A stretch of DNA of 64,000 bases from a bacterium (GTDB taxonomy: Bacteria; CLD3; SB21): NCBI GenBank assembly GCA_008933615.1, contig WBUR01000023.1:1-64000 (forward strand), given 5' to 3'. Position numbers and translations under genes: made by a program. The notes beneath the pieces were generated by a model. That model ran no database searches. It worked only from the letters and a program-made list of their open reading frames with translations, and had not been told where the DNA came from. Shown here piece by piece: positions 1-64,000 of this stretch (position 1 is its first letter; every line of letters begins with the position of its first letter).

Positions 1-2
1 AA

Positions 3-110
3 TACAAATTAGAGTGGAATCAACCCAATCCTGAGCTTACACCTATGGGGAGTCAGTTTCTAAAATTTATAGAAGAGCCTGTTGAAAATTTGAGTGGCAC
101 TGAAAAATAA
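3..110 (+). CDS. C-terminal tail of an unknown protein (partial)
   Basis: An open frame enters from the left edge and ends at TAA 108-110, giving 35 residues. The visible tail is hydrophilic and Pro/Glu-rich and carries no recognisable motif. It lies 40 bp before the first HEPN-like gene on the same strand, so it could be the first member of the same operon, but the part that would identify it is outside the window. That this frame is coding is inferred only from its being open and co-directional with its neighbours. Confidence 0.35.
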   Translation, partial: YKLEWNQPNPELTPMGSQFLKFIEEPVENLSGTEK

Positions 111-150
111 TAGGGCAATAGATTACCATTAGACTGATTCAGAGGTAAAT

Positions 151-732
151 ATGAGGCAGATAGATGGTGTTTATTTTTCACCGACGATAAGATTCGGTAG
201 TATAGATTTTGAAGAGAGATCGTCTCTTATTCCTGCGGTTCGAGATAGAATCTATGGATACTATTTAGACCCTGTAAAGGTCTTGATAGAACGGGAAATG
301 GGGTTTGCTGCGGGTGTTTTACTCATAAGTGCGATAGATGGGATAGCTGAAATGATGTTAAACGACTCGAAGAGTGCAGATCGTCTGATACCGTGGCTAA
401 GCAAATATGTCAACGAGTTCAGCCAAGCAGACACTGACAGGCCTGGGAGGAAATATGCCAATACTTTTAACGATTTTTTTCGACATAAGTTGATTCATAA
501 TTCTAGGATAGCAGAAGGTGGACAATTTTCGTTACTTATTGATGACATAATGACAATTAAGGACAAAACGATGATCGTGAATCCTTTTCTGTTATTAGCT
601 AAAACTTGCCAGATATTTGATTCCTTTTGTGAGGAGCTACGTAACACTTCAACCAAGAAGTTTGAACTTCTTTCTAAACGCTGTTTGAAGAATTTCAAAA
701 AGGAAATCGAATTGGACATGAGCTGGCAATGA
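151..732 (+). CDS. HEPN-like small protein A (hypothetical)
   Basis: A 193-residue soluble, probably all-helical protein with no signal peptide. Start ATG 151 follows AGAGG at 141-145. Residues 108-117 contain the motif FFRHKLIHN, i.e. R111-x4-H116 with a polar residue directly after the Arg; this is the catalytic signature of HEPN RNase/toxin domains. The downstream gene at 760 encodes a similarly arranged protein: a helical N-terminal half, an FFR-x-x-x-IH motif, then an (I/V)-x-NP block followed by a helix. The two look like diverged tandem duplicates. Known of the family: HEPN proteins act as RNases in toxin-antitoxin, abortive infection and CRISPR effectors. Assigning RNase activity here is inference, because the motif is short and the overall fold was not tested. 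The genomic setting (large NACHT-like ATPase downstream) favours a defence role. Confidence 0.6.
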   Translation: MRQIDGVYFSPTIRFGSIDFEERSSLIPAVRDRIYGYYLDPVKVLIEREMGFAAGVLLISAIDGIAEMMLNDSKSADRLIPWLSKYVNEFSQADTDRPGRKYANTFNDFFRHKLIHNSRIAEGGQFSLLIDDIMTIKDKTMIVNPFLLLAKTCQIFDSFCEELRNTSTKKFELLSKRCLKNFKKEIELDMSWQ

Positions 733-759
733 CTGTTGGCCGAAAGGAGCAAAGTAAAT

Positions 760-1392
760 ATGATAGTGCCCGATGAAACGATTTTTGGAGCCAATGATAT
801 AGGGGAAGGTATTACTTACGGTCAGGTAAGACGTATACTTGACGATAAGGAACGGATTCATTTTCTAAGATTGCGACTCAATACATTTTTCATTAATCAA
901 ACTCAGCCACTTCAAATATCAAAGTCAGCGTTTCCATTGACCCTAATGACCTGTGTGGGAATTGAAACGTTAGGTGAAATATTCATACAGGAGGACAAAC
1001 ACGATACGTCGTTTCAGTTTGTGGAAATAATCAAGAAAGTGCATCAAAAATTTGGGAGACCAATGTCTAAGGACTTTGATAAGAAATTAACTGAAATCTG
1101 GAAACAAAAAGACCTATCCAATATAGACTGCTACGGAAAAGTTCTGTATAGATTTTTTCGCAATACTATGATTCATGGCTATCAAGCAAAAGGTGTCTTC
1201 TTATCTTACGAGGATTTGAATGAAATCAATATTGACAAATCCAGCGGATTTATCATAATGAATCCCGATTGGTTTTGGAATCAATTTAAAATTGCCTACG
1301 ACAGTCTCTTTTTAGAAGTTGAAAATGCGCAGCCAAACAACCCGCTGAGGATAAATTGTCTGAAATATATTAGTGAATTTTTGTTGGAGTAA
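760..1392 (+). CDS. HEPN-like small protein B (hypothetical, paralogue of A)
   Basis: A 210-residue protein. I choose ATG 760 because AAAGGAG at 743-749 sits at correct spacing; the in-frame TTG at 736 lies upstream of that ribosome-binding site. It begins 27 bp after protein A stops. The motif FFRNTMIHG places R134-N135-x3-H139, matching the RNxxxH form of the HEPN active site more closely than protein A does. Around it are the same landmarks as in A: a helical stretch ending in a GIE-x-LGEIF segment, and an IMNP block after the motif. Two HEPN paralogues encoded side by side could form a heterodimer, since HEPN active sites are normally composite across a dimer (family knowledge; the heterodimer here is inference). 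No antitoxin-like DNA-binding gene is adjacent. Confidence 0.6.
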   Translation: MIVPDETIFGANDIGEGITYGQVRRILDDKERIHFLRLRLNTFFINQTQPLQISKSAFPLTLMTCVGIETLGEIFIQEDKHDTSFQFVEIIKKVHQKFGRPMSKDFDKKLTEIWKQKDLSNIDCYGKVLYRFFRNTMIHGYQAKGVFLSYEDLNEINIDKSSGFIIMNPDWFWNQFKIAYDSLFLEVENAQPNNPLRINCLKYISEFLLE

Positions 1393-1395
1393 GTC

Positions 1396-1830
1396 CAGTT
1401 CCAAAGAAACCCAAAGACTATTGTAACCCAAAGGACGCCTGAAGAAGGAACGGAGATTAGGTCAACAAAACTTCCGCAGGATATTGCGAAGATTTGCATG
1501 GAAAAATGGTTATTTAAAGAAATTGAGTTACTGAATCCGAAAGTGATTATTTCATTCGGAGAAGAATTGTACCAACTTCTCAAGGGTTATGTTGTTGAGC
1601 CGCTTCTGGCACCAGACAAACTTTCTGAGACAAAGGATAAGTCAAAGATCGACGCTGAACTTAAATGTGCAGAGGATGGCCCATTCAAGATAAAGTTAGG
1701 CTCCAATGTTATGGATTATTATCCATTACGGCATCCCGGCAGTTCAAAGAGTTTGTCGGCTTCTGACCAGAGGCAGAAAGCGTATCAGAAGTCGAGGGCG
1801 AGGGTGATTGATGAAATGAGGTACTTTTGA
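1396..1830 (+). pseudogene. uracil-DNA-glycosylase-superfamily remnant, N-terminally truncated
   Basis: An ATG at 1498 gives a 110-residue product that resembles the C-terminal half of family-4-type/UdgX-like uracil-DNA glycosylases: a helix ending in LNPKVIISFGEE, then a YPLRHPG segment like the family's conserved HPS/HPG motif near the C-terminus. The same frame is open upstream from the stop of the preceding gene at 1392 and reads a plausible family segment (KLPQDIAKIC, about 1468-1497), but no start codon and no room for the N-terminal catalytic motif or Fe-S cysteines exist. A neighbouring frame at 1395-1442 reads a second short plausible piece before a stop. I read this as a gene damaged by deletion and frameshift; an expressed 110-residue fragment from ATG 1498 cannot be excluded. 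Confidence 0.5.
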
Positions 1831-1891
1831 TTGACTGCGCATTCGTATGCCGAAAACCAAAATGTTTCCAAAATCTTCTAGGAGTAAAATC

Positions 1892-4800
1892 GTGAAGCAC
1901 ATTTATCCATGGAAACGACTCTTTTATAGAAGGGAAGATGATTTCAATTTAAGTGATGACGGGTTTCTTGCCGACCATGAATATTTTCAACCTTATGGCA
2001 CGACCTTCGACGAAATTGCTAAAGGACGGAATTGCCTCGTGGTGTTGGGAGAATCTGGAATTGGAAAAACATATGTGTTTGAAGAGGAGTTCTCAAAGCT
2101 GAAAAAGGAATCGAGTCTTCGATTTGATTTGGGGCAATACGGAGACGAGAGTCGATTCGTCAATGAAATATTCAACAATGAAACCATAAGATCTTGGCGA
2201 ACTAACAAAGAAGACTTGTACTTGTTCTTTGATAGCCTAGATGAAGCTCCAATGGGGGTTGAACGAATATCAAAGCTGTTAGAATCACAACTAAGAATCC
2301 TTTCGGCACACTTCAATCGATTGTATGTGAGGATAAGTTGTCGCCCGTCTGTTTGGCCGCACTTTCTGGAAACCAATTTGTCGAATATGTGGATACAATC
2401 TCAAACTGTATACAAATTAGCGCCACTGACGAAATCAAATATTAAGACGGCGGCTGATTTGTGCGGCTGTGATGCCGAGTTATTCTTGAAAGAAATTGAA
2501 GAGAAAGAACTTGCTCCATTCGCAATCAAGCCTCTTACCCTTAATTTAATGCTAAAACTCTTTCATAGGGATCATTTACTTCCTGCAAAGGCAAGACTAT
2601 TCTACGAAGGCTGCTTAGAACTTTGTACGGAACGGCAGGATCGATCACAAAGGCCTGTCCTCTCACCAGAACAAAAACTAAGAATTGCCGAAAGAATTGC
2701 ATGTTTAAGTTTATTCTGTAATAAGGCTATAATTTCAAAAGAGAGATCAATTATTGGAGGCGAGGTGATGGCCATTGCAGATTTGTCTGGAAGTACTGAG
2801 ACGGTGAAAGAGAATACACTTAATGTTACTGAGGCCGATATTATTGAGACGTTGAGTACAGGCTTATTCTCAACTCGTTCAGAGAATAGTATTTGCTGGG
2901 CTCATCGAGCGTATTCAGAATATCTTGCTGCTTCGTATCTGATTGAGTATAAACTGGAGACCAATCAAATTATAGGCTTAGTCTCACACTCGCTTGACCA
3001 GTCCATAAGAATTGTCCCGCAACTTTATGAAGTAGTGGCGTGGCTTGCCGGTTACGATAGTGGAGTATTTGATTGGATTCTCACGACAAAGCCCGACTTA
3101 TTGCTTGATTGTGATTCTGCTGCGATTCCTGAGGAAAAGAAAAAAGAACTTGTTGATCGGATCTTATTATTGCGGGAGTCGCAGAAAAAGTATCAATTCG
3201 AAAAAACCAGATACAAAAAGTTGGCTAACAAGTTCCTGACTGAGTCATTATCCAATTTCATAGATAACATTAATTGTAGTGATTCATCCAGATTGACCGC
3301 GCTTGACATTGCTGGTGAATGCTACGAACAGGGTATTCAGAAGAACGTATTGCAACTAGCACTAAATAAAGAAGAAGGCCACCATATACGGGTCAGTGCA
3401 CTGTACTGTCTGGCCAAAATTGCAAATAATGAAACAAGAGCGGCGCTTGCGACTCTGTTGGATGACGAAGACCCAACTGACTCCGATGATCAAATAAAAG
3501 GCTGTTTACTAAAGATCTTATGGCCAACTGTCATTTCGACGGAAAAACTATTTAACAAACTGACACCGCCAAAAATTCAATCGTTTCTTGGGTCGTATCA
3601 ATATTTTATGAACTACGAATTGCCATCAAAGCTAAGCAAAAAGGACATCGAAGTTGCACTAAACTGGTTAGGACGTCAATTACAACAGAAGGAATTGTCA
3701 ATGGATTTTCATTTTGAACGTCTAATTGATGAAATTGTTAAAGTGGCATGGAATAATTTAACCTCAGATACTGTAGATCCTCTAGTAGATGTTTTGGTTA
3801 CTGGGTGGCAGAACCATTACAGACTATTTCCTCAAGAACGAGATAGGAAGTTCTTTGCGGGTGATAGGACCAAACGTCAAATGTTCATCAAAGCACTGAT
3901 AGTCAGACAAGACTTCTCAAACGAGTTGCATATATTTCAAGCGGATATATTTTCATCTTATGAAGATTCAAGCTGGTTGTTACAACAGGCCATTGGAAAT
4001 GATGATCCAGACATGAAGAAGAAATGGATTAGTGCGCTAGTGGCTTTGGGAGCATGGGATAATGAGGTTTGGCGAAGTGCCGTATTAGACGCATGTGAAG
4101 TGATGCCCGAAATGAGAATTTTACATATATGGTATGTTGGTCCAGTAGATGTCAACTCTGAACTGGCGACATGTATGAGAGAATCTGAAAACAGGAGAAT
4201 GAAAATCACAAATCAGAAGGTACCTTTCCCGATACAAAGGGTCGAACGTGAATTGAAGTTGTTTGAACAAGGAGATATGGACGCGTGGTGGAGGTTAACA
4301 AATGAATTGTCAGTCAAGAATAATTTCTACGATCATGCTGCATGGGCTATTACAAAAATGCAAGGTTGGGCTGAAGCAGATAAACATTTGCGGTCAAGGC
4401 TTATTCTTGCGGCGAAAAAGTACGTTCTAAATGCTGACCCGCAAACAAACACTTGGATTGGGCAGGGCAAGTTCGTATTTCCAGCGCTAGGCGGTTACCG
4501 AGCCTTACAGTTACTGCATGATTATGATACTGAATTTATAGAAAATTTATCACGTGAAACATGGTCTAAATGGGCAGGAACGATACTGACATTTCCTATG
4601 TCGAGTGGAACTATAGAAGACGATAATGCGGCTCAGAGCCTTGTGCAAGTTGCCTATAAGAAGGCTCCCGAAGAAATGATAAAGTGCACTCTGCTCATCA
4701 TCGACTATGAAAACCAGAGACTCGATCATCTCTTTATTCTGAGAAGATTCATGCATTGTTGGGATGAATTTCTAACCAATGAGATGAGTAACAAGTTAAA

Positions 4801-5998
4801 ACAAAATGACCTTGCTCCTAACCCATTGGGTTGCTTGCTTGAGACACTTCTGCAATTCAACAATCAAGATGTGATAGAATATGCAAAAAGCTTGGTTCTA
4901 AAATACAAATCAGCCTTAGAAGAAGAAAAGACGAAGGCTATTGTTGCGGCATCGCTACTGGCAATCCATACAGAAAATGGTAGTTGGCAGTTTTTATGGC
5001 CCATTATAAATGAAAATAGTGAATTTGGTAAGCAGTGCATTCGGGCGATCGTTAATCGAAATGATCGGAGCGACTTCGGAGAGCGCCTTATTGCACCTGG
5101 CATGAGTGAAAGGGAGTTAGCTGACTTATACATTTGGCTAGTGAAGCAGTTTCCATACTCTGAAGATACGAATAGAGAGGGGAGTGGGTTTGTCACAGAT
5201 CGTGAACGTGTAGAAAGATTCAGAGATTCACTTCCAGAAAGGCTAAGGAAGAAAGGAACAAAAACGTCTATTTCTGAAATTAAACGAATAGTCAATGAGT
5301 TTCCAACGATGATTTGGTTAAACCGCATCTTGGTTGATGCAGAAGAACAAACAATACTGAAAAGCTGGAAACCACCAACCCCGGCTGAGGTGTTCGTTTT
5401 AGTACGAAATAATCGGAGCCGATTAATTCGCAGTGGCGATGATTTGATTAATGTTGTAATTGAATCGTTAAGCGGATTAGATAGCGACCTACAGGGTGAG
5501 CTACCGACTGTACGCTATTTGTGGAATGAGTGCGGTGGGAATATTTACAGACCAAAACCGGAAGCTGATCTATCGACGTTTGTCGCAATACATCTGAAAA
5601 GAGATTTGTTGGCACAAGGTGTTATCATCAATCGTGAAGTCGAAATTCGTCAAGGCGAAAAAACGGATATTCACATTGATCTTGTCAGCAAGGACAAACA
5701 GCACACGCACTTTCATTTAATTATCGAAGTAAAGGGATGTTGGAACAAAGAAGTTAAAAGCGCAATGAAAACGCAATTGGCAGACAGATATCTTCAGCAC
5801 AATCAATCTCCATATGGAATATACCTGGTAGGATGGTACGAGTGTCAGAAATGGGATGCTAATGATTATAAGAAAACAGCCACTCCGGATATGAGTCTCA
5901 AAGAAGCTCGACAGTATTTCGAAAATCAGGCCAAGGCCGTATCAATAGAGACAGGCCTAACTATCGGTTCTTTTGTACTGAACTGTGGGTTAAAGTAG
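1892..5998 (+). CDS. giant NACHT-like STAND NTPase with C-terminal PD-(D/E)xK nuclease motif
   Basis: About 1368 residues from GTG 1892, which has AGGAG at 1880-1884 with 7-nt spacing; ATG 1847 is in frame but has no visible ribosome-binding site. Numbering is from the GTG. Walker A is GESGIGKT (53-60) and Walker B is LYLFFDSLDE (109-118), the DxxDE form typical of NACHT. An Arg-containing ISCRPS strand follows, then AHRAYSEYLAASYL, the HRxxxEYxAA signature at the end of NACHT modules. Residues about 400-1240 are long, helical and repeat-like, probably HEAT/ARM-like sensor repeats. The C-terminus has D1263, then E1279-V-K1281 (IIEVKG), the core of a PD-(D/E)xK nuclease, followed by a Gln/Tyr-rich helix. 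Antiviral STAND proteins usually carry the nuclease at the N-terminus, so this order is unusual. Defence function is inference from architecture and the HEPN-like neighbours. Confidence 0.7.
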   Translation: MKHIYPWKRLFYRREDDFNLSDDGFLADHEYFQPYGTTFDEIAKGRNCLVVLGESGIGKTYVFEEEFSKLKKESSLRFDLGQYGDESRFVNEIFNNETIRSWRTNKEDLYLFFDSLDEAPMGVERISKLLESQLRILSAHFNRLYVRISCRPSVWPHFLETNLSNMWIQSQTVYKLAPLTKSNIKTAADLCGCDAELFLKEIEEKELAPFAIKPLTLNLMLKLFHRDHLLPAKARLFYEGCLELCTERQDRSQRPVLSPEQKLRIAERIACLSLFCNKAIISKERSIIGGEVMAIADLSGSTETVKENTLNVTEADIIETLSTGLFSTRSENSICWAHRAYSEYLAASYLIEYKLETNQIIGLVSHSLDQSIRIVPQLYEVVAWLAGYDSGVFDWILTTKPDLLLDCDSAAIPEEKKKELVDRILLLRESQKKYQFEKTRYKKLANKFLTESLSNFIDNINCSDSSRLTALDIAGECYEQGIQKNVLQLALNKEEGHHIRVSALYCLAKIANNETRAALATLLDDEDPTDSDDQIKGCLLKILWPTVISTEKLFNKLTPPKIQSFLGSYQYFMNYELPSKLSKKDIEVALNWLGRQLQQKELSMDFHFERLIDEIVKVAWNNLTSDTVDPLVDVLVTGWQNHYRLFPQERDRKFFAGDRTKRQMFIKALIVRQDFSNELHIFQADIFSSYEDSSWLLQQAIGNDDPDMKKKWISALVALGAWDNEVWRSAVLDACEVMPEMRILHIWYVGPVDVNSELATCMRESENRRMKITNQKVPFPIQRVERELKLFEQGDMDAWWRLTNELSVKNNFYDHAAWAITKMQGWAEADKHLRSRLILAAKKYVLNADPQTNTWIGQGKFVFPALGGYRALQLLHDYDTEFIENLSRETWSKWAGTILTFPMSSGTIEDDNAAQSLVQVAYKKAPEEMIKCTLLIIDYENQRLDHLFILRRFMHCWDEFLTNEMSNKLKQNDLAPNPLGCLLETLLQFNNQDVIEYAKSLVLKYKSALEEEKTKAIVAASLLAIHTENGSWQFLWPIINENSEFGKQCIRAIVNRNDRSDFGERLIAPGMSERELADLYIWLVKQFPYSEDTNREGSGFVTDRERVERFRDSLPERLRKKGTKTSISEIKRIVNEFPTMIWLNRILVDAEEQTILKSWKPPTPAEVFVLVRNNRSRLIRSGDDLINVVIESLSGLDSDLQGELPTVRYLWNECGGNIYRPKPEADLSTFVAIHLKRDLLAQGVIINREVEIRQGEKTDIHIDLVSKDKQHTHFHLIIEVKGCWNKEVKSAMKTQLADRYLQHNQSPYGIYLVGWYECQKWDANDYKKTATPDMSLKEARQYFENQAKAVSIETGLTIGSFVLNCGLK

Positions 5999-6360
5999 TG
6001 GCAATTGAGTTTCGGGAAATTTGAATAGTCGAATACTTCAATATTCCTAAACATAATGCTGTGCACATGAGAAATGAGCAAGAAATCATACCCGTTATCT
6101 GAGCCTTTTCACTTTTCCATGCCCTTTTTTTAGTGCCGGTAATATGGAGCGCAAATTCTGAACGAAATCAGCTTGGTATTGGTAAACAAAGATGTCGGTA
6201 TGGTTTTGTTTGTTCTAGACACAGGGTCGATTGGTTCTGCGAGTCTTTGTCTATCGAAATTGCTAATTCATAGGGTTTACTTGTCTTTCCACGTTGCAAT
6301 CAATCCGAAGTGAAACCGATCAAATCGAAGTGATTTCTTATTATCGAAAGAGGAGGTAAT
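5999..6360 (+). other. gene-poor spacer between the NTPase gene and the SOS region
   Basis: 362 bp with no open frame of useful length, no tRNA-like cloverleaf and no strong intrinsic terminator that I can see. A run of Ts at about 6125-6131 has no convincing stem before it. The ribosome-binding site of the next small gene lies at the end. This is probably the right boundary of the accessory block. Confidence 0.4.
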
Positions 6361-6525
6361 ATGCTAAGCATTGAATATTGCAAATCAATACTGAATAAGA
6401 GCGGAAAAGATTACACTGATGAAGAGACGGAGAGGATTAGACGGGTTCTTTATGTGATGGCAAACTTAGAGTATACGTTAAGGAAGAAGGAACTTTCAAT
6501 GACGTCAGAAAGAAAACCACAATAG
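6361..6525 (+). CDS. small conserved-type protein, 54 aa (hypothetical)
   Basis: ATG 6361 is preceded by a very strong ribosome-binding site, AGGAGGT at 6351-6357, and the frame runs to TAG 6523-6525. The sequence starts MLSIEYCKSILN, has a YTDEETERIRRVLY segment and then ANLEY, a pattern seen in short helical proteins of unknown function. The small protein at 12971 follows the same plan (start, REILSQ, then YSDEEIEAGLEFL), so the two are probable paralogues placed either side of the lexA-dnaE cassette. The function is unknown. The strength of the translation start is the best evidence that this is a real gene. Confidence 0.6.
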   Translation: MLSIEYCKSILNKSGKDYTDEETERIRRVLYVMANLEYTLRKKELSMTSERKPQ

Positions 6526-6587
6526 AGGCTGCGTGACTAAATTCTGGCATTATGAGCAGCGTGTATGTTCTTCTGCTCCCATTTCAG

Positions 6588-7292
6588 CTACAAACCCAAT
6601 TCCGAATAATCAAATTCCTCGATCAGATGTTCCGCGTTATTCCTGACATTATTGACGGCAGGATTGGCGTAATAATGTATGATCTGCTCTTCCGAAATAG
6701 GGTTCAGGAACGGAGTAATATCCTCGTATGTTTTTCGTTCCGGGTCGAGCCAGGGCCGTTCGTTAACGGCCTCAAGCATGACCGGCATGCGGTTGTGATA
6801 TTTGGCAACAGTCTTATTTGGCTGAGTGGTAAGTATCGTACATGACACAATGGGATTTTGTCCTTCTTTTTTCCACACATCATAAAGTCCCGCGAAAGAG
6901 AATACGGATTTATCCTTCATCATAAACCTTACCGGTCGTTTTTCTTTACCTACCTTCTCAAATTCATAAAAACTGTCCGCAACTATGAGGCATCTCCGTT
7001 TTGGGATCAGGTTCTTGTAAGACGCTTTCGTGTGTATTTCTTCGCTGCGGGCATTGATCGTACTGAAACCGAATTTTTTCGGATCGGGCGCCCATGATGG
7101 AACGAGGCCCCATTTCATCAGCTTCATTTTCAGTTTATCGTTCTCCTGAACGATCACCTGTACCATGTGGGTAGGGGCGACATTGTAGTTGGGCCGGAAA
7201 TTCTCAATGAGTTCTTTCATCTCTTCATTCGCCAGATCGAATTTTTCCTGGATGAGTCGCAAATTAGTCGTTTGAGTATAACGTCCGCACAT
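6588..7292 (-). CDS. SRAP/HMCES-like abasic-site processing protein (YedK family)
   Basis: A 234-residue SOS-response-associated peptidase (SRAP) family protein. It starts MCGRY, so removal of Met1 exposes Cys2, the residue that cross-links to abasic sites in single-stranded DNA in YedK/HMCES. Other expected active-site residues are present: N80 in INARSE, E110 in FYEF, and H166 in YHNRMP. The length matches the family (about 220-240). ATG 7292 has AGGAGG just upstream on the minus strand. It is transcribed divergently from lexA across a 140-bp gap that contains the palindromic operator, so co-regulation by LexA is likely but inferred. Role: shielding abasic lesions during replication, which fits the translesion polymerases next door. 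Confidence 0.93.
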   Translation of the reverse strand: MCGRYTQTTNLRLIQEKFDLANEEMKELIENFRPNYNVAPTHMVQVIVQENDKLKMKLMKWGLVPSWAPDPKKFGFSTINARSEEIHTKASYKNLIPKRRCLIVADSFYEFEKVGKEKRPVRFMMKDKSVFSFAGLYDVWKKEGQNPIVSCTILTTQPNKTVAKYHNRMPVMLEAVNERPWLDPERKTYEDITPFLNPISEEQIIHYYANPAVNNVRNNAEHLIEEFDYSELGL

Positions 7293-7363
7293 GAAACCTC
7301 CTTGTTTTTAAATAAGCTAATGTGAGGATGATGAAAAATCAATTCAAATTTTGATAAAAAAAC

Positions 7364-7392
7364 TTGACTACCATACATTTGTATGGTATATT
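7364..7392 (+). promoter_or_regulatory. lexA promoter
   Basis: A -35 hexamer TTGACT (7364-7369) and a -10 TATATT (7387-7392) are separated by exactly 17 bp, a close match to the sigma-70 consensus. The start of transcription would fall near 7399, about 35 nt before lexA ATG 7433. The entire spacer is occupied by the palindrome described separately, so a bound repressor would block RNA polymerase. Confidence 0.8.
7369..7388. promoter_or_regulatory. candidate LexA operator (SOS box)
   Basis: TACCATACA-TT-TGTATGGTA is a perfect 9-2-9 inverted repeat filling the spacer of the lexA promoter. LexA genes are autoregulated in most bacteria, and LexA operators are lineage-specific. This sequence differs from the E. 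coli (CTGT-N8-ACAG) and Bacillus (CGAAC-N4-GTTCG) boxes. No second copy was noticed elsewhere in the window, so its status as the LexA box rests on position and symmetry. Confidence 0.75.
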
Positions 7393-7432
7393 GTATTCGT
7401 CAAACCCGTAATCCAAAAGAGAGACGGTAAAA

Positions 7433-7999
7433 ATGGAGTATCTCACGAAAAAACAAGAGGGTATTTACAATTATATCCTCCAATGCCTGAGAACAAACGG
7501 ATTTCCGCCTACCATAAGGGAGATCGCCGATCATTTTTCAGTATCCATCGGTACTATTCAGGATCATATTTCCGCAATTGAAGGAAAAGGATATTTGAAA
7601 ATAAAACCGAACACAGCCAGGGGATTTGAGCCAATATCAAGGGGAATACCGGTGTATGGTAAGGTCGCAGCCGGGAAGCCGATCTTTGCGATTGAAAATA
7701 TCGAAGGTTACGTGCAGGACAGTTATAAAAAGGCCGAGGGTGTCTTTGCTGTGACCGTGACCGGAGACAGCATGATCGAGGCCGGGATCATAGAAGAAGA
7801 TGTTCTGATCGTGCATAAACAGGAAACTGCCGAAGATAAAGACATCGTGATCGCATTACTGGGCGACGAAGTGACTGTGAAACGATTTAGAAAAAAAAGG
7901 GGAAAAGTTCTTCTGGAAGCGGCCAATCCGAAATACGAACCTATCGATAGAGAATTTACCATCATTGGAAAAGTGATCGAATCACGCAGAAAATATTAA
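7433..7999 (+). CDS. lexA: LexA SOS repressor
   Basis: 188 residues. The N-terminal winged helix (about 1-65) reads FPPTIREIADHFSVSIGTIQ, a LexA-type DNA-reading region whose recognition helix diverges from E. coli, consistent with a non-standard operator. The self-cleavage site is A80-G81 (VAAGKP), the nucleophile is S113 in GDSM and the general-base lysine is K150 in VTVKRF, so the protein should respond to RecA filaments. The length is slightly shorter than E. coli LexA (202). It heads an apparent operon: a 10-bp gap to the 132-aa gene, which overlaps the Y-family polymerase start. Autoregulation through the palindrome at 7369-7388 is likely. Confidence 0.95.
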   Translation: MEYLTKKQEGIYNYILQCLRTNGFPPTIREIADHFSVSIGTIQDHISAIEGKGYLKIKPNTARGFEPISRGIPVYGKVAAGKPIFAIENIEGYVQDSYKKAEGVFAVTVTGDSMIEAGIIEEDVLIVHKQETAEDKDIVIALLGDEVTVKRFRKKRGKVLLEAANPKYEPIDREFTIIGKVIESRRKY

Positions 8000-8009
8000 A
8001 GGAAGTGGA

Positions 8010-8408
8010 ATGGATAAATCGAATTTTACGGTGACCGAGGAAGAGTTGATCTCCGGGAATCTTAACAACATATTATCGGCCTATAATGTGTATCAATTTT
8101 TCACGGATCGTATTGGCGTAGAAATATCCTTTCAAAATGGAAAAGTGGTCAATTCGCAATTGAATTTCTACCGGGCCAACTCATCCAGTCTGGGTAATAT
8201 CAATTGTGTGATGCCGCCGCTGAGTTCGTCAGATAGAGAAAAAATAAAGCAGAACACCTTCGGGATATTAAGAACACTGAATATGCAGACGCCGAATGAC
8301 ATTTTCGGGAACTTAGAAATCGTGTTTGAATTTGAACCGGAAAAAAAAATGAGGATCAAGAATGTATTTATCAAAATTCAAAGTATTTTTAAAAACCAGA
8401 TGAACTAA
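8010..8408 (+). CDS. unknown 132-aa protein in the lexA-polymerase operon
   Basis: I do not recognise this family. It lies 10 bp after lexA and its TAA shares one base with the ATG of the polymerase (TAATG), so it should be co-transcribed and translationally coupled. It occupies the place taken by imuA/sulA-type genes in other mutagenesis cassettes, yet it has no P-loop and no RecA-like motif. It has no signal peptide or membrane segment. The C-terminal third (VFEFEPEKKMRIKNVFIKI) alternates charged and hydrophobic residues like beta strands and is rich in lysine. A role as an accessory factor of the translesion polymerases is a guess from location only. Confidence 0.75.
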   Translation: MDKSNFTVTEEELISGNLNNILSAYNVYQFFTDRIGVEISFQNGKVVNSQLNFYRANSSSLGNINCVMPPLSSSDREKIKQNTFGILRTLNMQTPNDIFGNLEIVFEFEPEKKMRIKNVFIKIQSIFKNQMN

Positions 8409-9562
8409 TGCCTGTCACCAGAATCGTACATATCGACCTTACGGCCTTTTTTGTATCGGTTGAAAGGCTGCTCAATCCAAGTTTGATCGGTAAACCTATC
8501 ATGGTGGCCGGTCCGGCTGAAAGCCGCGGAGTTGTTACATGCGCATCGTATGAAGTGAGGAAATACGGCGTTCGAGCAGGAATGCCGACAGGTACGGCCG
8601 AGCGTAAATGTCCTATTGCGATACGAATTGACGGTCATTTTTCAGCATACCAGGAGTTTTCCAAAAAGGTTCAGTCGTTCGTCAGATACTACGCTCCGCG
8701 ATTTGAAGCGGCAAGCATCGATGAATTTTACCTGGACTGGACGGGTTGTGAAAGGATATTCGGCGGTGATCTTTATAAATTCGCCTTACGAATGCAGAAG
8801 ACTATCCTGGCCAAGTTTGGATTGCCCTGTTCCATCGGCATAGCCTCCAATAAAATGACAGCAAAAGTAGCTTGCGATCAAGCCAAACCGGATGGCGTTC
8901 TGGAAGTGGTTCCTGGTAAAGAGGCTCAGTTCCTTGAGCCTTTAAGCGTCGGTGTACTGAGCGGCGTCGGAGAGGTCATGCTGGAAAGGCTCAATTCCAG
9001 AGGCATACGAACCTGCGGACAATTTGCTAAACTCGATTCTGAATACATCGGTAAGACCTTTGGCAAATCGGGATTGACAGTCCAATCTTATGCAAAAGGT
9101 TATGGTGAACAGTATTTGGTATCAGCCAGAGAACAAAAACAGATTTCCAGAGAAGAGACATTCGCAACCGATACACGGGACTCGGCATTTTTATCCAACA
9201 TGATGCATGACATGTCGCTGGAAATCTCAGAAGAACTACGCTCCCTGGATCTCAGGGCTCAATGCGTGAAGCTCAAGCTTCGCTATTCTGATTGGGTAGA
9301 TCATTCGAGACAGATCACTGTAGAACCGACCAACGATCCTATCTCGATCTACAAAACAGCTTTGTCCTTATTCCACAAAGCAGATGATCGGCGTGTCACC
9401 ATACGATTAATAGGCGTCGGTATCACTAAATTCACACAAGACCGATTTACCATTGATCTTTTGAGGCAGAACGAAGAGCGCAGAGAATGGCTTCTCAAAG
9501 CCGTAGACATTATTAATCATAAATACGGAAATAGCGCTGTGAGAGTAGGGTCTGTAGCATAA
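8408..9562 (+). CDS. dinB: Y-family DNA polymerase (Pol IV / DinB type)
   Basis: 384 residues, close to archaeal/bacterial DinB length. The three catalytic carboxylates are intact: D10 in HIDLTAFF, and D105-E106 in ASIDEFYLD. The palm, fingers and thumb (GIGxVxxxxLxxxGI-like region about 190-215) are followed by a little-finger domain ending near residue 375. The final residues (SAVRVGSVA) do not form an obvious beta-clamp-binding motif, unlike E. coli Pol IV. It performs error-prone or translesion synthesis opposite damaged bases. Start ATG 8408 overlaps the previous stop. It follows lexA and the 132-aa gene; the hairpin terminator at 9591 separates it from the DnaE-type gene. Confidence 0.92.
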   Translation: MPVTRIVHIDLTAFFVSVERLLNPSLIGKPIMVAGPAESRGVVTCASYEVRKYGVRAGMPTGTAERKCPIAIRIDGHFSAYQEFSKKVQSFVRYYAPRFEAASIDEFYLDWTGCERIFGGDLYKFALRMQKTILAKFGLPCSIGIASNKMTAKVACDQAKPDGVLEVVPGKEAQFLEPLSVGVLSGVGEVMLERLNSRGIRTCGQFAKLDSEYIGKTFGKSGLTVQSYAKGYGEQYLVSAREQKQISREETFATDTRDSAFLSNMMHDMSLEISEELRSLDLRAQCVKLKLRYSDWVDHSRQITVEPTNDPISIYKTALSLFHKADDRRVTIRLIGVGITKFTQDRFTIDLLRQNEERREWLLKAVDIINHKYGNSAVRVGSVA

Positions 9563-9590
9563 ATAATTGATTGAGTCGTTGGGAGCACCA

Positions 9591-9637
9591 AACTCGATTT
9601 CTGCAGAAGGAATTCTGCGGGAATCGAGTTTTTTATT
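9591..9637 (+). terminator. intrinsic terminator / attenuator between dinB and dnaE-type gene
   Basis: A long stem pairs 9591-9608 (starts AACTCGATT) with 9613-9630 (ends AATCGAGTT) around a short GGAA loop, with two G-U wobbles and one mismatch, followed by TTTTTTATTT. It has the form of a Rho-independent terminator. It ends just before the ribosome-binding site of the downstream polymerase, so it may reduce polymerase expression relative to dinB. Confidence 0.8.
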
Positions 9638-9649
9638 TGAGGAGTATGC

Positions 9650-12600
9650 TTGTTCACTCATTTACATGTTCATTCCTACTACACCTACGGTAAAGGTAGT
9701 TCAAGTATCGAAAGCCTTGTTGTCAGGGCCAAAGAGTGCGGATACGATACGTTGGCCATTACCGATCTTAATACAATGGCCGGAACGGTAGAGTTTTACC
9801 ATATGTGCAGGGAATATGGTCTATTTTCTATTATCGGCTGTGAGATTGACGATCCCAAAGATTCAGATTTGAAGGCCGTTCTACTTTGCAGAAATGGTAC
9901 CGGTTACCGTCGCCTTTGTGAATTAGTATCGGCGAGGCAGATTGAAACCGGTTTCGACTTGGCGGAAGCGTTGAGGCAAAATGCCGAAGGATTGTTCGTA
10001 CTGTCCTATTCCGCAGGTCTATTGCAGGCTCTTAAGGGTTATGTAATCGATCTCTACGGCGAATTGGTATTGCTGCCGTCTTTGAAGAAGCGGAATCGTT
10101 TGATATTCGAATGGTGTCAGAAGAACAAGATCCCGCTTGTGATCACCAATGACGTATATTTTGATGAGCCTGCTAAACACGAAACCTATCGCATTCTGGC
10201 TTCGATCAAACAACTCACGACGGTTTATGATCTGCAAGACGAAGTTACAGACGAACAATATTTGAAGTCCCCCGAAGAAATGAAAAAGGGTGCCGCATCA
10301 ATGAAGGAGTCATTGGCCAATGTACAGAAAATAGTGAAAGCGTGTCAGTTTGAATTTGAATTAAAGAAATATCATTGTGCCCGGTACCGGACCATGGACG
10401 GTAAGGTCATAGATTCAAGCCCGGAGATGTTGCGCCAATTGGCTCATGACGGCTTGATAAGGCGCTACGCCATTACGGATAAAAGTAAGCCGTTCAACTA
10501 TGACGTACTGATCCAGCGATTGAATTACGAATTGGAAGTCATATCCAACCTTAATTTCTGCGATTACTTTCTCATCTGCTGGGATATGGTCACGTACGCG
10601 CACAGTCAGGGCTACTGGCATGTAGGGAGGGGTTCTGCCGCTAATAGCCTTGTCAGTTACTGTCTTGGGCTTACGGAGGTGGACCCGATCCGTTATAATC
10701 TCTATTTTGAGCGATTCCTGAATTATTCACGAGGCAAACCGCCTGACATCGACCTTGATTTCAATTGGCGGTTCAGAGACAGAATGCTGGAATACATTTA
10801 CCGGCGCTATGGGCAGGAACGCGTAGCCATGATGTCGTCCATTCACACGATGCACGCAAGAGGAGCCTTGCGTGAAGTGGCTAAGGCATACGGTATAAGC
10901 GAACGGGAGCTGGATACTTTCAGGAAATACATTCCGCACACATTGGCCAGAAACCTTGAGGTTCTGAGCACAAAATATCCCGAAGCAAAAAATTTGAAAC
11001 TGAATAGTGATTTGTATCAAAAGATCCTGAAGACCGCAGCGCAGTTAGACGGGTTCCCGCATTACAGCGGGATTCACTCCAGCGGCGTGGTGATCACCGA
11101 GAAACCTATCACGCATAACAGCGCCCTTGAACGCAGCGCTAACGGATTTATCAAAACTCAGGTTGATATGTATTCCGGTGAGGACGTCGGCCTCATTAAA
11201 TTCGATGTTTTGGCCGTTAGGGGGCTGGGCACCATCGAAGATGCTGTGCGGAATATTGAGGCAGAAAAAGGCCAGGCCATAGATATTTTCAACTGGGGGA
11301 AGATATTCGCGGATGAGAAGGCCAAAGAACTCATGAGCACCGGCAAAACGATTGGAGTAGTTCATGCCGAAAGCCCGTTCATCCGAAATGCCATGCGTAT
11401 CACGAAAGCGGAGACATTTGAATTGTTGTATATCATTTTGGGTATGGTGCGAACGGGCTGTGTGGAATCGGGTATGATGTATACGTTCATCGAGCGTTTA
11501 CTTGATCCGCAAAAGAGAAAGGAAGCGTTACCTGCTTTGATGGAGATCCTGCCGGAAACATTCGGGGTAATGATATTTGAAGAAGATGTGATCAAGGTCT
11601 TGCACTTTGTTGGGAGCTTGACTCTGGAGGAATCGGATATGGTGCGCCGTTATATGAGCGGCAAAAGGGTCAGCGCGAAGGTCATACAGGAATTGAAAGC
11701 TAAGTTCTTCCGAAATTGCATGAAGAAAATAGACGGTATCAAAGAGATCGAAACGTTGTGGAAACAGATTGAAAGTTTCAGCGGGTTTTCGTTTTGCAAA
11801 GCGCACAGCGCAAGTTATGCGCTGATGGCGTTTCAGGGACTGTATCTCAAAATTCATTATCCGGCGCATTACATGGCGGCGGTATTGTCCAACGAAGGCG
11901 GGTTCTATTCCGCTTCCGCTTATATTTCCGAATGCAGACGCTTGGGACTAACGATACTGCCGCCCGATATTAATCTCAGCGATAGGGAATACAAAGCAGA
12001 CGGGAATGCTATACGGGTCGGTCTGCGATTCATAGCAGGTATCGGTTCCGAATCATTGAACCTTCTCATGGAAGCGCGAAGTGAAAGGTCTTACGATTCA
12101 TTACCGGATTTTGTATTGAGATCGGGCGTTGGCCATGAAGAAATAGTTACTCTGATCAAGATCGGCTGTTTCGATGCATTCAATAAGAAACGCACCTTAT
12201 TGATCGCTCTGCTCGACGCGATCATTCACATACAGAAAAGCAGGCTGTCGCAAGAGATGTTCAGTCTTGATCTGACCCATTACGAACAGATGCTATCGCA
12301 TTTGGACGATATGACCGCCCACGAAAAACTCGCTTCTGAAAACGACCTTTTGAGCTATTTTGTAGCGCAGCATCCGCTTGAATTTTTCCCAAAACAGATC
12401 AATAGTCCGTCCGTTGTTAAAGCAAAGGACCTGTCGCGTTACAAAAATAGGAAAGTCAAAATGATCGGTTGGCTGGTTTCGGCCAAACGTATACGGACAC
12501 GAGATAAGAAGGACGAGGAGGGGAATATCCGGGAAGGACAATACATGAAGTTCATGACCCTTGAAGACCTTACAGGTATTTACGATACGGTGCTTTTTCC

Positions 12601-12871
12601 GAAGGTTTATGCTCAGGTGGCCGAGCAGACGTTGTCTTATGGCCCGTTTTGCGTCGAGGGTATCGTTGACGAACGTTATAACACGGTTAATGTTACTCGT
12701 ATTGCTCTCGTTCGAAATAAATTACCTCAGATGGATATAGACGCTTCATTGACCATCGAAAAGCAGGAAGTGTATGCAAAGCAGAAATCAGACAGCGATA
12801 CATATAGCGACGGATATATTGTTCCGATTGAAATGGAAACAATCGAGCTTCAAATCATAAAAGCCTCGTGA
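9650..12871 (+). CDS. DnaE-type DNA polymerase III alpha subunit (error-prone, DnaE2/ImuC-like)
   Basis: 1073 residues, the usual size of error-prone DnaE2-type enzymes. An in-frame stop at 9638-9640 forces the start to TTG 9650, which has GGAG at 9641-9644; an out-of-frame ATG at 9646 overlaps it. Catalytic residues are D366 and D368 in PDIDLDF and D519 in IKFDVL, so polymerase activity is expected. The N-terminal PHP domain looks degenerate: it reads HLHVHSYYTYGKG and ITDLNTMAG, where active PHP domains have an acidic residue and His (TDH). An OB-fold (about 930-1010) lies near the C-terminus. With LexA and DinB it forms a damage-inducible mutasome cassette. Separate replicative dnaE is expected elsewhere in the genome. 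Confidence 0.9.
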   Translation: MFTHLHVHSYYTYGKGSSSIESLVVRAKECGYDTLAITDLNTMAGTVEFYHMCREYGLFSIIGCEIDDPKDSDLKAVLLCRNGTGYRRLCELVSARQIETGFDLAEALRQNAEGLFVLSYSAGLLQALKGYVIDLYGELVLLPSLKKRNRLIFEWCQKNKIPLVITNDVYFDEPAKHETYRILASIKQLTTVYDLQDEVTDEQYLKSPEEMKKGAASMKESLANVQKIVKACQFEFELKKYHCARYRTMDGKVIDSSPEMLRQLAHDGLIRRYAITDKSKPFNYDVLIQRLNYELEVISNLNFCDYFLICWDMVTYAHSQGYWHVGRGSAANSLVSYCLGLTEVDPIRYNLYFERFLNYSRGKPPDIDLDFNWRFRDRMLEYIYRRYGQERVAMMSSIHTMHARGALREVAKAYGISERELDTFRKYIPHTLARNLEVLSTKYPEAKNLKLNSDLYQKILKTAAQLDGFPHYSGIHSSGVVITEKPITHNSALERSANGFIKTQVDMYSGEDVGLIKFDVLAVRGLGTIEDAVRNIEAEKGQAIDIFNWGKIFADEKAKELMSTGKTIGVVHAESPFIRNAMRITKAETFELLYIILGMVRTGCVESGMMYTFIERLLDPQKRKEALPALMEILPETFGVMIFEEDVIKVLHFVGSLTLEESDMVRRYMSGKRVSAKVIQELKAKFFRNCMKKIDGIKEIETLWKQIESFSGFSFCKAHSASYALMAFQGLYLKIHYPAHYMAAVLSNEGGFYSASAYISECRRLGLTILPPDINLSDREYKADGNAIRVGLRFIAGIGSESLNLLMEARSERSYDSLPDFVLRSGVGHEEIVTLIKIGCFDAFNKKRTLLIALLDAIIHIQKSRLSQEMFSLDLTHYEQMLSHLDDMTAHEKLASENDLLSYFVAQHPLEFFPKQINSPSVVKAKDLSRYKNRKVKMIGWLVSAKRIRTRDKKDEEGNIREGQYMKFMTLEDLTGIYDTVLFPKVYAQVAEQTLSYGPFCVEGIVDERYNTVNVTRIALVRNKLPQMDIDASLTIEKQEVYAKQKSDSDTYSDGYIVPIEMETIELQIIKAS

Positions 12872-12881
12872 AACAACCTAT

Positions 12882-12974
12882 ATGCAGGAGTTGAATTATC
12901 ATTCCGAAAGTATTCGATTAGACGAAAAAGAACATCATTTACTTCTCTATTGCCTTTGGGCATCTAAATTATGA
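12882..12974 (+). CDS. possible 30-aa leader peptide coupled to the next small gene
   Basis: ATG 12882 opens a 30-codon frame whose TGA (12972-12974) overlaps the ATG of the following gene as ATGA. It lies 10 bp after the polymerase stop. The peptide is His/Leu-rich (EHHLLLYCLW). The 4-bp overlap is the main evidence; there is no strong ribosome-binding site, so this may be chance. Confidence 0.3.
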   Translation: MQELNYHSESIRLDEKEHHLLLYCLWASKL

Positions 12975-13195
12975 ATATTGAACGGGCAAGAGAGATTCTT
13001 AGTCAATATGATTGTGAATACAGTGATGAGGAGATCGAAGCTGGTCTAGAGTTTCTGAAAATATTGATTGATCTTCTCCCAAATGTGAATGAAATTCAAT
13101 CAATCAAAAGCGAGGAAGCAAGGCTCAGCCACACTGCAACGTTCAGTAGGAAAAAGAAATCCGGTGCTTCAAGTACGGGTAAAAAAACTAAATGA
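12971..13195 (+). CDS. small protein, 74 aa (paralogue of the 6361 gene)
   Basis: A 74-residue protein of unknown function. The first half resembles the 54-aa protein at 6361: an N-terminal MNIERAREILSQ helix, then a YSDEEIEAGLEFLKIL helix. The C-terminal half is low-complexity, Ser/Lys-rich (FSRKKKSGASSTGKKTK), which suggests nucleic-acid contact or flexibility, but that is inference. Start ATG 12971 has no clear ribosome-binding site and may be reached by coupling from the 30-codon frame ending at 12974. Together with the 6361 gene it brackets the SOS cassette. Confidence 0.6.
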   Translation: MNIERAREILSQYDCEYSDEEIEAGLEFLKILIDLLPNVNEIQSIKSEEARLSHTATFSRKKKSGASSTGKKTK

Positions 13196-13308
13196 GTCTA
13201 GATTTCATTCCTAAACAAGTTTGAATAATACTAGTAGTTCTTTTAGTTTTGATAAATTTTCATAAAATTTGGTTGCATTATCATGACCTTGAGTCCACAT
13301 AAAAAAAT

Positions 13309-13342
13309 AAAAACCCCCGGAAATGACGCCGGGGTTTTTTTT
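13309..13342. terminator. bidirectional intrinsic terminator
   Basis: CCCCGG (13315-13320) pairs with CCGGGG (13329-13334) around AAATGACG, flanked by A-rich sequence on the left and eight Ts on the right, so it works in both directions. It separates the small plus-strand gene at 12971 from the convergent dienelactone hydrolase gene. Confidence 0.9.
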
Positions 13343-13369
13343 AATTATAGCGTCATAAAATATTTTTGG

Positions 13370-14179
13370 TTATTTAAGAATCTCCCCAAAGAATACTTTC
13401 ATATCCGCCCACGACGCGGAATCGGCCGCGGCATTATACGCGATGGCCATATCGAATTTCTTTGCGAGTGAATCAGCCGCCGGATTAGTGAAACCGTGCA
13501 ACGCGCCTTCGTAGGATTTGAAAGTATATGTTACACCGACGTCATCCATTTCTTTTTTGAATGCGTTGATGTCGGTTTGCGGTACGAATTTGTCCGCGCC
13601 GCCGTTACACACAAGCAGTTTTGCTTTCACTTCGCCCTTCTTCGCAGGCGTTCCCGTGCTGAGCCCGCCGTGGAAACTGACGACGGCTTTTAGATCCAGA
13701 CCTTGACGCGCCATATTTAGAACGGTCGATCCGCCGAAACAATAACCGATAGCAGCAATGTTGCTACCATCAACATGCGGATTTGATTTAAGAATTTCCA
13801 TGGCTTTCATGAACCGCGCCGTTGCACCGGGCCCGCGTTTCATCACTTCGCCGGCAAACATGCCCGCATCTTTCGGGTGATCGGCCACTTTGCCGTCCCC
13901 GTACATATCAACTGCCAACGCGACGTAGCCGAGTTCTGCAAGCATTTCTGCACGATGACGTGCGTAAGGATTATGTCCCCACCATTCGTGTACCACGAGA
14001 ACACCCGGGCGTTTTCCTTGCTTTGATGCATCCCAAGCGACGTAACCTTTCATATTCACGCTGTCTGCGGAATACGTGACTTCTTCGCTCGCTATTTTTG
14101 TTTTGGACGTGTCCGTTTTCTTGGGCTGACATGAAATAAATAAAAAGAAAGACATCACGAGCAAGTGACTTAATCTCAT
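13370..14179 (-). CDS. dienelactone hydrolase family lipoprotein
   Basis: 269 residues with a lipoprotein signal (LFISC, lipidated C17), so it is exported and membrane-anchored. The mature part is an alpha/beta hydrolase of the dienelactone hydrolase family: oxyanion/ion-pair Glu in VVHEWWG (E65), nucleophile C147 in GYCFGG, D196 in GGADKF and H228 in ALHGFTNP. The Cys nucleophile is diagnostic of the family as opposed to Ser esterases. Substrate is unknown; family members hydrolyse lactones and small esters. Start ATG 14179 is preceded by an AGGAGG-type site on the minus strand. It is a single gene ending at the shared terminator 13309-13342. Confidence 0.9.
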   Translation of the reverse strand: MRLSHLLVMSFFLFISCQPKKTDTSKTKIASEEVTYSADSVNMKGYVAWDASKQGKRPGVLVVHEWWGHNPYARHRAEMLAELGYVALAVDMYGDGKVADHPKDAGMFAGEVMKRGPGATARFMKAMEILKSNPHVDGSNIAAIGYCFGGSTVLNMARQGLDLKAVVSFHGGLSTGTPAKKGEVKAKLLVCNGGADKFVPQTDINAFKKEMDDVGVTYTFKSYEGALHGFTNPAADSLAKKFDMAIAYNAAADSASWADMKVFFGEILK

Positions 14180-14380
14180 AGATACCTCCTGGTTTTAAAT
14201 GTTAGGGAATAAGTGTAATCAAACAATTTTGAATGAAAACTGCAAGTATAATTCTTTGATTACTTAACAGCTTGGTAATGACATGTCAAAAAAAAATACC
14301 GATTTTTTTACAGTGTGTTATCGGAAAATAAGTGCAACTTAATTCCAAAGCCTGCGTAACTTGTTAAGCTATTCTTTGCG

Positions 14381-14403
14381 AAGCCCTATTATTAGGGCTT
14401 TTA
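14381..14403. terminator. small hairpin, possible terminator
   Basis: AAGCCCTA (14381-14388) pairs with TAGGGCTT (14393-14400) around TTAT. Only a short T run follows, so termination would be weak. It lies in the 278-bp gap between two divergently transcribed genes, where no transcript needs ending; it may be part of the 5' leader of the DoxX gene. Confidence 0.4.
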
Positions 14404-14457
14404 CAAGCAACCTATTCGTACCATATCAATTATAATAACCCAAAAGGGTCATGAATC

Positions 14458-14916
14458 ATGAAAAAAATCTTTGCGACAAGAGACGATAGTATGTTAACGC
14501 TATTACGCATCGTTTCAGGGTTCATCATTCTGGCGCACGGCGTGCAAAAATTATTCGGCTGGTTCGGCGGGCATGGAATTGGCGAAACGATGGACTCGTT
14601 TGAACAATGGTTCGGATTACCGGCTTTTGTAACTTTTCTGGTTATCCTCTCAGATTCTGTCGGGGCCCTTTGCCTCATAGCCGGATTTGCAACGAGATTC
14701 ATGGCTTCGTCCATCGCGGCGGTTATGATAGGCGCCATCGCGTTGGTTCATGGCAAGTGGGGATTTTATATGAATTGGTACAGCGAGCGGCGCGGCGAAG
14801 GGTTTGAATTTCATCTGCTCGTCCTGGCGATCATGATCGTGTTGATCATTCGCGGCGGAGGAAAGGCGTCCATTGATCGATGGATCGCACGACGGTTGGG
14901 TCGTACGCAAATATAA
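14458..14916 (+). CDS. DoxX family membrane protein
   Basis: 152 residues with four hydrophobic segments (about 14-32, 48-70, 75-95, 112-132). The opening motif LLRIVSGFIILAHGVQKLFG is typical of DoxX/YphA-like proteins (F/IL-x-HGxxKLFG). Start ATG 14458 is preceded by AAAAGGG (14442-14448); a nearby ATG at 14451 is out of frame. DoxX proteins are linked to quinone-associated redox or thiol stress in some bacteria, but the precise function here is not known. It is followed after 47 bp by a DUF1579-like secreted protein with its own strong ribosome-binding site. Confidence 0.88.
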   Translation: MKKIFATRDDSMLTLLRIVSGFIILAHGVQKLFGWFGGHGIGETMDSFEQWFGLPAFVTFLVILSDSVGALCLIAGFATRFMASSIAAVMIGAIALVHGKWGFYMNWYSERRGEGFEFHLLVLAIMIVLIIRGGGKASIDRWIARRLGRTQI

Positions 14917-14963
14917 TTAAAAAACAAAATTAAACAATAATCGAACAAACGAAGGAGGACATA

Positions 14964-15458
14964 ATGAAATGGCTATTGATCGCGTTATCTATACTGGTTT
15001 CTAATCTTAACTTGAAAGCGCAAACTGTTATGGATTCATCAACCTTCGACTTTTGGGTCGGCGAATGGAGTGCAACATGGGATAACGGCAACGGGACAGT
15101 CGGCAAAGGCGCCAATAAGATCGTGAAGATCCTGGACGAAAAAGTGATCCAGGAGAACTTTGCGGATGAAGCAGGATTCAAAGGCACCAGCATTTCTGTT
15201 TTTAATCCCACGCAAAAAAAATGGCACCAGGCGTGGGCGGACAATCAGGGCGGCTATTTTGATCTTGAAGGAGAGGTGATCGGCGATAAGAAAATATTCA
15301 AAACCAAGGTCAAGGAAGTTAACGACAAAAAGTATATACAGCGCATGTTGTTTTACGATATCAAACCGCAGTCGTTTACCTGGGACTGGGAAAAATCCGA
15401 AGATGGCGGTAACACATGGACGCTGCAGTGGAGGATCGGGTATACGAAAATGAAATAA
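14964..15458 (+). CDS. secreted DUF1579-like protein
   Basis: 164 residues with a Sec signal peptide (about 1-19, cleaved near LKAQ). The mature protein begins with DFWVGEWSATWD, the hallmark of DUF1579/DUF1579-like proteins (FDFWVGxW), and contains alternating beta strands with Trp residues (QAWADNQGGYFDLEG, FTWDWEKS), as in lipocalin-like folds. AAGGAGG directly precedes ATG 14964. Function of the family is unknown; a small-ligand binding role is plausible from the fold only. Confidence 0.75.
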   Translation: MKWLLIALSILVSNLNLKAQTVMDSSTFDFWVGEWSATWDNGNGTVGKGANKIVKILDEKVIQENFADEAGFKGTSISVFNPTQKKWHQAWADNQGGYFDLEGEVIGDKKIFKTKVKEVNDKKYIQRMLFYDIKPQSFTWDWEKSEDGGNTWTLQWRIGYTKMK

Positions 15459-15493
15459 TCTATGTATCCAATCATATTTCACAGAGATGCCTT

Positions 15494-15562
15494 ATGTCGA
15501 CCCAACATTCCGGTCAATTACTTCGAATTGCACCTTATTTTCCTGTAGCAGATGTTGAATGA
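15494..15562 (+). pseudogene. remnant of a glyoxalase/VOC-family gene
   Basis: ATG 15494 to TGA 15560-15562 encodes 22 residues, MSTQHSGQLLRIAPYFPVADVE. The segment IAPYFPVADVE is the usual first strand of bleomycin-resistance/glyoxalase-like proteins, which continue for another 100 residues. Here the frame ends immediately and I find no continuation in other frames nearby. I read it as a 5' remnant after a deletion. Confidence 0.5.
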
Positions 15563-15843
15563 GAAGCAAGGCGGAACATGGCGACTCATGTCGGTTCAGC
15601 TACTTGGGAATGAATGGGATGAATTGATCATCATATACCTCGTGTTATGTGTTTGCTTTACTTGCTACGTATCTATCCTAGCTATCTAATTACAAAAATC
15701 TTGTCACACATTTAATCGGCGTCACTCTAATCGAATATTTTGATAAGCAGAATTTTTTCACTGTGGTATCTTGCCATTCATAAAAACCGTTCGATCTTTT
15801 TAATTTATATTTGCGTTAAATTAATTTTTAATACGATGATGTT
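15563..15843. other. non-coding AT-rich spacer
   Basis: About 280 bp after the VOC remnant with frequent stops in all frames. I see no RNA gene, terminator or repeat in it; it merges into the promoter region of the lysine-degradation genes. Confidence 0.4.
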
Positions 15844-15871
15844 TTGATTTATAAAACAAAATAGTTATAAT
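15844..15871 (+). promoter_or_regulatory. candidate promoter of the LKR/SDH pair
   Basis: TTGATT (15844-15849), 16-bp spacer, TATAAT (15866-15871). The surrounding sequence is very AT-rich. It lies 37 bp before ATG 15908. Confidence 0.6.
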
Positions 15872-15907
15872 TTAATATTGTTTTCACATGATTAAGAAGG
15901 AACTGAT

Positions 15908-17237
15908 ATGCTGAAATGTATTGGAATACGACGTGAGACCAAAGACAAAACCCAGAGCCGAGCGCCTCTTTCACCGGATCAGGTTCGTCGCCTTGTTTCT
16001 GATCACGGAATAAAGGTCGTTGTTGAACCGTGGGAACGCCGGGTATTTTGCCGATGAAGAATACCGCGTCGCAGGCGCCGAAGTGTCCGATCACCAAGAA
16101 TCATGTAATATAATTTTCGGAGTAAAGGAGATTGCGCCGGAATATCTGGCTCACGGGCAGACGTATTGTTTTTTCTCCCATACGGTTAAAGGCCAGTCTT
16201 ACAATATGATGATGCTGCAGACGATTATGGATCGAGGGATTACGTTGCTCGATTACGAAATGGTCACCGACGAACAGGGCCGCCGCTTGATTTATTTTGG
16301 CGATTATGCAGGATATGCCGGTATGGTAGACGGCCTATGGGCGCTTGGCCGGCGTCTGGATCATGAAGGTATGAACAATCCGTTTTCGCACATTCGTTAC
16401 GCCACGGAATACACCGGCCTATCTGAGATACGTGAAGCGCTTGGTGTGACCGCTGCTCAAATTCGTCAGGATGGGTTGGATGCACGTCTTGTGCCATTCG
16501 TGTGTGGATTCACCGGCTACGGACACGTTTCCAAATCTGCGCAGTCGTTATTTGATATCCTGCCGGTTGAAACGATCGCAGCGTCCGATCTGGAATCGTT
16601 TATGCGGCGCGGCAAATTTTCCAATACATGCGTCTATAAGGTTGTATTCAGCAAACCCGATCTATATGAACCTGTGCAGCGCGGGGACACGTTCGATGCG
16701 GATCACTTCCTGAAAGAACCTTCGGCATTTTCATGTGTCTTTGAACGTTATGTACCTCATCTGACAATGATCGTCAACGGTATTTACTGGGAACCGCGCT
16801 TCCCACGGCTTCTGACCAAGGGTTTCATGCGCCGCTGGTTTCCATCCGCGCAGAATCCTCGGTTGCGCATAATTGCAGATATTACCTGCGATGTGGACGG
16901 ATCAATCGAACTGACTGTCAAAGAAACCAACGCCGACAACCCAGTTTTTGTATACGAGCCGGCATCAGAAACAATTCGTGACGGCTGGGAAGGCGCCGGA
17001 CCCGTGATCCTGGCCGTAGATAAGCTGCCGACCGAACTGCCACTTGAAGCGTCGAAGGCATTTGGCGATTTTCTTTTGCCGTGGGTGCCGACTCTCGCAA
17101 ACATTGACTTCACACAACCGCTGGATCAGTTACACCTTCCGGAATCGTGGGGGCGCGCGCTGATCGTTCACAACGGAATTCTAGCGCCCCGATATGAGCA
17201 TCTCCAAAAATTTATTGATAAGGAAAATCTAAAATGA
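15908..17237 (+). pseudogene. lysine-ketoglutarate reductase-like gene, interrupted by a 1-bp frameshift
   Basis: ATG 15908 (after AAGGA) opens with MLKCIGIRRETKDKTQSRAPL and LSPDQVRRLV, the N-terminus of the AlaDH/PNT-like lysine-ketoglutarate reductase (LKR) family, and reads VVVEPWERRVF before hitting TGA 16055-16057. The continuation of the family (ADEEYRVAGAEV, FGVKEI, FFSHTVKGQ, LLDYE) is in the next frame from about 16050 to TGA 17235-17237. Removing one T from TTTT at 16046-16049 joins the two perfectly. The intact protein would be about 442 residues. The following gene encodes the partner saccharopine dehydrogenase and overlaps by 4 bp. Either the gene is freshly inactivated, or this is a sequencing or assembly error. 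Confidence 0.85.
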
Positions 17238-18592
17238 AGTCGAAAACAAAAACTATACTTATTCTGGGAGCAGGACAAAGTACTTCGTCATTGATTGCCT
17301 ACCTGCTCAATCATGCGGAGGAACACGATTGGTTTATTATTGTTGCAGACCGCGATGAATCACTGGTGAAACAAAGACTGAACGGCCATCCTCGCAGTCA
17401 GGGTGTGCGGTTGGACGTCAACGACGCCGCGACACGAACGGCTCTCATTGCCAAGTCGGCCGTGGTGATCAATATGCTGACCCGTCCTTTTCAGCAGATG
17501 ATTGCGGTTGATTGCCTCAGCAACGGAGCGCATATGCTATCCGCATCTTACGAAGATCCCAAAGTGCGGGCTTTGGATACCGAAGCGCATCGCCGTAACT
17601 TGGCGATCATTAACGAACTTGGACTGGATCCAGGTATCGATCACATGTCCGGCATGTCGCTGATCAACAGGGTGCATTCCAATGGCGGTATCATAACCAG
17701 TTTTAAATCCTACGGTAGCGGACTGCCGGCACAGGAAGTGGATACCAATCCGCTGCGTTATGTGATTACGTGGAATCCGCGCAACGTGCTCATGGCAGGA
17801 GAGGATGGCGCGGTGTACAAAGAGAACGGCAAAGTAAAAATGCTGCCGTTTCATCAGCTTTTTCAGCGCACGTGGAGTGTGGACATCGACGGGCTGGGCA
17901 GTTTTGAAGCATATCCTAACCGCGATTCGCTATCCTATGAGGCCGCACTAGGCCTGGCAAAAGTAAAGACCATCATCCGCGGCACTCTGCGTTTTCCCGG
18001 TTGGAGTGAAACATGGCAGCAGGTTGTGTTCCTCGGACTCGCCAACGAATCGCTGCACATGGCGCGCCTGAACGAGATGACTTATCGCGACATGACGGAA
18101 ATGTTTGTGCCCGCCGACGTCGGAGGCACGAGCCTGGAGCAACGCGTGGCGAATTATCTTGGAATCAATCCGACGGGACGTATCATGTCCAACCTGAAAT
18201 GGCTTGGCCTTTTCAGCCGCGATGTGATAGGCATCGATGCAAATACCGTTGCGGATGTGATGATTCATCTGATAAAAAATAAATTACGAATGCCGGCCAA
18301 AGGTCGCGATATGGTTATTCTGCGGCACGAACTCGAAGTTGAATACCGCGACCCCAAACTGCGCAAGGAACTTATCACGTCCACCATGGTCAATTACGGT
18401 ATTCCGGGCGGCGAAACTGCCATAGCAAAAACAGTCGGACTGCCGGTAGCTATAACTACGAAATTATTGCTCACCGGAAAAATTCCTTTGCGCGGCTGTC
18501 AGATTCCAACCCATCCTGCGATTTATGAACTCGTGTTGCGGGAATTGCAAATTCAGGGGATCAAATTTGATGAAGTTGTTACCGAGTTATAG
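17234..18592 (+). CDS. saccharopine dehydrogenase-like oxidoreductase
   Basis: 452 residues. An N-terminal Rossmann fold starts ILILGAGQSTSSLIAYLL; further landmarks are LDVND (first beta-alpha-beta acidic turn), VINMLTRP, and LGLDPGIDHMSGM, which is the family's Asp-Pro-Gly-x-DH(M) active-site region. It should cleave saccharopine to glutamate and aminoadipate semialdehyde with NAD(P)+, the second step of lysine breakdown (LKR/SDH pathway). ATG 17234 overlaps the upstream TGA (ATGA), so its translation is coupled to the frameshifted LKR gene; loss of LKR reading could lower its expression. Plant and animal enzymes fuse the two domains; here they are separate. Confidence 0.88.
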   Translation: MKSKTKTILILGAGQSTSSLIAYLLNHAEEHDWFIIVADRDESLVKQRLNGHPRSQGVRLDVNDAATRTALIAKSAVVINMLTRPFQQMIAVDCLSNGAHMLSASYEDPKVRALDTEAHRRNLAIINELGLDPGIDHMSGMSLINRVHSNGGIITSFKSYGSGLPAQEVDTNPLRYVITWNPRNVLMAGEDGAVYKENGKVKMLPFHQLFQRTWSVDIDGLGSFEAYPNRDSLSYEAALGLAKVKTIIRGTLRFPGWSETWQQVVFLGLANESLHMARLNEMTYRDMTEMFVPADVGGTSLEQRVANYLGINPTGRIMSNLKWLGLFSRDVIGIDANTVADVMIHLIKNKLRMPAKGRDMVILRHELEVEYRDPKLRKELITSTMVNYGIPGGETAIAKTVGLPVAITTKLLLTGKIPLRGCQIPTHPAIYELVLRELQIQGIKFDEVVTEL

Positions 18593-18637
18593 ACTTACGT
18601 TGATGAGAATCGATTTTCGGCATATTAGACGGAAAAC

Positions 18638-19051
18638 ATGAGTTCAAAATATTTATTTTTACTGCTTATTTTATCGGCTTGCGTCGCAAAGAAAGAGGCC
18701 GCAGTTTCGCGCATCTCTGAAACGGGCAAAATGCCGCTGTCGCTGGAGCTGAGTTCGCTTGCCGGTACACGTGAAGGGTACCATGCACATGCCGTTTTGA
18801 CTTTTGTTGATACCGTTTCGCGCGATTCGCTGATTATCCGGTTTACACTGGAACCCGGCGTGCCGACGAAGTTCGTTAGCGGAGAATATACCTGGAATAG
18901 GCTTAGCGGCGAAGTGACTTGTACTTCCATCGATTTTTTTGGAGGACAAGGCGGCGTACCGAGTATCGGTGGGAATTTTGATTTTTACACATCGGACGGA
19001 GAAAAGTATACCGTCTATCTTCCGACGACGGAGATGAAAATCAAGAAGTGA
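18638..19051 (+). CDS. small lipoprotein of unknown function
   Basis: 137 residues with a lipoprotein signal, LLLILSAC (lipidated C15). The mature part is hydrophilic and predicted beta-rich (LEPGVPTKFVSGEYTWN, GGNFDFYTSDGEKYTVYL). I recognise no domain. It stands 46 bp after saccharopine dehydrogenase on the same strand with a weak ribosome-binding site, and its relation to that pathway is unclear. Confidence 0.7.
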   Translation: MSSKYLFLLLILSACVAKKEAAVSRISETGKMPLSLELSSLAGTREGYHAHAVLTFVDTVSRDSLIIRFTLEPGVPTKFVSGEYTWNRLSGEVTCTSIDFFGGQGGVPSIGGNFDFYTSDGEKYTVYLPTTEMKIKK

Positions 19052-19114
19052 ATAAACACTGGTTGCTTTTTAGTTAAAGAGATCGAAGACATGCCAGTTC
19101 ATTAAGGTAACGTA

Positions 19115-19705
19115 ATGTTCACCGACGAATTTAAAACTATAGAAGCGCGCGCCGAAGCAACGATTACAGATCGTGGATCGCGTTTCATTGCCGTTATTGC
19201 TCCTGCTGATACTGCTGAAAAAGCAGAGAATTTTATTTCACGTCTTAAAGAGGAATATCCGGACGTGCTCGATTTTGTCTATGCCATGCGTATCGGACTG
19301 GAACCCAACAGGGTTACCGACTCAAAAGGTTCCGGCCATTTCGGCCCGGTCATTCTGGATATTTTGGAATCCCAGGAAATCACTAATTCTGTTCTCGTTG
19401 TGATGCGAGAGGCTCAGGACACATCCGGTAAAGGCCCGTCAGATCAGGCTTACCGCGATGCCGGACTCAACGCGCTCCGTCGTTCAAAAGTTGTAACGCG
19501 CATTTTATACGACGTTCTTCAATTCCAGATTTCCCACGACGATCTTGAGGTCGTATCGCGTCTCATCGCCGACCATCGCGGCAAAATTATTCAAACCGTG
19601 AGCGAACCTCTTCTCATGCTCAGCGTCAAGATCAGAAAAATTCAATCCGAAGCTCTCACAAAAATCCTCGTGGATGCTACGCACGGCAGGACTTCAGTTC
19701 TCTGA
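19115..19705 (+). CDS. YigZ/IMPACT family protein (UPF0029)
   Basis: 196 residues. The N-terminal IMPACT domain contains RGSRFIAVIAPADT and the central block FVYAMRIG...TDSKGSGHFGPVILDIL, corresponding to the family's AYRI...DDGEPxGTAGxPIL region but with a changed DDGEP segment. The strand SVLVVMREAQDTSGKGPSDQAYRDAGL is split here only for description. The C-terminal part (about 130-196) resembles the ferredoxin-like DUF1949 domain. The family is linked to translation regulation in eukaryotes and is of unclear function in bacteria. Ribosome-binding site AAGG precedes ATG 19115. Confidence 0.75.
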   Translation: MFTDEFKTIEARAEATITDRGSRFIAVIAPADTAEKAENFISRLKEEYPDVLDFVYAMRIGLEPNRVTDSKGSGHFGPVILDILESQEITNSVLVVMREAQDTSGKGPSDQAYRDAGLNALRRSKVVTRILYDVLQFQISHDDLEVVSRLIADHRGKIIQTVSEPLLMLSVKIRKIQSEALTKILVDATHGRTSVL

Positions 19706-19774
19706 GATTTTCGCTCGGAATATTGCCCCCTAAAATGGGTTGAAGTATTACAACCAAACAAAAAGTGAGGTATT

Positions 19775-20677
19775 ATGTCAATTCGGCCCGTTAAGCATAT
19801 TATTCAATCCAGGCCCACGATGGAAGGCGCTGGGGTTAAATTACGTCGCGCATTCGGTTTCGGTGATACGGAGGATTATGATCCGTTTTTATTGTTCGAT
19901 GATTTTCGCAATGAAAATCCTGAAGATTATATGGCCGGATTTCCATGGCATCCGCACAGAGGAATTGAGACCATCACGTATGTTCTTGCAGGCGAGGTCA
20001 GCCACGGCGATAGTTTGGGAAATGTGGGAACATTGGGCGCCGGCGACGTGCAGTGGATGACAGCCGGCAGCGGAATACTTCACCAGGAAATGCCGAAAGG
20101 CGATGAACGCGGACGCATGCACGGTTTTCAGCTCTGGGCTAATCTTCCGGCCGCGCATAAAATGACAAAGCCGCGCTATCAGGATGTGATTTCTCGCGAC
20201 ATACCTGAATTGACGGAAGACGACGGTACGGCCGTGCGCGTTATCATCGGAAATTTCTGGGGGAAAACCGGGCCGGTAGACGGTATTGCAGCCGATCCAC
20301 GGTATCTTGATGTTTCCGTTCCGCCCGGGAAACGCAAAACATTAAAAGTTGAATTGGATCATCATGCCTTTGCGTACGTTTTCGAAGGCTCCGGTAATTT
20401 TCGCGATGCATCCGACCCTAGGGCTGTTCCAACCGAAGTGGTGGGCTCCGGACGCGAAGCTGAATTACTCATGGCTGCCAATCGCTCGCTGGTTTTATTT
20501 GATCGCGGTGACGAAGTCACAGTGCAGGCGGGGGAGCAGGGAATCCGCTTTCTGCTCGTTTCAGGCAGGCCGCTGCAGGAACCCGTTGCATGGCACGGAC
20601 CCATTGTGATGAATACTCAGGATGAATTACATCAGGCGGTAACGGAGCTGCGAAATGGGACTTTTATAAAAAAATGA
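19775..20677 (+). CDS. pirin family bicupin protein (YhhW-like)
   Basis: 300 residues forming two cupin domains. Metal ligands of the N-terminal cupin are all present: H59 and H61 in FPWHPHRG, H103 and E105 in GILHQEMP. The lead sequence RRAFGFGDTEDYDPFLLFDDF is family-typical (no longer run is quoted). Bacterial pirins of this type can have quercetinase-like dioxygenase activity with Fe(II); some modulate other enzymes. Start ATG 19775 has GAGG 8 bp before it. It is a single gene with its own upstream region, followed by the haem operon promoter region. Confidence 0.9.
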   Translation: MSIRPVKHIIQSRPTMEGAGVKLRRAFGFGDTEDYDPFLLFDDFRNENPEDYMAGFPWHPHRGIETITYVLAGEVSHGDSLGNVGTLGAGDVQWMTAGSGILHQEMPKGDERGRMHGFQLWANLPAAHKMTKPRYQDVISRDIPELTEDDGTAVRVIIGNFWGKTGPVDGIAADPRYLDVSVPPGKRKTLKVELDHHAFAYVFEGSGNFRDASDPRAVPTEVVGSGREAELLMAANRSLVLFDRGDEVTVQAGEQGIRFLLVSGRPLQEPVAWHGPIVMNTQDELHQAVTELRNGTFIKK

Positions 20678-20858
20678 TATACCCAGCATAGGGTTTCTCC
20701 GCTTATAAGAGTTTAATCAACTCTCCGCAATGCGCAAGCCGAATGCAGACTCAGGCTCCCCTACATCTCGTTCAAAAATCACAAGAAACCATTGAAGCCA
20801 TAAGAAAAATGTAAATGTAATATTCTTGTAAAATAAGCTAAAACATGGTGTGGTATCA

Positions 20859-20887
20859 TTGACAAGATTTTGATTTTACCCTAGATT
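20859..20887 (+). promoter_or_regulatory. candidate promoter of the haem operon
   Basis: TTGACA (20859-20864, perfect -35) and TAGATT (20882-20887) are 17 bp apart. Transcription would begin near 20894, about 31 nt before the hemA ATG at 20925. It also argues against the upstream TTG 20886 as a start, because that codon overlaps the -10. Confidence 0.7.
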
Positions 20888-20924
20888 GACGGTGAAATTG
20901 CGTAATACTTTACCATTAAATATT

Positions 20925-22187
20925 ATGAATTTACTCGTCGTCGGAATCAATCACAAGTCAGCAACGCTGGAATTACGAGAACGCGCTTGCATATCGAAAG
21001 AGGAGAGAGAATTCCTCATCCCTGTTTTGCAGGAAAAATATTTCAAGGAATGCCTGATTGTCACCACATGCAATCGTACGGAAATCTACGGAATTACAAA
21101 AAAAACCGATACGACCCCCGATGAAATCATTTCAGCGTTACTCCAATTCAAAAACGCTTCTGATATAGACAGGAAATATTTTTTCTATTACCGTAACGAA
21201 GAGGCCGTTCGCCACTTATTTTCTGTGGCGTCCGGCGCCGATTCGATGGTAACAGGCGACATACAAATTCTGTGTCAGATTAAGGATGCCTTTCACGCGT
21301 CAATGTCTTTGTGCGCCGAAGGCCCATTTCTGAAACGTCTGAAACAGTCCACTTGCCGTATCGGTAAACGATCACGCAGAGAAACATCGATCTCTGAAGG
21401 AACCGTTTCCGTCAGCTATGCTGCCGTTGAATTGCTGCAGCGCAGTCTCGGTTCTCTTGAAAATAAAACAGCCTTGCTCATCGGCGCTGGAAAAACAGGA
21501 CGTTTGACAGCTAAACACCTGACCGCTAAAGGTATCGGCCAATTGTATCTTGCCAACCGGACGGCCTCTAAAGTAGATTCCATCATTGAAGAAACCGGCG
21601 GAACGTATGTTCCGTTCGATGAGTTGCCCACCGCCGTAGCAAAATCCGATATAGTAGTGACTGCGGTGGACTGCGTATCGCCGATTATTACGCGATCTAT
21701 GCTCGAAAAAATAATGATGCAGCGACCGGGTCGCACTTTATATATCGTCGATATCGGGCTGCCGCGAAATATTGCCCCCGACGCGAGCGGCGTCACCAAT
21801 ATCCGGTTATGGGATATGGATGCCTTGTCGGAGATTGTAGAGCACAATCGCCTTCAGCGCCTTGCCGAAGTAAAAAAAGTAGAACGTATCATCGACGAGG
21901 AATGGGCAGAATTTGACGCGTGGGAAAATGTTCATCAGATTGGCCCAACTATTTTTGAACTCAACACGCTTTTTGAAGATATTCGCCAGAACGAAGTTAC
22001 TAAATACCGGCACCGGTTTGATGAGCCGGAAAGAGAATTAGTTGAACTCATCACGCGCCGTATCGTGAACAAACTTCTGCATAAGCCGATGGTTAACCTA
22101 AAACACGATGCGGGATCAGAACTTCAGCATCAGCATGAAAATTCACTGCGTAAACTGTTCGAGTTGAACCGGTCGGGCAGGAACTGA
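20925..22187 (+). CDS. hemA: glutamyl-tRNA reductase
   Basis: 420 residues from ATG 20925 (MNLLVVGINHKSATLELRE), the conserved family start; the longer frame from TTG 20886 adds unconserved residues. It reduces Glu-tRNA(Glu) to glutamate-1-semialdehyde, the first committed step of C5-pathway haem synthesis. The catalytic Cys is C49 in TTCNRTEIYG; the substrate-binding block reads GADSMVTGDIQIL, slightly different from the usual GLDSMVLGEPQIL; the NADPH-binding motif is LIGAGKTG, with dimerisation helices at the C-terminus. First gene of hemACDENHYBL, 3 bp before hemC. The operon ends with the tRNA-Glu that supplies its substrate. Confidence 0.96.
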   Translation: MNLLVVGINHKSATLELRERACISKEEREFLIPVLQEKYFKECLIVTTCNRTEIYGITKKTDTTPDEIISALLQFKNASDIDRKYFFYYRNEEAVRHLFSVASGADSMVTGDIQILCQIKDAFHASMSLCAEGPFLKRLKQSTCRIGKRSRRETSISEGTVSVSYAAVELLQRSLGSLENKTALLIGAGKTGRLTAKHLTAKGIGQLYLANRTASKVDSIIEETGGTYVPFDELPTAVAKSDIVVTAVDCVSPIITRSMLEKIMMQRPGRTLYIVDIGLPRNIAPDASGVTNIRLWDMDALSEIVEHNRLQRLAEVKKVERIIDEEWAEFDAWENVHQIGPTIFELNTLFEDIRQNEVTKYRHRFDEPERELVELITRRIVNKLLHKPMVNLKHDAGSELQHQHENSLRKLFELNRSGRN

Positions 22188-22190
22188 ACG

Positions 22191-23153
22191 ATGGCGAATA
22201 AAAATCATATCCGTATTGGCACTCGCGGCAGTGCCTTGGCTCTATGGCAAACTGATTATATAAGCAGTGAACTCCTGCGTATTAATCCCGGCCTTCGGAT
22301 CGAAAAAATTATTATCAAGACAACCGGCGACATCATTTTAGACTCACCGCTTTCCACCATTGGCGACAAAGGTCTTTTCACAAAGGAAATCGAAAAAGCA
22401 ATGCTGGACAACAAAATTGATCTGGCCGTTCACAGCATGAAAGACCTTCCCACCGTGTTAGCCGATGGACTTACTATCGGTCTCGTTACACAGCGGGAAG
22501 ATGTTCGCGACGTATTTATAAGTCACCCGGGCAAATCGTATAATACTTTGGATGAGGTAAAAAACGGCGGTAGGATTGCGACCGGAAGCCTGCGTCGCAA
22601 AAGCCAGTTACTGTATTACCGGCCGGATATTGTTACTGTGGACATTCGCGGGAATCTGAATACCCGGCGAAAAAAATTAGAAGAATCAGATTGGGACGGC
22701 ATGCTGCTCGCGCGAGCAGGCGTGACCCGGTTGGGCTGGGATGAATTGGTCACAGAAATTCTTGATTTGGAAATAATGTTGCCGGCCGTCGGCCAGGGCG
22801 CATTGGCAGTTGAAATTCGGGAGGACGATCATATATTGGCATCGCTCATTCAGCCGCTTGAAGATACGGCAACGCGCCGGGCCATCACTGCGGAACGGTC
22901 GTTGTTACGGAAACTCGAAGGGGGTTGTCAGGTTCCGATTGGCGCGTATGCCCGCCAGGACAAAGACATACTCCGCATGGATGCCGTGGTAGGTTCACTC
23001 GACGGCCAAAGAATGATTCGTAACCGGATCGAAGGCCCGCCGTCGAATGCGCAGGCTCTTGGAGAAAAACTGGCCGATATGCTTCGGAAGCAGGGAGCCG
23101 ATGCTATTTTAGCAGAAATCAGGGCAGCCGATGAAAACGATGCCCGTTCATAA
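22191..23153 (+). CDS. hemC: porphobilinogen deaminase (hydroxymethylbilane synthase)
   Basis: 320 residues, usual length about 310. It joins four porphobilinogens into hydroxymethylbilane. Visible family features: the N-terminal IRIGTRGSALALWQ, the central VHSMKDLPT with the catalytic region, RGNLNTRRKKL, and the dipyrromethane cofactor-attachment Cys in EGGCQVPIGAYA. ATG 22191 lies 3 bp after hemA with AGGAA upstream. The 3' end overlaps hemD by 23 bp in another frame. Confidence 0.97.
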   Translation: MANKNHIRIGTRGSALALWQTDYISSELLRINPGLRIEKIIIKTTGDIILDSPLSTIGDKGLFTKEIEKAMLDNKIDLAVHSMKDLPTVLADGLTIGLVTQREDVRDVFISHPGKSYNTLDEVKNGGRIATGSLRRKSQLLYYRPDIVTVDIRGNLNTRRKKLEESDWDGMLLARAGVTRLGWDELVTEILDLEIMLPAVGQGALAVEIREDDHILASLIQPLEDTATRRAITAERSLLRKLEGGCQVPIGAYARQDKDILRMDAVVGSLDGQRMIRNRIEGPPSNAQALGEKLADMLRKQGADAILAEIRAADENDARS

Positions 23154-23928
23154 TAACCATGCAGGATTAGCCGGTAAACGAATACTGGTTACCCGCCCCG
23201 CAGACCAGTCGAATGAAATCATTTCCCTTTTACAACATGCAGGCGCTGAAGTTGTCCTCTTTCCGACAATATCAATAAACCCCGCTGAAGATTGGACAGC
23301 ATGTGATGATGCGTTGGACAATCTTGATTTATGGGATGCTTTAATATTCACCAGCGCCAACGGCGTTCGTTTTTTTGTTGAGCATGTGAAAGAGGTATTT
23401 CCCCATCTGATACAAAAACTGCAAAACTGCACGGCCTATGCCGTCGGTGAAAAAACTATGGCCGTCGCAGATTCATTTGGTTTGCCGGCATTGTGTTTTA
23501 ATCAGGCGCAGAACGCAGAGGTGTTGGCGGAGGAACTCGCGCGGCGAGTGAAAGGAAAAATTCTTTTTCCGTGCGGTAACTTGACGGGAGATACAGTGAA
23601 GGTCAGGTTATCAGACGTCGGCGTCGGCGTGACGCAAGTTGTGGTATACCAAACGCTGCCGTATAAACCTGATAATACGGATCAAGTGATAAAGGAGTTG
23701 AAAAATAAACATATTAACGCCATCGCTTTTTTTAGTCCTTCCGGCATTAAACATTTTCTCGATCTGATTCCGCAGTCTTATGTAGAAGGATGCGCCATTG
23801 CGGCGATTGGAACGACGACGGCAGCGGCAGCGCGCAGCCTTGGATTATTCCCGGATATCGTTGCTGAAACACCCGATTCAAAAAACCTGATTAAAACGAT
23901 GGAGAATTATTATCGTGACCGATCATAA
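23131..23928 (+). CDS. hemD: uroporphyrinogen-III synthase
   Basis: 265 residues; an alternative ATG at 23140 would shorten it by three. It closes hydroxymethylbilane into uroporphyrinogen III. HemD proteins are poorly conserved; recognisable parts are the RILVTRPADQSNEIISLLQ start, LIFTSANGVRFFVEH and AFFSPSGIKHFLD, the two-domain pattern with the S-A-N-G-V and S-P-S-G motifs. It overlaps hemC (23 bp) and hemE (14 bp), so translation along the operon is coupled. Confidence 0.93.
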   Translation: MKTMPVHNNHAGLAGKRILVTRPADQSNEIISLLQHAGAEVVLFPTISINPAEDWTACDDALDNLDLWDALIFTSANGVRFFVEHVKEVFPHLIQKLQNCTAYAVGEKTMAVADSFGLPALCFNQAQNAEVLAEELARRVKGKILFPCGNLTGDTVKVRLSDVGVGVTQVVVYQTLPYKPDNTDQVIKELKNKHINAIAFFSPSGIKHFLDLIPQSYVEGCAIAAIGTTTAAAARSLGLFPDIVAETPDSKNLIKTMENYYRDRS

Positions 23929-24985
23929 AAAAAATAATAACGGAACGGACCACCTTTTTTTGAAAGCATGCCGCCGCGAACCGGTGAGCCGCACGCCGGT
24001 ATGGTTCATGCGCCAGGCGGGGCGGTATTTGCCGGAATACCGTGCTGTACGTTCGAAGGTGGATTTTTTGACATTGTGTAAAACACCGGAACTTGCCGCA
24101 GAAGTGACCGTGCAGCCGGTGGATATCATCGGCGTAGACGCTGCAATAATTTTTTCAGATATACTCGTCATTCCTGAAGCAATGGGGATGGAACTTATCG
24201 TGGAAGAAAATAAGGGCGGGCCAAAGTTTCCATCTCCGCTCCGTACCCGCGCTGCGATCGAAAGATTACAACAACCCGATCCGTACTCAGACTTAAAGTA
24301 CGTGTTGGACGCACTGCATGTGACCAGGCGATGCCTGAACGGCCGAGTGCCGCTGATCGGATTTTCCGGCGCACCATGGACACTCGCCACATACATGGTC
24401 GAAGGACAGGGTTCAAAAAATTTTCGGTACATCAAAGAGTGGATGTTTACTCAGCCGGCAGATATTCACCGATTGCTTGATAAATTAACCAAGGCGGTCA
24501 TTGCTTATCTTAAGGCGCAAATAGAATCCGGCGCTCAAGCCGTTCAGATATTCGATACTTGGGGCGGAATATTGTCGCGCGAGGATTTTCGCGAATTTTC
24601 TTTGCCGTACATAACGCGCATTGTATCCTCGGTTAGAACCACCGGCGTTCCTGTGATTGTTTTCTGCAAAGATTGCGGGCAAGCGCTGGAGGAAATTATC
24701 GGCACCGGCGCGGATGTGATCGGGATCGACTGGACGACCGACATGCGCGTAGCGAGGGAAAGAGTTTCAGGCCGAGCCGCTATCCAGGGAAATCTTGATC
24801 CAACTATGTTGTATGCGCCGATACCGCGAATTGAAGACGCCGTATCATCTATTCTGCAGTATTACGGACACGGCGCGGGACATATTTTTAATCTGGGCCA
24901 TGGTATTCTTCCGGATACGCCGGTGGATAACGTTCGTGCATTTGTGGATGCGGTGAAGCGGCTGAGCCCTGCCTATCATACATAA
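23915..24985 (+). CDS. hemE: uroporphyrinogen decarboxylase
   Basis: 356 residues from GTG 23915 (GGAG at about 23900). It decarboxylates uroporphyrinogen III to coproporphyrinogen III. Signature PVWFMRQAGRYLPEYR (about 28-43) contains the substrate-binding Arg residues; GVDAAIIFSDILVIPEAMG holds the catalytic Asp; GFSGAPWTLATYM and FNLGHGILPDTP complete the family pattern. Overlaps the end of hemD. Confidence 0.97.
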   Translation: MTDHKKNNNGTDHLFLKACRREPVSRTPVWFMRQAGRYLPEYRAVRSKVDFLTLCKTPELAAEVTVQPVDIIGVDAAIIFSDILVIPEAMGMELIVEENKGGPKFPSPLRTRAAIERLQQPDPYSDLKYVLDALHVTRRCLNGRVPLIGFSGAPWTLATYMVEGQGSKNFRYIKEWMFTQPADIHRLLDKLTKAVIAYLKAQIESGAQAVQIFDTWGGILSREDFREFSLPYITRIVSSVRTTGVPVIVFCKDCGQALEEIIGTGADVIGIDWTTDMRVARERVSGRAAIQGNLDPTMLYAPIPRIEDAVSSILQYYGHGAGHIFNLGHGILPDTPVDNVRAFVDAVKRLSPAYHT

Positions 24986-25026
24986 AAACGGAATCTTTGC
25001 TGCCTGAGGCGGCTTTAAGGAAAATC

Positions 25027-26415
25027 ATGAAACAATTTGATCACATTGATCTCAACCTCTTGCGGAAATACAGCCGGCAAGGGCCTAGGTATACCAGCTA
25101 TCCGCCGGCGCCCGTTTTCTCAACCGCTTTCGGACCGCAGTCGTATCTAGATGAAATTCAAAAAACCAATGCATCAGGCGCCGCCGCAGACCTCTCGCTT
25201 TATTTTCATCATCCGTTTTGTGATACGTTATGTTACTTCTGCGGATGCACGATGCTCGTGACGAGGAGCCGATCGCAAATCAGTCAATACAATTCATATC
25301 TTGAAAAAGAAATTGATATGATCGCGCCGATGATTGCGGAGAACCGGCGAGTTTCCCAGCTTCACTGGGGCGGAGGAACGCCTTCGTATCTGACACCGGA
25401 AGAAATTCGGCATCTTGGTGAATTTACCAGGTCGCGTTTCAATTATTCGGAAGACATCGAAGCGGGAGTGGAACTGGATCCGCGTGAGTTAATGTTCGAT
25501 CATATGCAGGCGTTTCGTGAAAGCGGATTTAACCGTGCCAGCATGGGTGTGCAGGATTTTGATCCTCAGGTGCAGAAAGCGGTAAACCGCGTACAACCTG
25601 AATCGATCACCCGCGATGCCGTTAGCTGGTGCCGTCAACTGGGGTTCAAAAGTATTAATCTTGACCTGATCTACGGACTTCCTTTTCAAACGCTGGCATC
25701 GTTCGAAAAGACGGTTGATATCGTACTGGACATAAACCCGGACCGAATTGCCGTATTTAACTACGCTCATGTACCTTGGTTGAAAAAACACCAAAAACTG
25801 TTGCTGGAAGAAACCATGCCTTCGCCGGAACTCAAGCTCGAAATATTCAAGATGACCATAGAAAAACTGATCGCCGCAGGTTATTGGAATATCGGCATGG
25901 ATCATTTTGCCAAATACGACGATGAGATGGCGCAGGCGCAGCGTGAACATACGTTGTACAGAAATTTTCAAGGTTATTCGACCAAAGCAGGCTGTGACCT
26001 TTACGGGTTCGGTATGTCTGCCATCGGCCAATTCAACCAATCGTATCAGCAAAATACAAAAGGAATCGCCGAATATTATCAATTAATTGATGCCGGAAAA
26101 CCGGCAACCCATGCGGGATACCGCATGACGGCGGATGACCATATCCGTAAAGCGGTGATCATGGGATTAATGTGCGATCTTGAACTGGATTCGGCCGCTA
26201 TCGAAAAACAATTTGATATCACCTTTGAAGATTATTTCTATGATGCTTTGATCAAATTAAAAGAATTTATTGATGACGGCCTCGTGTCCATTGGAGATTC
26301 AAAGATATCGGTTCACGGCCTTGGGCGTCTCGTCATACGAAATATTGCAATGTGCTTTGATGCGCATATTGAAAAAATGATGAAAGAAAAACCGGTATTT
26401 TCAAAAACGGTATAA
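25027..26415 (+). CDS. hemN: oxygen-independent coproporphyrinogen III oxidase (radical SAM)
   Basis: 462 residues from ATG 25027, matching E. coli HemN (457); the in-frame TTG at 24997 adds ten unconserved residues. It converts coproporphyrinogen III to protoporphyrinogen IX without oxygen. The radical-SAM cluster is C65-x3-C69-x2-C72, followed by C74, in HHPFCDTLCYFCGC, the true HemN pattern (not the HemW-like variant). Also GGGTPSYL, the SAM-binding strand, and the N-terminal RQGPRYTSYPPAP. The choice of an anaerobic enzyme fits the low-oxygen respiratory genes nearby. Confidence 0.97.
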   Translation: MKQFDHIDLNLLRKYSRQGPRYTSYPPAPVFSTAFGPQSYLDEIQKTNASGAAADLSLYFHHPFCDTLCYFCGCTMLVTRSRSQISQYNSYLEKEIDMIAPMIAENRRVSQLHWGGGTPSYLTPEEIRHLGEFTRSRFNYSEDIEAGVELDPRELMFDHMQAFRESGFNRASMGVQDFDPQVQKAVNRVQPESITRDAVSWCRQLGFKSINLDLIYGLPFQTLASFEKTVDIVLDINPDRIAVFNYAHVPWLKKHQKLLLEETMPSPELKLEIFKMTIEKLIAAGYWNIGMDHFAKYDDEMAQAQREHTLYRNFQGYSTKAGCDLYGFGMSAIGQFNQSYQQNTKGIAEYYQLIDAGKPATHAGYRMTADDHIRKAVIMGLMCDLELDSAAIEKQFDITFEDYFYDALIKLKEFIDDGLVSIGDSKISVHGLGRLVIRNIAMCFDAHIEKMMKEKPVFSKTV

Positions 26416-26418
26416 CCA

Positions 26419-27411
26419 ATGAATTTAGAAAAACCTAAAACTGCTGTTGTGCTGCTTCAATTGGGCGGTCCGGATTCCCTCGAAGCGGTAGAGCCTTTTT
26501 TGTATAATCTGTTCTGCGATCCGGATATTATCGACCTGCCCGGCGCGTTTTTGTTTCGCAGACCATTGGCGCGGCTCATCTCGTCACGGCGCGCGCCCAA
26601 AGTTCAGGCATTGTACCGACGAATCGGTAACCGCTCTCCCATCTTGCCGCAGACAAAACTTCAGGCGCAGAGTCTGCAAAAGTCTCTGCTAACATCCGGA
26701 GTAACGGCAGATGTGCTGATCGCAATGCGATATTGGCATCCTTTTACGGAGGAAGCGGTACGACAAGTTGCTGCCGGCGGATACGATCGTGTCATCCTGT
26801 TGCCGCTGTATCCGCATTATTGCAAAGCGACAACCGGTTCCAGTGTGAACGAATGGAATCGATGTGTGCGTCAATTTGGTAAACGTTCAATCCCGACGAC
26901 GCTAATTCACAGCTATTTCGATCATCCTTTATATATCGAATCTCTTGTAGGGCAAATTCGCCTCAGTCTCGATCGTATTCAGGCCGAAGACCGGAAAAAA
27001 GTTCATCTGGTGTTCAGCGCGCACGGCACGCCGATGAAACTGGTCAGGGACGGCGATCCGTATTCCCGCCATATTCGCGCTACGTACGAAGCGGTGGTTA
27101 AAAAAGGGGCGTTCGGATTACCGCATCATCTTTGTTTCCAGAGTAAAGTGGGCCCGCAGAAATGGCTGGAGCCATCGCTTTTAGGAGCGATCGCATCGCT
27201 GGCGAAAGAACAAGTCTCACATGTGCTTGTCGTTCCGGTTGCATTTGTAACGGATCACATAGAAACGCTTTCTGAGATCAACATTGAAGCAAAAGAAGAT
27301 GCCCTCAAATTAGGCATACGTTATTTTGATATGACGCCCGCTTTAATTGACAACAATAAATTTATTGGCTGTCTGTCGGATCTGGTTATACAGGAGCTCA
27401 AACGGTCATGA
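26419..27411 (+). CDS. hemH: ferrochelatase
   Basis: 330 residues. It inserts Fe2+ into protoporphyrin IX (or coproporphyrin in Gram-positive-type pathways). Family features: VLLQLGGPDSLEAVEPFLYNLF at the N-terminus (partial motif), YPHYCKATTGSS, the FSAHGTPM motif with the metal-binding His, and FVTDHIETLSEI with the catalytic Glu. ATG 26419 is 3 bp after hemN; the end overlaps hemY by 4 bp (ATGA). Since hemN feeds protoporphyrinogen and hemY is next, the protoporphyrin route is the likely one. Confidence 0.96.
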   Translation: MNLEKPKTAVVLLQLGGPDSLEAVEPFLYNLFCDPDIIDLPGAFLFRRPLARLISSRRAPKVQALYRRIGNRSPILPQTKLQAQSLQKSLLTSGVTADVLIAMRYWHPFTEEAVRQVAAGGYDRVILLPLYPHYCKATTGSSVNEWNRCVRQFGKRSIPTTLIHSYFDHPLYIESLVGQIRLSLDRIQAEDRKKVHLVFSAHGTPMKLVRDGDPYSRHIRATYEAVVKKGAFGLPHHLCFQSKVGPQKWLEPSLLGAIASLAKEQVSHVLVVPVAFVTDHIETLSEINIEAKEDALKLGIRYFDMTPALIDNNKFIGCLSDLVIQELKRS

Positions 27412-28796
27412 TCACGATCATCGGAGCAGGCATATCCGGATTAACATTAGCATGGTGGCTGCATAAGGAGGGTTTAGATGTTACCGTCGTTGAAAGCGAT
27501 TCTTCTGTCGGCGGGACGATGAAGACGCTGCGTGACGGCGACTGGCTTATCGAAACCGGCCCAAACAGCGCGCTGGCGACCACGCCTTTATTTGACACAC
27601 TATCCAGAGAACTCGGCATTGAATCTGAAATTTGTTTTTCCAAGCCTTCAGCTAAAAAACGATATATTTTGCGCGACGGAAAACTTCATATGTTGCCGAT
27701 GTCGCCACTTTCATTTCTGAATTCCGGCTTGTGGTCCTGCGGCGCAAAATGGAGATTATTGAAGGAGCCATTTATTTCACGCGCGGATAAAGAGGAAACG
27801 TTGGCGCAGTTCGTAGAACGCCGGCTGGGAAGAGAATTTCTTGATTATGCGATCAACCCGTTTGTTGCCGGTGTGTATGCCGGCGATCCGGCGCAGCTCA
27901 GCGTTAGAGACGCTTTTCCAAAACTCTACGCGTTGGAAAAAGAACACGGCAGCCTGATACGCGGCGCGATGAAGAAAAAGAAAAGATCGGCGGACGATGG
28001 ATCGGTTGCAAAAAACCGCGCCGAGATGTTTTCCTACCGAATGGGTATGCAAAGCCTGCCTTTGGCATTACATAAAGCCTTAGGAAATCGCGTCAGAACA
28101 GGTATACGCGTCCATGCATTAAGCCGATCTGGAAATGACACGGGAGAGTTCATTATAAAAGCAGAAGAAAATGGCCGCGCAGTCGAATGGATGTCTGATA
28201 AAATTGTTTTAGCCGTTCCGGCTTATACGGCCGGAAAATGTGTTGAAGACCTTGCCCCGGAGACAGCTGATATCCTCAAGTCTATTTCATACGCTCCCGC
28301 TGCTGAAATTTTCCTGGGATATCCGGCTTCGGCAGTTCGTATGAACTTAGACGGTTTCGGATTTTTAATTCCGGAAAAGGAAAAAAGGTCTATTCTCGGC
28401 GCCATATGGACTTCGTCCATTTTTGACGGACGAATGCCCGAGGGGCATGTTGCCTTTACGGTTTTTGTCGGCGGAGCGCGCCAACCGGAATTGGTTGATC
28501 AGAATGAATCGGCATTGACAGTTTTGGCAGAAACAGAATTGAATTTAATCATGGGAATACAGGGATCGCCTGTGTATTCAAGAGTTCACAAATGGATCAA
28601 AGCTATTCCGCAATACCGAATCGGCCACGGGCAAATGATGAATAAATTAGCGAAAACGGAAAGAAGCATGTCGGGTTTGTATTTTACGGGAAATTACCGA
28701 GGGGGTATTTCGGTTGGCGATTGCCTTATGCAATCTGACCAATTGGCCAAACGAATTGTTAAAGATCAAACTTTCAATACACAGAAGAATAACTAA
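27408..28796 (+). CDS. hemY: protoporphyrinogen oxidase, HemY type (FAD)
   Basis: 462 residues. The FAD-binding fold begins IIGAGISGLTLAWWLHKEG and continues with the second-strand acidic VVESDSSVGG. FAD-contacting ETGPNS and the C-terminal YFTGNYRGGISVGDC motif are typical of HemY/PPOX. It oxidises protoporphyrinogen IX to protoporphyrin IX, normally using O2, at the membrane. Start ATG 27408 overlaps hemH. An O2-using HemY beside an O2-independent HemN suggests the organism sees oxygen at low levels. Some HemY proteins act on coproporphyrinogen III, which cannot be excluded. Confidence 0.93.
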   Translation: MITIIGAGISGLTLAWWLHKEGLDVTVVESDSSVGGTMKTLRDGDWLIETGPNSALATTPLFDTLSRELGIESEICFSKPSAKKRYILRDGKLHMLPMSPLSFLNSGLWSCGAKWRLLKEPFISRADKEETLAQFVERRLGREFLDYAINPFVAGVYAGDPAQLSVRDAFPKLYALEKEHGSLIRGAMKKKKRSADDGSVAKNRAEMFSYRMGMQSLPLALHKALGNRVRTGIRVHALSRSGNDTGEFIIKAEENGRAVEWMSDKIVLAVPAYTAGKCVEDLAPETADILKSISYAPAAEIFLGYPASAVRMNLDGFGFLIPEKEKRSILGAIWTSSIFDGRMPEGHVAFTVFVGGARQPELVDQNESALTVLAETELNLIMGIQGSPVYSRVHKWIKAIPQYRIGHGQMMNKLAKTERSMSGLYFTGNYRGGISVGDCLMQSDQLAKRIVKDQTFNTQKNN

Positions 28797-28808
28797 CCAG
28801 GAAAAAGT

Positions 28809-29786
28809 ATGAGTCAATTTCCTATTATCCGCCAGCGCCGTCTGCGCATGAAAGCTCCGATTCGCGCCATGGTTCGTGAGACAAGCCTGTCAAAGAACGA
28901 TCTGATCTATCCGCTATTTGTTATTCCCGGCAAAGGACTAAAACGGCCGGTATCTTCGATGCCCGGCGTGTATCAATTATCGGTCGACGAATTGCTCAAA
29001 GAATGTAAGGAAGTATTCGCGATCGGAATTCCTGCCGTGATACTTTTTGGCATACCGGAGCATAAGGACGAAGTGGGATCCGGCGCCTATCAAGACGACG
29101 GCATCGTTCAGCAGGCCGTTCGATTATTGAAAAAAGAAATTCCGGATTTGATGGTCATTACCGACGTTTGTCTTTGTGAATACACATCGCACGGCCATTG
29201 CGGGATCGTTCAAGGCGATGAGATCGTCAACGATGCTTCGATCAAATTACTGGCCCTGGAAGCATTATCGCACGCGCGCGCGGGTGCCGACATGGTCGCG
29301 CCATCGGACATGTTTGATGGACGCGTGGCCGCTATTCGGGCGATTCTGGATGAAAATGATTTTATACATCTTCCGATCATGTCTTATGCGGCCAAATTCG
29401 CGTCCGGCTTTTACGGTCCGTTTCGTGAAGCCGCGCAGAGTACGCCGCAATTCGGCGACCGCCGTTCCCACCAAATGGATCCGGCGAACGGAGACGAAGC
29501 GATCCGGGAAGTTGCTGAAGACCTTGCTGAAGGCGCAGACATCGTGATGGTGAAACCGGCCTTACCTTATCTCGATATAGTTCGCCGTGTGAAAGAAACG
29601 TTTCATGTTCCGACCGCCGCTTATAATGTGAGCGGAGAATACGCGATGGTCAAAGCGGCCGCGCAAAACGGCTGGATAGATGAAGAGCGCGTGATGATGG
29701 AAACGCTGATCAGTATTAAACGAGCCGGCGCGGATCTTATATTAACTTACTTTGCTAAAGAAGCCGCGAAACTACTCCATTCATAA
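28809..29786 (+). CDS. hemB: delta-aminolevulinic acid dehydratase (porphobilinogen synthase)
   Basis: 325 residues. It condenses two 5-aminolevulinates to porphobilinogen. The Zn-binding cysteine-rich loop [14 protein letters not shown] is present, marking the zinc-dependent type. The Schiff-base lysines are in [15 protein letters not shown] and [13 protein letters not shown] 28809 lies 12 bp after hemY with AGGA upstream. It is out of pathway order (step 2 near the end of the operon), as is common. Confidence 0.97.
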
Positions 29787-29803
29787 ACAACAGGATTGTG
29801 TAT

Positions 29804-31102
29804 ATGTTTGAAACGCCAAAATCCGAATCATTATATCAGCGCGCATGTAAAGTAATTCCGGGCGGAGTCAATTCCCCCGTTCGCGCATTCAAATCCGTAG
29901 GCCGCTCACCCTTATTTATCACAAAGGCAAACGGTTCCAAACTCTGGGACGAAGACGGCCATTCCTACATTGACTACGTCGGTTCGTGGGGCCCGATGAT
30001 CTTAGGTCATGCGCACGGGCCAATTATTGACGCAGTGCAGAAGGCTGCGTCTGACGGAACCAGTTACGGCGCGGCAACGGAACTTGAGATCGAGATGGCG
30101 GAACAGATCATAAAAATGGTTCCATCGGTAGAAATGGTGCGAATGGTAAATTCCGGAACCGAAGCGACCATGAGCGCGATCCGGTTAGCGCGCGCCTTCA
30201 CAGGCAGGGAAAAAGTTATTAAGTTTGCAGGTTGTTATCACGGACATGCAGATTCGTTTTTGATCAAGGCCGGATCCGGCGCGCTCACATTAGGCGTTCC
30301 CGATAGTCCCGGCGTCACTACGTCCGTCGCGGCAGGAACCCTTACCGCGCAATTTAATAACGCAGAATCGGTAGAGCAATTGATGGCATCTCATCAAGGG
30401 CAAATTGCGGCCGTGATCGTCGAACCGGTGGTCGGCAACATGGGCTGTATTCCGCCTAAAGTCGGATTTTTAAACGCGCTTCGGGATCTGTGTACCAAAT
30501 GCGGTGCGGTTCTCATTTTTGACGAAGTTATGACGGGATTTCGCGTAGCCCCTGGAGGCGCCCAGGAATTGTACGGCATCAAACCCGATTTGACAACTTT
30601 TGGAAAAATCATCGGCGGCGGATTGCCCGTGGGAGCATACGGAGGGCGAAAGGATATCATGAGTATGGTTGCGCCGCTTGGCCCGATGTATCAGGCAGGA
30701 ACCCTTTCAGGAAATCCTCTTGCAATGGCCGCAGGCCTGGTCGCGCTTAAAACACTTCAGGAAAGACCTGAAATATATGAAACGCTTGAACGATTATCCG
30801 CACGATTGGAGAACGGATTAAACGAAATCATCCATCGATCTCGGTTGCCATTAATACAGAACCGCGTTGGCTCAATGTTTACTTTGTTTTTTACGGGTGA
30901 GTCGGTGGAAGATTATGATTCTGCTGTTAAAGCTGACAAGCAGCGTTTTATTTTGTATTTCAACGCCATGTTGCAGCGCGGGATTTATCTAGCCCCATCG
31001 CAATTCGAGGCGGCCTTTATGTCCGCCGCGCATACCGAGGATGATATAGATAGGACTCTGGATTCTGCCGAAAGTTCCCTGCGTTTTGCATTCGATTTGT
31101 AA
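29804..31102 (+). CDS. hemL: glutamate-1-semialdehyde 2,1-aminomutase
   Basis: 432 residues from ATG 29804, which has AGGA at 29792-29795 at correct spacing; the GTG at 29798 is too close to it. It converts glutamate-1-semialdehyde to 5-aminolevulinate with PLP. Conserved: [13 protein letters not shown] near the N-terminus, PLP-binding [17 protein letters not shown], and the Schiff-base Lys in [17 protein letters not shown]. Last protein gene of the operon; tRNA-Glu follows 23 bp later on the same strand. Confidence 0.97.
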
Positions 31103-31125
31103 AGAAAAATAAATTTTTCATATAC

Positions 31126-31201
31126 GTCCCTTTCGTCTAGTGGCTTAGGACATTGCCCTTTCACGGCAGAAACAGGGGTTCAAATCCCCTAGGGGACACC
31201 A
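31126..31201 (+). tRNA. tRNA-Glu (anticodon UUC), CCA encoded
   Basis: Acceptor GTCCCTT (31126-31132) pairs with AGGGGAC (31191-31197) through one G-U; the discriminator A is followed by encoded CCA at 31199-31201. The anticodon loop CTTTCAC contains TTC, and the T arm has GGGTTCAAATCCC, so this is tRNA-Glu. It sits 23 bp after hemL on the same strand. As the tRNA used by HemA (Glu-tRNA reductase), its position in the haem operon is noteworthy. Confidence 0.95.
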
Positions 31202-31370
31202 ATCATTTCTGATTTTACAGTTACTTCTTGCTTGTCCAAAAAAATACTGAAATAATTTCAATTATTTGGTGTTAAATTCTTCATGCGACGGTTGCTGCTT
31301 TTTACAGAAAAATCTTGTAGTATTCGCCTTTTTTTTCAATATTTACGGGATTCTTTGGAAAACATTATTT

Positions 31371-32087
31371 ATGAATATTAATAAAAAAATTGAAGTGCCT
31401 ACGTGTGAGACGTGCGAAACGAGGGACTGTTCAATTTTCAAAAGTTTGAGCGCAGATGACCTTGACAGTTTATCGCTGAATAAAGCGGGTAATGTGTATA
31501 AGAAGGGACAGAATGTTTTTTTTGAAGGTAATCGTCCTTCCGGATTGTACTGTTTGAATAAGGGAAAAGTCAAAGTATATAAGTTAGGTTACGGAGGTAA
31601 GGAACAGATCGTACGCATCGGCAAGGAAGGGGATATACTGGGATACCGCTCGCTTTTGAGCGGGGAAAATTACACCGCTTCGGCCACGGCACTTGAAGAC
31701 GCCTATATTTGTTTTGTTCCAAAGAATATTTTTTTCGCTATCATGAATACCAATGCAGATCTGTCGATGAAAATGGTACATCTTTTATCGCACGATCTGA
31801 AATCCGCTGAAAACAAAATCGCTGAAATGGCGCAAAAGAATGTTCGGGAAAGGTTAGCCGAAACATTATTGATGTTGAAAGAAAATTACGGATTTGAAAA
31901 CGATCACGGCCTTATCACGGTTGCGTTAAGCCGGGAAGACCTGGCAAATCTTGTCGGAACGGCTACGGAAACGATCATTCGACTGTTATCCGAATTTAAA
32001 GATGAAAAAATGATTGATCTCACGGGGCGAAAGATCCGCATTATCAACCAACCCGCCCTTGTTAAAACGGCTCACCTCTACGATTAG
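31371..32087 (+). CDS. Crp/Fnr family regulator 1 (N-terminal Cys cluster)
   Basis: 238 residues from ATG 31371 (MNINKKIEVPTC); upstream in-frame codons give an unconserved extension. An N-terminal C12-x2-C15-x4-C20 precedes IFKSL; this resembles the region that can bind a [4Fe-4S] cluster in FNR, but a fourth Cys is not obvious. The cyclic-nucleotide-like beta-barrel follows (about 35-150), then a winged helix with SREDLANLVGTATETIIRLLSEF, whose E-x2-R pair matches the DNA-contacting residues of FNR. A palindrome resembling a Crp/Fnr site lies downstream at 32203-32220. Likely oxygen/NO-responsive regulator of the cbb3 and nos genes (inference). Confidence 0.9.
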   Translation: MNINKKIEVPTCETCETRDCSIFKSLSADDLDSLSLNKAGNVYKKGQNVFFEGNRPSGLYCLNKGKVKVYKLGYGGKEQIVRIGKEGDILGYRSLLSGENYTASATALEDAYICFVPKNIFFAIMNTNADLSMKMVHLLSHDLKSAENKIAEMAQKNVRERLAETLLMLKENYGFENDHGLITVALSREDLANLVGTATETIIRLLSEFKDEKMIDLTGRKIRIINQPALVKTAHLYD

Positions 32088-32110
32088 AAAATAATTCGTC
32101 ACGTATACAT

Positions 32111-32141
32111 ACTCAACCGCTCGGGTTGAGTTTTATTTTTT
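32111..32141 (+). terminator. intrinsic terminator after Crp/Fnr regulator 1
   Basis: ACTCAACC (32111-32118) pairs with GGTTGAGT (32124-32131) around a 5-nt loop and is followed by a T-rich tract (TTTATTTTTTT). It ends the transcript 24 bp after the stop codon. Confidence 0.85.
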
Positions 32142-32202
32142 TGTGAATTGAGAAAATTTTCACTATAAAACCTTTATTTTACAAAAACTTAGGGAGTAAA
32201 AA

Positions 32203-32220
32203 ACATGACAAAAGTCATGT
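32203..32220. promoter_or_regulatory. Crp/Fnr-type operator candidate upstream of the universal stress protein gene
   Basis: ACATGAC-AAAA-GTCATGT is a perfect 7-4-7 inverted repeat. Its 5-bp half-sites separated by 4 bp (ATGAC-N4-GTCAT) have the FNR/FixK-like spacing. It lies 95 bp before ATG 32315. It is bracketed by a Crp/Fnr gene and the cbb3 genes, so it is probably bound by one of the two regulators, but this is inference. Confidence 0.6.
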
Positions 32221-32314
32221 AACGCTATGAACAAGGTCATTGGAAAAACATAGCTTATCAGTTACATTATTCTACCGGCGAAAACTGATCTTTCATCTTG
32301 TTTTAGTTAAAGTT

Positions 32315-33166
32315 ATGAAAGTCAAAAAAATACTATTCCCAACTGATTTTTCCGATTGCGCTCGTCACGCCGTAGACTATGCGATCATGATAGCAAAAAA
32401 ATACCAGGCATCGCTGGACATTTTGTATGTAGACGAGGCAAGTTACCTGATGAATCCGGTGAATATTGATCTGCAAGCGGATGTTTCGTTTGTCACCGAT
32501 GAAATAAGGAAAGTCGTTGAGGAAAAGCTACGCGAGTGGGTAAGGTTATTTCCGAAAGAAATACCGGTTCGCGTGGCAATTGAAATGGGTAAACCGCATC
32601 TCGAGATCGTCGAAATTGCCAAGAAACACGGTGCAGACTTGATCCTTATGGGCACCCACGGACGCGGGAGCAATAATTATTTTCTGGGGAGTAATGCCGA
32701 ACGAGTGGTGCGCCTTTCTCCTTGCCCGGTAATCACAGTCAGACAGACAAGAAAAAAGGAAACAGTCAAAAAAATACTTTTTCCGGTTGATTATTCCGAT
32801 CTGTGCAAATTGGTTTGTCCGCAGGTGATTGCGTTGGCCCGTGAATTCGGCGCTGAACTTCATTTTCTTCATGTGAGAGTTTCCTCCATATTCGAAACGC
32901 CTACGTTCGCAGCCGAGGCGTTTACAAAATTTCTTTCAGACTTGGATTTGTCCGGCATTACGTATTTTACCGATAGTTATGAGGCGTTTGTTGAAAACAC
33001 AGGCATTAACGAATATGCCCATATTCAGGATATCGATTTGATCGCGATCGGCACGCACGGCCGCACCGGCATTAAACGGCTGATCATGGGCAGCGTTACA
33101 GAAGAAGTTGTCAACACTTCTTTCATTCCAGTTCTTACGTTACGATCATTCAAACACACAAATTAA
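32315..33166 (+). CDS. tandem universal stress protein (two UspA domains)
   Basis: 283 residues from ATG 32315 (MKVKKILFPTDFSD); the earlier in-frame TTG is not supported. Two UspA domains: residues about 1-145 with GTHGRGSNNYFLGSNAERV, and about 150-283 with GTHGRTGIKRLIMGSVTEEVV. Both carry the G-x2-G-x9-G-S ATP-binding loop. In other bacteria Usp genes beside cbb3/Crp-Fnr genes belong to low-oxygen regulons. The palindrome at 32203-32220 would place it under Crp/Fnr control. It precedes ccoI by 32 bp, so it may be cotranscribed with the cbb3 genes. Confidence 0.9.
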   Translation: MKVKKILFPTDFSDCARHAVDYAIMIAKKYQASLDILYVDEASYLMNPVNIDLQADVSFVTDEIRKVVEEKLREWVRLFPKEIPVRVAIEMGKPHLEIVEIAKKHGADLILMGTHGRGSNNYFLGSNAERVVRLSPCPVITVRQTRKKETVKKILFPVDYSDLCKLVCPQVIALAREFGAELHFLHVRVSSIFETPTFAAEAFTKFLSDLDLSGITYFTDSYEAFVENTGINEYAHIQDIDLIAIGTHGRTGIKRLIMGSVTEEVVNTSFIPVLTLRSFKHTN

Positions 33167-33198
33167 TTTATATATTTTGAGGACAACGATCTAAGTTA

Positions 33199-35667
33199 AT
33201 GGTATCCGTCTACCCTCCAAATCAAACCGTAAATGTGTCTTACACTTGTTTCCACTGTGGCGATCCCTGCGATGGGAGCATGATAAAAGATGATGAAAAA
33301 ATATTTTGTTGTCAGGGGTGTCTTTTCGTCTATCAATTACTCAGACAAAAAGAACTAACGGGGTATTATCACTTTGACGAACAAGTTCGCGTTACTCCGA
33401 AAAAGATCAATTTGGCCGATTATGCGTATCTCGATATTCCCGGTTTACGAGATAAGATCATCCATTTTTCGCAGGGCGGAATTTCTAAGGTTACTTTGTT
33501 CCTGCCTCAGATTCACTGCAATGCCTGTATTTGGCTGTTGGAGAATATCCACAAGCTGGACTCCGGGGTCATCCATTCTAATGTCCACTTTTTGAAAAAA
33601 GAAGCGTCGCTGACGTTTGACGAAAAGAAAACGTCTTTGCGTAAGATTGCTGAACTGCTATCGTCGATCGGATATGAACCCAACTTTGCTTATGACAAAA
33701 ATAAGGGATCTGTATTTTCCGTCGTTGAAAAGTCGCTGTATATCAAGTTAGGTATAGCCGGTTTTTGTTTCGGCAATATCATGTTGCTTTCTATGCCGGG
33801 TTACTTGTCTGCGGCGCCGTTGGAATACGGATTTCTTAAGTTTTTTGCTTACCTCAGTTTTCTGTTGACCTTGCCGCTGTTATACAGTCTGAGCGACTAT
33901 TTCACGTCAGCCTGGGTTAGTTTACGGCAAAGAACTATTAATATGGACGTGCCGATCTCAATCGGTGTTGTGACGCTTTTCACCCGCAGCGTATATGAAC
34001 TTTTTTATCAAGGCGGTTCTGGATATTTTGACACTCTAGCCGGTCTGGCTTTCTTTCTGATTGTTGGCAAAATATTTCAGAAAAAAACATTTTACCAATT
34101 GTCATTTGACCGTGATTTTAGATCTTATTTTCCCATTGCCGCATTACGCAGAGACGCGCAGGGCGAAAAGAGCATTCCCATTGAGGATATCGCCGTTGGA
34201 GATTGTCTCATCATCCGCCATCTGGAGCTAGTACCTGCGGATGGTGTGCTTCGGAGCGAGGAGGCGTTGATCGATTACAGTTTTGTGACCGGCGAATCCC
34301 AACCGGTGTATGTTGTGCGTGGCGAGCGGGTATTTGCGGGCGGAAAGCAGATGGGCGGCGCTATTGACATCGATGTGACAAAAGAAGTCTCAAGAAGTTA
34401 TTTAACCGAATTGTGGAACCAGGAAGTTTTTAAGAATAAAGATAAGAGCGGCCTTTCGCAGCTTAGTCAAAAAATCGCCAAATATTTTACGTTCGCAATT
34501 CTCGCCATTGCTATGTCTTCTGCATTATTCTGGTTTGTGTATGATGCGAGTATAGCTCTTAATGTTTTTACCTCGGTCCTTATCGTCGCTTGCGGATGCG
34601 GATTACCTTTGTCAATTCCGTTTACATTCGGCACGGTTCTGCGGATCTTTGAACGTCATCATTTATTTTTGAAGAACGATCTTGTCGTTGAGAGAATGGC
34701 CGGGGTCGACACTATCGTATTTGATAAAACCGGTACGTTAACGATTCCTCGCTCTGGCGCCGTATCGTATGAGGGAATAGCGCTGAGTCCGGAAGAAAAA
34801 AGCTGGATTCGCGCATTAGTTCGCCAGTCTACGCATCCGATGAGCCGCTACATTTACGAATCCATTCCAGCCTCGATTTCACCAGAAGTCATGCAATTCG
34901 AGGAAGTTCCAGGACGCGGCATCCGCGCCAACATTGGTGCGCAAGAGATCAGCATCGGATCGCACGCATGGGTTACCGGAAACAAATTTAAGAAAGCGCC
35001 TGAAAACTCCATGCAGGTTCATTTTTCCCGAGTATACATTGCCATCAATCGCACACTGAAAGGGGTCTTCAAGATTCGATCTGAATATCGGGAAAGCTTG
35101 TCAACCGTGTTGAATAATTTGAACGGGAGATATGCATTGAAGGTTTTATCCGGGGATCATGCAGGCGAAAAACCGGCGTTACGGAAAATATTCAGCGCTA
35201 AAACGGAAATGCTCTTCAAACAATTACCGATAGATAAGCTTAATTACATCAGATCGCTTCAGGAAAATCTGAAAAAAGTTATGATGATTGGCGACGGACT
35301 GAATGACGCCGGGGCACTAAAACAAAGTGACGTCGGAATAGCGATTACGGAAACCACAAGTTCATTTACGCCGAGCTCCGACGCCATCCTGAAAGCAGAG
35401 GGCTTTGGCAATTTACCGTTCTTTGTTGCATTGTCGCGGCAAAGCATGAACGTCGTATACATGTGTTTCACTTTGATCTTTTTATATAATGTTGTCGCAT
35501 TAAGCTTTGCAGTGTATGGGAAACTGACTCCACTGGTTGCCGCAATCATCATGCCGGTAAGCTCCGTCAGCACGGTGTTATTTGCCGTAGTAATGACGAC
35601 GTATAAGGCAAAGAAATTAGGATTTTCTGTTCGTGGCGATATAGAAAAAAGAAAGATGGGCATCTAA
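33199..35667 (+). CDS. ccoI: CcoI/FixI-type copper P1B-ATPase for cbb3 assembly
   Basis: 822 residues. The N-terminal Cys-rich zinc-ribbon-like part (C17, C20, C24, C37, C38, C41; CFHCGDPC, FCCQGC) is characteristic of CcoI-type pumps, followed by a heavy-metal-binding CNAC motif at C107/C110. The phosphorylation site is D509 in VFDKTGTLT, and GDGLNDAGALKQSDVGIA is present. The transmembrane metal motif reads C465-G466-C467 (VACGCGLPLSIP) where most copper pumps have CPC. It exports or delivers copper for the cbb3 oxidase. The stop overlaps the ccoS start (TAATG). Confidence 0.93.
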   Translation: MVSVYPPNQTVNVSYTCFHCGDPCDGSMIKDDEKIFCCQGCLFVYQLLRQKELTGYYHFDEQVRVTPKKINLADYAYLDIPGLRDKIIHFSQGGISKVTLFLPQIHCNACIWLLENIHKLDSGVIHSNVHFLKKEASLTFDEKKTSLRKIAELLSSIGYEPNFAYDKNKGSVFSVVEKSLYIKLGIAGFCFGNIMLLSMPGYLSAAPLEYGFLKFFAYLSFLLTLPLLYSLSDYFTSAWVSLRQRTINMDVPISIGVVTLFTRSVYELFYQGGSGYFDTLAGLAFFLIVGKIFQKKTFYQLSFDRDFRSYFPIAALRRDAQGEKSIPIEDIAVGDCLIIRHLELVPADGVLRSEEALIDYSFVTGESQPVYVVRGERVFAGGKQMGGAIDIDVTKEVSRSYLTELWNQEVFKNKDKSGLSQLSQKIAKYFTFAILAIAMSSALFWFVYDASIALNVFTSVLIVACGCGLPLSIPFTFGTVLRIFERHHLFLKNDLVVERMAGVDTIVFDKTGTLTIPRSGAVSYEGIALSPEEKSWIRALVRQSTHPMSRYIYESIPASISPEVMQFEEVPGRGIRANIGAQEISIGSHAWVTGNKFKKAPENSMQVHFSRVYIAINRTLKGVFKIRSEYRESLSTVLNNLNGRYALKVLSGDHAGEKPALRKIFSAKTEMLFKQLPIDKLNYIRSLQENLKKVMMIGDGLNDAGALKQSDVGIAITETTSSFTPSSDAILKAEGFGNLPFFVALSRQSMNVVYMCFTLIFLYNVVALSFAVYGKLTPLVAAIIMPVSSVSTVLFAVVMTTYKAKKLGFSVRGDIEKRKMGI

Positions 35668-35843
35668 TGACTATTTTAATTGTGTTGGTAATTACAAGTT
35701 TGACTCTGGCTGTCGGGTTTCTGATCGCGTTTCTATGGGCTGTTAAGTCCGGACAATTTGACGATACTTATACACCGTCAGTGCGCATTCTTCTCGACGG
35801 CAAAAGAACTGAAAATAATCGAAATAATAAATCTACAAACTGA
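35667..35843 (+). CDS. ccoS: CcoS, cbb3 oxidase maturation protein
   Basis: 58 residues from ATG 35667, which shares a base with the ccoI stop. A single N-terminal transmembrane helix (LIVLVITSLTLAVGFLIAFLW region) is followed by VKSGQFDD, the highly conserved CcoS block (WAxxxGQFDDxxxP). CcoS is needed for cofactor insertion into the catalytic subunit. It sits between ccoI and ccoNO. Confidence 0.93.
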   Translation: MTILIVLVITSLTLAVGFLIAFLWAVKSGQFDDTYTPSVRILLDGKRTENNRNNKSTN

Positions 35844-35877
35844 GTAATCATTACAACGAATTATGGAGAGGCAGTCT

Positions 35878-38028
35878 ATGGAGCAAGCATCCAAAGTTCA
35901 GGATTCAAAAGCGGATCGGAATCTTGAAACGTTTCACTATGATAATACGATTGTCCGTGATTTTACGATAGCAACGCTCGTTTGGGGCGGGGTCGGAATG
36001 TTGGTTGGCATTATTATCGCCATTCAGTTGTATCTACCTGCGCTGAATTTAGGCATTCCGTATCTGACGTTCAGCCGCCTTCGTCCTTTGCATACCAACG
36101 CCGTTATCTTTGCGTTTGTCGGCAACGGAATATTTTTGGGCGTCTATTATTCCCTCCAACGCCTGTGCAAAGCGCGCATGTTCAGCGATCTGCTGAGTAA
36201 AATACATTTCTGGGGATGGCAACTAATTATTGTCCTTGCGGCGATCACGCTACCCCTTGGGATGACAACCAGCAAAGAGTATGCGGAACTGGAGTGGCCG
36301 ATCGATGTTCTAATAGCCGTAGTTTGGATTCTATTTGGAATTAACCTGCTGGGCACGATCTTAAAACGGCGCGAGCGCCATATGTATGTTGCGATCTGGT
36401 TCTATATTGCGACGTGGGTTACCGTTACCGTTTTGCATGTTGTCAATTCAATGGCGATTCCCGTTTCGCTATTCAAAAGCTATTCGATTTATGCAGGCGT
36501 GCAGGATGCGCTTGTGCAGTGGTGGTACGGGCACAATGCGGTCGCTTTCTTTCTGACTACGCCATATCTTGGATTAATGTATTACTTCATGCCAAAAGCG
36601 GCTGATCGTCCGGTGTATTCCTATCGTTTATCGATCATTCACTTTTGGGCATTGATATTTCTATATATCTGGGCAGGTCCGCATCATTTGCTTTACTCTG
36701 CGCTACCTGACTGGGCGCAGTCGCTGGGAACGGTCTTTTCGATCATGCTGATCGCTCCGTCCTGGGGTGGTCTGCTTAACGGTTTGCTCACGCTACGTGG
36801 CGCGTGGGACCGCGTGCGTGAAGAGCCCGTTTTAAAATTTATGGTCGTTGCCGTCACCGCGTACGGTATGGCAACATTCGAAGGACCGATGTTGTCGATC
36901 AAAAGCGTCAATGCGTTGTCCCACTTTACCGACTGGACTATTGCGCATGTGCATATCGGCGCGCTCGGCTGGAATGGATTTCTCACTTTCGGGATAATTT
37001 ACTGGCTGATCCCTCGGCTGTATAACACGTCGTTGTATTCAAAAAAAATGGCCAATGCCCACTTCTGGATAAGTTTTTTAGGTATCGTGTTTTATGCGGT
37101 TCCGCTTTACTGGGCAGGTATTACGCAGGGACTTATGTGGAAACAGTTCACACCGGACGGTATGCTTCAGTATTTCAATTTTCTGGAAACCGTCACGCAG
37201 ATTATTCCTATGTATATAATGCGTTCGATCGGCGGCACGCTGTTTCTAGCGGGAACCTGCATCATGTTCTACAATATTTACAAAACAGCAAAACAAGGTA
37301 AATTCCTTGCTGATGAAGAAGCTCAGGCCCCGGCGCTTGCCAAGGTTTATCACGCTGCGCAGAAAGGACAGTATCATCGTTGGCTGGAACGTAAACCGGT
37401 TCAATTCTACGTTCTGACCTTGGTTGCGATTCTGATAGGCGGCGCCTTCGAAATTATTCCCACTTTTGCTATTGAATCCAATGTTCCGACGATCGCAAGT
37501 GTGAAACCGTATACGCCGCTGGAACTGCAAGGACGCGATATTTATGTGCGTGAAGGGTGTTATACCTGCCATTCCCAGTTGATTCGCCCGTTTCGCTCGG
37601 AGACGGAACGGTACGGCGAATATTCCAAAGCAGGCGAGTATGTGTATGATCATCCATTCCAATGGGGATCGAAACGAACCGGGCCGGATCTGCACCGGAT
37701 CGGCGGAAAATATCCGAATTCATGGCATTACAGCCACATGATCGATCCGCGTGTGCTCTCACCCGGTTCGATCATGCCGAGTTATATCTGGTTAGCCGTC
37801 AATAGGCTCGATGCCAGTACTACCGCCGCAAAGATCAAGGCCATGATGACGCTCGGCGTTCCGTATCCTGAAGGATATGAAGATCAGGCACTGGCCGATC
37901 TACAGGAACAGGCCGAAATAATTGCCAAAGATCTGAATGACGCAGGTTTTGAGACAACGGCCGATAAGGAGCTTATTGCGCTGATCGCGTATTTACAGCG
38001 ATTGGGAACGGATATCAAAGTTAAATAA
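35878..38028 (+). CDS. ccoNO: fused CcoN-CcoO cbb3 cytochrome c oxidase subunit
   Basis: 716 residues from ATG 35878; GGAGAGG at 35865-35871 supports it over ATG 35863. Residues 1 to about 470 are CcoN: transmembrane helices with haem/CuB histidines in RLRPLHTNAVIF, WWYGHNAVAFF, AGPHHLLYS and DWTIAHVHIGALGW. After a linker, residues about 520-716 are CcoO, with a single anchor helix and a c-type haem site CYTCH. It reduces O2 at low concentration in the inner membrane and pumps protons. The ccoN-ccoO fusion is known from Bacteroidota and related phyla. Followed by ccoQ and ccoP. Confidence 0.96.
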   Translation: MEQASKVQDSKADRNLETFHYDNTIVRDFTIATLVWGGVGMLVGIIIAIQLYLPALNLGIPYLTFSRLRPLHTNAVIFAFVGNGIFLGVYYSLQRLCKARMFSDLLSKIHFWGWQLIIVLAAITLPLGMTTSKEYAELEWPIDVLIAVVWILFGINLLGTILKRRERHMYVAIWFYIATWVTVTVLHVVNSMAIPVSLFKSYSIYAGVQDALVQWWYGHNAVAFFLTTPYLGLMYYFMPKAADRPVYSYRLSIIHFWALIFLYIWAGPHHLLYSALPDWAQSLGTVFSIMLIAPSWGGLLNGLLTLRGAWDRVREEPVLKFMVVAVTAYGMATFEGPMLSIKSVNALSHFTDWTIAHVHIGALGWNGFLTFGIIYWLIPRLYNTSLYSKKMANAHFWISFLGIVFYAVPLYWAGITQGLMWKQFTPDGMLQYFNFLETVTQIIPMYIMRSIGGTLFLAGTCIMFYNIYKTAKQGKFLADEEAQAPALAKVYHAAQKGQYHRWLERKPVQFYVLTLVAILIGGAFEIIPTFAIESNVPTIASVKPYTPLELQGRDIYVREGCYTCHSQLIRPFRSETERYGEYSKAGEYVYDHPFQWGSKRTGPDLHRIGGKYPNSWHYSHMIDPRVLSPGSIMPSYIWLAVNRLDASTTAAKIKAMMTLGVPYPEGYEDQALADLQEQAEIIAKDLNDAGFETTADKELIALIAYLQRLGTDIKVK

Positions 38029-38041
38029 TTTCGGAGAAAAT

Positions 38042-38239
38042 ATGTTTAGAAATATTCTAGAAAACGTCAAAGGTAGCGAGGTTCTTCCAGTGATCGCGTT
38101 GATCCTGTTTTTCAGTGCTTTCTTGGCGATCATCTACCATCTTATCCGGATGGACAAACGGCATATCCGGCATATGGAAGAATTACCATTGGAAAAAGAT
38201 TATACCAATTCAAATAATGGAGGAAAAGTTCATGGCTGA
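38042..38239 (+). CDS. ccoQ: CcoQ-like small membrane subunit
   Basis: 65 residues with one central transmembrane helix (about 16-35, VIALILFFSAFLAIIYHLI region) and a charged C-terminal tail. It is placed exactly where ccoQ lies in cbb3 operons and has its size and topology. Sequence conservation of CcoQ is low, so identity rests on position. Its end overlaps the start of ccoP. Confidence 0.8.
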   Translation: MFRNILENVKGSEVLPVIALILFFSAFLAIIYHLIRMDKRHIRHMEELPLEKDYTNSNNGGKVHG

Positions 38240-38897
38240 AGTAAGAGATGAACTCTTAGATCACGACTACGACGGTATCCGGGAGTATGATAATCCATTG
38301 CCGCCATGGTGGATCAACATGTTTTATATTACCATAGTCTGGGCTGTGTTGTATTTGTTGTACTTTCACATTACGGAATGGGGCGATCGTTCTGTGGACG
38401 AATACAAAAAAGAATATGACCAGACGTGGTCAAAACAAAAAGACCCAAATTATTCGGCGCCTAAGTACTTTGAACCGTATTATAAAGTGCCCTATTATCC
38501 CACCAAATCGGATATCACGCCGAAAATGATTGCAGAAAAAATGGGCAAACCCGAGGCGCCGAAAGAAGTTGAGATCATAAAGGATTACGTGGCGTTTACA
38601 GATGCGGCGAATATTTCAAAAGGGAAAGAAATTTATCTCAAAGTCTGCACGCCTTGTCACGGCATATTGGGTGAAGGCGGCATCGGGCCTAACATGACGG
38701 ATGATTACTGGATTCACGGCGCCGGCATCAATGACGTGATGCGCACCGTCACGAAAGGTGTTCCTGAAAAAGGTATGCTGGCGTGGGGTAAAACTTTCGG
38801 CGAAGAGGATATTCTTAAGATATCCAGTTATGTTTTAACATTACGCGGAACCAATCCGCCGAACCCAAAACCGCCGCAGGGTAATTTGGTTAAATGA
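38232..38897 (+). CDS. ccoP: CcoP, cbb3 oxidase cytochrome c subunit (single haem)
   Basis: 221 residues from ATG 38232 (MAEVRDELLDHDYDGI), preceded by GGAGG; the upstream open frame in ccoQ is out of place. Family landmarks: DHDYDGIREYDNPLPPWW, the transmembrane helix NMFYITIVWAVLYLLYF (about 29-45), and one c-haem motif, CTPCHG. Classical CcoP has two haem c sites; this one has one, with part of the electron relay presumably missing or supplied by another cytochrome. It receives electrons for CcoNO. Confidence 0.94.
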   Translation: MAEVRDELLDHDYDGIREYDNPLPPWWINMFYITIVWAVLYLLYFHITEWGDRSVDEYKKEYDQTWSKQKDPNYSAPKYFEPYYKVPYYPTKSDITPKMIAEKMGKPEAPKEVEIIKDYVAFTDAANISKGKEIYLKVCTPCHGILGEGGIGPNMTDDYWIHGAGINDVMRTVTKGVPEKGMLAWGKTFGEEDILKISSYVLTLRGTNPPNPKPPQGNLVK

Positions 38898-38931
38898 GCA
38901 AACAGAATGGATTGGAAAATATAAAAACGAT

Positions 38932-40368
38932 ATGATTGCTGACGAAAAAAAAATTCAGAAGAACGGTGAAAAAGATCAGGATAGTTTCCGTGACAGCATT
39001 TCCATCATCGACAAGTCAGGGAAAAGAGTTTGGGTATATCCAAAAAAGCCAAAAGGAAAATATCATAATTGGCGTATCGTCGTAAGCGCCATTCTTCTAG
39101 CATTACTTTTTGGTGTTCCGTTTATAAAAATAGACGGATATCCGTTTCTTCTGCTCAATATTATTGAGCGTAAATTTATTATTTTCGGAATGGCTTTCTG
39201 GCCGCAGGATTTTTATATATTTGCACTTGTGTTCCTGAGTCTGGTCGTTTTCATTTTTCTTTTTACGGCAGTGTTTGGCCGAATCTGGTGCGGCTGGGCC
39301 TGTCCGCAGACCATTTTTATGGAAATGGTGTTCCGTAAAATCGAATACTGGATTGAAGGCGACGGCGCCGAACAATATAAATTGGATCGCGCAGAAATGT
39401 CACCGGACAAATTTTTGAAGAAGACATCGAAGCACGTGATCTTTTTTGTGATCTCGTTTGTAATCGGCAATACATTCCTGGCATATATTATCGGCGTTGA
39501 CGGATTATTTAAGATTATCACAGAACCTGTGCTGGAACACATCGTCGGTTTTTCATTTATGATCGGGTTCAGTCTACTTTTCTATTTTATTTTTGCTAGT
39601 TTCCGCGAGCAGGCCTGCGTTTATGTTTGCCCATACGGACGTCTGCAATCGGTGATGCTGGACAAAAACTCGATCGTCGTCGCGTACGATTTTAAACGCG
39701 GTGAGCCGCGCGGTAAATTAAAGCATGCTGCAGAAAATCAATCCGGTGACTGCATTGACTGCGGCCTGTGCGTGCAGGTATGTCCGACGGGAATTGATAT
39801 TCGAAACGGAACCCAATTGGAGTGTGTGAATTGCACGGCATGTATGGACGCGTGCGACAGTGTTATGGAGAAGATCGGGCGTTCAAAAAAACTGATCCGA
39901 TATGCTTCTTTTGACCTGATAACAAAAGGAATCAAGTTTACCGTGACGCCGAGGATCGTTGGCTATTCAGCGGTACTCGTGCTGCTGATGGCGGTTACAT
40001 CGGCGTTTATTGTGACCCGCAAAGATATGGAGACTACGATTCTTCGAGCAAAAGGATCTATGTACCAGGTGCTGGAAGACGGCCGGATACGGAATATGTA
40101 CACGGCAAAAATTTTGAATAAGACGTTCGACTCTATGAAGGTGCATTTTGAACTCGAAAACGTGCCGGGCACCATTACGGTTGCAGGTGCGGATCAATTA
40201 TTGCTTAAACCGGACGCGCTGGTTGAGTCTACTTTTCTTGTTGACATTCCACCGGAAGCAGTCAAACAAAATTATATTAAGATCAGCATCGGCGTGTATC
40301 GGGAAAATACTTTGGTTTCTTCGGAGGAAACATCGTTTATTGCGCCGGCGAAAGGAGTTAGGAAATGA
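38932..40368 (+). CDS. ccoG: CcoG/FixG/RdxA-type membrane ferredoxin
   Basis: 478 residues with five or so transmembrane segments, an internal CGWACPQ motif and two [4Fe-4S] clusters: C274-x2-C277-x2-C280-x3-C284 (CIDCGLCVQVCP) and ECVNCTACMDACD. The C-terminal part is an Ig-like periplasmic domain. CcoG is proposed to reduce copper for delivery to the CcoN CuB site. It overlaps ccoH by 4 bp (ATGA). Confidence 0.94.
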   Translation: MIADEKKIQKNGEKDQDSFRDSISIIDKSGKRVWVYPKKPKGKYHNWRIVVSAILLALLFGVPFIKIDGYPFLLLNIIERKFIIFGMAFWPQDFYIFALVFLSLVVFIFLFTAVFGRIWCGWACPQTIFMEMVFRKIEYWIEGDGAEQYKLDRAEMSPDKFLKKTSKHVIFFVISFVIGNTFLAYIIGVDGLFKIITEPVLEHIVGFSFMIGFSLLFYFIFASFREQACVYVCPYGRLQSVMLDKNSIVVAYDFKRGEPRGKLKHAAENQSGDCIDCGLCVQVCPTGIDIRNGTQLECVNCTACMDACDSVMEKIGRSKKLIRYASFDLITKGIKFTVTPRIVGYSAVLVLLMAVTSAFIVTRKDMETTILRAKGSMYQVLEDGRIRNMYTAKILNKTFDSMKVHFELENVPGTITVAGADQLLLKPDALVESTFLVDIPPEAVKQNYIKISIGVYRENTLVSSEETSFIAPAKGVRK

Positions 40369-40808
40369 AAATTTACGGTAATTGGGCATTGGGGGTAACA
40401 GCTCTGTACAGCAGTTTTGCCTTGTTTATAATCGGTTTTTTTGTTGTTTCTACATTTAATAAAGTTGATTTGGTAGAGGAAAACTATTACGACAAAGAAA
40501 TTGCATATCAACAGCATATTGACAAGGTAAAACGTACCAAAGCTTTAGTAAGTCCGCTCGGGTGGAAACTTCAGGCAGATCAACTGGTATTGCAATTTCC
40601 TAAAGACCGGAAAGAAATCAAAGGGTCGATTAATCTGTACCGTCCTTCTGATTCCAAAAACGACAGGACCATATCGATTCATCCGGACGATAAAAATGTA
40701 CAGCATGTCTCCTTGAGTAACATGGAAAAAGGGCTCTGGCGCGTACAGTTCAATTGGCAGGCTGATAGCACCGGATATTATAATGAAGACATTCTGTTTA
40801 TAGAATAA
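40365..40808 (+). CDS. ccoH: CcoH/FixH-like protein
   Basis: 147 residues with one N-terminal transmembrane helix (SFALFIIGFFVVSTF region) and a short periplasmic beta-rich part. It starts KIYGNWALGVTALYS, then LVEENYYDKEIAYQQHIDK, a motif recognisable in FixH proteins (ENYYxkelxYQ). FixH is required for cbb3 maturation. ATG 40365 overlaps ccoG; 8 bp to the SafE-like gene. Confidence 0.9.
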   Translation: MKIYGNWALGVTALYSSFALFIIGFFVVSTFNKVDLVEENYYDKEIAYQQHIDKVKRTKALVSPLGWKLQADQLVLQFPKDRKEIKGSINLYRPSDSKNDRTISIHPDDKNVQHVSLSNMEKGLWRVQFNWQADSTGYYNEDILFIE

Positions 40809-40816
40809 GGGAAGTT

Positions 40817-41524
40817 ATGGAGATTTTTACGGGGTTTATTCTAGGAATAATAGGGAGCTTTCACTGCGTCGGAATGTGCGGGCCGCTGGCCCTGGCTTTG
40901 CCTCATGCAGGTTCATCAAAATTTGAAATACTGACCGGATCGCTCCTGTATAATTTTGGACGGGCCGCCACATACGCCCTGATGGGCGCAGTGATGGGTG
41001 TCCTTGGCGCGACGGTGAAATTTGCCGGCTACCAACAGGCGCTTTCGGTTGGAACAGGTTTGATCCTGCTCATTTCCGTACTCCTTCCAATAAGCATCAA
41101 GAACAAAATATTTTTTTCTTCTCCATTGAACTTAGGTTTTTCAGCGATTAAAGTTTTTTTTAGAAAATTTTTACTTAAACATTCTTATACGTCATTATTC
41201 AGCATCGGATTGGTCAACGGGCTTTTGCCCTGCGGGTTGGTATATATTGCTTTGGCGGGCGCCATTGTAACGTCGGATATTTTTTACGGGGCCGTATATA
41301 TGGGTTTATTTGGATTGGGGACATTGCCGATGATGTTGTTCATTTCTCTTGCCGGCCGTCTGATGAAATTGAATTTTAGGCAGAAACTGGTTCGTATCAT
41401 GCCGGTTGGCATAGCTGTCGTATCGTTTTTATTGATTCTCCGTGGACTGTCGCTCGGAATACCGTACGTAAGTCCGAAATTAGACAATAATCAAGGGACC
41501 CAGCACATTGAGTGTTGCCATTAG
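40817..41524 (+). CDS. SafE-like membrane protein linked to cbb3 copper handling
   Basis: 235 residues with six hydrophobic segments. The N-terminal helix contains SFHCVGMCGPLALALP, the Cys/Met motif of the urease-accessory-like SafE/DUF4149-type sulfite exporter family found beside cbb3 genes, and LPCGLVYIAL is the repeat partner. The C-terminus is HIECCH, a likely metal-binding tail. Probably participates in copper delivery to the oxidase; sulfur export is less likely given context. Transport of copper is inference. Confidence 0.85.
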   Translation: MEIFTGFILGIIGSFHCVGMCGPLALALPHAGSSKFEILTGSLLYNFGRAATYALMGAVMGVLGATVKFAGYQQALSVGTGLILLISVLLPISIKNKIFFSSPLNLGFSAIKVFFRKFLLKHSYTSLFSIGLVNGLLPCGLVYIALAGAIVTSDIFYGAVYMGLFGLGTLPMMLFISLAGRLMKLNFRQKLVRIMPVGIAVVSFLLILRGLSLGIPYVSPKLDNNQGTQHIECCH

Positions 41525-41553
41525 AATAGCATAAGGGTAGAAAGTCGGTAATC

Positions 41554-42273
41554 ATGAAAAAATCAGTTAAATCCATTAGCAACAAAGTTCCTGTTTGTTC
41601 TGTCTGCACGGTTTTTCCGAAGACTATATTTCAGAATGGCAGCGCAACAGAACTACAAAAAAGTTTCAAGTGTAAAGAATTTATCCGGTTCCGTAAAAAT
41701 GAAGTTTTGTTCAGTGAAAATGAAGCTGCAGACGGCGTCTATTGTATATATTCAGGCATGCTGAAAGTAGTGAAAAAAGACCATCGGCTTATGGAACATA
41801 TTATCCGCCTTGGGAAGCCGGGCGACGTATTGGGAATCGATTCCGTGGTGACTCATAATAAATATTCCCATTCCGTCGTTGCAGTGGATGCAGTGGAAGC
41901 ATGTTTTGTCCCGAAAGATTGTTTTGTGAAGTTCATACAAAGTCATCCGACATTTTTTGTTGAGACGATGAAGCTGTTGTGCACACAACTCGACGGAATG
42001 GAAAACAAAATGACCGACTTGATGGGTAAATCGATGAAAGAGCGGATGGCAGACATGCTTCTCAAACTCAAAGCCGATTACGGAGTGAAAAGTGACGATA
42101 CGCTGAATATGGCATTGTCTATGGACGAGTTGGCCAGTTTTTTGGGAACTACAAAAAGTTCGGTCTACAGTCTGCTGAGCGATTTCAAGCGATCGCATCT
42201 GATTGAAATTCAAGATAACCGGATACAGGTATTGTCTGAAAAAGAGTTGGAGAATATCGCGCATCCGGTCTAA
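41554..42273 (+). CDS. Crp/Fnr family regulator 2
   Basis: 239 residues. An N-terminal C15-x2-C18 pair is present but the third Cys of regulator 1 is missing, so it is less likely to bind a classic Fe-S cluster. A beta-barrel domain (about 35-160) and winged helix (SMDELASFLGTTKSSVYSLLSDF) follow; the recognition helix lacks the E-x2-R pair of regulator 1, implying a different DNA target. Located between the cbb3 operon and thiH on the same strand, 30 bp after the SafE-like gene. Confidence 0.88.
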   Translation: MKKSVKSISNKVPVCSVCTVFPKTIFQNGSATELQKSFKCKEFIRFRKNEVLFSENEAADGVYCIYSGMLKVVKKDHRLMEHIIRLGKPGDVLGIDSVVTHNKYSHSVVAVDAVEACFVPKDCFVKFIQSHPTFFVETMKLLCTQLDGMENKMTDLMGKSMKERMADMLLKLKADYGVKSDDTLNMALSMDELASFLGTTKSSVYSLLSDFKRSHLIEIQDNRIQVLSEKELENIAHPV

Positions 42274-42289
42274 ACGGGAAAGTGAAAGA

Positions 42290-43414
42290 ATGTCCTTTCG
42301 ACAAATTTACGACACGTTTAATTGGTATGATATTCATACCCGCATTTATGAACAAACGGAAGAGGATGTTAAGCGCGTTTTGAATAAAAGAGGAGAACGC
42401 GACCGTTTTGATTTTCTTGCATTGATATCTCCTGCAGCTGAAAAATTTCTCCCGGAGATGATGGAACAAAGCCGTGCTCTTACGCTAAAAAGATTCGGCA
42501 AAAAAGTCCGGATATATGCTCCGCTTTATCTTTCCAATTTTTGCTACAATAACTGCCTCTACTGCGGTTTCCGCTACGAAAATGCGCTGGAACGCGTCCG
42601 CCTGAGCGATCTGGAAATTATGAATGAAATTACTGTGCTAAATTCCATGGGATTGGATCATATCTTGCTGGTTACGGGTGAATCGAATAAAATGGCCGGT
42701 GTGGACTATTTGATGCATGCTATGAATTTACTCAAGCCGTATTTTGCGGACGTGTCGATGGAAGTTCAGCCCTTACGTGAAGAAGAATATCGAACGCTGG
42801 CTGGTGCAGGGTTGAATAGAATATATGTATATCAGGAAACGTATCACCGCGATCATTACCGGGACTATCATCCGCAGGGGATGAAAACGCATTTCTATTA
42901 CCGCCTCGAAACGCCGGACCGCATTGCCCGCGCAGGAATCGGAAAGATCGGGCTCGGAATTCTGATCGGTCTTGAAGACTGGCGCACGGATGCCTGTTTT
43001 ACGGCCATGCACGCCAAATATCTGACCGAAACGTACGGCACGCAATGCTCAATCTCTTTTCCCAGATTACGCCCGGCCGTCGGTATCATGCCGCCGCGGG
43101 TCACGATCAGCGATGACCAGTTAATGCAGATGATCTGCGCTTACCGGTTGTTTTCGGAGGAAATGGAACTCTCGCTTTCAACGAGGGAAAGCGCCTCCTT
43201 CAGGGATCAGGCTCTGCAATTCGGTATCACAGGCATGAGTGCCGGATCGAAAACGAATCCCGGCGGATATGCCACCTATCGCCAGGACGGCCTTGAACAA
43301 TTCGAAATAGCTGATCACCGAAGCGTCGATGAGTTCTGCGCGATGCTTCATGAGAACGGGTACGAACCGGTTTGGTGTGATGATGTTTCAGCATTGAGAG
43401 AAATAAATAGCTGA
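42290..43414 (+). CDS. thiH: 2-iminoacetate synthase ThiH (radical SAM, orphan)
   Basis: 374 residues from ATG 42290 (MSFRQIYDTFNWYD); an upstream in-frame ATG at 42203 overlaps the regulator gene. The radical-SAM cluster is CYNNCLYCGF (C-x3-C-x2-C), with LVTGESN and the Trp-rich GIGILIGLEDWRTDACF-like strand (shorter pieces quoted). It cleaves tyrosine to p-cresol and dehydroglycine for thiazole synthesis. No thiF/S/G/C/E gene is visible in the window, so it is an orphan here; other thi genes should lie elsewhere. Confidence 0.93.
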   Translation: MSFRQIYDTFNWYDIHTRIYEQTEEDVKRVLNKRGERDRFDFLALISPAAEKFLPEMMEQSRALTLKRFGKKVRIYAPLYLSNFCYNNCLYCGFRYENALERVRLSDLEIMNEITVLNSMGLDHILLVTGESNKMAGVDYLMHAMNLLKPYFADVSMEVQPLREEEYRTLAGAGLNRIYVYQETYHRDHYRDYHPQGMKTHFYYRLETPDRIARAGIGKIGLGILIGLEDWRTDACFTAMHAKYLTETYGTQCSISFPRLRPAVGIMPPRVTISDDQLMQMICAYRLFSEEMELSLSTRESASFRDQALQFGITGMSAGSKTNPGGYATYRQDGLEQFEIADHRSVDEFCAMLHENGYEPVWCDDVSALREINS

Positions 43415-43478
43415 CATCCCGTGTAGATGCTTGTTAAACATTCTTCTGAACAAGTCGTTTAGGTTTTTGAGATTTTGC

Positions 43479-43507
43479 TTGACTGATGTTTATCTTTACC
43501 TTATTAT
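43479..43507 (+). promoter_or_regulatory. candidate promoter of the DM9 protein gene
   Basis: TTGACT (43479-43484), 17-bp spacer, TATTAT (43502-43507). The start near 43514 would give a 5' leader of about 160 nt before ATG 43674. The leader shows no clear stem-loop. Confidence 0.65.
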
Positions 43508-43673
43508 TATCCTCATTTTTTCCTATCATCACCTCGAATATCAGGCGCACTTTTTAAAGTGACTGCCAAATGGATATCTTGATTTCTCGAACCAGCATCC
43601 AGATTAGTATTTTTTGAATAATTAAGTCACAATCATTAATAGTTCCCTTAACGTTCACCAAAACGGAGTAAAC

Positions 43674-44966
43674 ATGAATTTGAATCAAATTCGTGCGGCA
43701 GCGGTATGTATGTTTCTTTTGATTGCTGGCACCAATATCAGTGCACAGCAGAGCGACATCCAGTGGGTTCCTTATAACGGATCGATTCCAACCAATGCGG
43801 TTGTTGGCGGATCTGAAAATGGGCAGCCTATGTATGTTGGGCGGGTGTCATTTGAAGGAGGAATGCATCCAGGCAAAGTAATATCCGGCGGTTTCTGCAA
43901 CATTGGCTGGGGCGGCAAGGAATATTCATTCAATCAGGGATTTGAAATTCTAACCGCGCCTGCAAATTCCGTTACATGGGTGGAATACCGCGGAACCCTT
44001 CCGTCGAACGCAATTCCTGGTGGTTACAATGATCCAGGCCAGGTCGAGCCGTTGTATATCGCTAAACATGCATACAAAGGCGGTGAACATTGCGGTAAAC
44101 TCTGGGCGAATGCATGCAATATTGGATGGGGCGGTGCGGAAATTGTTCTCAATCAGAAAATCTTTGTTTTAGCTACAGTGACTCCACCAAAAACAAAAGT
44201 GCAGTGGGTTTCATACAGCGGATCAATTCCTGCCAACGCGGTTGTTGGTGGATCTGAAAATGGACAATCCATGTTCGTCGGACGCGTGTCATTTCAGGGC
44301 GGAATGCATCCAGGCAAAATATTGCCCGGTGGAGGAGGTATATGCAATATCGGCTGGGGCGGCAAAGAGCATTCCTTCAATAGCGGATTTGAAGTTTTGA
44401 CGGCGCCGGCAAATACCGTTGCCTGGGTTGAATATAAGGGATCCGTACCGGCGAATGCGATTTTGGGCGGATACAATGATGCAGGCAAACGCGAGCCGCT
44501 ATACATTGCAAAACATGCATACAAAGGCGGCGAGCACAGCGGTAAACTTTGGGCGAATGCATGTAATATCGGTTGGGGCGGTGCAGAAGTTGTTCTCAAG
44601 GAAAAAATCTACATTTTAGTTGCGCAAACATCATCAAGCGTAGCTCAGCCTGCCGTAATTAATACGGTCAAGGCCACCGGCGCTACGGTTCGAACGACTT
44701 CTAAATCATACTTCGTGGGCCAGACTATTACCGTTGAATACAGCGGATTTCCCGGCAGCAGTTCCGCATGGATTACTATTGTTACTAAAGGAAAAGCCGA
44801 CAGCGAGTGGGGAGAAAGTCAGTACGCGCGAGAAAAATCGGGTAAATTGGAATATGATATCCCCTTCATTAGTCCAGGAGAATATGAAGTTCGTGGCTAC
44901 TTCGATTCCTTTGATTATAAGGTTCAAGCGCGTTATTCCTTTAAAATCGAAAGTGGCGGTCAATAA
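43674..44966 (+). CDS. secreted protein with four DM9 (DUF3421) repeats
   Basis: 430 residues with a Sec signal peptide (about 1-24, NISAQ). Four DM9-type repeats follow at about 30-95, 100-168, 177-243 and 249-317; each starts with a W-x4-G-x-(I/V/L)P-x-NA(V/I) block and contains a (G)GxxxPGK or GGEHxGKLW segment, then a CNIGWGGxE motif. A beta-rich domain of about 100 residues closes the protein. DM9 domains occur in mosquito and oyster mannose-binding lectins, so carbohydrate binding is possible; the C-terminal domain resembles an Ig-like fold only loosely. Bacterial DM9 proteins are known but uncommon. Its own promoter and terminator make it a single-gene unit. Confidence 0.85.
   Translation: MNLNQIRAAAVCMFLLIAGTNISAQQSDIQWVPYNGSIPTNAVVGGSENGQPMYVGRVSFEGGMHPGKVISGGFCNIGWGGKEYSFNQGFEILTAPANSVTWVEYRGTLPSNAIPGGYNDPGQVEPLYIAKHAYKGGEHCGKLWANACNIGWGGAEIVLNQKIFVLATVTPPKTKVQWVSYSGSIPANAVVGGSENGQSMFVGRVSFQGGMHPGKILPGGGGICNIGWGGKEHSFNSGFEVLTAPANTVAWVEYKGSVPANAILGGYNDAGKREPLYIAKHAYKGGEHSGKLWANACNIGWGGAEVVLKEKIYILVAQTSSSVAQPAVINTVKATGATVRTTSKSYFVGQTITVEYSGFPGSSSAWITIVTKGKADSEWGESQYAREKSGKLEYDIPFISPGEYEVRGYFDSFDYKVQARYSFKIESGGQ
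43761..44624 (+). repeat. tandem duplication of a two-repeat DM9 unit
   Basis: Repeats 1+2 (43761-44201) and 3+4 (44202-44624) are similar as a block: repeats 1 and 3 share GRVSF and GGMHPGK, repeats 2 and 4 share YIAKHAYKGGEH. Their nucleotide sequences also match at many positions (for example GCGGTTGTTGG in repeats 1 and 3). This indicates duplication of a pair rather than four single copies. Confidence 0.8.
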
Positions 44967-44993
44967 AACCCAGCAAGAATATTAGTCTTCAGT

Positions 44994-45026
44994 AAGCCCC
45001 GGTTGCACCATGCAGCCGGGGTTTTA
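44994..45026 (+). terminator. intrinsic terminator after the DM9 gene
   Basis: CCCCGGTTGCA (44997-45007) pairs with TGCAGCCGGGG (45011-45021) around a 3-nt loop with one G-U, followed by TTTTATTGTTTT. Confidence 0.9.
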
Positions 45027-45111
45027 TTGTTTTAATTTAATTTACAAGTAATAATATCTGCCAACTTACCTTTACATTAGCAGAATTTTACAATTGTGTG
45101 AATAAAAGTAC

Positions 45112-45140
45112 TTGACAAATAAAGCAATTTCTCTTATTTT
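45112..45140 (+). promoter_or_regulatory. promoter of the Rrf2 regulator gene
   Basis: TTGACA (45112-45117), 17-bp spacer, TATTTT (45135-45140). The candidate Rrf2 box starts at the last base of the -10, where a repressor would block transcription. Confidence 0.7.
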
Positions 45141-45154
45141 AAGATAAAAGAGTC
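45140..45154 (+). promoter_or_regulatory. candidate Rrf2-family operator, copy 1
   Basis: TAAGATAAAAGAGTC matches the copy upstream of the RIC gene (TAAGATAAAAGTGTC at 45701) at 14 of 15 positions. It lies just downstream of the -10 of the rrf2 promoter. Autoregulation by the encoded Rrf2 protein is inferred. Confidence 0.65.
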
Positions 45155-45184
45155 CGAAATGCTTTAATAGCGGAATTGAGAATC

Positions 45185-45682
45185 ATGTTACTATCAAAAA
45201 GTTGTTTATACGGAGTTCGCGCAGCGATGTATATGGCCACATTGGAACAGTCAGAGTACGTCACCATTCAGCAGATATCCGAAAAACTCAATATCTCATT
45301 TCATTTTCTAACGAAAATACTTCAGACCTTAACTGAAAATAACATTATGGTTTCGTATCGCGGCCCCAAAGGCGGAGTTGCTTTAGCCCGGCCGTCTAAG
45401 GATATCAAGCTGATAGAAATTGTGGATGCAATAGATGGAACGCATATTTTTTCTGAATGTATTTTTGGATTACCCGGTTGCGGTAATATGACGCCATGCC
45501 CGTTACACGGGGAATGGGAGCGGGAAAGGGAGAAGATTCGACGTATGTTTAGCGATACTACATTGGCCATACTCGCCGATAAAATTAACGTGTTTAATTT
45601 GCGCATTTCCGATACCGACGGTGCTCCGATTAACCCAAAGTTATTTAAGTCTTTGACGATGACCCATCGTAAAAGGAAATAA
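45185..45682 (+). CDS. Rrf2 family Fe-S regulator (NsrR/IscR-like)
   Basis: 165 residues from ATG 45185 (MLLSKSCLYGVRAAMYMA); TTG 45176 adds three unsupported residues. Winged helix at about 1-60 with ISFHFLTKILQTLTENN as the recognition region, followed by YRGPKGGVALARP, and an Fe-S cluster triad C92-x6-C99-x5-C105 (ECIFGLPGCGNMTPC). This is the NsrR/IscR pattern; an NO-sensing role fits the adjacent RIC gene. Two copies of a shared motif lie at its own promoter and in front of RIC. Confidence 0.93.
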   Translation: MLLSKSCLYGVRAAMYMATLEQSEYVTIQQISEKLNISFHFLTKILQTLTENNIMVSYRGPKGGVALARPSKDIKLIEIVDAIDGTHIFSECIFGLPGCGNMTPCPLHGEWEREREKIRRMFSDTTLAILADKINVFNLRISDTDGAPINPKLFKSLTMTHRKRK

Positions 45683-45700
45683 AATTTTTTTGAATCTAAT

Positions 45701-45718
45701 TAAGATAAAAGTGTCTTA
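45701..45718. promoter_or_regulatory. candidate Rrf2-family operator, copy 2 (RIC gene)
   Basis: TAAGATAAAAGTGTCTTA is an imperfect palindrome (TAAGA...TCTTA) 30 bp before the RIC start. It shares TAAGATAAAAG-W-GTC with the copy at 45140. Repression relieved by NO is the expected mode by analogy with NsrR targets such as ytfE/scdA. Confidence 0.65.
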
Positions 45719-45747
45719 AATCCTAAATAACTATTAAGGAATATTAC

Positions 45748-46485
45748 ATGGAAAGTATCGATAATCTTACGCTTTCAGAGATTGTAATCAAATATCCGTT
45801 CTCGGCAAACATATTTGAAAAACACCGATTAGATTTTTGCTGCGGAGGGAAAAAAACATTATCAGCCGCATGCGCGGAAAACGGGATTGATGTTGCGGGA
45901 ATCTGCGGCGAACTGGCACAAGCAAATAATCAAGCTTCATACCGCTCAGATAAGATCGAATTCAATGATATGAACCTAAGTTTGCTAATCGACTATATCG
46001 AAAGCAATCATCACGCGTATGTTCGAAACGCTATACCTGTTATACAAGCTCATCTGCAAAAAGTAGTGAACGCGCACGGAAAAAATCACCCTGAGATGAA
46101 AAAAATAAACGAACATTTTGATGATGTGGCCGACGAAATGGCCATGCATATGAAAAAAGAGGAACAAATGCTGTTTCCTTATATTCGCCAAATGGCCGAA
46201 TCGCATAATAAGCGGCATATTGTTGAACCACCTGCATTTAAAACCGTACGTAATCCGATCAGCGTGATGGAATTTGAGCACGAGCGCGCAGGACAAGCCA
46301 TGGCGAAAATACGAACCATCAGTCATAACTACGAACCTCCGGCCGATGCGTGCACTACGTTTCGATTATGCCTGACCGAGCTGGATGAATTCGAGCGCGA
46401 TCTGCACAAACATGTTCATCTTGAAAATAATATTTTGTTTCCAAAAGCTGTCACCATTGAAAATGCATTAATTAAAGTAGTCTAA
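45748..46485 (+). CDS. RIC (ScdA/YtfE) Fe-S cluster repair di-iron protein
   Basis: 245 residues. The N-terminal DUF542 segment contains HRLDFCCGGKKTL with C31-C32, and the C-terminal hemerythrin-like bundle carries several His/Glu ligands (SNHHAYVRNAIP, HMKKEEQMLFPYI, FEHERAGQAM, HVHLENNILFPKA). RIC proteins restore Fe-S clusters and di-iron sites damaged by NO or oxidants. ATG 45748 has AAGGAAT nearby. It is probably the first target of the Rrf2 regulator; cytochrome c and nos genes follow. Confidence 0.95.
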   Translation: MESIDNLTLSEIVIKYPFSANIFEKHRLDFCCGGKKTLSAACAENGIDVAGICGELAQANNQASYRSDKIEFNDMNLSLLIDYIESNHHAYVRNAIPVIQAHLQKVVNAHGKNHPEMKKINEHFDDVADEMAMHMKKEEQMLFPYIRQMAESHNKRHIVEPPAFKTVRNPISVMEFEHERAGQAMAKIRTISHNYEPPADACTTFRLCLTELDEFERDLHKHVHLENNILFPKAVTIENALIKVV

Positions 46486-46508
46486 TAACCAAATAATGGA
46501 GAAAGAAA

Positions 46509-47003
46509 ATGAAACTTCTAAAAGCATCTCTTATTCTATTTGCCCTTAGCGCCATGTTGTGGGCTTGCGGCGATAGCGGTGAGAAAGTTAAAGCAACGCC
46601 AACTAAACCGGCAAAAGCTGCGAATCCGAACGGATTGACCGATTTTGAAATGGAACACGGCATTGGCCCTATTAAGGAAGTGCTTAAACTAAGTGAGACA
46701 ATTGATGTTGCGCTTGCAAAAAAAGGCGAGAAAACATTTGAATTAAAGTGTTTCCAGTGCCACCGTGTGGATTCGAAATTGGTAGGCCCTCAGCTACATG
46801 ACGTGACAAAGCGCAGAAAACCGGAGTACATAGTGAACATGATGTTGAATCCTGAGGGCATGATCCAAAAACATCCGGAAGCAAAAAAACTTTTCGCGCA
46901 ATTTCTGACTCCCATGGCTAATCAGAATCTTACTAAAGACGAGGCCATGTCCATACTGGAATACTTAAGAAAAGAAGCTAAGGAAGTTAAAAAGGGTTCT
47001 TAA
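46509..47003 (+). CDS. lipoprotein cytochrome c of the nos cluster
   Basis: 164 residues with a lipobox-like LWAC (C20), so probably membrane-anchored. One c-type haem: C81-x2-C84-H85 (KCFQCHRVD), with a likely axial Met at M136 (TPMANQNL). Its position before nosZ suggests an electron donor to N2O reductase, comparable to NosC-type cytochromes in clade II clusters (inference). It begins 23 bp after RIC and ends 74 bp before the fasciclin gene. Confidence 0.88.
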   Translation: MKLLKASLILFALSAMLWACGDSGEKVKATPTKPAKAANPNGLTDFEMEHGIGPIKEVLKLSETIDVALAKKGEKTFELKCFQCHRVDSKLVGPQLHDVTKRRKPEYIVNMMLNPEGMIQKHPEAKKLFAQFLTPMANQNLTKDEAMSILEYLRKEAKEVKKGS

Positions 47004-47015
47004 TCAATTTTTGCC

Positions 47016-47034
47016 GGCGAACTGAAAGTTCGTC
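47016..47034 (+). other. short hairpin between cytochrome c and fasciclin genes
   Basis: GGCGAACT (47016-47023) pairs with AGTTCGTC (47027-47034) around GAA, with one G-U. Only AATTTT follows, so it may be a weak terminator, a processing site or a stabilising 3' hairpin. Confidence 0.4.
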
Positions 47035-47076
47035 AATTTTCACACGTGTAACAACTAACCTAGTGGAGGAAAGAGA

Positions 47077-47643
47077 ATGAAAAAAACAGCCATTGCATGG
47101 GCAAGTTTATTTCTGACCTGCGGCATGCTTATGATCGCATGCCAGTCAAAAGACAAACAAAAAACCGATTCGACCGGAATCACGGCCGCTCCCGCCGGCA
47201 TGTCGGGGATCAAGGATGATGTTTCCCAAAAGACTGTAGTTCAGGTCGCCGTCGGTTCGCAGGATCATACCACTCTAGTAACCGCATTGCAAGCGGCAGG
47301 GTTGGTGGACGTATTGGCTAATCCGGGGCCATTCACCGTGTTCGCTCCAACGAATGCCGCCTTTGACAAACTGCCAAAAGGCACGGTGGACGAACTGCTG
47401 AAGCCCGAGAAAAAAAGAGATTTGAAAAACATTCTCCAACATCATGTTACTGTCAGCATGTTTAAAACCGAATCATTCAAAGACGGACAGGTTTTAGAAA
47501 TGGCAGGCGGTTCGAAGATTACTTTATCCGTGAAGGACGGCCAAGTAAAAATTGGCGATGCCGCTATTATTGGAACTGTCCAGGGCTCCAATGGAATTGT
47601 TCATGTTATTGACGGGGTTTTATTACCTCCGGCAAAAAAATGA
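47077..47643 (+). CDS. fasciclin-domain lipoprotein
   Basis: 188 residues with a lipoprotein signal (MLMIAC, C22). The remainder is one fasciclin (FAS1) domain: VQVAVGSQDHTTLVTALQAAGL, then the hallmark GPFTVFAPTNAAFDKLP and the C-terminal NGIVHVIDGVLLPP. FAS1 domains mediate adhesion or protein contacts. In clade II nos clusters fasciclin-like proteins occasionally occur, but a specific role is unknown. AGGA-rich ribosome-binding site before ATG 47077. Confidence 0.9.
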   Translation: MKKTAIAWASLFLTCGMLMIACQSKDKQKTDSTGITAAPAGMSGIKDDVSQKTVVQVAVGSQDHTTLVTALQAAGLVDVLANPGPFTVFAPTNAAFDKLPKGTVDELLKPEKKRDLKNILQHHVTVSMFKTESFKDGQVLEMAGGSKITLSVKDGQVKIGDAAIIGTVQGSNGIVHVIDGVLLPPAKK

Positions 47644-47741
47644 CTTTGAGAAATTAGAATGAAGAAGTGGGTCTTTAATTGGAATTACGTTAGTAGATAA
47701 ATAGATTGCCAGTAACTCATTCACTTAATAAGGAGATTAAG

Positions 47742-49703
47742 ATGTGGAGCAAAATTAAACTCAGTAAGCTGACTTACGTTGCCCTTGCATTGCTAATCGG
47801 AGGATTAATGTTCATTGTATGTTCTCCGAAGAAAGATACTATGGGAACGGATGATGCCGCTTCAAAAGTGTTCGTCCCGCCCGGTAGTTATGATGAATTC
47901 TACGCCTTTTTGTCCGGCGGATTTAGCGGACAAGTTTCCGTGTACGGACTACCAAGCGGACGACTGTTAAAAGTTATTCCCGTATTCTCAGTTAACCCTG
48001 AGAACGGATGGGGCTACACCGAAGAAACAAAACCGATGTTATCCAGCATACACGGATTTATTCCATGGGATGACAGCCATCACCCTGAATTATCCATGAC
48101 GGAAGGCGTGCCCGACGGCCGCTGGCTGTTCATTAATGCGAATAATACTCCGCGCATTGCCCGCATTAATCTTGGCACTTTCAGAACGGATGAGATTCTT
48201 GAAATTCCGAACAGCGGCGGAAGTCACGCTTCGCCGTTCACGACCATTAATACGGAATATGTCGTTTCGGCAACGCGTTTCAGCGTTCCTATCCCGGATA
48301 AAGATGTGCCCATTGCAAGCTATAAAGAGAATTTTAGAGGCACGATCACGTTTGTCAAAGTGGATCCCAAAGAAGGCGATATGAATATTGCCTTTCAAAT
48401 CCTCGTGCCGGGTTATAATTTTGATCTGAGCCATGCAGGCAAAGGCCCCTCCCATGGATGGTTCTTTTTCTCGTGCTACAATACAGAGCAGGCGCACACG
48501 CTACTGGAAGTCAATGCAAGCCAGAACGATAAAGATTTTATTATGGCTGTGAATTGGAAAAAAGCAGAGGAATATATTGCTCAGGGTAAATTTAAGGAAT
48601 GGATAAGCGAATATCAGCGCAACCGATGGGACGAGAAAACTCAGACCACCGTCGTAGAGAAATTAAGCAAAGTTAAAATGCTTGACCCGAAAGAATGCCC
48701 CGACATGTTATACCTGATGCCGTGTCCTAAATCTCCGCACGGCGCGGATGTAGATCCTACGGGTGAGTACATTGCAGCCGGCGGAAAGCTGGCCGGCATA
48801 GTTCCGGTCTTTTCATTTTCAAAGATGATTAAAGCGATCGAAGATAAGGCGTTTGACGGCGACCGCGAAGGAATACCAGTACTAAAATATGATGCCGTAT
48901 TAGCCGGTGAAGTTCAGGAGTCCGGACTCGGGCCACTGCATACCGAGTTTGACGATAAAGGATTTGGTTATACTTCACATTTTATTACTTCGGAAGTGGT
49001 AAAATGGAAAATCGGTACATGGGAAGTAGTGGATCGTATTCCGACCTATTACTCCATCGGGCATCTAATGATTCCCGGCGGCGATAGCAAGAAACCGTGG
49101 GGCAAGTATCTATTGGCGATGAACAAGATCACCAAAGATCGTTACCTGCCTACGGGTCCGGAACTCACGCAATCCGCTCAATTATTTGATATCAGCGGCG
49201 AAAAAATGAAAATGCTGTCAGATTTTCCAACGATCGGCGAACCTCATTACGCACAGGGTATTGCAGCGGATCTTGTAAGAAAACGTGAAGTGAAATTCTT
49301 TGACATAAATAAAAACGAGCACAAATATGTGACCAAAGGCCCGAGAGAGGCGAAAGTTGTTCGAACAGGTAAAGAGGTTCACGTTTGGATGACTGCATCC
49401 CGTTCGCACTTTACGCCGGATAATATCGAAGGATTTAAAGTTGGCGATGTGGTTTATTTCCACGTAACTAACATCGAACAGGATTGGGACGTTCCGCACG
49501 GATTTGCTATCAAAGGAACGCAAAATTCCGAATTGCTCATTATGCCGGGTGAAACATGTACGATGAAGTGGGAACCGAAGAAAGCGGGTATTTATCCGTT
49601 CTATTGCACAGACTTCTGCTCCGCGCTTCATCAGGAAATGCAGGGCTATGCCCGCGTATCCGACGTGAATTCAAATGTGCCTATTACGTTTAATAAGGAC
49701 TGA
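47742..49703 (+). CDS. nosZ: nitrous oxide reductase NosZ, clade II (Sec-type)
   Basis: 653 residues from ATG 47742; AGGAG at 47731-47735 supports it over TTG 47706. The N-terminus is a hydrophobic Sec signal without a twin-arginine motif (a Cys27 follows, but the lipobox is poor), which marks clade II. The beta-propeller holds CuZ ligands (for example DDSHHPELS and SPHGADVDP), and the C-terminal cupredoxin carries the CuA site in VPHGFAI and CTDFCSALHQEM. It reduces N2O to N2 in the periplasm. Followed by an intrinsic terminator, so nosL/ctaA and later genes may have additional promoters. Confidence 0.97.
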   Translation: MWSKIKLSKLTYVALALLIGGLMFIVCSPKKDTMGTDDAASKVFVPPGSYDEFYAFLSGGFSGQVSVYGLPSGRLLKVIPVFSVNPENGWGYTEETKPMLSSIHGFIPWDDSHHPELSMTEGVPDGRWLFINANNTPRIARINLGTFRTDEILEIPNSGGSHASPFTTINTEYVVSATRFSVPIPDKDVPIASYKENFRGTITFVKVDPKEGDMNIAFQILVPGYNFDLSHAGKGPSHGWFFFSCYNTEQAHTLLEVNASQNDKDFIMAVNWKKAEEYIAQGKFKEWISEYQRNRWDEKTQTTVVEKLSKVKMLDPKECPDMLYLMPCPKSPHGADVDPTGEYIAAGGKLAGIVPVFSFSKMIKAIEDKAFDGDREGIPVLKYDAVLAGEVQESGLGPLHTEFDDKGFGYTSHFITSEVVKWKIGTWEVVDRIPTYYSIGHLMIPGGDSKKPWGKYLLAMNKITKDRYLPTGPELTQSAQLFDISGEKMKMLSDFPTIGEPHYAQGIAADLVRKREVKFFDINKNEHKYVTKGPREAKVVRTGKEVHVWMTASRSHFTPDNIEGFKVGDVVYFHVTNIEQDWDVPHGFAIKGTQNSELLIMPGETCTMKWEPKKAGIYPFYCTDFCSALHQEMQGYARVSDVNSNVPITFNKD

Positions 49704-49722
49704 TTTTCAGGTGGAACCGAAT

Positions 49723-49751
49723 GAGGGAGACGCAAGTCTCCCTCTTTTTTT
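49723..49751 (+). terminator. intrinsic terminator after nosZ
   Basis: GAGGGAGAC (49723-49731) pairs perfectly with GTCTCCCTC (49736-49744) around GCAA, followed by seven Ts. Being inside the nos gene series, it probably sets a high nosZ to downstream-gene transcript ratio. Confidence 0.92.
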
Positions 49752-49769
49752 AAGTCTTAGGAGTTGAGT

Positions 49770-50378
49770 ATGTCAAAAAATTCGAAAATTATCATTGCCG
49801 CAGCGTCGCTGCTCTTGGTTGTCCTGTATTTTTTCCCAATGTGGATTATTGACCTCGATGCGCCGCAATATCCCGAGGGCATTGGATTACACATCTGGAT
49901 CAACAAAATCAGCGGTCAAAAGCCCAATGATCTTAATACGATCAACGGTCTCAATCATTATATCGGAATGAAAATAATAACGCCGGAGGATATTCCGGAA
50001 TTAAAACTCATGCCTTATATTGTGGCCTTTCTGATTTTCACGGGATTAATGGTATCACTTGCCGGGAAAAGGTTTTTGCTTAATGTCTGGGTTATTATAT
50101 TCTTTTTAGTACTGGCTGCAGGGCTCTTTGACTTCTATATGTGGGAATACGACTACGGGCATAACTTGGATCCGCATGCCGCGATCAAAGTTCCAGGCAT
50201 GACGTATCAGCCTCCGTTGATTGGAACAAAACAGTTATTGAATATGAAGACGACGTCTTTGCCGCATATCGGCGCAATCGTTGCGGGAATTTCGTTCATG
50301 TTGGGAGTATTTATCATGACCGTAGAGGCCCGTCATTCCAGAAAAAATAAGGAACCGGAACATGTTGAACAAGAATAG
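49770..50378 (+). CDS. nos-cluster membrane protein (NosB-like candidate)
   Basis: 202 residues from ATG 49770 (AGGAG at 49759-49763). Four transmembrane segments at about 7-25, 85-105, 112-130 and 165-185, with a periplasmic loop of about 60 residues rich in Asp/Asn (LDAPQYPEGIGLHIWINKISG in pieces). It lies directly after nosZ and overlaps nosL by 17 bp. Clade II nos clusters contain a small multi-pass protein, NosB, in this place; I cannot confirm homology from sequence alone. Confidence 0.7.
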   Translation: MSKNSKIIIAAASLLLVVLYFFPMWIIDLDAPQYPEGIGLHIWINKISGQKPNDLNTINGLNHYIGMKIITPEDIPELKLMPYIVAFLIFTGLMVSLAGKRFLLNVWVIIFFLVLAAGLFDFYMWEYDYGHNLDPHAAIKVPGMTYQPPLIGTKQLLNMKTTSLPHIGAIVAGISFMLGVFIMTVEARHSRKNKEPEHVEQE

Positions 50379-50808
50379 AAACTTATTGGTTTTCGTAATT
50401 CTCATTACGTCAATCGTATCATGTCAAAATAACCCGGAAGCGATCGATTACGGTCATGACGATTGCGCGCATTGCCGGATGGTGATCAGCGACAAGAAAT
50501 TTGGCGCTGAATTGATCACACAAAAAGGAAAAATATTTAAATTTGACTCGATAGAATGTATGGCGTCTTATTACCGTCATACTGAATTTACTGATGTGCA
50601 ATCTTTGTGGACCATTGATTTTTCAAATCCAGTAATGTGGGTCAAAGCAGAAGGCGCTTATTATTTGCAAAGTAAAAACCTTCCAAGTCCGATGGGTATG
50701 TTTCTGTCATCGTTTGCCAACCGCGAGACAGCAGAAGCGATGAGATCACAGATGGAAGGGAATCTACTGGACTGGCAGGAAGTGATGAGTTTGGTCGCGA
50801 AGAAATGA
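50362..50808 (+). CDS. nosL: NosL copper chaperone lipoprotein
   Basis: 148 residues with a lipoprotein signal (TSIVSC, C21). The copper-binding core has C35-x2-C38 in DDCAHCRMVISDKKFG, then FDSIECM and the Met-containing SPMGMFLSSF, all NosL features. NosL delivers Cu(I) for assembly of the NosZ CuZ site together with NosDFY. It overlaps the membrane-protein gene, so they are coupled. Confidence 0.95.
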   Translation: MLNKNRNLLVFVILITSIVSCQNNPEAIDYGHDDCAHCRMVISDKKFGAELITQKGKIFKFDSIECMASYYRHTEFTDVQSLWTIDFSNPVMWVKAEGAYYLQSKNLPSPMGMFLSSFANRETAEAMRSQMEGNLLDWQEVMSLVAKK

Positions 50809-50903
50809 TTTTACTGAATGGTATTTTATCGTATATTCTCAGTTGTGAATACAGACTGATCCTCGATAATGAAATTAAATGAGCCGGAAATAGAAATTAT
50901 TGC

Positions 50904-52001
50904 ATGGAAAACAAGCTTGAATATAAAACGCATTCCGATCAACGGGTCAGGCGCCAAATAGGAACATGGCTTTTGGTTGGTTATAGTATGGTGTTCATTA
51001 TGTTAATTCTTGGCGGCACGACGCGGCTTACGCAGTCCGGTTTATCCATCGTCGAATGGAATGTCATAATGGGTATTGTTCCTCCTTTAAACGACAACGA
51101 TTGGAACAGCGCATTTGAAAAATACAAACAATTTCCTGAATATAATATTCTGAATAAGACGATGACCGTGGAAGATTTTAAAGGAATTTTCTGGTGGGAG
51201 TATATTCATCGGGTATGGGGGCGCTTGATCGGGCTCGTTTTTATTATTCCGTTCACGATTTTTATTTTTCAAAATAAATTAAATGTTCCTTGGATCAGGC
51301 GGTTGACCGGTGTTTTCCTGATCGGCGCTTTCCAGGGTTTTGTAGGGTGGTATATGGTAAAAAGCGGATTGATTGATAATCCGCACGTCAGCCATTATCG
51401 ACTAACTTTACATTTATTTCTCGCATTCTCTATTTGCGGACTTCTTCTATGGTATGCAACAGAATGGTTGACTAAAAACGAGTTTGAAAAAAACATTTTT
51501 GTAAATAATTTTTTTGTACGGAAATTTTCGACGGCTGTTGTAATACTCATTCTTCTTCAAACAATGCTGGGCGGTTTGGTTGCGGGACTTAAAGCAGGGT
51601 ACATGTTCAACACCTATCCGAAAATGGGAGTTGATTGGCTGCCGGAAGCCGCATGGATGATGGAGCCGCTTTGGATTAATTTTCTGGAAAATGGCGTTAT
51701 GATTCAATTTATCCACAGAACGATGGCTTTAGTCGTATTGGCATCTATTTTTGTGTTTTGGATTAAGACACGGGCACTGGAATTATCGTCACGTTTGAGA
51801 ATGGATATCCGGCTTTTGGTTATCATGGTGATTGTTCAACTCACGTTAGGCATTGTAACCATTTTATTTTCCGTGCCTGTCTTTTGGGGCGTGGCGCATC
51901 AGGCAGGCGCCCTGGTATTATTTAGCATTGCAGTGAGGGTGCGTTTTCAATTAGGACGACAAGATGAATTTGACCCATTAGAAAACAATGAATCAATTTA
52001 A
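50904..52001 (+). CDS. ctaA: haem A synthase (CtaA/Cox15)
   Basis: 365 residues with eight transmembrane segments. The opening LILGGTTRLTQSGLSIVEW and the EYIHRVWGRLIG haem-ligand motif (first-half His) with FIHRTMALVV as the second half are diagnostic of Cox15-type haem A synthase. It oxidises the C8 methyl of haem O. No aa3-type oxidase gene is visible in the window, so the haem A made here must be used by an enzyme encoded elsewhere. Ends overlapping the YwiC-like gene by 14 bp. Confidence 0.95.
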   Translation: MENKLEYKTHSDQRVRRQIGTWLLVGYSMVFIMLILGGTTRLTQSGLSIVEWNVIMGIVPPLNDNDWNSAFEKYKQFPEYNILNKTMTVEDFKGIFWWEYIHRVWGRLIGLVFIIPFTIFIFQNKLNVPWIRRLTGVFLIGAFQGFVGWYMVKSGLIDNPHVSHYRLTLHLFLAFSICGLLLWYATEWLTKNEFEKNIFVNNFFVRKFSTAVVILILLQTMLGGLVAGLKAGYMFNTYPKMGVDWLPEAAWMMEPLWINFLENGVMIQFIHRTMALVVLASIFVFWIKTRALELSSRLRMDIRLLVIMVIVQLTLGIVTILFSVPVFWGVAHQAGALVLFSIAVRVRFQLGRQDEFDPLENNESI

Positions 52002-52764
52002 TATAGAAGATGATAAAATAAGGTTCTCCAGCCTTCTGATTCCTACCTGGTCCCGCCAACACGGCGCATATATTTCGTTGATCACGAGTTGGCTGATCGG
52101 CACGTTGTTAAGTGAATCTTTGAGCCGAACTCACGCAGTCGTGATCGTCTTTTTGCTGGCCGGCTTAAACCTCGGAGAATTAGTTCAAGAATATCTGAAA
52201 AAAAAGTTTGCCGTAACCATTCGAAAAAAAATGTGGATCGTCTTGTACGGATTCCTCGCTGCGGCATCAGGGTATAATTTATTGAAAGGTGCTGTAACGT
52301 TTAGTTTTATTTTTCCGGTTTTGGCGGCGGTTAGCGTAGTGTATATTTATTTGAGCCTGAAAAGAGAACACAAACATGTTCTGTCCGAACTATTGGCCTT
52401 TGCTTCGATAGCTATGGCCGGGCTTATTGCATTCAACCCTGATCAAGCACCCGGATTAGAGTTTCTAAAATTATGGGTTTTATTGTTTTGCTATTTCGGC
52501 TCGAGCGTTTTTTTGGTTAAGGCACGATTTGACAAAGTATCATTCAAAGAGATACTGTCTTATTTAGTATTTTGCCTACTGCTGACTGTTTTTTTGATTG
52601 ATATTTCAATTGCCGTGATAAGCGTCTTATTACTTATAATTACAAAATTGTTGGTCGTGGTTTTGGCGATCGATTGGTACAAAAGGTTGCCGATAGCCAA
52701 GATTGGATTTATGGAATTCGGGTACTGTTTTGTTTTAGTTACCGTGCTGCTGATAGCGCATTAA
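51988..52764 (+). CDS. YwiC-like membrane protein
   Basis: 258 residues with about seven transmembrane helices. The N-terminal LIPTWSRQHGAYISLITSW segment matches the YwiC family opener (P-x-x-HGA). In Bacillus subtilis ywiC lies between fnr and nitrate respiration genes; its function is not established. Here it overlaps ctaA and precedes tryptophanase by 45 bp, again in an anaerobic-respiration setting. Confidence 0.8.
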   Translation: MNQFNIEDDKIRFSSLLIPTWSRQHGAYISLITSWLIGTLLSESLSRTHAVVIVFLLAGLNLGELVQEYLKKKFAVTIRKKMWIVLYGFLAAASGYNLLKGAVTFSFIFPVLAAVSVVYIYLSLKREHKHVLSELLAFASIAMAGLIAFNPDQAPGLEFLKLWVLLFCYFGSSVFLVKARFDKVSFKEILSYLVFCLLLTVFLIDISIAVISVLLLIITKLLVVVLAIDWYKRLPIAKIGFMEFGYCFVLVTVLLIAH

Positions 52765-52809
52765 ATGGGTTGTTGCGGCGGCACGGCTTTAAAATAAGGA
52801 AATACATTC

Positions 52810-54189
52810 ATGCATCACAAAGTTATTATTGAACCGTTTAAGATCAAGACGGTTGAGCCTATTTACATGACGACGGAAGAAGAGAGGACAGGGTTCTTAC
52901 AAAAGGCTCATTATAATCCATTTCTTCTCCATTCCGATCAGGTGTTGATTGATCTGCTGACCGACAGCGGAACTTCTGCGATGAGTTCGCGGCAGTGGTC
53001 GGCGATGATGTCAGGCGATGAATCGTATGCCGGCGCCAAAAGTTGGCTGAAATTTGAAAAGGTGGTCAAAGATCTCACCGGATATCCTCATATTTTACCT
53101 ACGCATCAGGGGCGTGCGGCTGAACGAATTTTATACGGTTACCTGGGCGGAAAGGGCAAAGTGTTTTTCAGTAATACTCATTTCGATACCACGCGCGCAA
53201 ATATTGAATTCAGCGGCGCGACGGCGATTGACTGTCCGGTTGAAGAAGCGCTTAACCCTTCATTGGATTATCCGTTCAAGGGTAATTTGGATGTTGTTAA
53301 ATTGGAAGCATTGATCAAACAGAACGGTACAAAGAATGTAGCCGCTGTTATTCTCACCGTTACGAATAATTCCGGTGGCGGACAGCCGGTCAGTATGGAA
53401 AACGCAAAAGCGATCAGTAAGATTTGCAAAAAACATGGAGTGCTTTTTATCATCGACGCCTGTCGTGTGGCTGAAAACGCCTATTTCATTCGGCATCGTG
53501 AAAAAGCATATGAGAATAAATCTTACCGGGAAATAGCGCAGGAAATGTTTTCTCTCGCCGACGGATGCGTAATGAGCGCAAAAAAAGACGGTCTCGTTAA
53601 TATCGGCGGTTTCTTGGCTCTGCGGGATAATGAAATTTCCGATGCTTGTACTAATTTGTTGATCATTACCGAAGGGTTTACAACCTACGGGGGCCTCGCA
53701 GGGCGGGACATGGAAGCTATTGCGGTCGGGTTAGAAGAAGTATTCGAAGAAGATTATTTGAAATATCGCATCCGCAGTACTCAATACTTAGGTGAAAAGA
53801 TAAGTAAGATGGGCATTCCGATCATGTTGCCCGTTGGAGGGCATGCAGTGTACGTAGATTCTAAGGCATTGTATCCGCACATTCCGGTGGATCAGTATCC
53901 CGGGCAGGCTCTTGTGTGCGAACTCTATCTTAAAGGTGGTATTCGCTGCGTTGAAATCGGATCGGTCATGTTCGGTAAATACGATGATAACGGAAAATTA
54001 GTCCCCGCATCGATGGAACTCGTGCGCCTCGCCATTCCGCGGCGAGTCTATACGCAGAGCCATGTTGATTATGTTGTGGAAGTGTTTCAGGAGATCATCG
54101 ACACGAAAAAATCTGTACGCGGCATTCGAATCACACATGAACCGAAATTTCTGCGCCATTTTACCGCTCATTTTGAGAGAATGCAATGA
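52810..54189 (+). CDS. tnaA: tryptophanase (TnaA-like; beta-eliminating lyase)
   Basis: 459 residues, the size of E. coli tryptophanase/tyrosine phenol-lyase. The core motifs are LLTDSGTSAMSSRQW, PTHQGRAAERILYG, and the PLP lysine in SAKKDGLVNIGG (K259, second Lys). Tryptophanase and tyrosine phenol-lyase differ at the position of TPL Arg381: here the sequence reads RCVEIGSVMFG, the tryptophanase type (VEIGS), not the TPL MERG type, so tryptophan to indole, pyruvate and ammonia is favoured. ATG 52810 has AAGGA upstream. The stop overlaps the nosD start (ATGA), putting an amino-acid-degrading enzyme in the nos operon. Confidence 0.88.
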   Translation: MHHKVIIEPFKIKTVEPIYMTTEEERTGFLQKAHYNPFLLHSDQVLIDLLTDSGTSAMSSRQWSAMMSGDESYAGAKSWLKFEKVVKDLTGYPHILPTHQGRAAERILYGYLGGKGKVFFSNTHFDTTRANIEFSGATAIDCPVEEALNPSLDYPFKGNLDVVKLEALIKQNGTKNVAAVILTVTNNSGGGQPVSMENAKAISKICKKHGVLFIIDACRVAENAYFIRHREKAYENKSYREIAQEMFSLADGCVMSAKKDGLVNIGGFLALRDNEISDACTNLLIITEGFTTYGGLAGRDMEAIAVGLEEVFEEDYLKYRIRSTQYLGEKISKMGIPIMLPVGGHAVYVDSKALYPHIPVDQYPGQALVCELYLKGGIRCVEIGSVMFGKYDDNGKLVPASMELVRLAIPRRVYTQSHVDYVVEVFQEIIDTKKSVRGIRITHEPKFLRHFTAHFERMQ

Positions 54190-55430
54190 AAAATTGTTCT
54201 ACATTCTTAACCTTTTTTCTGTTCATTTGTGCTCTAGGATCGAAAGTTCACACCAAAGATCTGATTGTCAAGCCTGACGGTGATATTCGTTCGATTAAGC
54301 AGGCATTGATATTATCGCAAAATGGAGACAGGATTATTGTTCATGCGGGACGTTACGCTGAGGGAACTATTACAGTGGACAAATCCGTTACTATCCTGGG
54401 TATAGGAAAACCTGTTATTGACGGAGAAGGTAAAGGCGAAATATTTACGATTACAGCGCATGGCGTCATTATCGAAGGGTTGATAATCCAAAACGCAGGG
54501 ATTAGTTATGTGCAGGAAAATGCAGGTATACGATTGAAAGACGTTCAACGCTGTATTATTCGAAATAATGAGCTCAAGATGAACTTCTTTGCAATTTATC
54601 TTGCTAAATCGTCGGATTGCTTGATTGAGAATAATCATATCCGGTCTGCGGGTACGACGGAATCATCTTCCGGCAACGGCATTCATTTATGGTCATGCAG
54701 GAAAATCACAATTAAAAACAATACGATCACCGGCCATCGGGACGGAATCTATTTTGAATTTGTCAAAGAAGGCAGAATCATTGGAAATGTCAGCGAGCAA
54801 AACCTCCGTTACGGCCTGCATTTCATGTTCTCAGACAGTTGTATGTATACTAAAAACACTTTTCGTGATAATAGCGCCGGTGTGGCCGTGATGTATACTA
54901 AGAGCGTGACCATGGTAGAGAATACGTTTGAGTACAACTGGGGTCCGTCTTCTTATGGTATCTTATTAAAAGATATTTCCGACAGCGATATTGAAAAAAA
55001 TTTGTTTATTGGAAACAGTACCGGATTGTATATTGAAGGTTCGATTCGACTGAATATCCGAAAAAATGATTTTATTCGAAACGGGTGGGCAGTTAAATTG
55101 ATGGCCAATTCGTATGGGAATCTTTTTTCAGAGAATAATTTTATCGGTAATTCATTTGACGTCGCGACAAACAGCCGGAGCAATTTCAGCACCTTTGAGG
55201 GTAATTACTGGAGCGCGTATTCCGGGTATGATCTGGACCGTAACGGAGTTGGGGATATTCCGTTTCGACCGGTTTCGCTGTTTTCTTTCATTACTCAGCA
55301 GCAACCGGCATCGCTAATCCTCCTCCGGAGTTTTTTTGTGTCTATTCTGGATGTGGCGGAAAAAATGATCCCTGTTTTAACGCCGGAAACTTTGATGGAT
55401 ACAAAACCAATGATGCGGAGGATATTGTGA
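54186..55430 (+). CDS. nosD: NosD periplasmic beta-helix protein for CuZ assembly
   Basis: 414 residues with a Sec signal (about 1-20). The bulk is right-handed beta-helix repeats with IRNNELKMN, IENNHIRSA, IKNNTITGHRDGIYFEF, KNTFRDNSAG, IEKNLFIGN, the NosD pattern. The end contains FEGNYWSAYSGYDLDRNGVGDIP, the NosD signature (quoted in part). NosD with the NosFY transporter supplies sulfur or copper components for the CuZ cluster. ATG 54186 overlaps tnaA; the end overlaps nosF by 4 bp (GTGA). Confidence 0.95.
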   Translation: MKNCSTFLTFFLFICALGSKVHTKDLIVKPDGDIRSIKQALILSQNGDRIIVHAGRYAEGTITVDKSVTILGIGKPVIDGEGKGEIFTITAHGVIIEGLIIQNAGISYVQENAGIRLKDVQRCIIRNNELKMNFFAIYLAKSSDCLIENNHIRSAGTTESSSGNGIHLWSCRKITIKNNTITGHRDGIYFEFVKEGRIIGNVSEQNLRYGLHFMFSDSCMYTKNTFRDNSAGVAVMYTKSVTMVENTFEYNWGPSSYGILLKDISDSDIEKNLFIGNSTGLYIEGSIRLNIRKNDFIRNGWAVKLMANSYGNLFSENNFIGNSFDVATNSRSNFSTFEGNYWSAYSGYDLDRNGVGDIPFRPVSLFSFITQQQPASLILLRSFFVSILDVAEKMIPVLTPETLMDTKPMMRRIL

Positions 55431-56158
55431 TAAGAATCGTTGGTTTAGAAAAGAGCTTTAAGAAATTGGAAGTCCTCAAGGGCGTACATTTCGAAATACG
55501 TCCCGGCACGGTCACTGCGATCATCGGCCCTAATGGTTCTGGGAAATCAACGATTATCAAAACGATCCTTGGATTAGTCAAGCCGGACAAAGGTGAACTA
55601 TTCGTGAAAGAAGAAAAATTGAATGGCGGTTCGTCTTACAAAAAAAATATTGGGTACATGCCTCAATCGGCGAGGTTTCCCGAGAATTTGAAATTAGACG
55701 AACTGATCGGTATGATAAAAGATTTGCGCCATAATCCGGCAGATTGTGACGAGGAACTGTTTACCCTTTTCGAACTTGAAAAAGAATATCAAAAGCCTGT
55801 TAGAACATTGTCCGGGGGCACGAGGCAGAAAGTGAATGCTTACATCGCATTCATGTTTAATCCGGACATTCTTATCCTGGATGAACCTACCGCGGGTCTG
55901 GATCCCATCTCAAGTAGTTTTTTGAAGGATAAGATAATGAAAGAGAAGGAAAACGGTAAAACAATCATTCTGACTTCGCATATTATGAGTGAGTTGGAGG
56001 AGCTTTCAGAAAAAATCGTATTTCTTCTTGATGGAAAGATCTGTTTTGAGGGCAGCGCAGAGGAACTCCGGATAAATACGGGTGAAGATAAATTGGAAAG
56101 ATCGATCGCACAAATCATGAAAGGGCACGTATCGTGGACGGTACCGCAAAAATATTAA
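55427..56158 (+). CDS. nosF: NosF ABC transporter ATPase
   Basis: 243 residues from GTG 55427 (GGAG at 55418-55421). Walker A GPNGSGKST, Q-loop GYMPQSARFP, signature LSGGTRQKV, Walker B ILILDEPTAGLD, and the switch His in LTSHIMSELEEL. It powers the NosFY transporter. It overlaps nosY by 25 bp. Confidence 0.96.
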   Translation: MIRIVGLEKSFKKLEVLKGVHFEIRPGTVTAIIGPNGSGKSTIIKTILGLVKPDKGELFVKEEKLNGGSSYKKNIGYMPQSARFPENLKLDELIGMIKDLRHNPADCDEELFTLFELEKEYQKPVRTLSGGTRQKVNAYIAFMFNPDILILDEPTAGLDPISSSFLKDKIMKEKENGKTIILTSHIMSELEELSEKIVFLLDGKICFEGSAEELRINTGEDKLERSIAQIMKGHVSWTVPQKY

Positions 56159-56925
56159 AATTTGAACTGCAGGATGTCCTGCGAAGCAAATGGATGATAT
56201 TATATGCCGTATTTTTTTTACTACTGACAGAAGGTCTGTTCCGGTTCGGTGGTACACAGGCTAAAGTGATTCTGAGCCTGATGAATATCGTGCTGATCAT
56301 TATCCCGTTGGTTAGTATTGTTTTCGGAACGATGTACCTGTACCATTCCAGAGAATTTATAGAGCTTTTGCTCTCGCAGCCGATTGAGCGGGGTAAAATA
56401 TTTTGGGGCGTATACAGCGGGTTAGCCATTCCGTTGTCGGCCGGATTCGCTCTTGGAGTAATTATTCCAAGCTTGATGTATGGCATTCATACATCGCAGG
56501 AAGCTGGGATGATGGGAATGCTGATATTGTCTGGAGTTTTTCTTACTTTTATATTTGTCGCATTATCTTTTTCCATTTCCATTCGTTACGAGGACCGCTT
56601 AAAAGGATTGGGACTTTCCATTCTGCTGTGGTTCTTTTTTGCAATAATGTACGACGGGATCGTTTTGATTCTGATCTATACCTTCGGTGATTACCCGTTA
56701 GAAAAAGCAATGATCGGCGTCAGTCTTCTGAATCCGATTGACATCGCAAGAACATTGATGTTGTTACAGTTTGATATTTCTGCTTTAATGGGATATACGG
56801 GCGCGGTCTTTCACAAATTTTTTGCAGGGTGGACCGGCATGATCATCTCGGTATCTTTTTTAATGATGTGGATTGGCATCCCGCTTTTTTCGGGGCAGCG
56901 GATATTTAATAGAAAAGATTTTTAA
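56134..56925 (+). CDS. nosY: NosY ABC transporter permease
   Basis: 263 residues from GTG 56134 with six transmembrane segments. The N-terminal FELQDVLRSKWMILYAVFFLLLTE and the VFGTMYLYHSREFIELLLSQPIERGKIF region (RE-F-x-ELLLSQP) are characteristic of NosY/ABC-2 permeases. It forms the membrane part of NosFY. The start lies within nosF. Confidence 0.94.
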   Translation: MDGTAKILKFELQDVLRSKWMILYAVFFLLLTEGLFRFGGTQAKVILSLMNIVLIIIPLVSIVFGTMYLYHSREFIELLLSQPIERGKIFWGVYSGLAIPLSAGFALGVIIPSLMYGIHTSQEAGMMGMLILSGVFLTFIFVALSFSISIRYEDRLKGLGLSILLWFFFAIMYDGIVLILIYTFGDYPLEKAMIGVSLLNPIDIARTLMLLQFDISALMGYTGAVFHKFFAGWTGMIISVSFLMMWIGIPLFSGQRIFNRKDF

Positions 56926-56928
56926 TCT

Positions 56929-57300
56929 GTGAAAACATCATCTTTATATTCTTGCGTTTCATGGCTGCTGCTGGCAGTGATGATTTGGGAATTCGTTCCT
57001 TCTTCAGCGTTTCAAGAGGATGAGTTATGCCGAAGGCATGTGAACTGCAGTTGTAAGGCCTTAGAATGTACCTGTAAGGATGAAGAGATACATCGGTATG
57101 ACATCGATCAATGCGTGTTAAGTTCTGATGATTGCGTACCTAATGAAAAGAATCAGCCGATAGTCCTTCGATTTGAAGGCCTCGTAAGCGTGTTTCGTTA
57201 TTTGTTTTCAATAAAGGTAACTCCTCTGTTATATCAACAGACTGCAACTAAAACCGATTCACCCTATGTTTTTGAGATTTTCCACCCGCCGAATGTCTGA
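56929..57300 (+). CDS. cysteine-rich secreted protein, nos-associated
   Basis: 123 residues from GTG 56929, 3 bp after nosY. A hydrophobic N-terminus (SWLLLAVMIWEFVPSSAF, about 10-27) indicates export. The mature part has a cluster of Cys (CRRHVNCSCKALECTCKDEE, then C and C further on; 8 in total within about 40 residues), a metal-binding pattern suited to copper. I do not recognise the family. Copper transfer between NosDFY/L and the TonB receptor is a guess from neighbours. Confidence 0.65.
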   Translation: MKTSSLYSCVSWLLLAVMIWEFVPSSAFQEDELCRRHVNCSCKALECTCKDEEIHRYDIDQCVLSSDDCVPNEKNQPIVLRFEGLVSVFRYLFSIKVTPLLYQQTATKTDSPYVFEIFHPPNV

Positions 57301-57344
57301 CCATTTCCTCGTTTATACCTAAAAATCAAACAAAAATTACATCT

Positions 57345-57386
57345 CACCGCTCAAGGTGGGGATATGCCTCCCCAATAAGAGCGGTG
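57345..57386 (+). other. nested hairpin in the leader of the Met-rich lipoprotein gene
   Basis: CACCGCTC (57345-57352) pairs perfectly with GAGCGGTG (57379-57386), enclosing a second hairpin TGGGG/CCCCA (57357-57373). It sits 32 nt before ATG 57418, between the Cys-rich gene and the Met-rich lipoprotein gene. No T-tract follows, so it is not a simple terminator; it may be a leader structure, perhaps metal-responsive, or an mRNA stability element. Confidence 0.55.
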
Positions 57387-57417
57387 CGCTTAATACATTC
57401 AAAGACAGGAGTTTTCC

Positions 57418-58227
57418 ATGTTTACGAAGTTCGGATTACCGTTCTTTTTTGTTTCCATTTTGGTTTGTCTCATGTTCTTAACCGGTTGTTCTGATGATAA
57501 ACAAGCCACTAAATTGCAATTGCTTAAAATTGCGGATGTGACCGTTGATTCTGCAGAAACGATCGTCAGCTTGTATGCCGAAGATTCGCTTCAGGTTGGC
57601 TACAACAGAGTCTACTTCAGCATGAAGACCACTGATGATGGGCACGAAGTTGATGATGCCCATATTATGCTTCTGCCGATGATGGATATGACGGACATGG
57701 GCATGATGCACTCAAGTCCTTATGAAATGCCATCGGAGGAACTCATAGACGGATATTTCCAGGGTGCCTTGGTATTTACCATGCCGAGCTACGATGAGGG
57801 TCATTGGACATTGACGGTCACCTTTCACAATTATCATAATAACAAAGAGGGTTCCGCAGTGTTTGATCTCATGATAAAGAACTCTACTGATGTAAAGGCT
57901 TTGACCGTAGGCGCTGATAAGTATATAGTGACACTCATTGACATGAAAGAACCACAGGTTGGTTTAAACGACTTTGAAATAGGTCTCTATAAAAAACAAA
58001 CAATGATGAGTTTTCCTCCTGTCACAAGTGCGTCGGTTAGCATTGAGCCCACCATGCCGTCGATGGGCCATGGTTCTTCAAACAATGTAAATCCGGTACA
58101 TACGGTTATGGGAAGATACCTTGGCAAAGTTAATTTCACAATGACCGGAGATTGGCAGGTGGATGTAAATGCTGCTATTAACGATACGACCATGCTTTCT
58201 ACACATTATGGCCTTACGGTTGAATAG
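57418..58227 (+). CDS. Met-rich lipoprotein with YtkA-like domains
   Basis: 269 residues with a lipoprotein signal (MFLTGC, C24). Two related beta-sandwich units: residues about 35-150 contain the Met-rich loop PMMDMTDMGMMHS, and about 160-269 contain SIEPTMPSMGHGS and GRYLGKVNFTMTGDWQVDV, the YtkA-like (PF13115) ending. The paired Met/His loops suggest Cu(I) binding. It precedes a TonB receptor of the OprC/NosA type, so a role in periplasmic copper transfer for NosZ is plausible (inference). Confidence 0.78.
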   Translation: MFTKFGLPFFFVSILVCLMFLTGCSDDKQATKLQLLKIADVTVDSAETIVSLYAEDSLQVGYNRVYFSMKTTDDGHEVDDAHIMLLPMMDMTDMGMMHSSPYEMPSEELIDGYFQGALVFTMPSYDEGHWTLTVTFHNYHNNKEGSAVFDLMIKNSTDVKALTVGADKYIVTLIDMKEPQVGLNDFEIGLYKKQTMMSFPPVTSASVSIEPTMPSMGHGSSNNVNPVHTVMGRYLGKVNFTMTGDWQVDVNAAINDTTMLSTHYGLTVE

Positions 58228-58233
58228 AAACGG

Positions 58234-58258
58234 GGGGCGGATACACCGCCCCTTTTTT
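58234..58258 (+). terminator. intrinsic terminator after the Met-rich lipoprotein gene
   Basis: GGGGCGG (58234-58240) pairs with CCGCCCC (58246-58252) around ATACA, followed by six Ts. It lies 20 bp before the TonB receptor start, so receptor expression may be reduced relative to the lipoprotein. Confidence 0.9.
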
Positions 58259-58278
58259 CTAATTATAGGAATTACTTT

Positions 58279-60495
58279 ATGAGAAAGTTAACAATTACAT
58301 TTATCATCGTGTTCATTCTTCCAATTTCAATCCAGGCTCAAATTCAAAGTGTAGAATGTCGCGGTGTAGTAACGGATGCGGTAACAAACGAGCCGATTTC
58401 ATATGCACATGTTAGTATTTTAAATACAAAACGAGGATGCACCTGCGATAAAGACGGGCGTTTTACTTTATCGCTGCCGCAAGGCGAGCATGAAATTCGT
58501 TTCTCTGCCATGGGCTATCAGGAAAAGCGTATGTTGATTCGATCGCAGGAAATACAAGCGAGCGAAATAGAGGTATCACTTTTCACACGGACCATTGTGC
58601 TGACGGAGGAGGTAGTCATCGCGAATCGGGGGCCGGTAAGGGATCTTCGATCTCTTTATGATCAGAATATGAATACGATCGACGACTTGAGCAATAAAAT
58701 AGACGGAGTAGCGCTTATCCAGCGGGCCAATTTTACGTCGGAGCCTTCTATCCGCGGTATGAGTTCCGGCCAGGTAGCTGCGGTCGTTGACGGCATGAAA
58801 ATATTCAGCGCCTGCGTCGATCATATGGATCCGGTATCAGCTTATGTGGAAGTTGAAAATTTGAAAAAACTAGAAATTAGCAAAGGTGCATTTGATCTTC
58901 GTTTTTCACAAAACATAGGCGGGACGATTAATATGATCACAGAAAAACCTGATTTTGACAAAAATTTATTTACTGAAAACGAGGTTGGGTATGAATCGGT
59001 ATCACGCTTGAAACGCGTCAGGTCGGTGGTTAACGTAAGCCGTGATGATATCGCTATGCGTGCAACCTTCTCATACAAACGCGCCGGTGATTATTATGCC
59101 GGTCGAAACAATCGTGTCTCTCGTTCAGGCTTTGAAAAAAATAATTACAAACTCGATTTTTCAAAGAAAATCGAAGCCGAGCACCAGCTGGATATATCGT
59201 TTATAGGTGACAATGCGTGGGATATTGGTTATCCGTCCATGCTTATGGATACGCGTAAAACGAAGTCGCAGATCTACAGTATCGAACACCGGTGGGAACG
59301 GACTTCTTCACGCATTCGGCTTATCGAAAGCAAGATATACGCTAATCATATCGAACACTGGATGGATGATTATGATCGCGATGTAATATCGCGAAGTGTT
59401 ATGAAAGATATGTACATGCCGATGTTTGGGCAAACTACTACCGTGGGCGTTACGGAACAGGCTTTGATAGTCGACAAAAAACAGACGTTAAGAATTATTG
59501 GCGAATACTACTACCTCGACGCATTTGCCGATATGGCCATGGAAAGTATCACTAAAAATGTTTCGCCTATGTACCTGGTAAATCTCGGAAGCGTCGGCGT
59601 TAATAATATTTCACTTGCAGTCAATTACGATAGAGCAGTAAGCACGCGATTTTACTGGAAACTGAATGCACGGTCCGATTATTCAAATAGAAATGTCCAT
59701 AACAAAACGGGAAGGCGATTACTTGAAGGAACCATTGACACGCCATTGCATCAAACTTATTTTACCGCTGCTATTAGTTCCGTTATGGAATATCATTTCA
59801 GTCCGGCTTATACTATGTCCATCGCATTAGCGCAAAGTGAACGTATGCCGACGCATCTCGAGAATTACGGCTTTTATCTTTATAATATTCAGGATGGTTA
59901 TTTTTATATGGGAAACCCGAATTTGAAACCGGAACAAAGCCGACAAATTGAATGGCGTTTGAATTCACAACATACAGCCAGCCAGTATCAATTAAGCGTA
60001 TTTTATAATACCACAAGCAATTATGTGATTGGCGTGCTGACAGACAGTGAATTTAAAACTTACATAAACACGGACAGAGCAAGGATAGCCGGTGCTGAAT
60101 GCAGCGGAACATTAAACCTGTCCGCCAGATGGAGCATCGCAGCGTCGGCGAGTTATTTGTATGGTGAAAATGACGAACTAAATGAACCGCTACCCCTCAT
60201 AGCTCCGCTTCAGGGATCGGCCGCCATAGTTTATCAGAAAGAAAAAATATGGCTCGGTTTAGATGCCCGTTTGGCTGCCGCGCAGAAACGCATTGCCAGC
60301 AAAACCACTCTTGAAGACAAAACAAATGGTTTTGCGGTACTGAATATTCGTGGTTCAGTAAAATGGAATTCCCATTTTGAATGGAAATTTGGAGTTGAGA
60401 ATATTTTTGATAAATTATATCACGAACATTTGAGTGTCAATAATCTTCCGGGGCGCGGTAGAAATATTTATGCCGGAATTATAGTTACGTATTAA
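58279..60495 (+). CDS. TonB-dependent receptor, copper type (OprC/NosA-like)
   Basis: 738 residues. Signal peptide about 1-21 (ISIQAQ). An N-terminal carboxypeptidase-like regulatory domain (about 25-105, GVVTDAVTNEPISYAHV, GRFTLSLP) precedes the plug, where SIRGMSSGQVAAVVDGMKIFSACVDHMDPVSAYVE appears in pieces (CVDHMDP is the OprC/NosA-like Cys/Met/His motif). The rest is the 22-strand barrel ending NIFDKLYHEHLSVNNLPGRGRNIYAG-like sequence. NosA/OprC receptors import copper for NosZ. The position in the nos cluster supports copper rather than siderophore transport. Confidence 0.9.
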   Translation: MRKLTITFIIVFILPISIQAQIQSVECRGVVTDAVTNEPISYAHVSILNTKRGCTCDKDGRFTLSLPQGEHEIRFSAMGYQEKRMLIRSQEIQASEIEVSLFTRTIVLTEEVVIANRGPVRDLRSLYDQNMNTIDDLSNKIDGVALIQRANFTSEPSIRGMSSGQVAAVVDGMKIFSACVDHMDPVSAYVEVENLKKLEISKGAFDLRFSQNIGGTINMITEKPDFDKNLFTENEVGYESVSRLKRVRSVVNVSRDDIAMRATFSYKRAGDYYAGRNNRVSRSGFEKNNYKLDFSKKIEAEHQLDISFIGDNAWDIGYPSMLMDTRKTKSQIYSIEHRWERTSSRIRLIESKIYANHIEHWMDDYDRDVISRSVMKDMYMPMFGQTTTVGVTEQALIVDKKQTLRIIGEYYYLDAFADMAMESITKNVSPMYLVNLGSVGVNNISLAVNYDRAVSTRFYWKLNARSDYSNRNVHNKTGRRLLEGTIDTPLHQTYFTAAISSVMEYHFSPAYTMSIALAQSERMPTHLENYGFYLYNIQDGYFYMGNPNLKPEQSRQIEWRLNSQHTASQYQLSVFYNTTSNYVIGVLTDSEFKTYINTDRARIAGAECSGTLNLSARWSIAASASYLYGENDELNEPLPLIAPLQGSAAIVYQKEKIWLGLDARLAAAQKRIASKTTLEDKTNGFAVLNIRGSVKWNSHFEWKFGVENIFDKLYHEHLSVNNLPGRGRNIYAGIIVTY

Positions 60496-60536
60496 CGTAT
60501 CCTTTCCACAATTCTAATCTGATCGGAACGATTATT

Positions 60537-61040
60537 TTGCTTATACTTTATTTTATATCCGTTACTATTCATATTCTCTTTGCTGCCATTTGGTTCGGAG
60601 GATCCGTTCTGGTTATTTTGCTATATCAGCATGAGAGTAAGTCGATAAATTATTTTAGAAGCGATTCGTCTAACAACTATTCGATGATTCAAGCGTTTCG
60701 TAAGTTAAGCTGGGTTTGTTTTTTTCTTCTATTTGTTACAGGCTTATACAATCTCTTTGTTCGCGGGTACAGCTGGTATGATCTTTTCAGCTCGGAATTC
60801 TGGGTTGGATATTTTGGAGAAACTCTGTTAGTAAAATTAGTGCTCTTTGCCTGGGTTCTCACCAGCGCTATTGTAAACGACTACTTATTAAGGAATCTGA
60901 TTGCCGGTAAACTGTATATCAAAACTGAAGAAACGATTCGATTATTCCAGAGATCATTGTTTCTGCTTAGAGCTAACCTGGTATTGGGGTTTTGTATATT
61001 AATCTGCGCAGTCATGTTGGTTCGCGGACGACCGTGGTAA
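60537..61040 (+). CDS. small membrane protein, CopD-like
   Basis: 167 residues from TTG 60537 (no good ATG upstream in frame). Four transmembrane segments (about 3-28, 56-76, 95-115, 140-163). The N-terminal SVTIHILFAAIWFGGSVLVI has the H-x-x-x-x-x-x-W-x-GG arrangement of CopD/PF05425 and related quinol or haem-binding helices. Copper import or electron transfer are the usual associations. It follows the copper receptor by 42 bp. Confidence 0.65.
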   Translation: MLILYFISVTIHILFAAIWFGGSVLVILLYQHESKSINYFRSDSSNNYSMIQAFRKLSWVCFFLLFVTGLYNLFVRGYSWYDLFSSEFWVGYFGETLLVKLVLFAWVLTSAIVNDYLLRNLIAGKLYIKTEETIRLFQRSLFLLRANLVLGFCILICAVMLVRGRPW

Positions 61041-61078
61041 ATTGTATTGGTTAAAGTAAGGAAGGATTATTTTGTAAT

Positions 61079-61531
61079 ATGCCGCCACTTACACGTTATT
61101 GGATTAAAGCAGGCTTCGTAAATTTTTCAGCCGCATTATTATTGGCCGTTTTAATTCAGCTGTCATCAGTCATTATATTGCCGGAGTTTATTTTCGCGAT
61201 GAATCCGGTATACTTTCATTTGTTTCTTGTGGGTTGGATCACACAGATCATCATGGGCGTTTCATTTTGGATGTTTCCGCCGGTAAATAAGGATCATCCT
61301 CGAGGCCTTGAAATTCTCGGGTGGATTTCATTTGTCTGCATTAATGTCGGATTAATTTGCCGAGTGGTAGGTGAGCCCCTGGTCTTTTTAGATCCCGTAA
61401 GTGAGTGGCGATGGATCCTTATTGCTTCGGCTATATTGCAGTGGATCGGCGGCATGTTATACGTTATTCATATTTGGCAGCGTGTAAAAGGAAAACAAAT
61501 TCCAGCGACAAACGTCATTCGTGTTTTATAA
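61079..61531 (+). CDS. four-helix membrane protein A (haem-copper oxidase I-like fold)
   Basis: 150 residues with four transmembrane segments. The motif YFHLFLVGWITQIIMGVSFWMFPPV has a His near helix 2 followed by MG-x-xFW-x-FP, which resembles a fragment of cbb3/NnrS-type oxidase subunit I. The next gene (61543) has the same motif (H-x-EFLLLGFILQLTMGVAFWIFPRL in pieces), so the pair arose by duplication. Probably a b-type haem or quinone protein of the nos region; unproven. ATG 61079 has AAGGAAGG some 13 nt upstream. Confidence 0.65.
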   Translation: MPPLTRYWIKAGFVNFSAALLLAVLIQLSSVIILPEFIFAMNPVYFHLFLVGWITQIIMGVSFWMFPPVNKDHPRGLEILGWISFVCINVGLICRVVGEPLVFLDPVSEWRWILIASAILQWIGGMLYVIHIWQRVKGKQIPATNVIRVL

Positions 61532-61542
61532 GGTTGTAAGTT

Positions 61543-61950
61543 ATGCCGACTCTTAGCGTGTGGTTGATACAATGTTCACTGGCTTATTTGGGACTTGGGT
61601 TTACGATTGGAGCTTTGATATTATTCAACAAAGCCATACATGTAATTCCCTTTGTGTGGAGCCTGTTACAGATGCATATCGAGTTTTTGTTGCTTGGCTT
61701 TATTCTGCAGTTGACGATGGGTGTCGCGTTTTGGATATTTCCAAGGCTTCAGACCACGTCAGATCGGGGAGACGTAAGAAAGGCTGCTATGGCCTTTGTT
61801 TTTCTCAATGCAGGTATATGGATATGCTCTATCGCTCCGTTTATTTCCATTTCCTACATTCTATTGATTGGCCGCGTTTGTCAGACAGCAGCTGTGATAC
61901 TTTTTATCCTCAATCTCTGGCCGCGCGTCTATGCATTTGGTAAGTATTAG
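61543..61950 (+). CDS. four-helix membrane protein B (paralogue of A)
   Basis: 135 residues with four transmembrane segments and the same MGVAFWIFPR motif after a histidine-bearing helix as protein A, 12 bp upstream. Each could be half of an eight-helix assembly. The family is not one I can name with confidence. Last plus-strand gene; the next genes are convergent from 61972. Confidence 0.65.
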   Translation: MPTLSVWLIQCSLAYLGLGFTIGALILFNKAIHVIPFVWSLLQMHIEFLLLGFILQLTMGVAFWIFPRLQTTSDRGDVRKAAMAFVFLNAGIWICSIAPFISISYILLIGRVCQTAAVILFILNLWPRVYAFGKY

Positions 61951-61971
61951 AAAGTCTCAACAATGGTAGTC

Positions 61972-62409
61972 TCAATCTTTTGAAACCGATACGCCGCTCT
62001 TAAGAATATTCTCAATCCCGTCTTTCACATTATATACTTTTGTGAATCCGAGATTGGTCATTATCGACGAGGCTTTGGAACTTCGATTTCCGGATCGGCA
62101 GTAGATATAATATGTTTTCTCCTTGTCCAGCCCTCTTATCTTATCTTCAAAATCGGCCTGCATGATGTCGATCGAGACCGATTGAGCCACATGGCCGCTT
62201 TTGTATTCGCCGGGTGTCCGGACATCCAAAACAATTCCTGAATCTTTCTGAAGCATCTCTGCAAATTCCACGGCATTGATGGATTTGTATCCTGCTGGTT
62301 GCTGGGCGCAGCTGACGGCGGCAAAAATCAAAAAACCAATGCATATCGCCAAAACGTTCTTGTAATAGCGATATACGCCTTGTATGAAATAATGTATTAA
62401 TGTTACCAA
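61972..62409 (-). CDS. exported rhodanese-like lipoprotein
   Basis: 145 residues with a lipoprotein signal (FAAVSC, C34). A single rhodanese domain: VLDVRTPGEYKSGHV and the active-site loop CRSGNRS. The Cys accepts sulfane sulfur. Start ATG 62409 overlaps the previous rhodanese gene by 7 bp, so they are coupled. A role in periplasmic sulfur transfer or thiol oxidation is inferred; no partner enzyme is adjacent. Confidence 0.9.
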   Translation of the reverse strand: MVTLIHYFIQGVYRYYKNVLAICIGFLIFAAVSCAQQPAGYKSINAVEFAEMLQKDSGIVLDVRTPGEYKSGHVAQSVSIDIMQADFEDKIRGLDKEKTYYIYCRSGNRSSKASSIMTNLGFTKVYNVKDGIENILKSGVSVSKD

Positions 62410-62720
62410 CGAAGAATTCCTCCGGATAAATTGACAACATTAAATCCCTGTGCTTGTAGAAATTTGCAGGCGCTCATACTTCTGTTGCCGCTACGGCAGT
62501 AAACCACAATTTCTTTTGTACGATGCTTTTCAAGTTCGGCCACTCTGCGTTGGAGTTCGCCCAACGGTATTAACGTAGAACCAGGAATATTCTGTGATTT
62601 GTGTTCAAACACCTCCCGAACGTCGAGCAAAACGGGTTTTTCATTCTTAATGCGTAAACGCAATTGGTCGGCATCCACTTGCGGGATAGTTTGCGAACTG
62701 AATAGTCCAAAAAGACTCAT
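62403..62720 (-). CDS. cytoplasmic rhodanese-like sulfurtransferase
   Basis: 105 residues, one rhodanese domain with VLLDVREVFEHKSQNIPGS and the active-site CRSGNRS loop; no signal peptide. Preceded by AAAGGAA on the minus strand. It overlaps the exported rhodanese gene. The pair with the DUF2892 protein upstream resembles the organisation of YgaP (rhodanese plus DUF2892) split into separate genes. Confidence 0.92.
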   Translation of the reverse strand: MSLFGLFSSQTIPQVDADQLRLRIKNEKPVLLDVREVFEHKSQNIPGSTLIPLGELQRRVAELEKHRTKEIVVYCRSGNRSMSACKFLQAQGFNVVNLSGGILRW

Positions 62721-62744
62721 AACAAAGAATTCCTTTCTAATTAG

Positions 62745-63335
62745 CTATTTTTGTAGAAACGTGACGCTCCAGATTCCGCGCAGATCTTCCATAGAGTGGC
62801 CAACTGCATTATCGTTGGGATATAGTTTCTTAATTATATCATAATCGGCCGATGTAATGTCCGTTCCAATGTCGCCGTGGCAATTTAAACATAGCGGAGT
62901 CGTAATTTGAATCGGCATATAAAAGACAACGTCGCCATTAGCCTTACGGCGCACGGCCGGTTTGAGATGCTTTTCGGCGGTTTTTAGTTCGGCATACTCT
63001 TTCAGAACTATTTCCTCATCGTTGTCGGCTTTGTTATCCACGTTTCTGGTCCAAATGGTAGCCCGTTTTATTCGCACATTATATTTGTCTGAGAGCGAAT
63101 CGACCAGCGGATAGGCGTGGAGATTGCAATAAGTGACAGCTTCAGAAACGCCGCCGCGCGCTAAGGCCTGCGACAGTTGCCCCGATAAAACCTCAAAAGT
63201 AGTCTTTACGATCTTTTTTCCATTTTCAGTATATTGCCGGGATTCTGTTTCCGTCAAAGGTTTTTTATTGTTTTGAGTGGTACATCCGTTAAGTACCAGC
63301 ATTGCGGCAATGGAATAAAAAACCAAATGTCTCAT
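62745..63335 (-). CDS. DUF3365 (Tll0287-like) c-haem lipoprotein
   Basis: 196 residues with a lipoprotein signal (LVLNGC). The C-terminal part carries a c-haem motif CLNCHG and an ADYDIIKKLYPNDNAVGHSMEDLRGIWSV stretch (quoted in part), typical of DUF3365/Tll0287-like proteins (family trait: PxNxAxGxxxGDxRGxxSV). The N-terminal helix with YCNLHAYPL also fits. Such proteins are haem-containing PAS-like redox sensors or electron-transfer proteins. Its ATG 63335 starts the transcript after a 112-bp gap. Confidence 0.88.
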   Translation of the reverse strand: MRHLVFYSIAAMLVLNGCTTQNNKKPLTETESRQYTENGKKIVKTTFEVLSGQLSQALARGGVSEAVTYCNLHAYPLVDSLSDKYNVRIKRATIWTRNVDNKADNDEEIVLKEYAELKTAEKHLKPAVRRKANGDVVFYMPIQITTPLCLNCHGDIGTDITSADYDIIKKLYPNDNAVGHSMEDLRGIWSVTFLQK

Positions 63336-63450
63336 GATATTAACTTGATTACAGATTAAATTATAAAAACCGAAAAATAAATGTTTTACATCTATGATAT
63401 CTATTTAATGATAGTAACAAATCTTATGTCCAAATGCCATAGACTTACTA

Positions 63451-63657
63451 TGGTAAATCAGAGACGGCTTTTTTTCTTTTAAAAACGAGCTTATTCAAAA
63501 TATCTTCCATCAGACACCATTTGGTGAACGAGGATTGAAGAAGATTGAGGCCCACAAACGCTGTAAACCAGTACCATTGGGCATTTACATAATACCCCAA
63601 AACCAAGCTCAGTAAAATAAATGTTCCGGCTATTGCGCGGATGGTTCTCTCTAACAT
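63451..63657 (-). CDS. DUF2892 inner-membrane protein (YgaP-C-like)
   Basis: About 68 residues from ATG 63657 (MLERTIRAIAG), because AAAGGA lies 6 nt before it; the ATG at 63672 would place that site inside the coding region. Two transmembrane helices (GTFILLSLVLGYYV, WYWFTAFVGLNLLQSSF). DUF2892 matches the C-terminal membrane part of YgaP, whose N-terminal part is rhodanese; here the rhodaneses are separate downstream genes. The end is about 63448-63451. Confidence 0.8.
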
Positions 63658-63700
63658 AAAGCGTCCTTTCATAGTCTTTAGTTTTAATGTTTAATCAGTT

Positions 63701-63988
63701 TTATACTGCGTTCTCCACGGCCAATTGAAAAGCGCGGATTGGATTGAGTAACTTATTTTCCTTTGAATAATTCTCAATAGCAGACAATAGTTCTTGTGCC
63801 TTATCCGCAGCCACAAATGCAAATATCAGGTGAGAATAGATGGTAAGATGGCGATGCACAAACCAATCATCCTGTTCGTGCTGTTCCTGATGTAGCTTGA
63901 ATCCTTGAATTGGTGCCTCACTATAAACCGGCACCTTGTGAGTAATAAATAGTTTCCGTAAATGGTCTGCGTATTCTTCAATACTCAT
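63701..63988 (-). CDS. small PII/ferredoxin-fold-like protein
   Basis: 95 residues, soluble, His-rich in the middle (QEQHEQDDWFVHRHLTIYSH), with a beta strand and helix HLIFAFVAADKAQELLSAIENYSK and an end IRAFQLAVENAV, which resembles the ferredoxin-like PII fold of small regulatory proteins. The His-rich stretch suggests metal binding. The gene lies 29-43 bp upstream of the DUF2892 gene and may be the first of the minus-strand operon. Family not confidently named. Confidence 0.55.
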   Translation of the reverse strand: MSIEEYADHLRKLFITHKVPVYSEAPIQGFKLHQEQHEQDDWFVHRHLTIYSHLIFAFVAADKAQELLSAIENYSKENKLLNPIRAFQLAVENAV

Positions 63989-64000
63989 GACAACAATTAG

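Follow-up and report, generated by a model that had tools for sequence, protein, structure and literature searches.

A probable stand-alone NACHT immune gene, related to EruA and HyoA, beside a separate pair of Rx4H genes

Introduction

Two small genes that share an Rx4H motif stand 5′ of a gene for a giant NTPase at the beginning of the 64,000-nucleotide stretch of bacterial DNA analysed here (the window), and the question that they raise is whether the three genes form one defence system. A sequence-only reading had proposed that they do, as a multi-gene immune system of two HEPN-like paralogues plus a NACHT nuclease. The present analysis points, with a probability of about 0.82, to a stand-alone single-gene NACHT immune protein that lies beside a separate Rx4H operon.

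Gene organization at the contig end

ORF calling gave three real ORFs, all on the forward strand, at 151–732, 736/760–1392 and 1847–5998, the same genes as listed earlier, and the third encodes a protein of 1383 aa rather than the ~1368 aa claimed. The first gene (HEPN1, 151–732) encodes a predicted mostly helical protein of 193 aa with R111-x4-H116 in FFRHKLIH, a putative HEPN-like RNase or toxin subunit. The second gene (HEPN2, 760–1392) follows at a spacing of 27 bp, and its product, 210 aa from ATG 760 or 218 aa from TTG 736, carries FFRNTMIH. Because the SD sequence AAGGAG precedes ATG 760, this is most likely the HEPN2 start in preference to TTG 736. The motif RNTMIH is R134/H139 when counted from ATG 760, as it was in the sequence-only reading, hence its numbering, and R142/H147 when counted from TTG 736. 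Judged by spacing, HEPN1 and HEPN2 are a separate operon.

The Rx4H motif in its FFR-x3-IH context was confirmed in both proteins. A bare Rx4H occurred in 13–17% of shuffles of the HEPN1 and HEPN2 sequences and R[NDH]x3H in about 2% for each protein; the context common to both is more than chance, and it is no proof of a HEPN fold. The small proteins had been called paralogues outright, whereas BLASTP (E 0.046 over 83 aa) and a shuffle z of about 3 suggest this weakly.

HEPN2 and the NTPase gene are 454 bp apart, and within this distance lies a feature absent from the earlier account, the 3′ remnant of a uracil-DNA glycosylase (UDG) superfamily gene (1393–1830, forward strand; PF03167, E 0.001; Thermus UDG 1ui0, E 7e-5). 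The remnant begins right after the HEPN2 stop codon with its frame open, about 90 N-terminal residues are missing, and its 27–63 aligns with 93–128 of the 1ui0 chain. At the 5′ side, base 1 of the window is the contig end, so any operon partner upstream of HEPN1 is cut off, and the true partner of the small pair may be lost beyond it. The tail of an open frame at 3–107 ends 43 bp before HEPN1, and its remaining 35 residues matched no Pfam family.

The large protein resembles EruA and HyoA

The large gene (1847–5998, forward strand) encodes, in order, a short N-terminal segment, a NACHT NTPase, a long helical repeat region and a C-terminal PD-(D/E)xK nuclease. The Walker A motif GESGIGKT occupies residues 68–75 (2048–2071) and the Walker B-like LYLFFDSLDE residues 124–133, while the C-terminal effector module extends from about residue 1187 (5405–5998) and contains the PD-(D/E)xK residues D1274, E1294, K1296 and Q1310. 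Conservation was read from a 5-sequence and then an 18-sequence alignment. The Walker residues G68, G71, G73, K74, D129, D132 and E133 were identical in 18/18 sequences, and the stretches G68–K74 and D129–E133 as well as the active-site set of four were conserved in 17–18 of the 18 homologues; D1274 and E1294 were found in 18/18 and K1296 in 17/18, with one CHAT-bearing row included whose identities there are chance only. The protein thus has the Walker A and acidic Walker B of NACHT/STAND proteins and, at the level of sequence, the conserved D...ExK active site of PD-(D/E)xK nucleases, in agreement with what had been noticed before. Its Pfam NACHT match reached only E 0.09, and PADLOC-DB 2023 did not recognise it.

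NCBIfam models matched the protein as EruA (NF058535, NACHT domain-containing antiphage protein; E 2e-73) and HyoA (NF058534; E 6e-58). Like EruA, it is one large NACHT protein, and its residues 56–1332 correspond to model positions 19–1273 of 1318, the C-terminal region included; however, it scored 248 bits where the curated cut-off is 1000. It is therefore not an equivalog, and any assignment of function from EruA has to bridge a wide gap. For HyoA the NACHT and repeat core was matched, whereas the best stretch comprised residues 187–573 only and stayed below the 1200-bit cut-off. By these profile matches the large protein is a distant member of the EruA/HyoA-like NACHT antiphage superfamily, a known, recently named kind of single-gene anti-phage protein in which an NLR-type switch bears a DNA-cutting tail, and the homology together with active-site conservation supports an anti-phage role. 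Of the immune function proposed earlier, this part, which concerns the NTPase, is supported, and the part that concerns the three-gene set is not. Homologues at roughly 22–35% identity were observed in Cyanobacteria, Bacteroidota, Acidobacteriota, Pseudomonadota, Gemmatimonadota, Synergistota, Actinomycetota, Thermodesulfobacteriota and others, and also on plasmids and IMG/VR contigs.

Relatives of the small Rx4H proteins

HEPN1 had no family match of note in Pfam, PADLOC or NCBIfam, and HEPN2 weakly matched PADLOC HEC-02B (E 0.004) with the Rx4H motif outside the matched part. Structure models, proposed earlier as a check on the HEPN claim, were obtained by AF2 at pLDDT 38.5 for HEPN1 (single sequence) and at pLDDT 44.6 and pTM 0.41 for HEPN2 (two-row alignment; low confidence), and Foldseek with the HEPN2 model returned no match at E <= 0.001 and nothing below E 1.9. 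A HEPN family or structure match was found for neither small protein. Relatives of HEPN1 and HEPN2 were not found on 72,556 plasmids up to E 10 or on viral contigs, and none were detectable among 386 genomes at the thresholds used; the profile matches to the pair in the 386 genomes were rejected as chance, the best one being a TetR regulator.

An extra query, a consensus of a widespread Rx4H family that served as a lead only, retrieved proteins from Arcobacter, Synechocystis and Rhizobium. The Arcobacter plasmid protein, which carries RCGLVH, aligns with both small proteins of the window (shuffle z 4.8 and 6.4; pairwise E 3e-4 against HEPN1), and the invariant positions of a 5-sequence Rx4H alignment were R111, H116 and L174 (HEPN1 numbering), plus Met 1. 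HEPN RNases are reportedly an Rx4-6H superfamily, and this motif is present as RHKLIH in HEPN1 and RNTMIH in HEPN2. With HEPN RNases the pair shares the R-polar-x3-H motif and short, predicted-helical proteins, but differs in having no HEPN family match. The small proteins would fit a loose HEPN-like Rx4H family, by which the fold is not established, and an RNase function is plausible. The Arcobacter plasmid stretch (L046:3605–9467) encodes HEPN/Toprim-associated, Rx4H, SMEK and DUF2326 proteins and looks like a small defence island.

Occurrence of the small genes beside NTPase homologues

When all ORFs at 25 related loci were scanned by phmmer with HEPN1, HEPN2 and the UDG remnant as queries, only the window itself was recovered, even at E 10. 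Since such small proteins diverge fast, the search was repeated using a five-member Rx4H profile with all HMMER filters off, and a match was found at none of the 22 NTPase loci, drawn from many phyla, whose upstream DNA could be read (to a depth of about 0.9 to 10 kb); the few upstream R-x4-H motifs (L015, L019) sit in ORFs without profile similarity. NTPase homologues in other phyla stand alone, with no HEPN1-, HEPN2- or UDG-like neighbour in the 25 loci, and in G008, a member of the same class, the NTPase occurs and the small pair is missing. A recurrent system of two HEPN genes plus the NTPase was rejected on these counts, and the co-occurrence that the sequence-only reading had looked to was not found beyond the window. 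Because the small pair appear to be unrelated neighbours, the locus is probably not a new three-gene defence system; the false "new multi-gene system" is removed and the large gene is assigned to its proper family.

A three-gene system confined to this lineage, with a HEPN heterodimeric RNase controlled by the NACHT nuclease or added to it as a second effector, would agree with the shared strand and order of genes 454 bp apart and with the sparse sampling of the phylum (9 genomes), but it is very unlikely, as the 22 homologous loci are devoid of such genes, the NTPase is already equipped with an effector and occurs by itself in other genomes, the remnant of a gene intervenes between the pair and the NTPase, and the G008 NTPase goes without the pair. 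That the EruA-like NACHT nuclease recruited the adjoining HEPN-like genes to cleave RNA as its second effector, so that a single locus would attack DNA as well as RNA, would be a longer shot still. The preferred reading, a stand-alone NACHT protein beside a separate operon, is itself opposed by the common direction of all window genes, which makes co-transcription possible, and by the HEPN-pair relatives being too few for a proper test of the pair's own neighbourhood.

Alternatives for the small pair alone have also to be weighed. The chances are about even that it makes up a full toxin-antitoxin or RNase module by itself or else closes a longer defence operon, of which the gene before it (end at base 107) was lost at the contig edge; this reading covers nothing but the small pair and does not conflict with the stand-alone NACHT protein. 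The 27-bp spacing and SD between HEPN1 and HEPN2, the open frame that stops 43 bp 5′ of HEPN1, and the position of the loosely similar Arcobacter protein near a HEPN/Toprim-associated and a SMEK protein argue for it, whereas the upstream gene is unreadable and its 35 leftover residues are without a Pfam match. It is rather unlikely that neither small protein is a HEPN domain and that Rx4H is incidental; although the lack of HEPN family and structure matches and the low-confidence models would favour this, the FFR-x3-IH context is identical in both proteins, the R and H are the sole invariants of the 5-sequence alignment besides one Leu and Met 1, and the prediction is mostly helical.

Exchange of the C-terminal effector

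A profile of the nuclease-bearing proteins matched the homologues of Scytonema (L015:10001–14179), Nostoc (L022:9992–12872) and Sulfuricurvum (L023:9998–14307) only to window residues 1186, 1190 and 1187, respectively. In the former two a C-terminal CHAT domain replaces the PD-(D/E)xK nuclease (PF12770, E 1e-7 and 3e-11; PADLOC chat, E 3e-18 in Scytonema) and retains two motifs, HF-S/C-GHG and LNAC. Of these CHAT cases the one of Scytonema is intact, whereas the Nostoc NTPase gene is split by a break. The Sulfuricurvum homologue is without a C-terminal effector, and the gene 3′ of it overlaps its end and encodes a product with several hydrophobic segments; this membrane-protein gene is a possible effector in trans.

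In a core-only tree, a quick one with long branches elsewhere, the CHAT forms fell within the nuclease clade, with SH-aLRT values of 97–100 for the enclosing forks. Being exchanged for CHAT inside the nuclease clade, the C-terminal module behaves as an effector, and the comparison points to a modular, swappable unit whose boundary with the sensor lies at residue 1186–1190. Published bNACHT proteins carry the effector at the N-terminus and the sensor at the C-terminus (PMC12169576); the EruA-like layout, with a C-terminal exchangeable effector that is a nuclease, CHAT protease-like or possibly a membrane protein in trans, is the reverse. The exchangeable effector is the part worth following in a locus otherwise ordinary in kind, and the natural CHAT/nuclease chimeras offer a way to find out which signal the common core responds to.

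Proposed mode of action

Like bNACHT25 and bNACHT32 (clade 6; PMC12169576), the window protein would combine a NACHT switch with a PD-(D/E)xK DNase, although those two proteins have the nuclease at the N-terminus and the sensor at the C-terminus and the window protein has its nuclease at the C-terminus. Upon infection the PD-(D/E)xK domain of bNACHT25 degrades DNA; defence needs this domain, and mutation of the active site abolishes defence (PMC12169576). By analogy with bNACHT25, we infer phage sensing, oligomerisation and DNA cleavage for the NACHT protein. In this scheme the NTPase and the helical repeats would detect either a phage product or some disturbance of the host, and this infection signal would release the NACHT switch. 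ATP-driven oligomerisation would come next, and the C-terminal PD-(D/E)xK module would then be switched on and cleave DNA, so that either the phage or the cell is stopped. The two Rx4H proteins may act as ribonucleases of a HEPN-like kind or in the manner of a toxin and its antitoxin. Their operon has its own translation signals and a partner that possibly lies past the contig end, and it would be near the NACHT gene only because mobile or defence regions commonly gather genes in this way.

Neighbouring genes

Downstream of the NTPase gene, the window contains SRAP, LexA, a small gene, an ImuB-like Y-family polymerase and a DnaE-type polymerase (6588–12871), an SOS mutagenesis cassette. The cassette is conserved in G002 of the same genus and is located there at another site, next to thiL/recN-like genes, so no clean empty insertion site is definable. 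Between the NTPase and SRAP genes, an unlisted ORF of 54 codons (6361–6525) has a strong SD (GAGGAGGT) and starts MLSIEYCKSILNKSGKDYTDEETERIRRVLYVMA... In the locus of a Gemmatimonadetes homologue (L024:1166–9281), umuDC-like genes upstream and a SRAP-like gene downstream were read from the sequence, as in the window.
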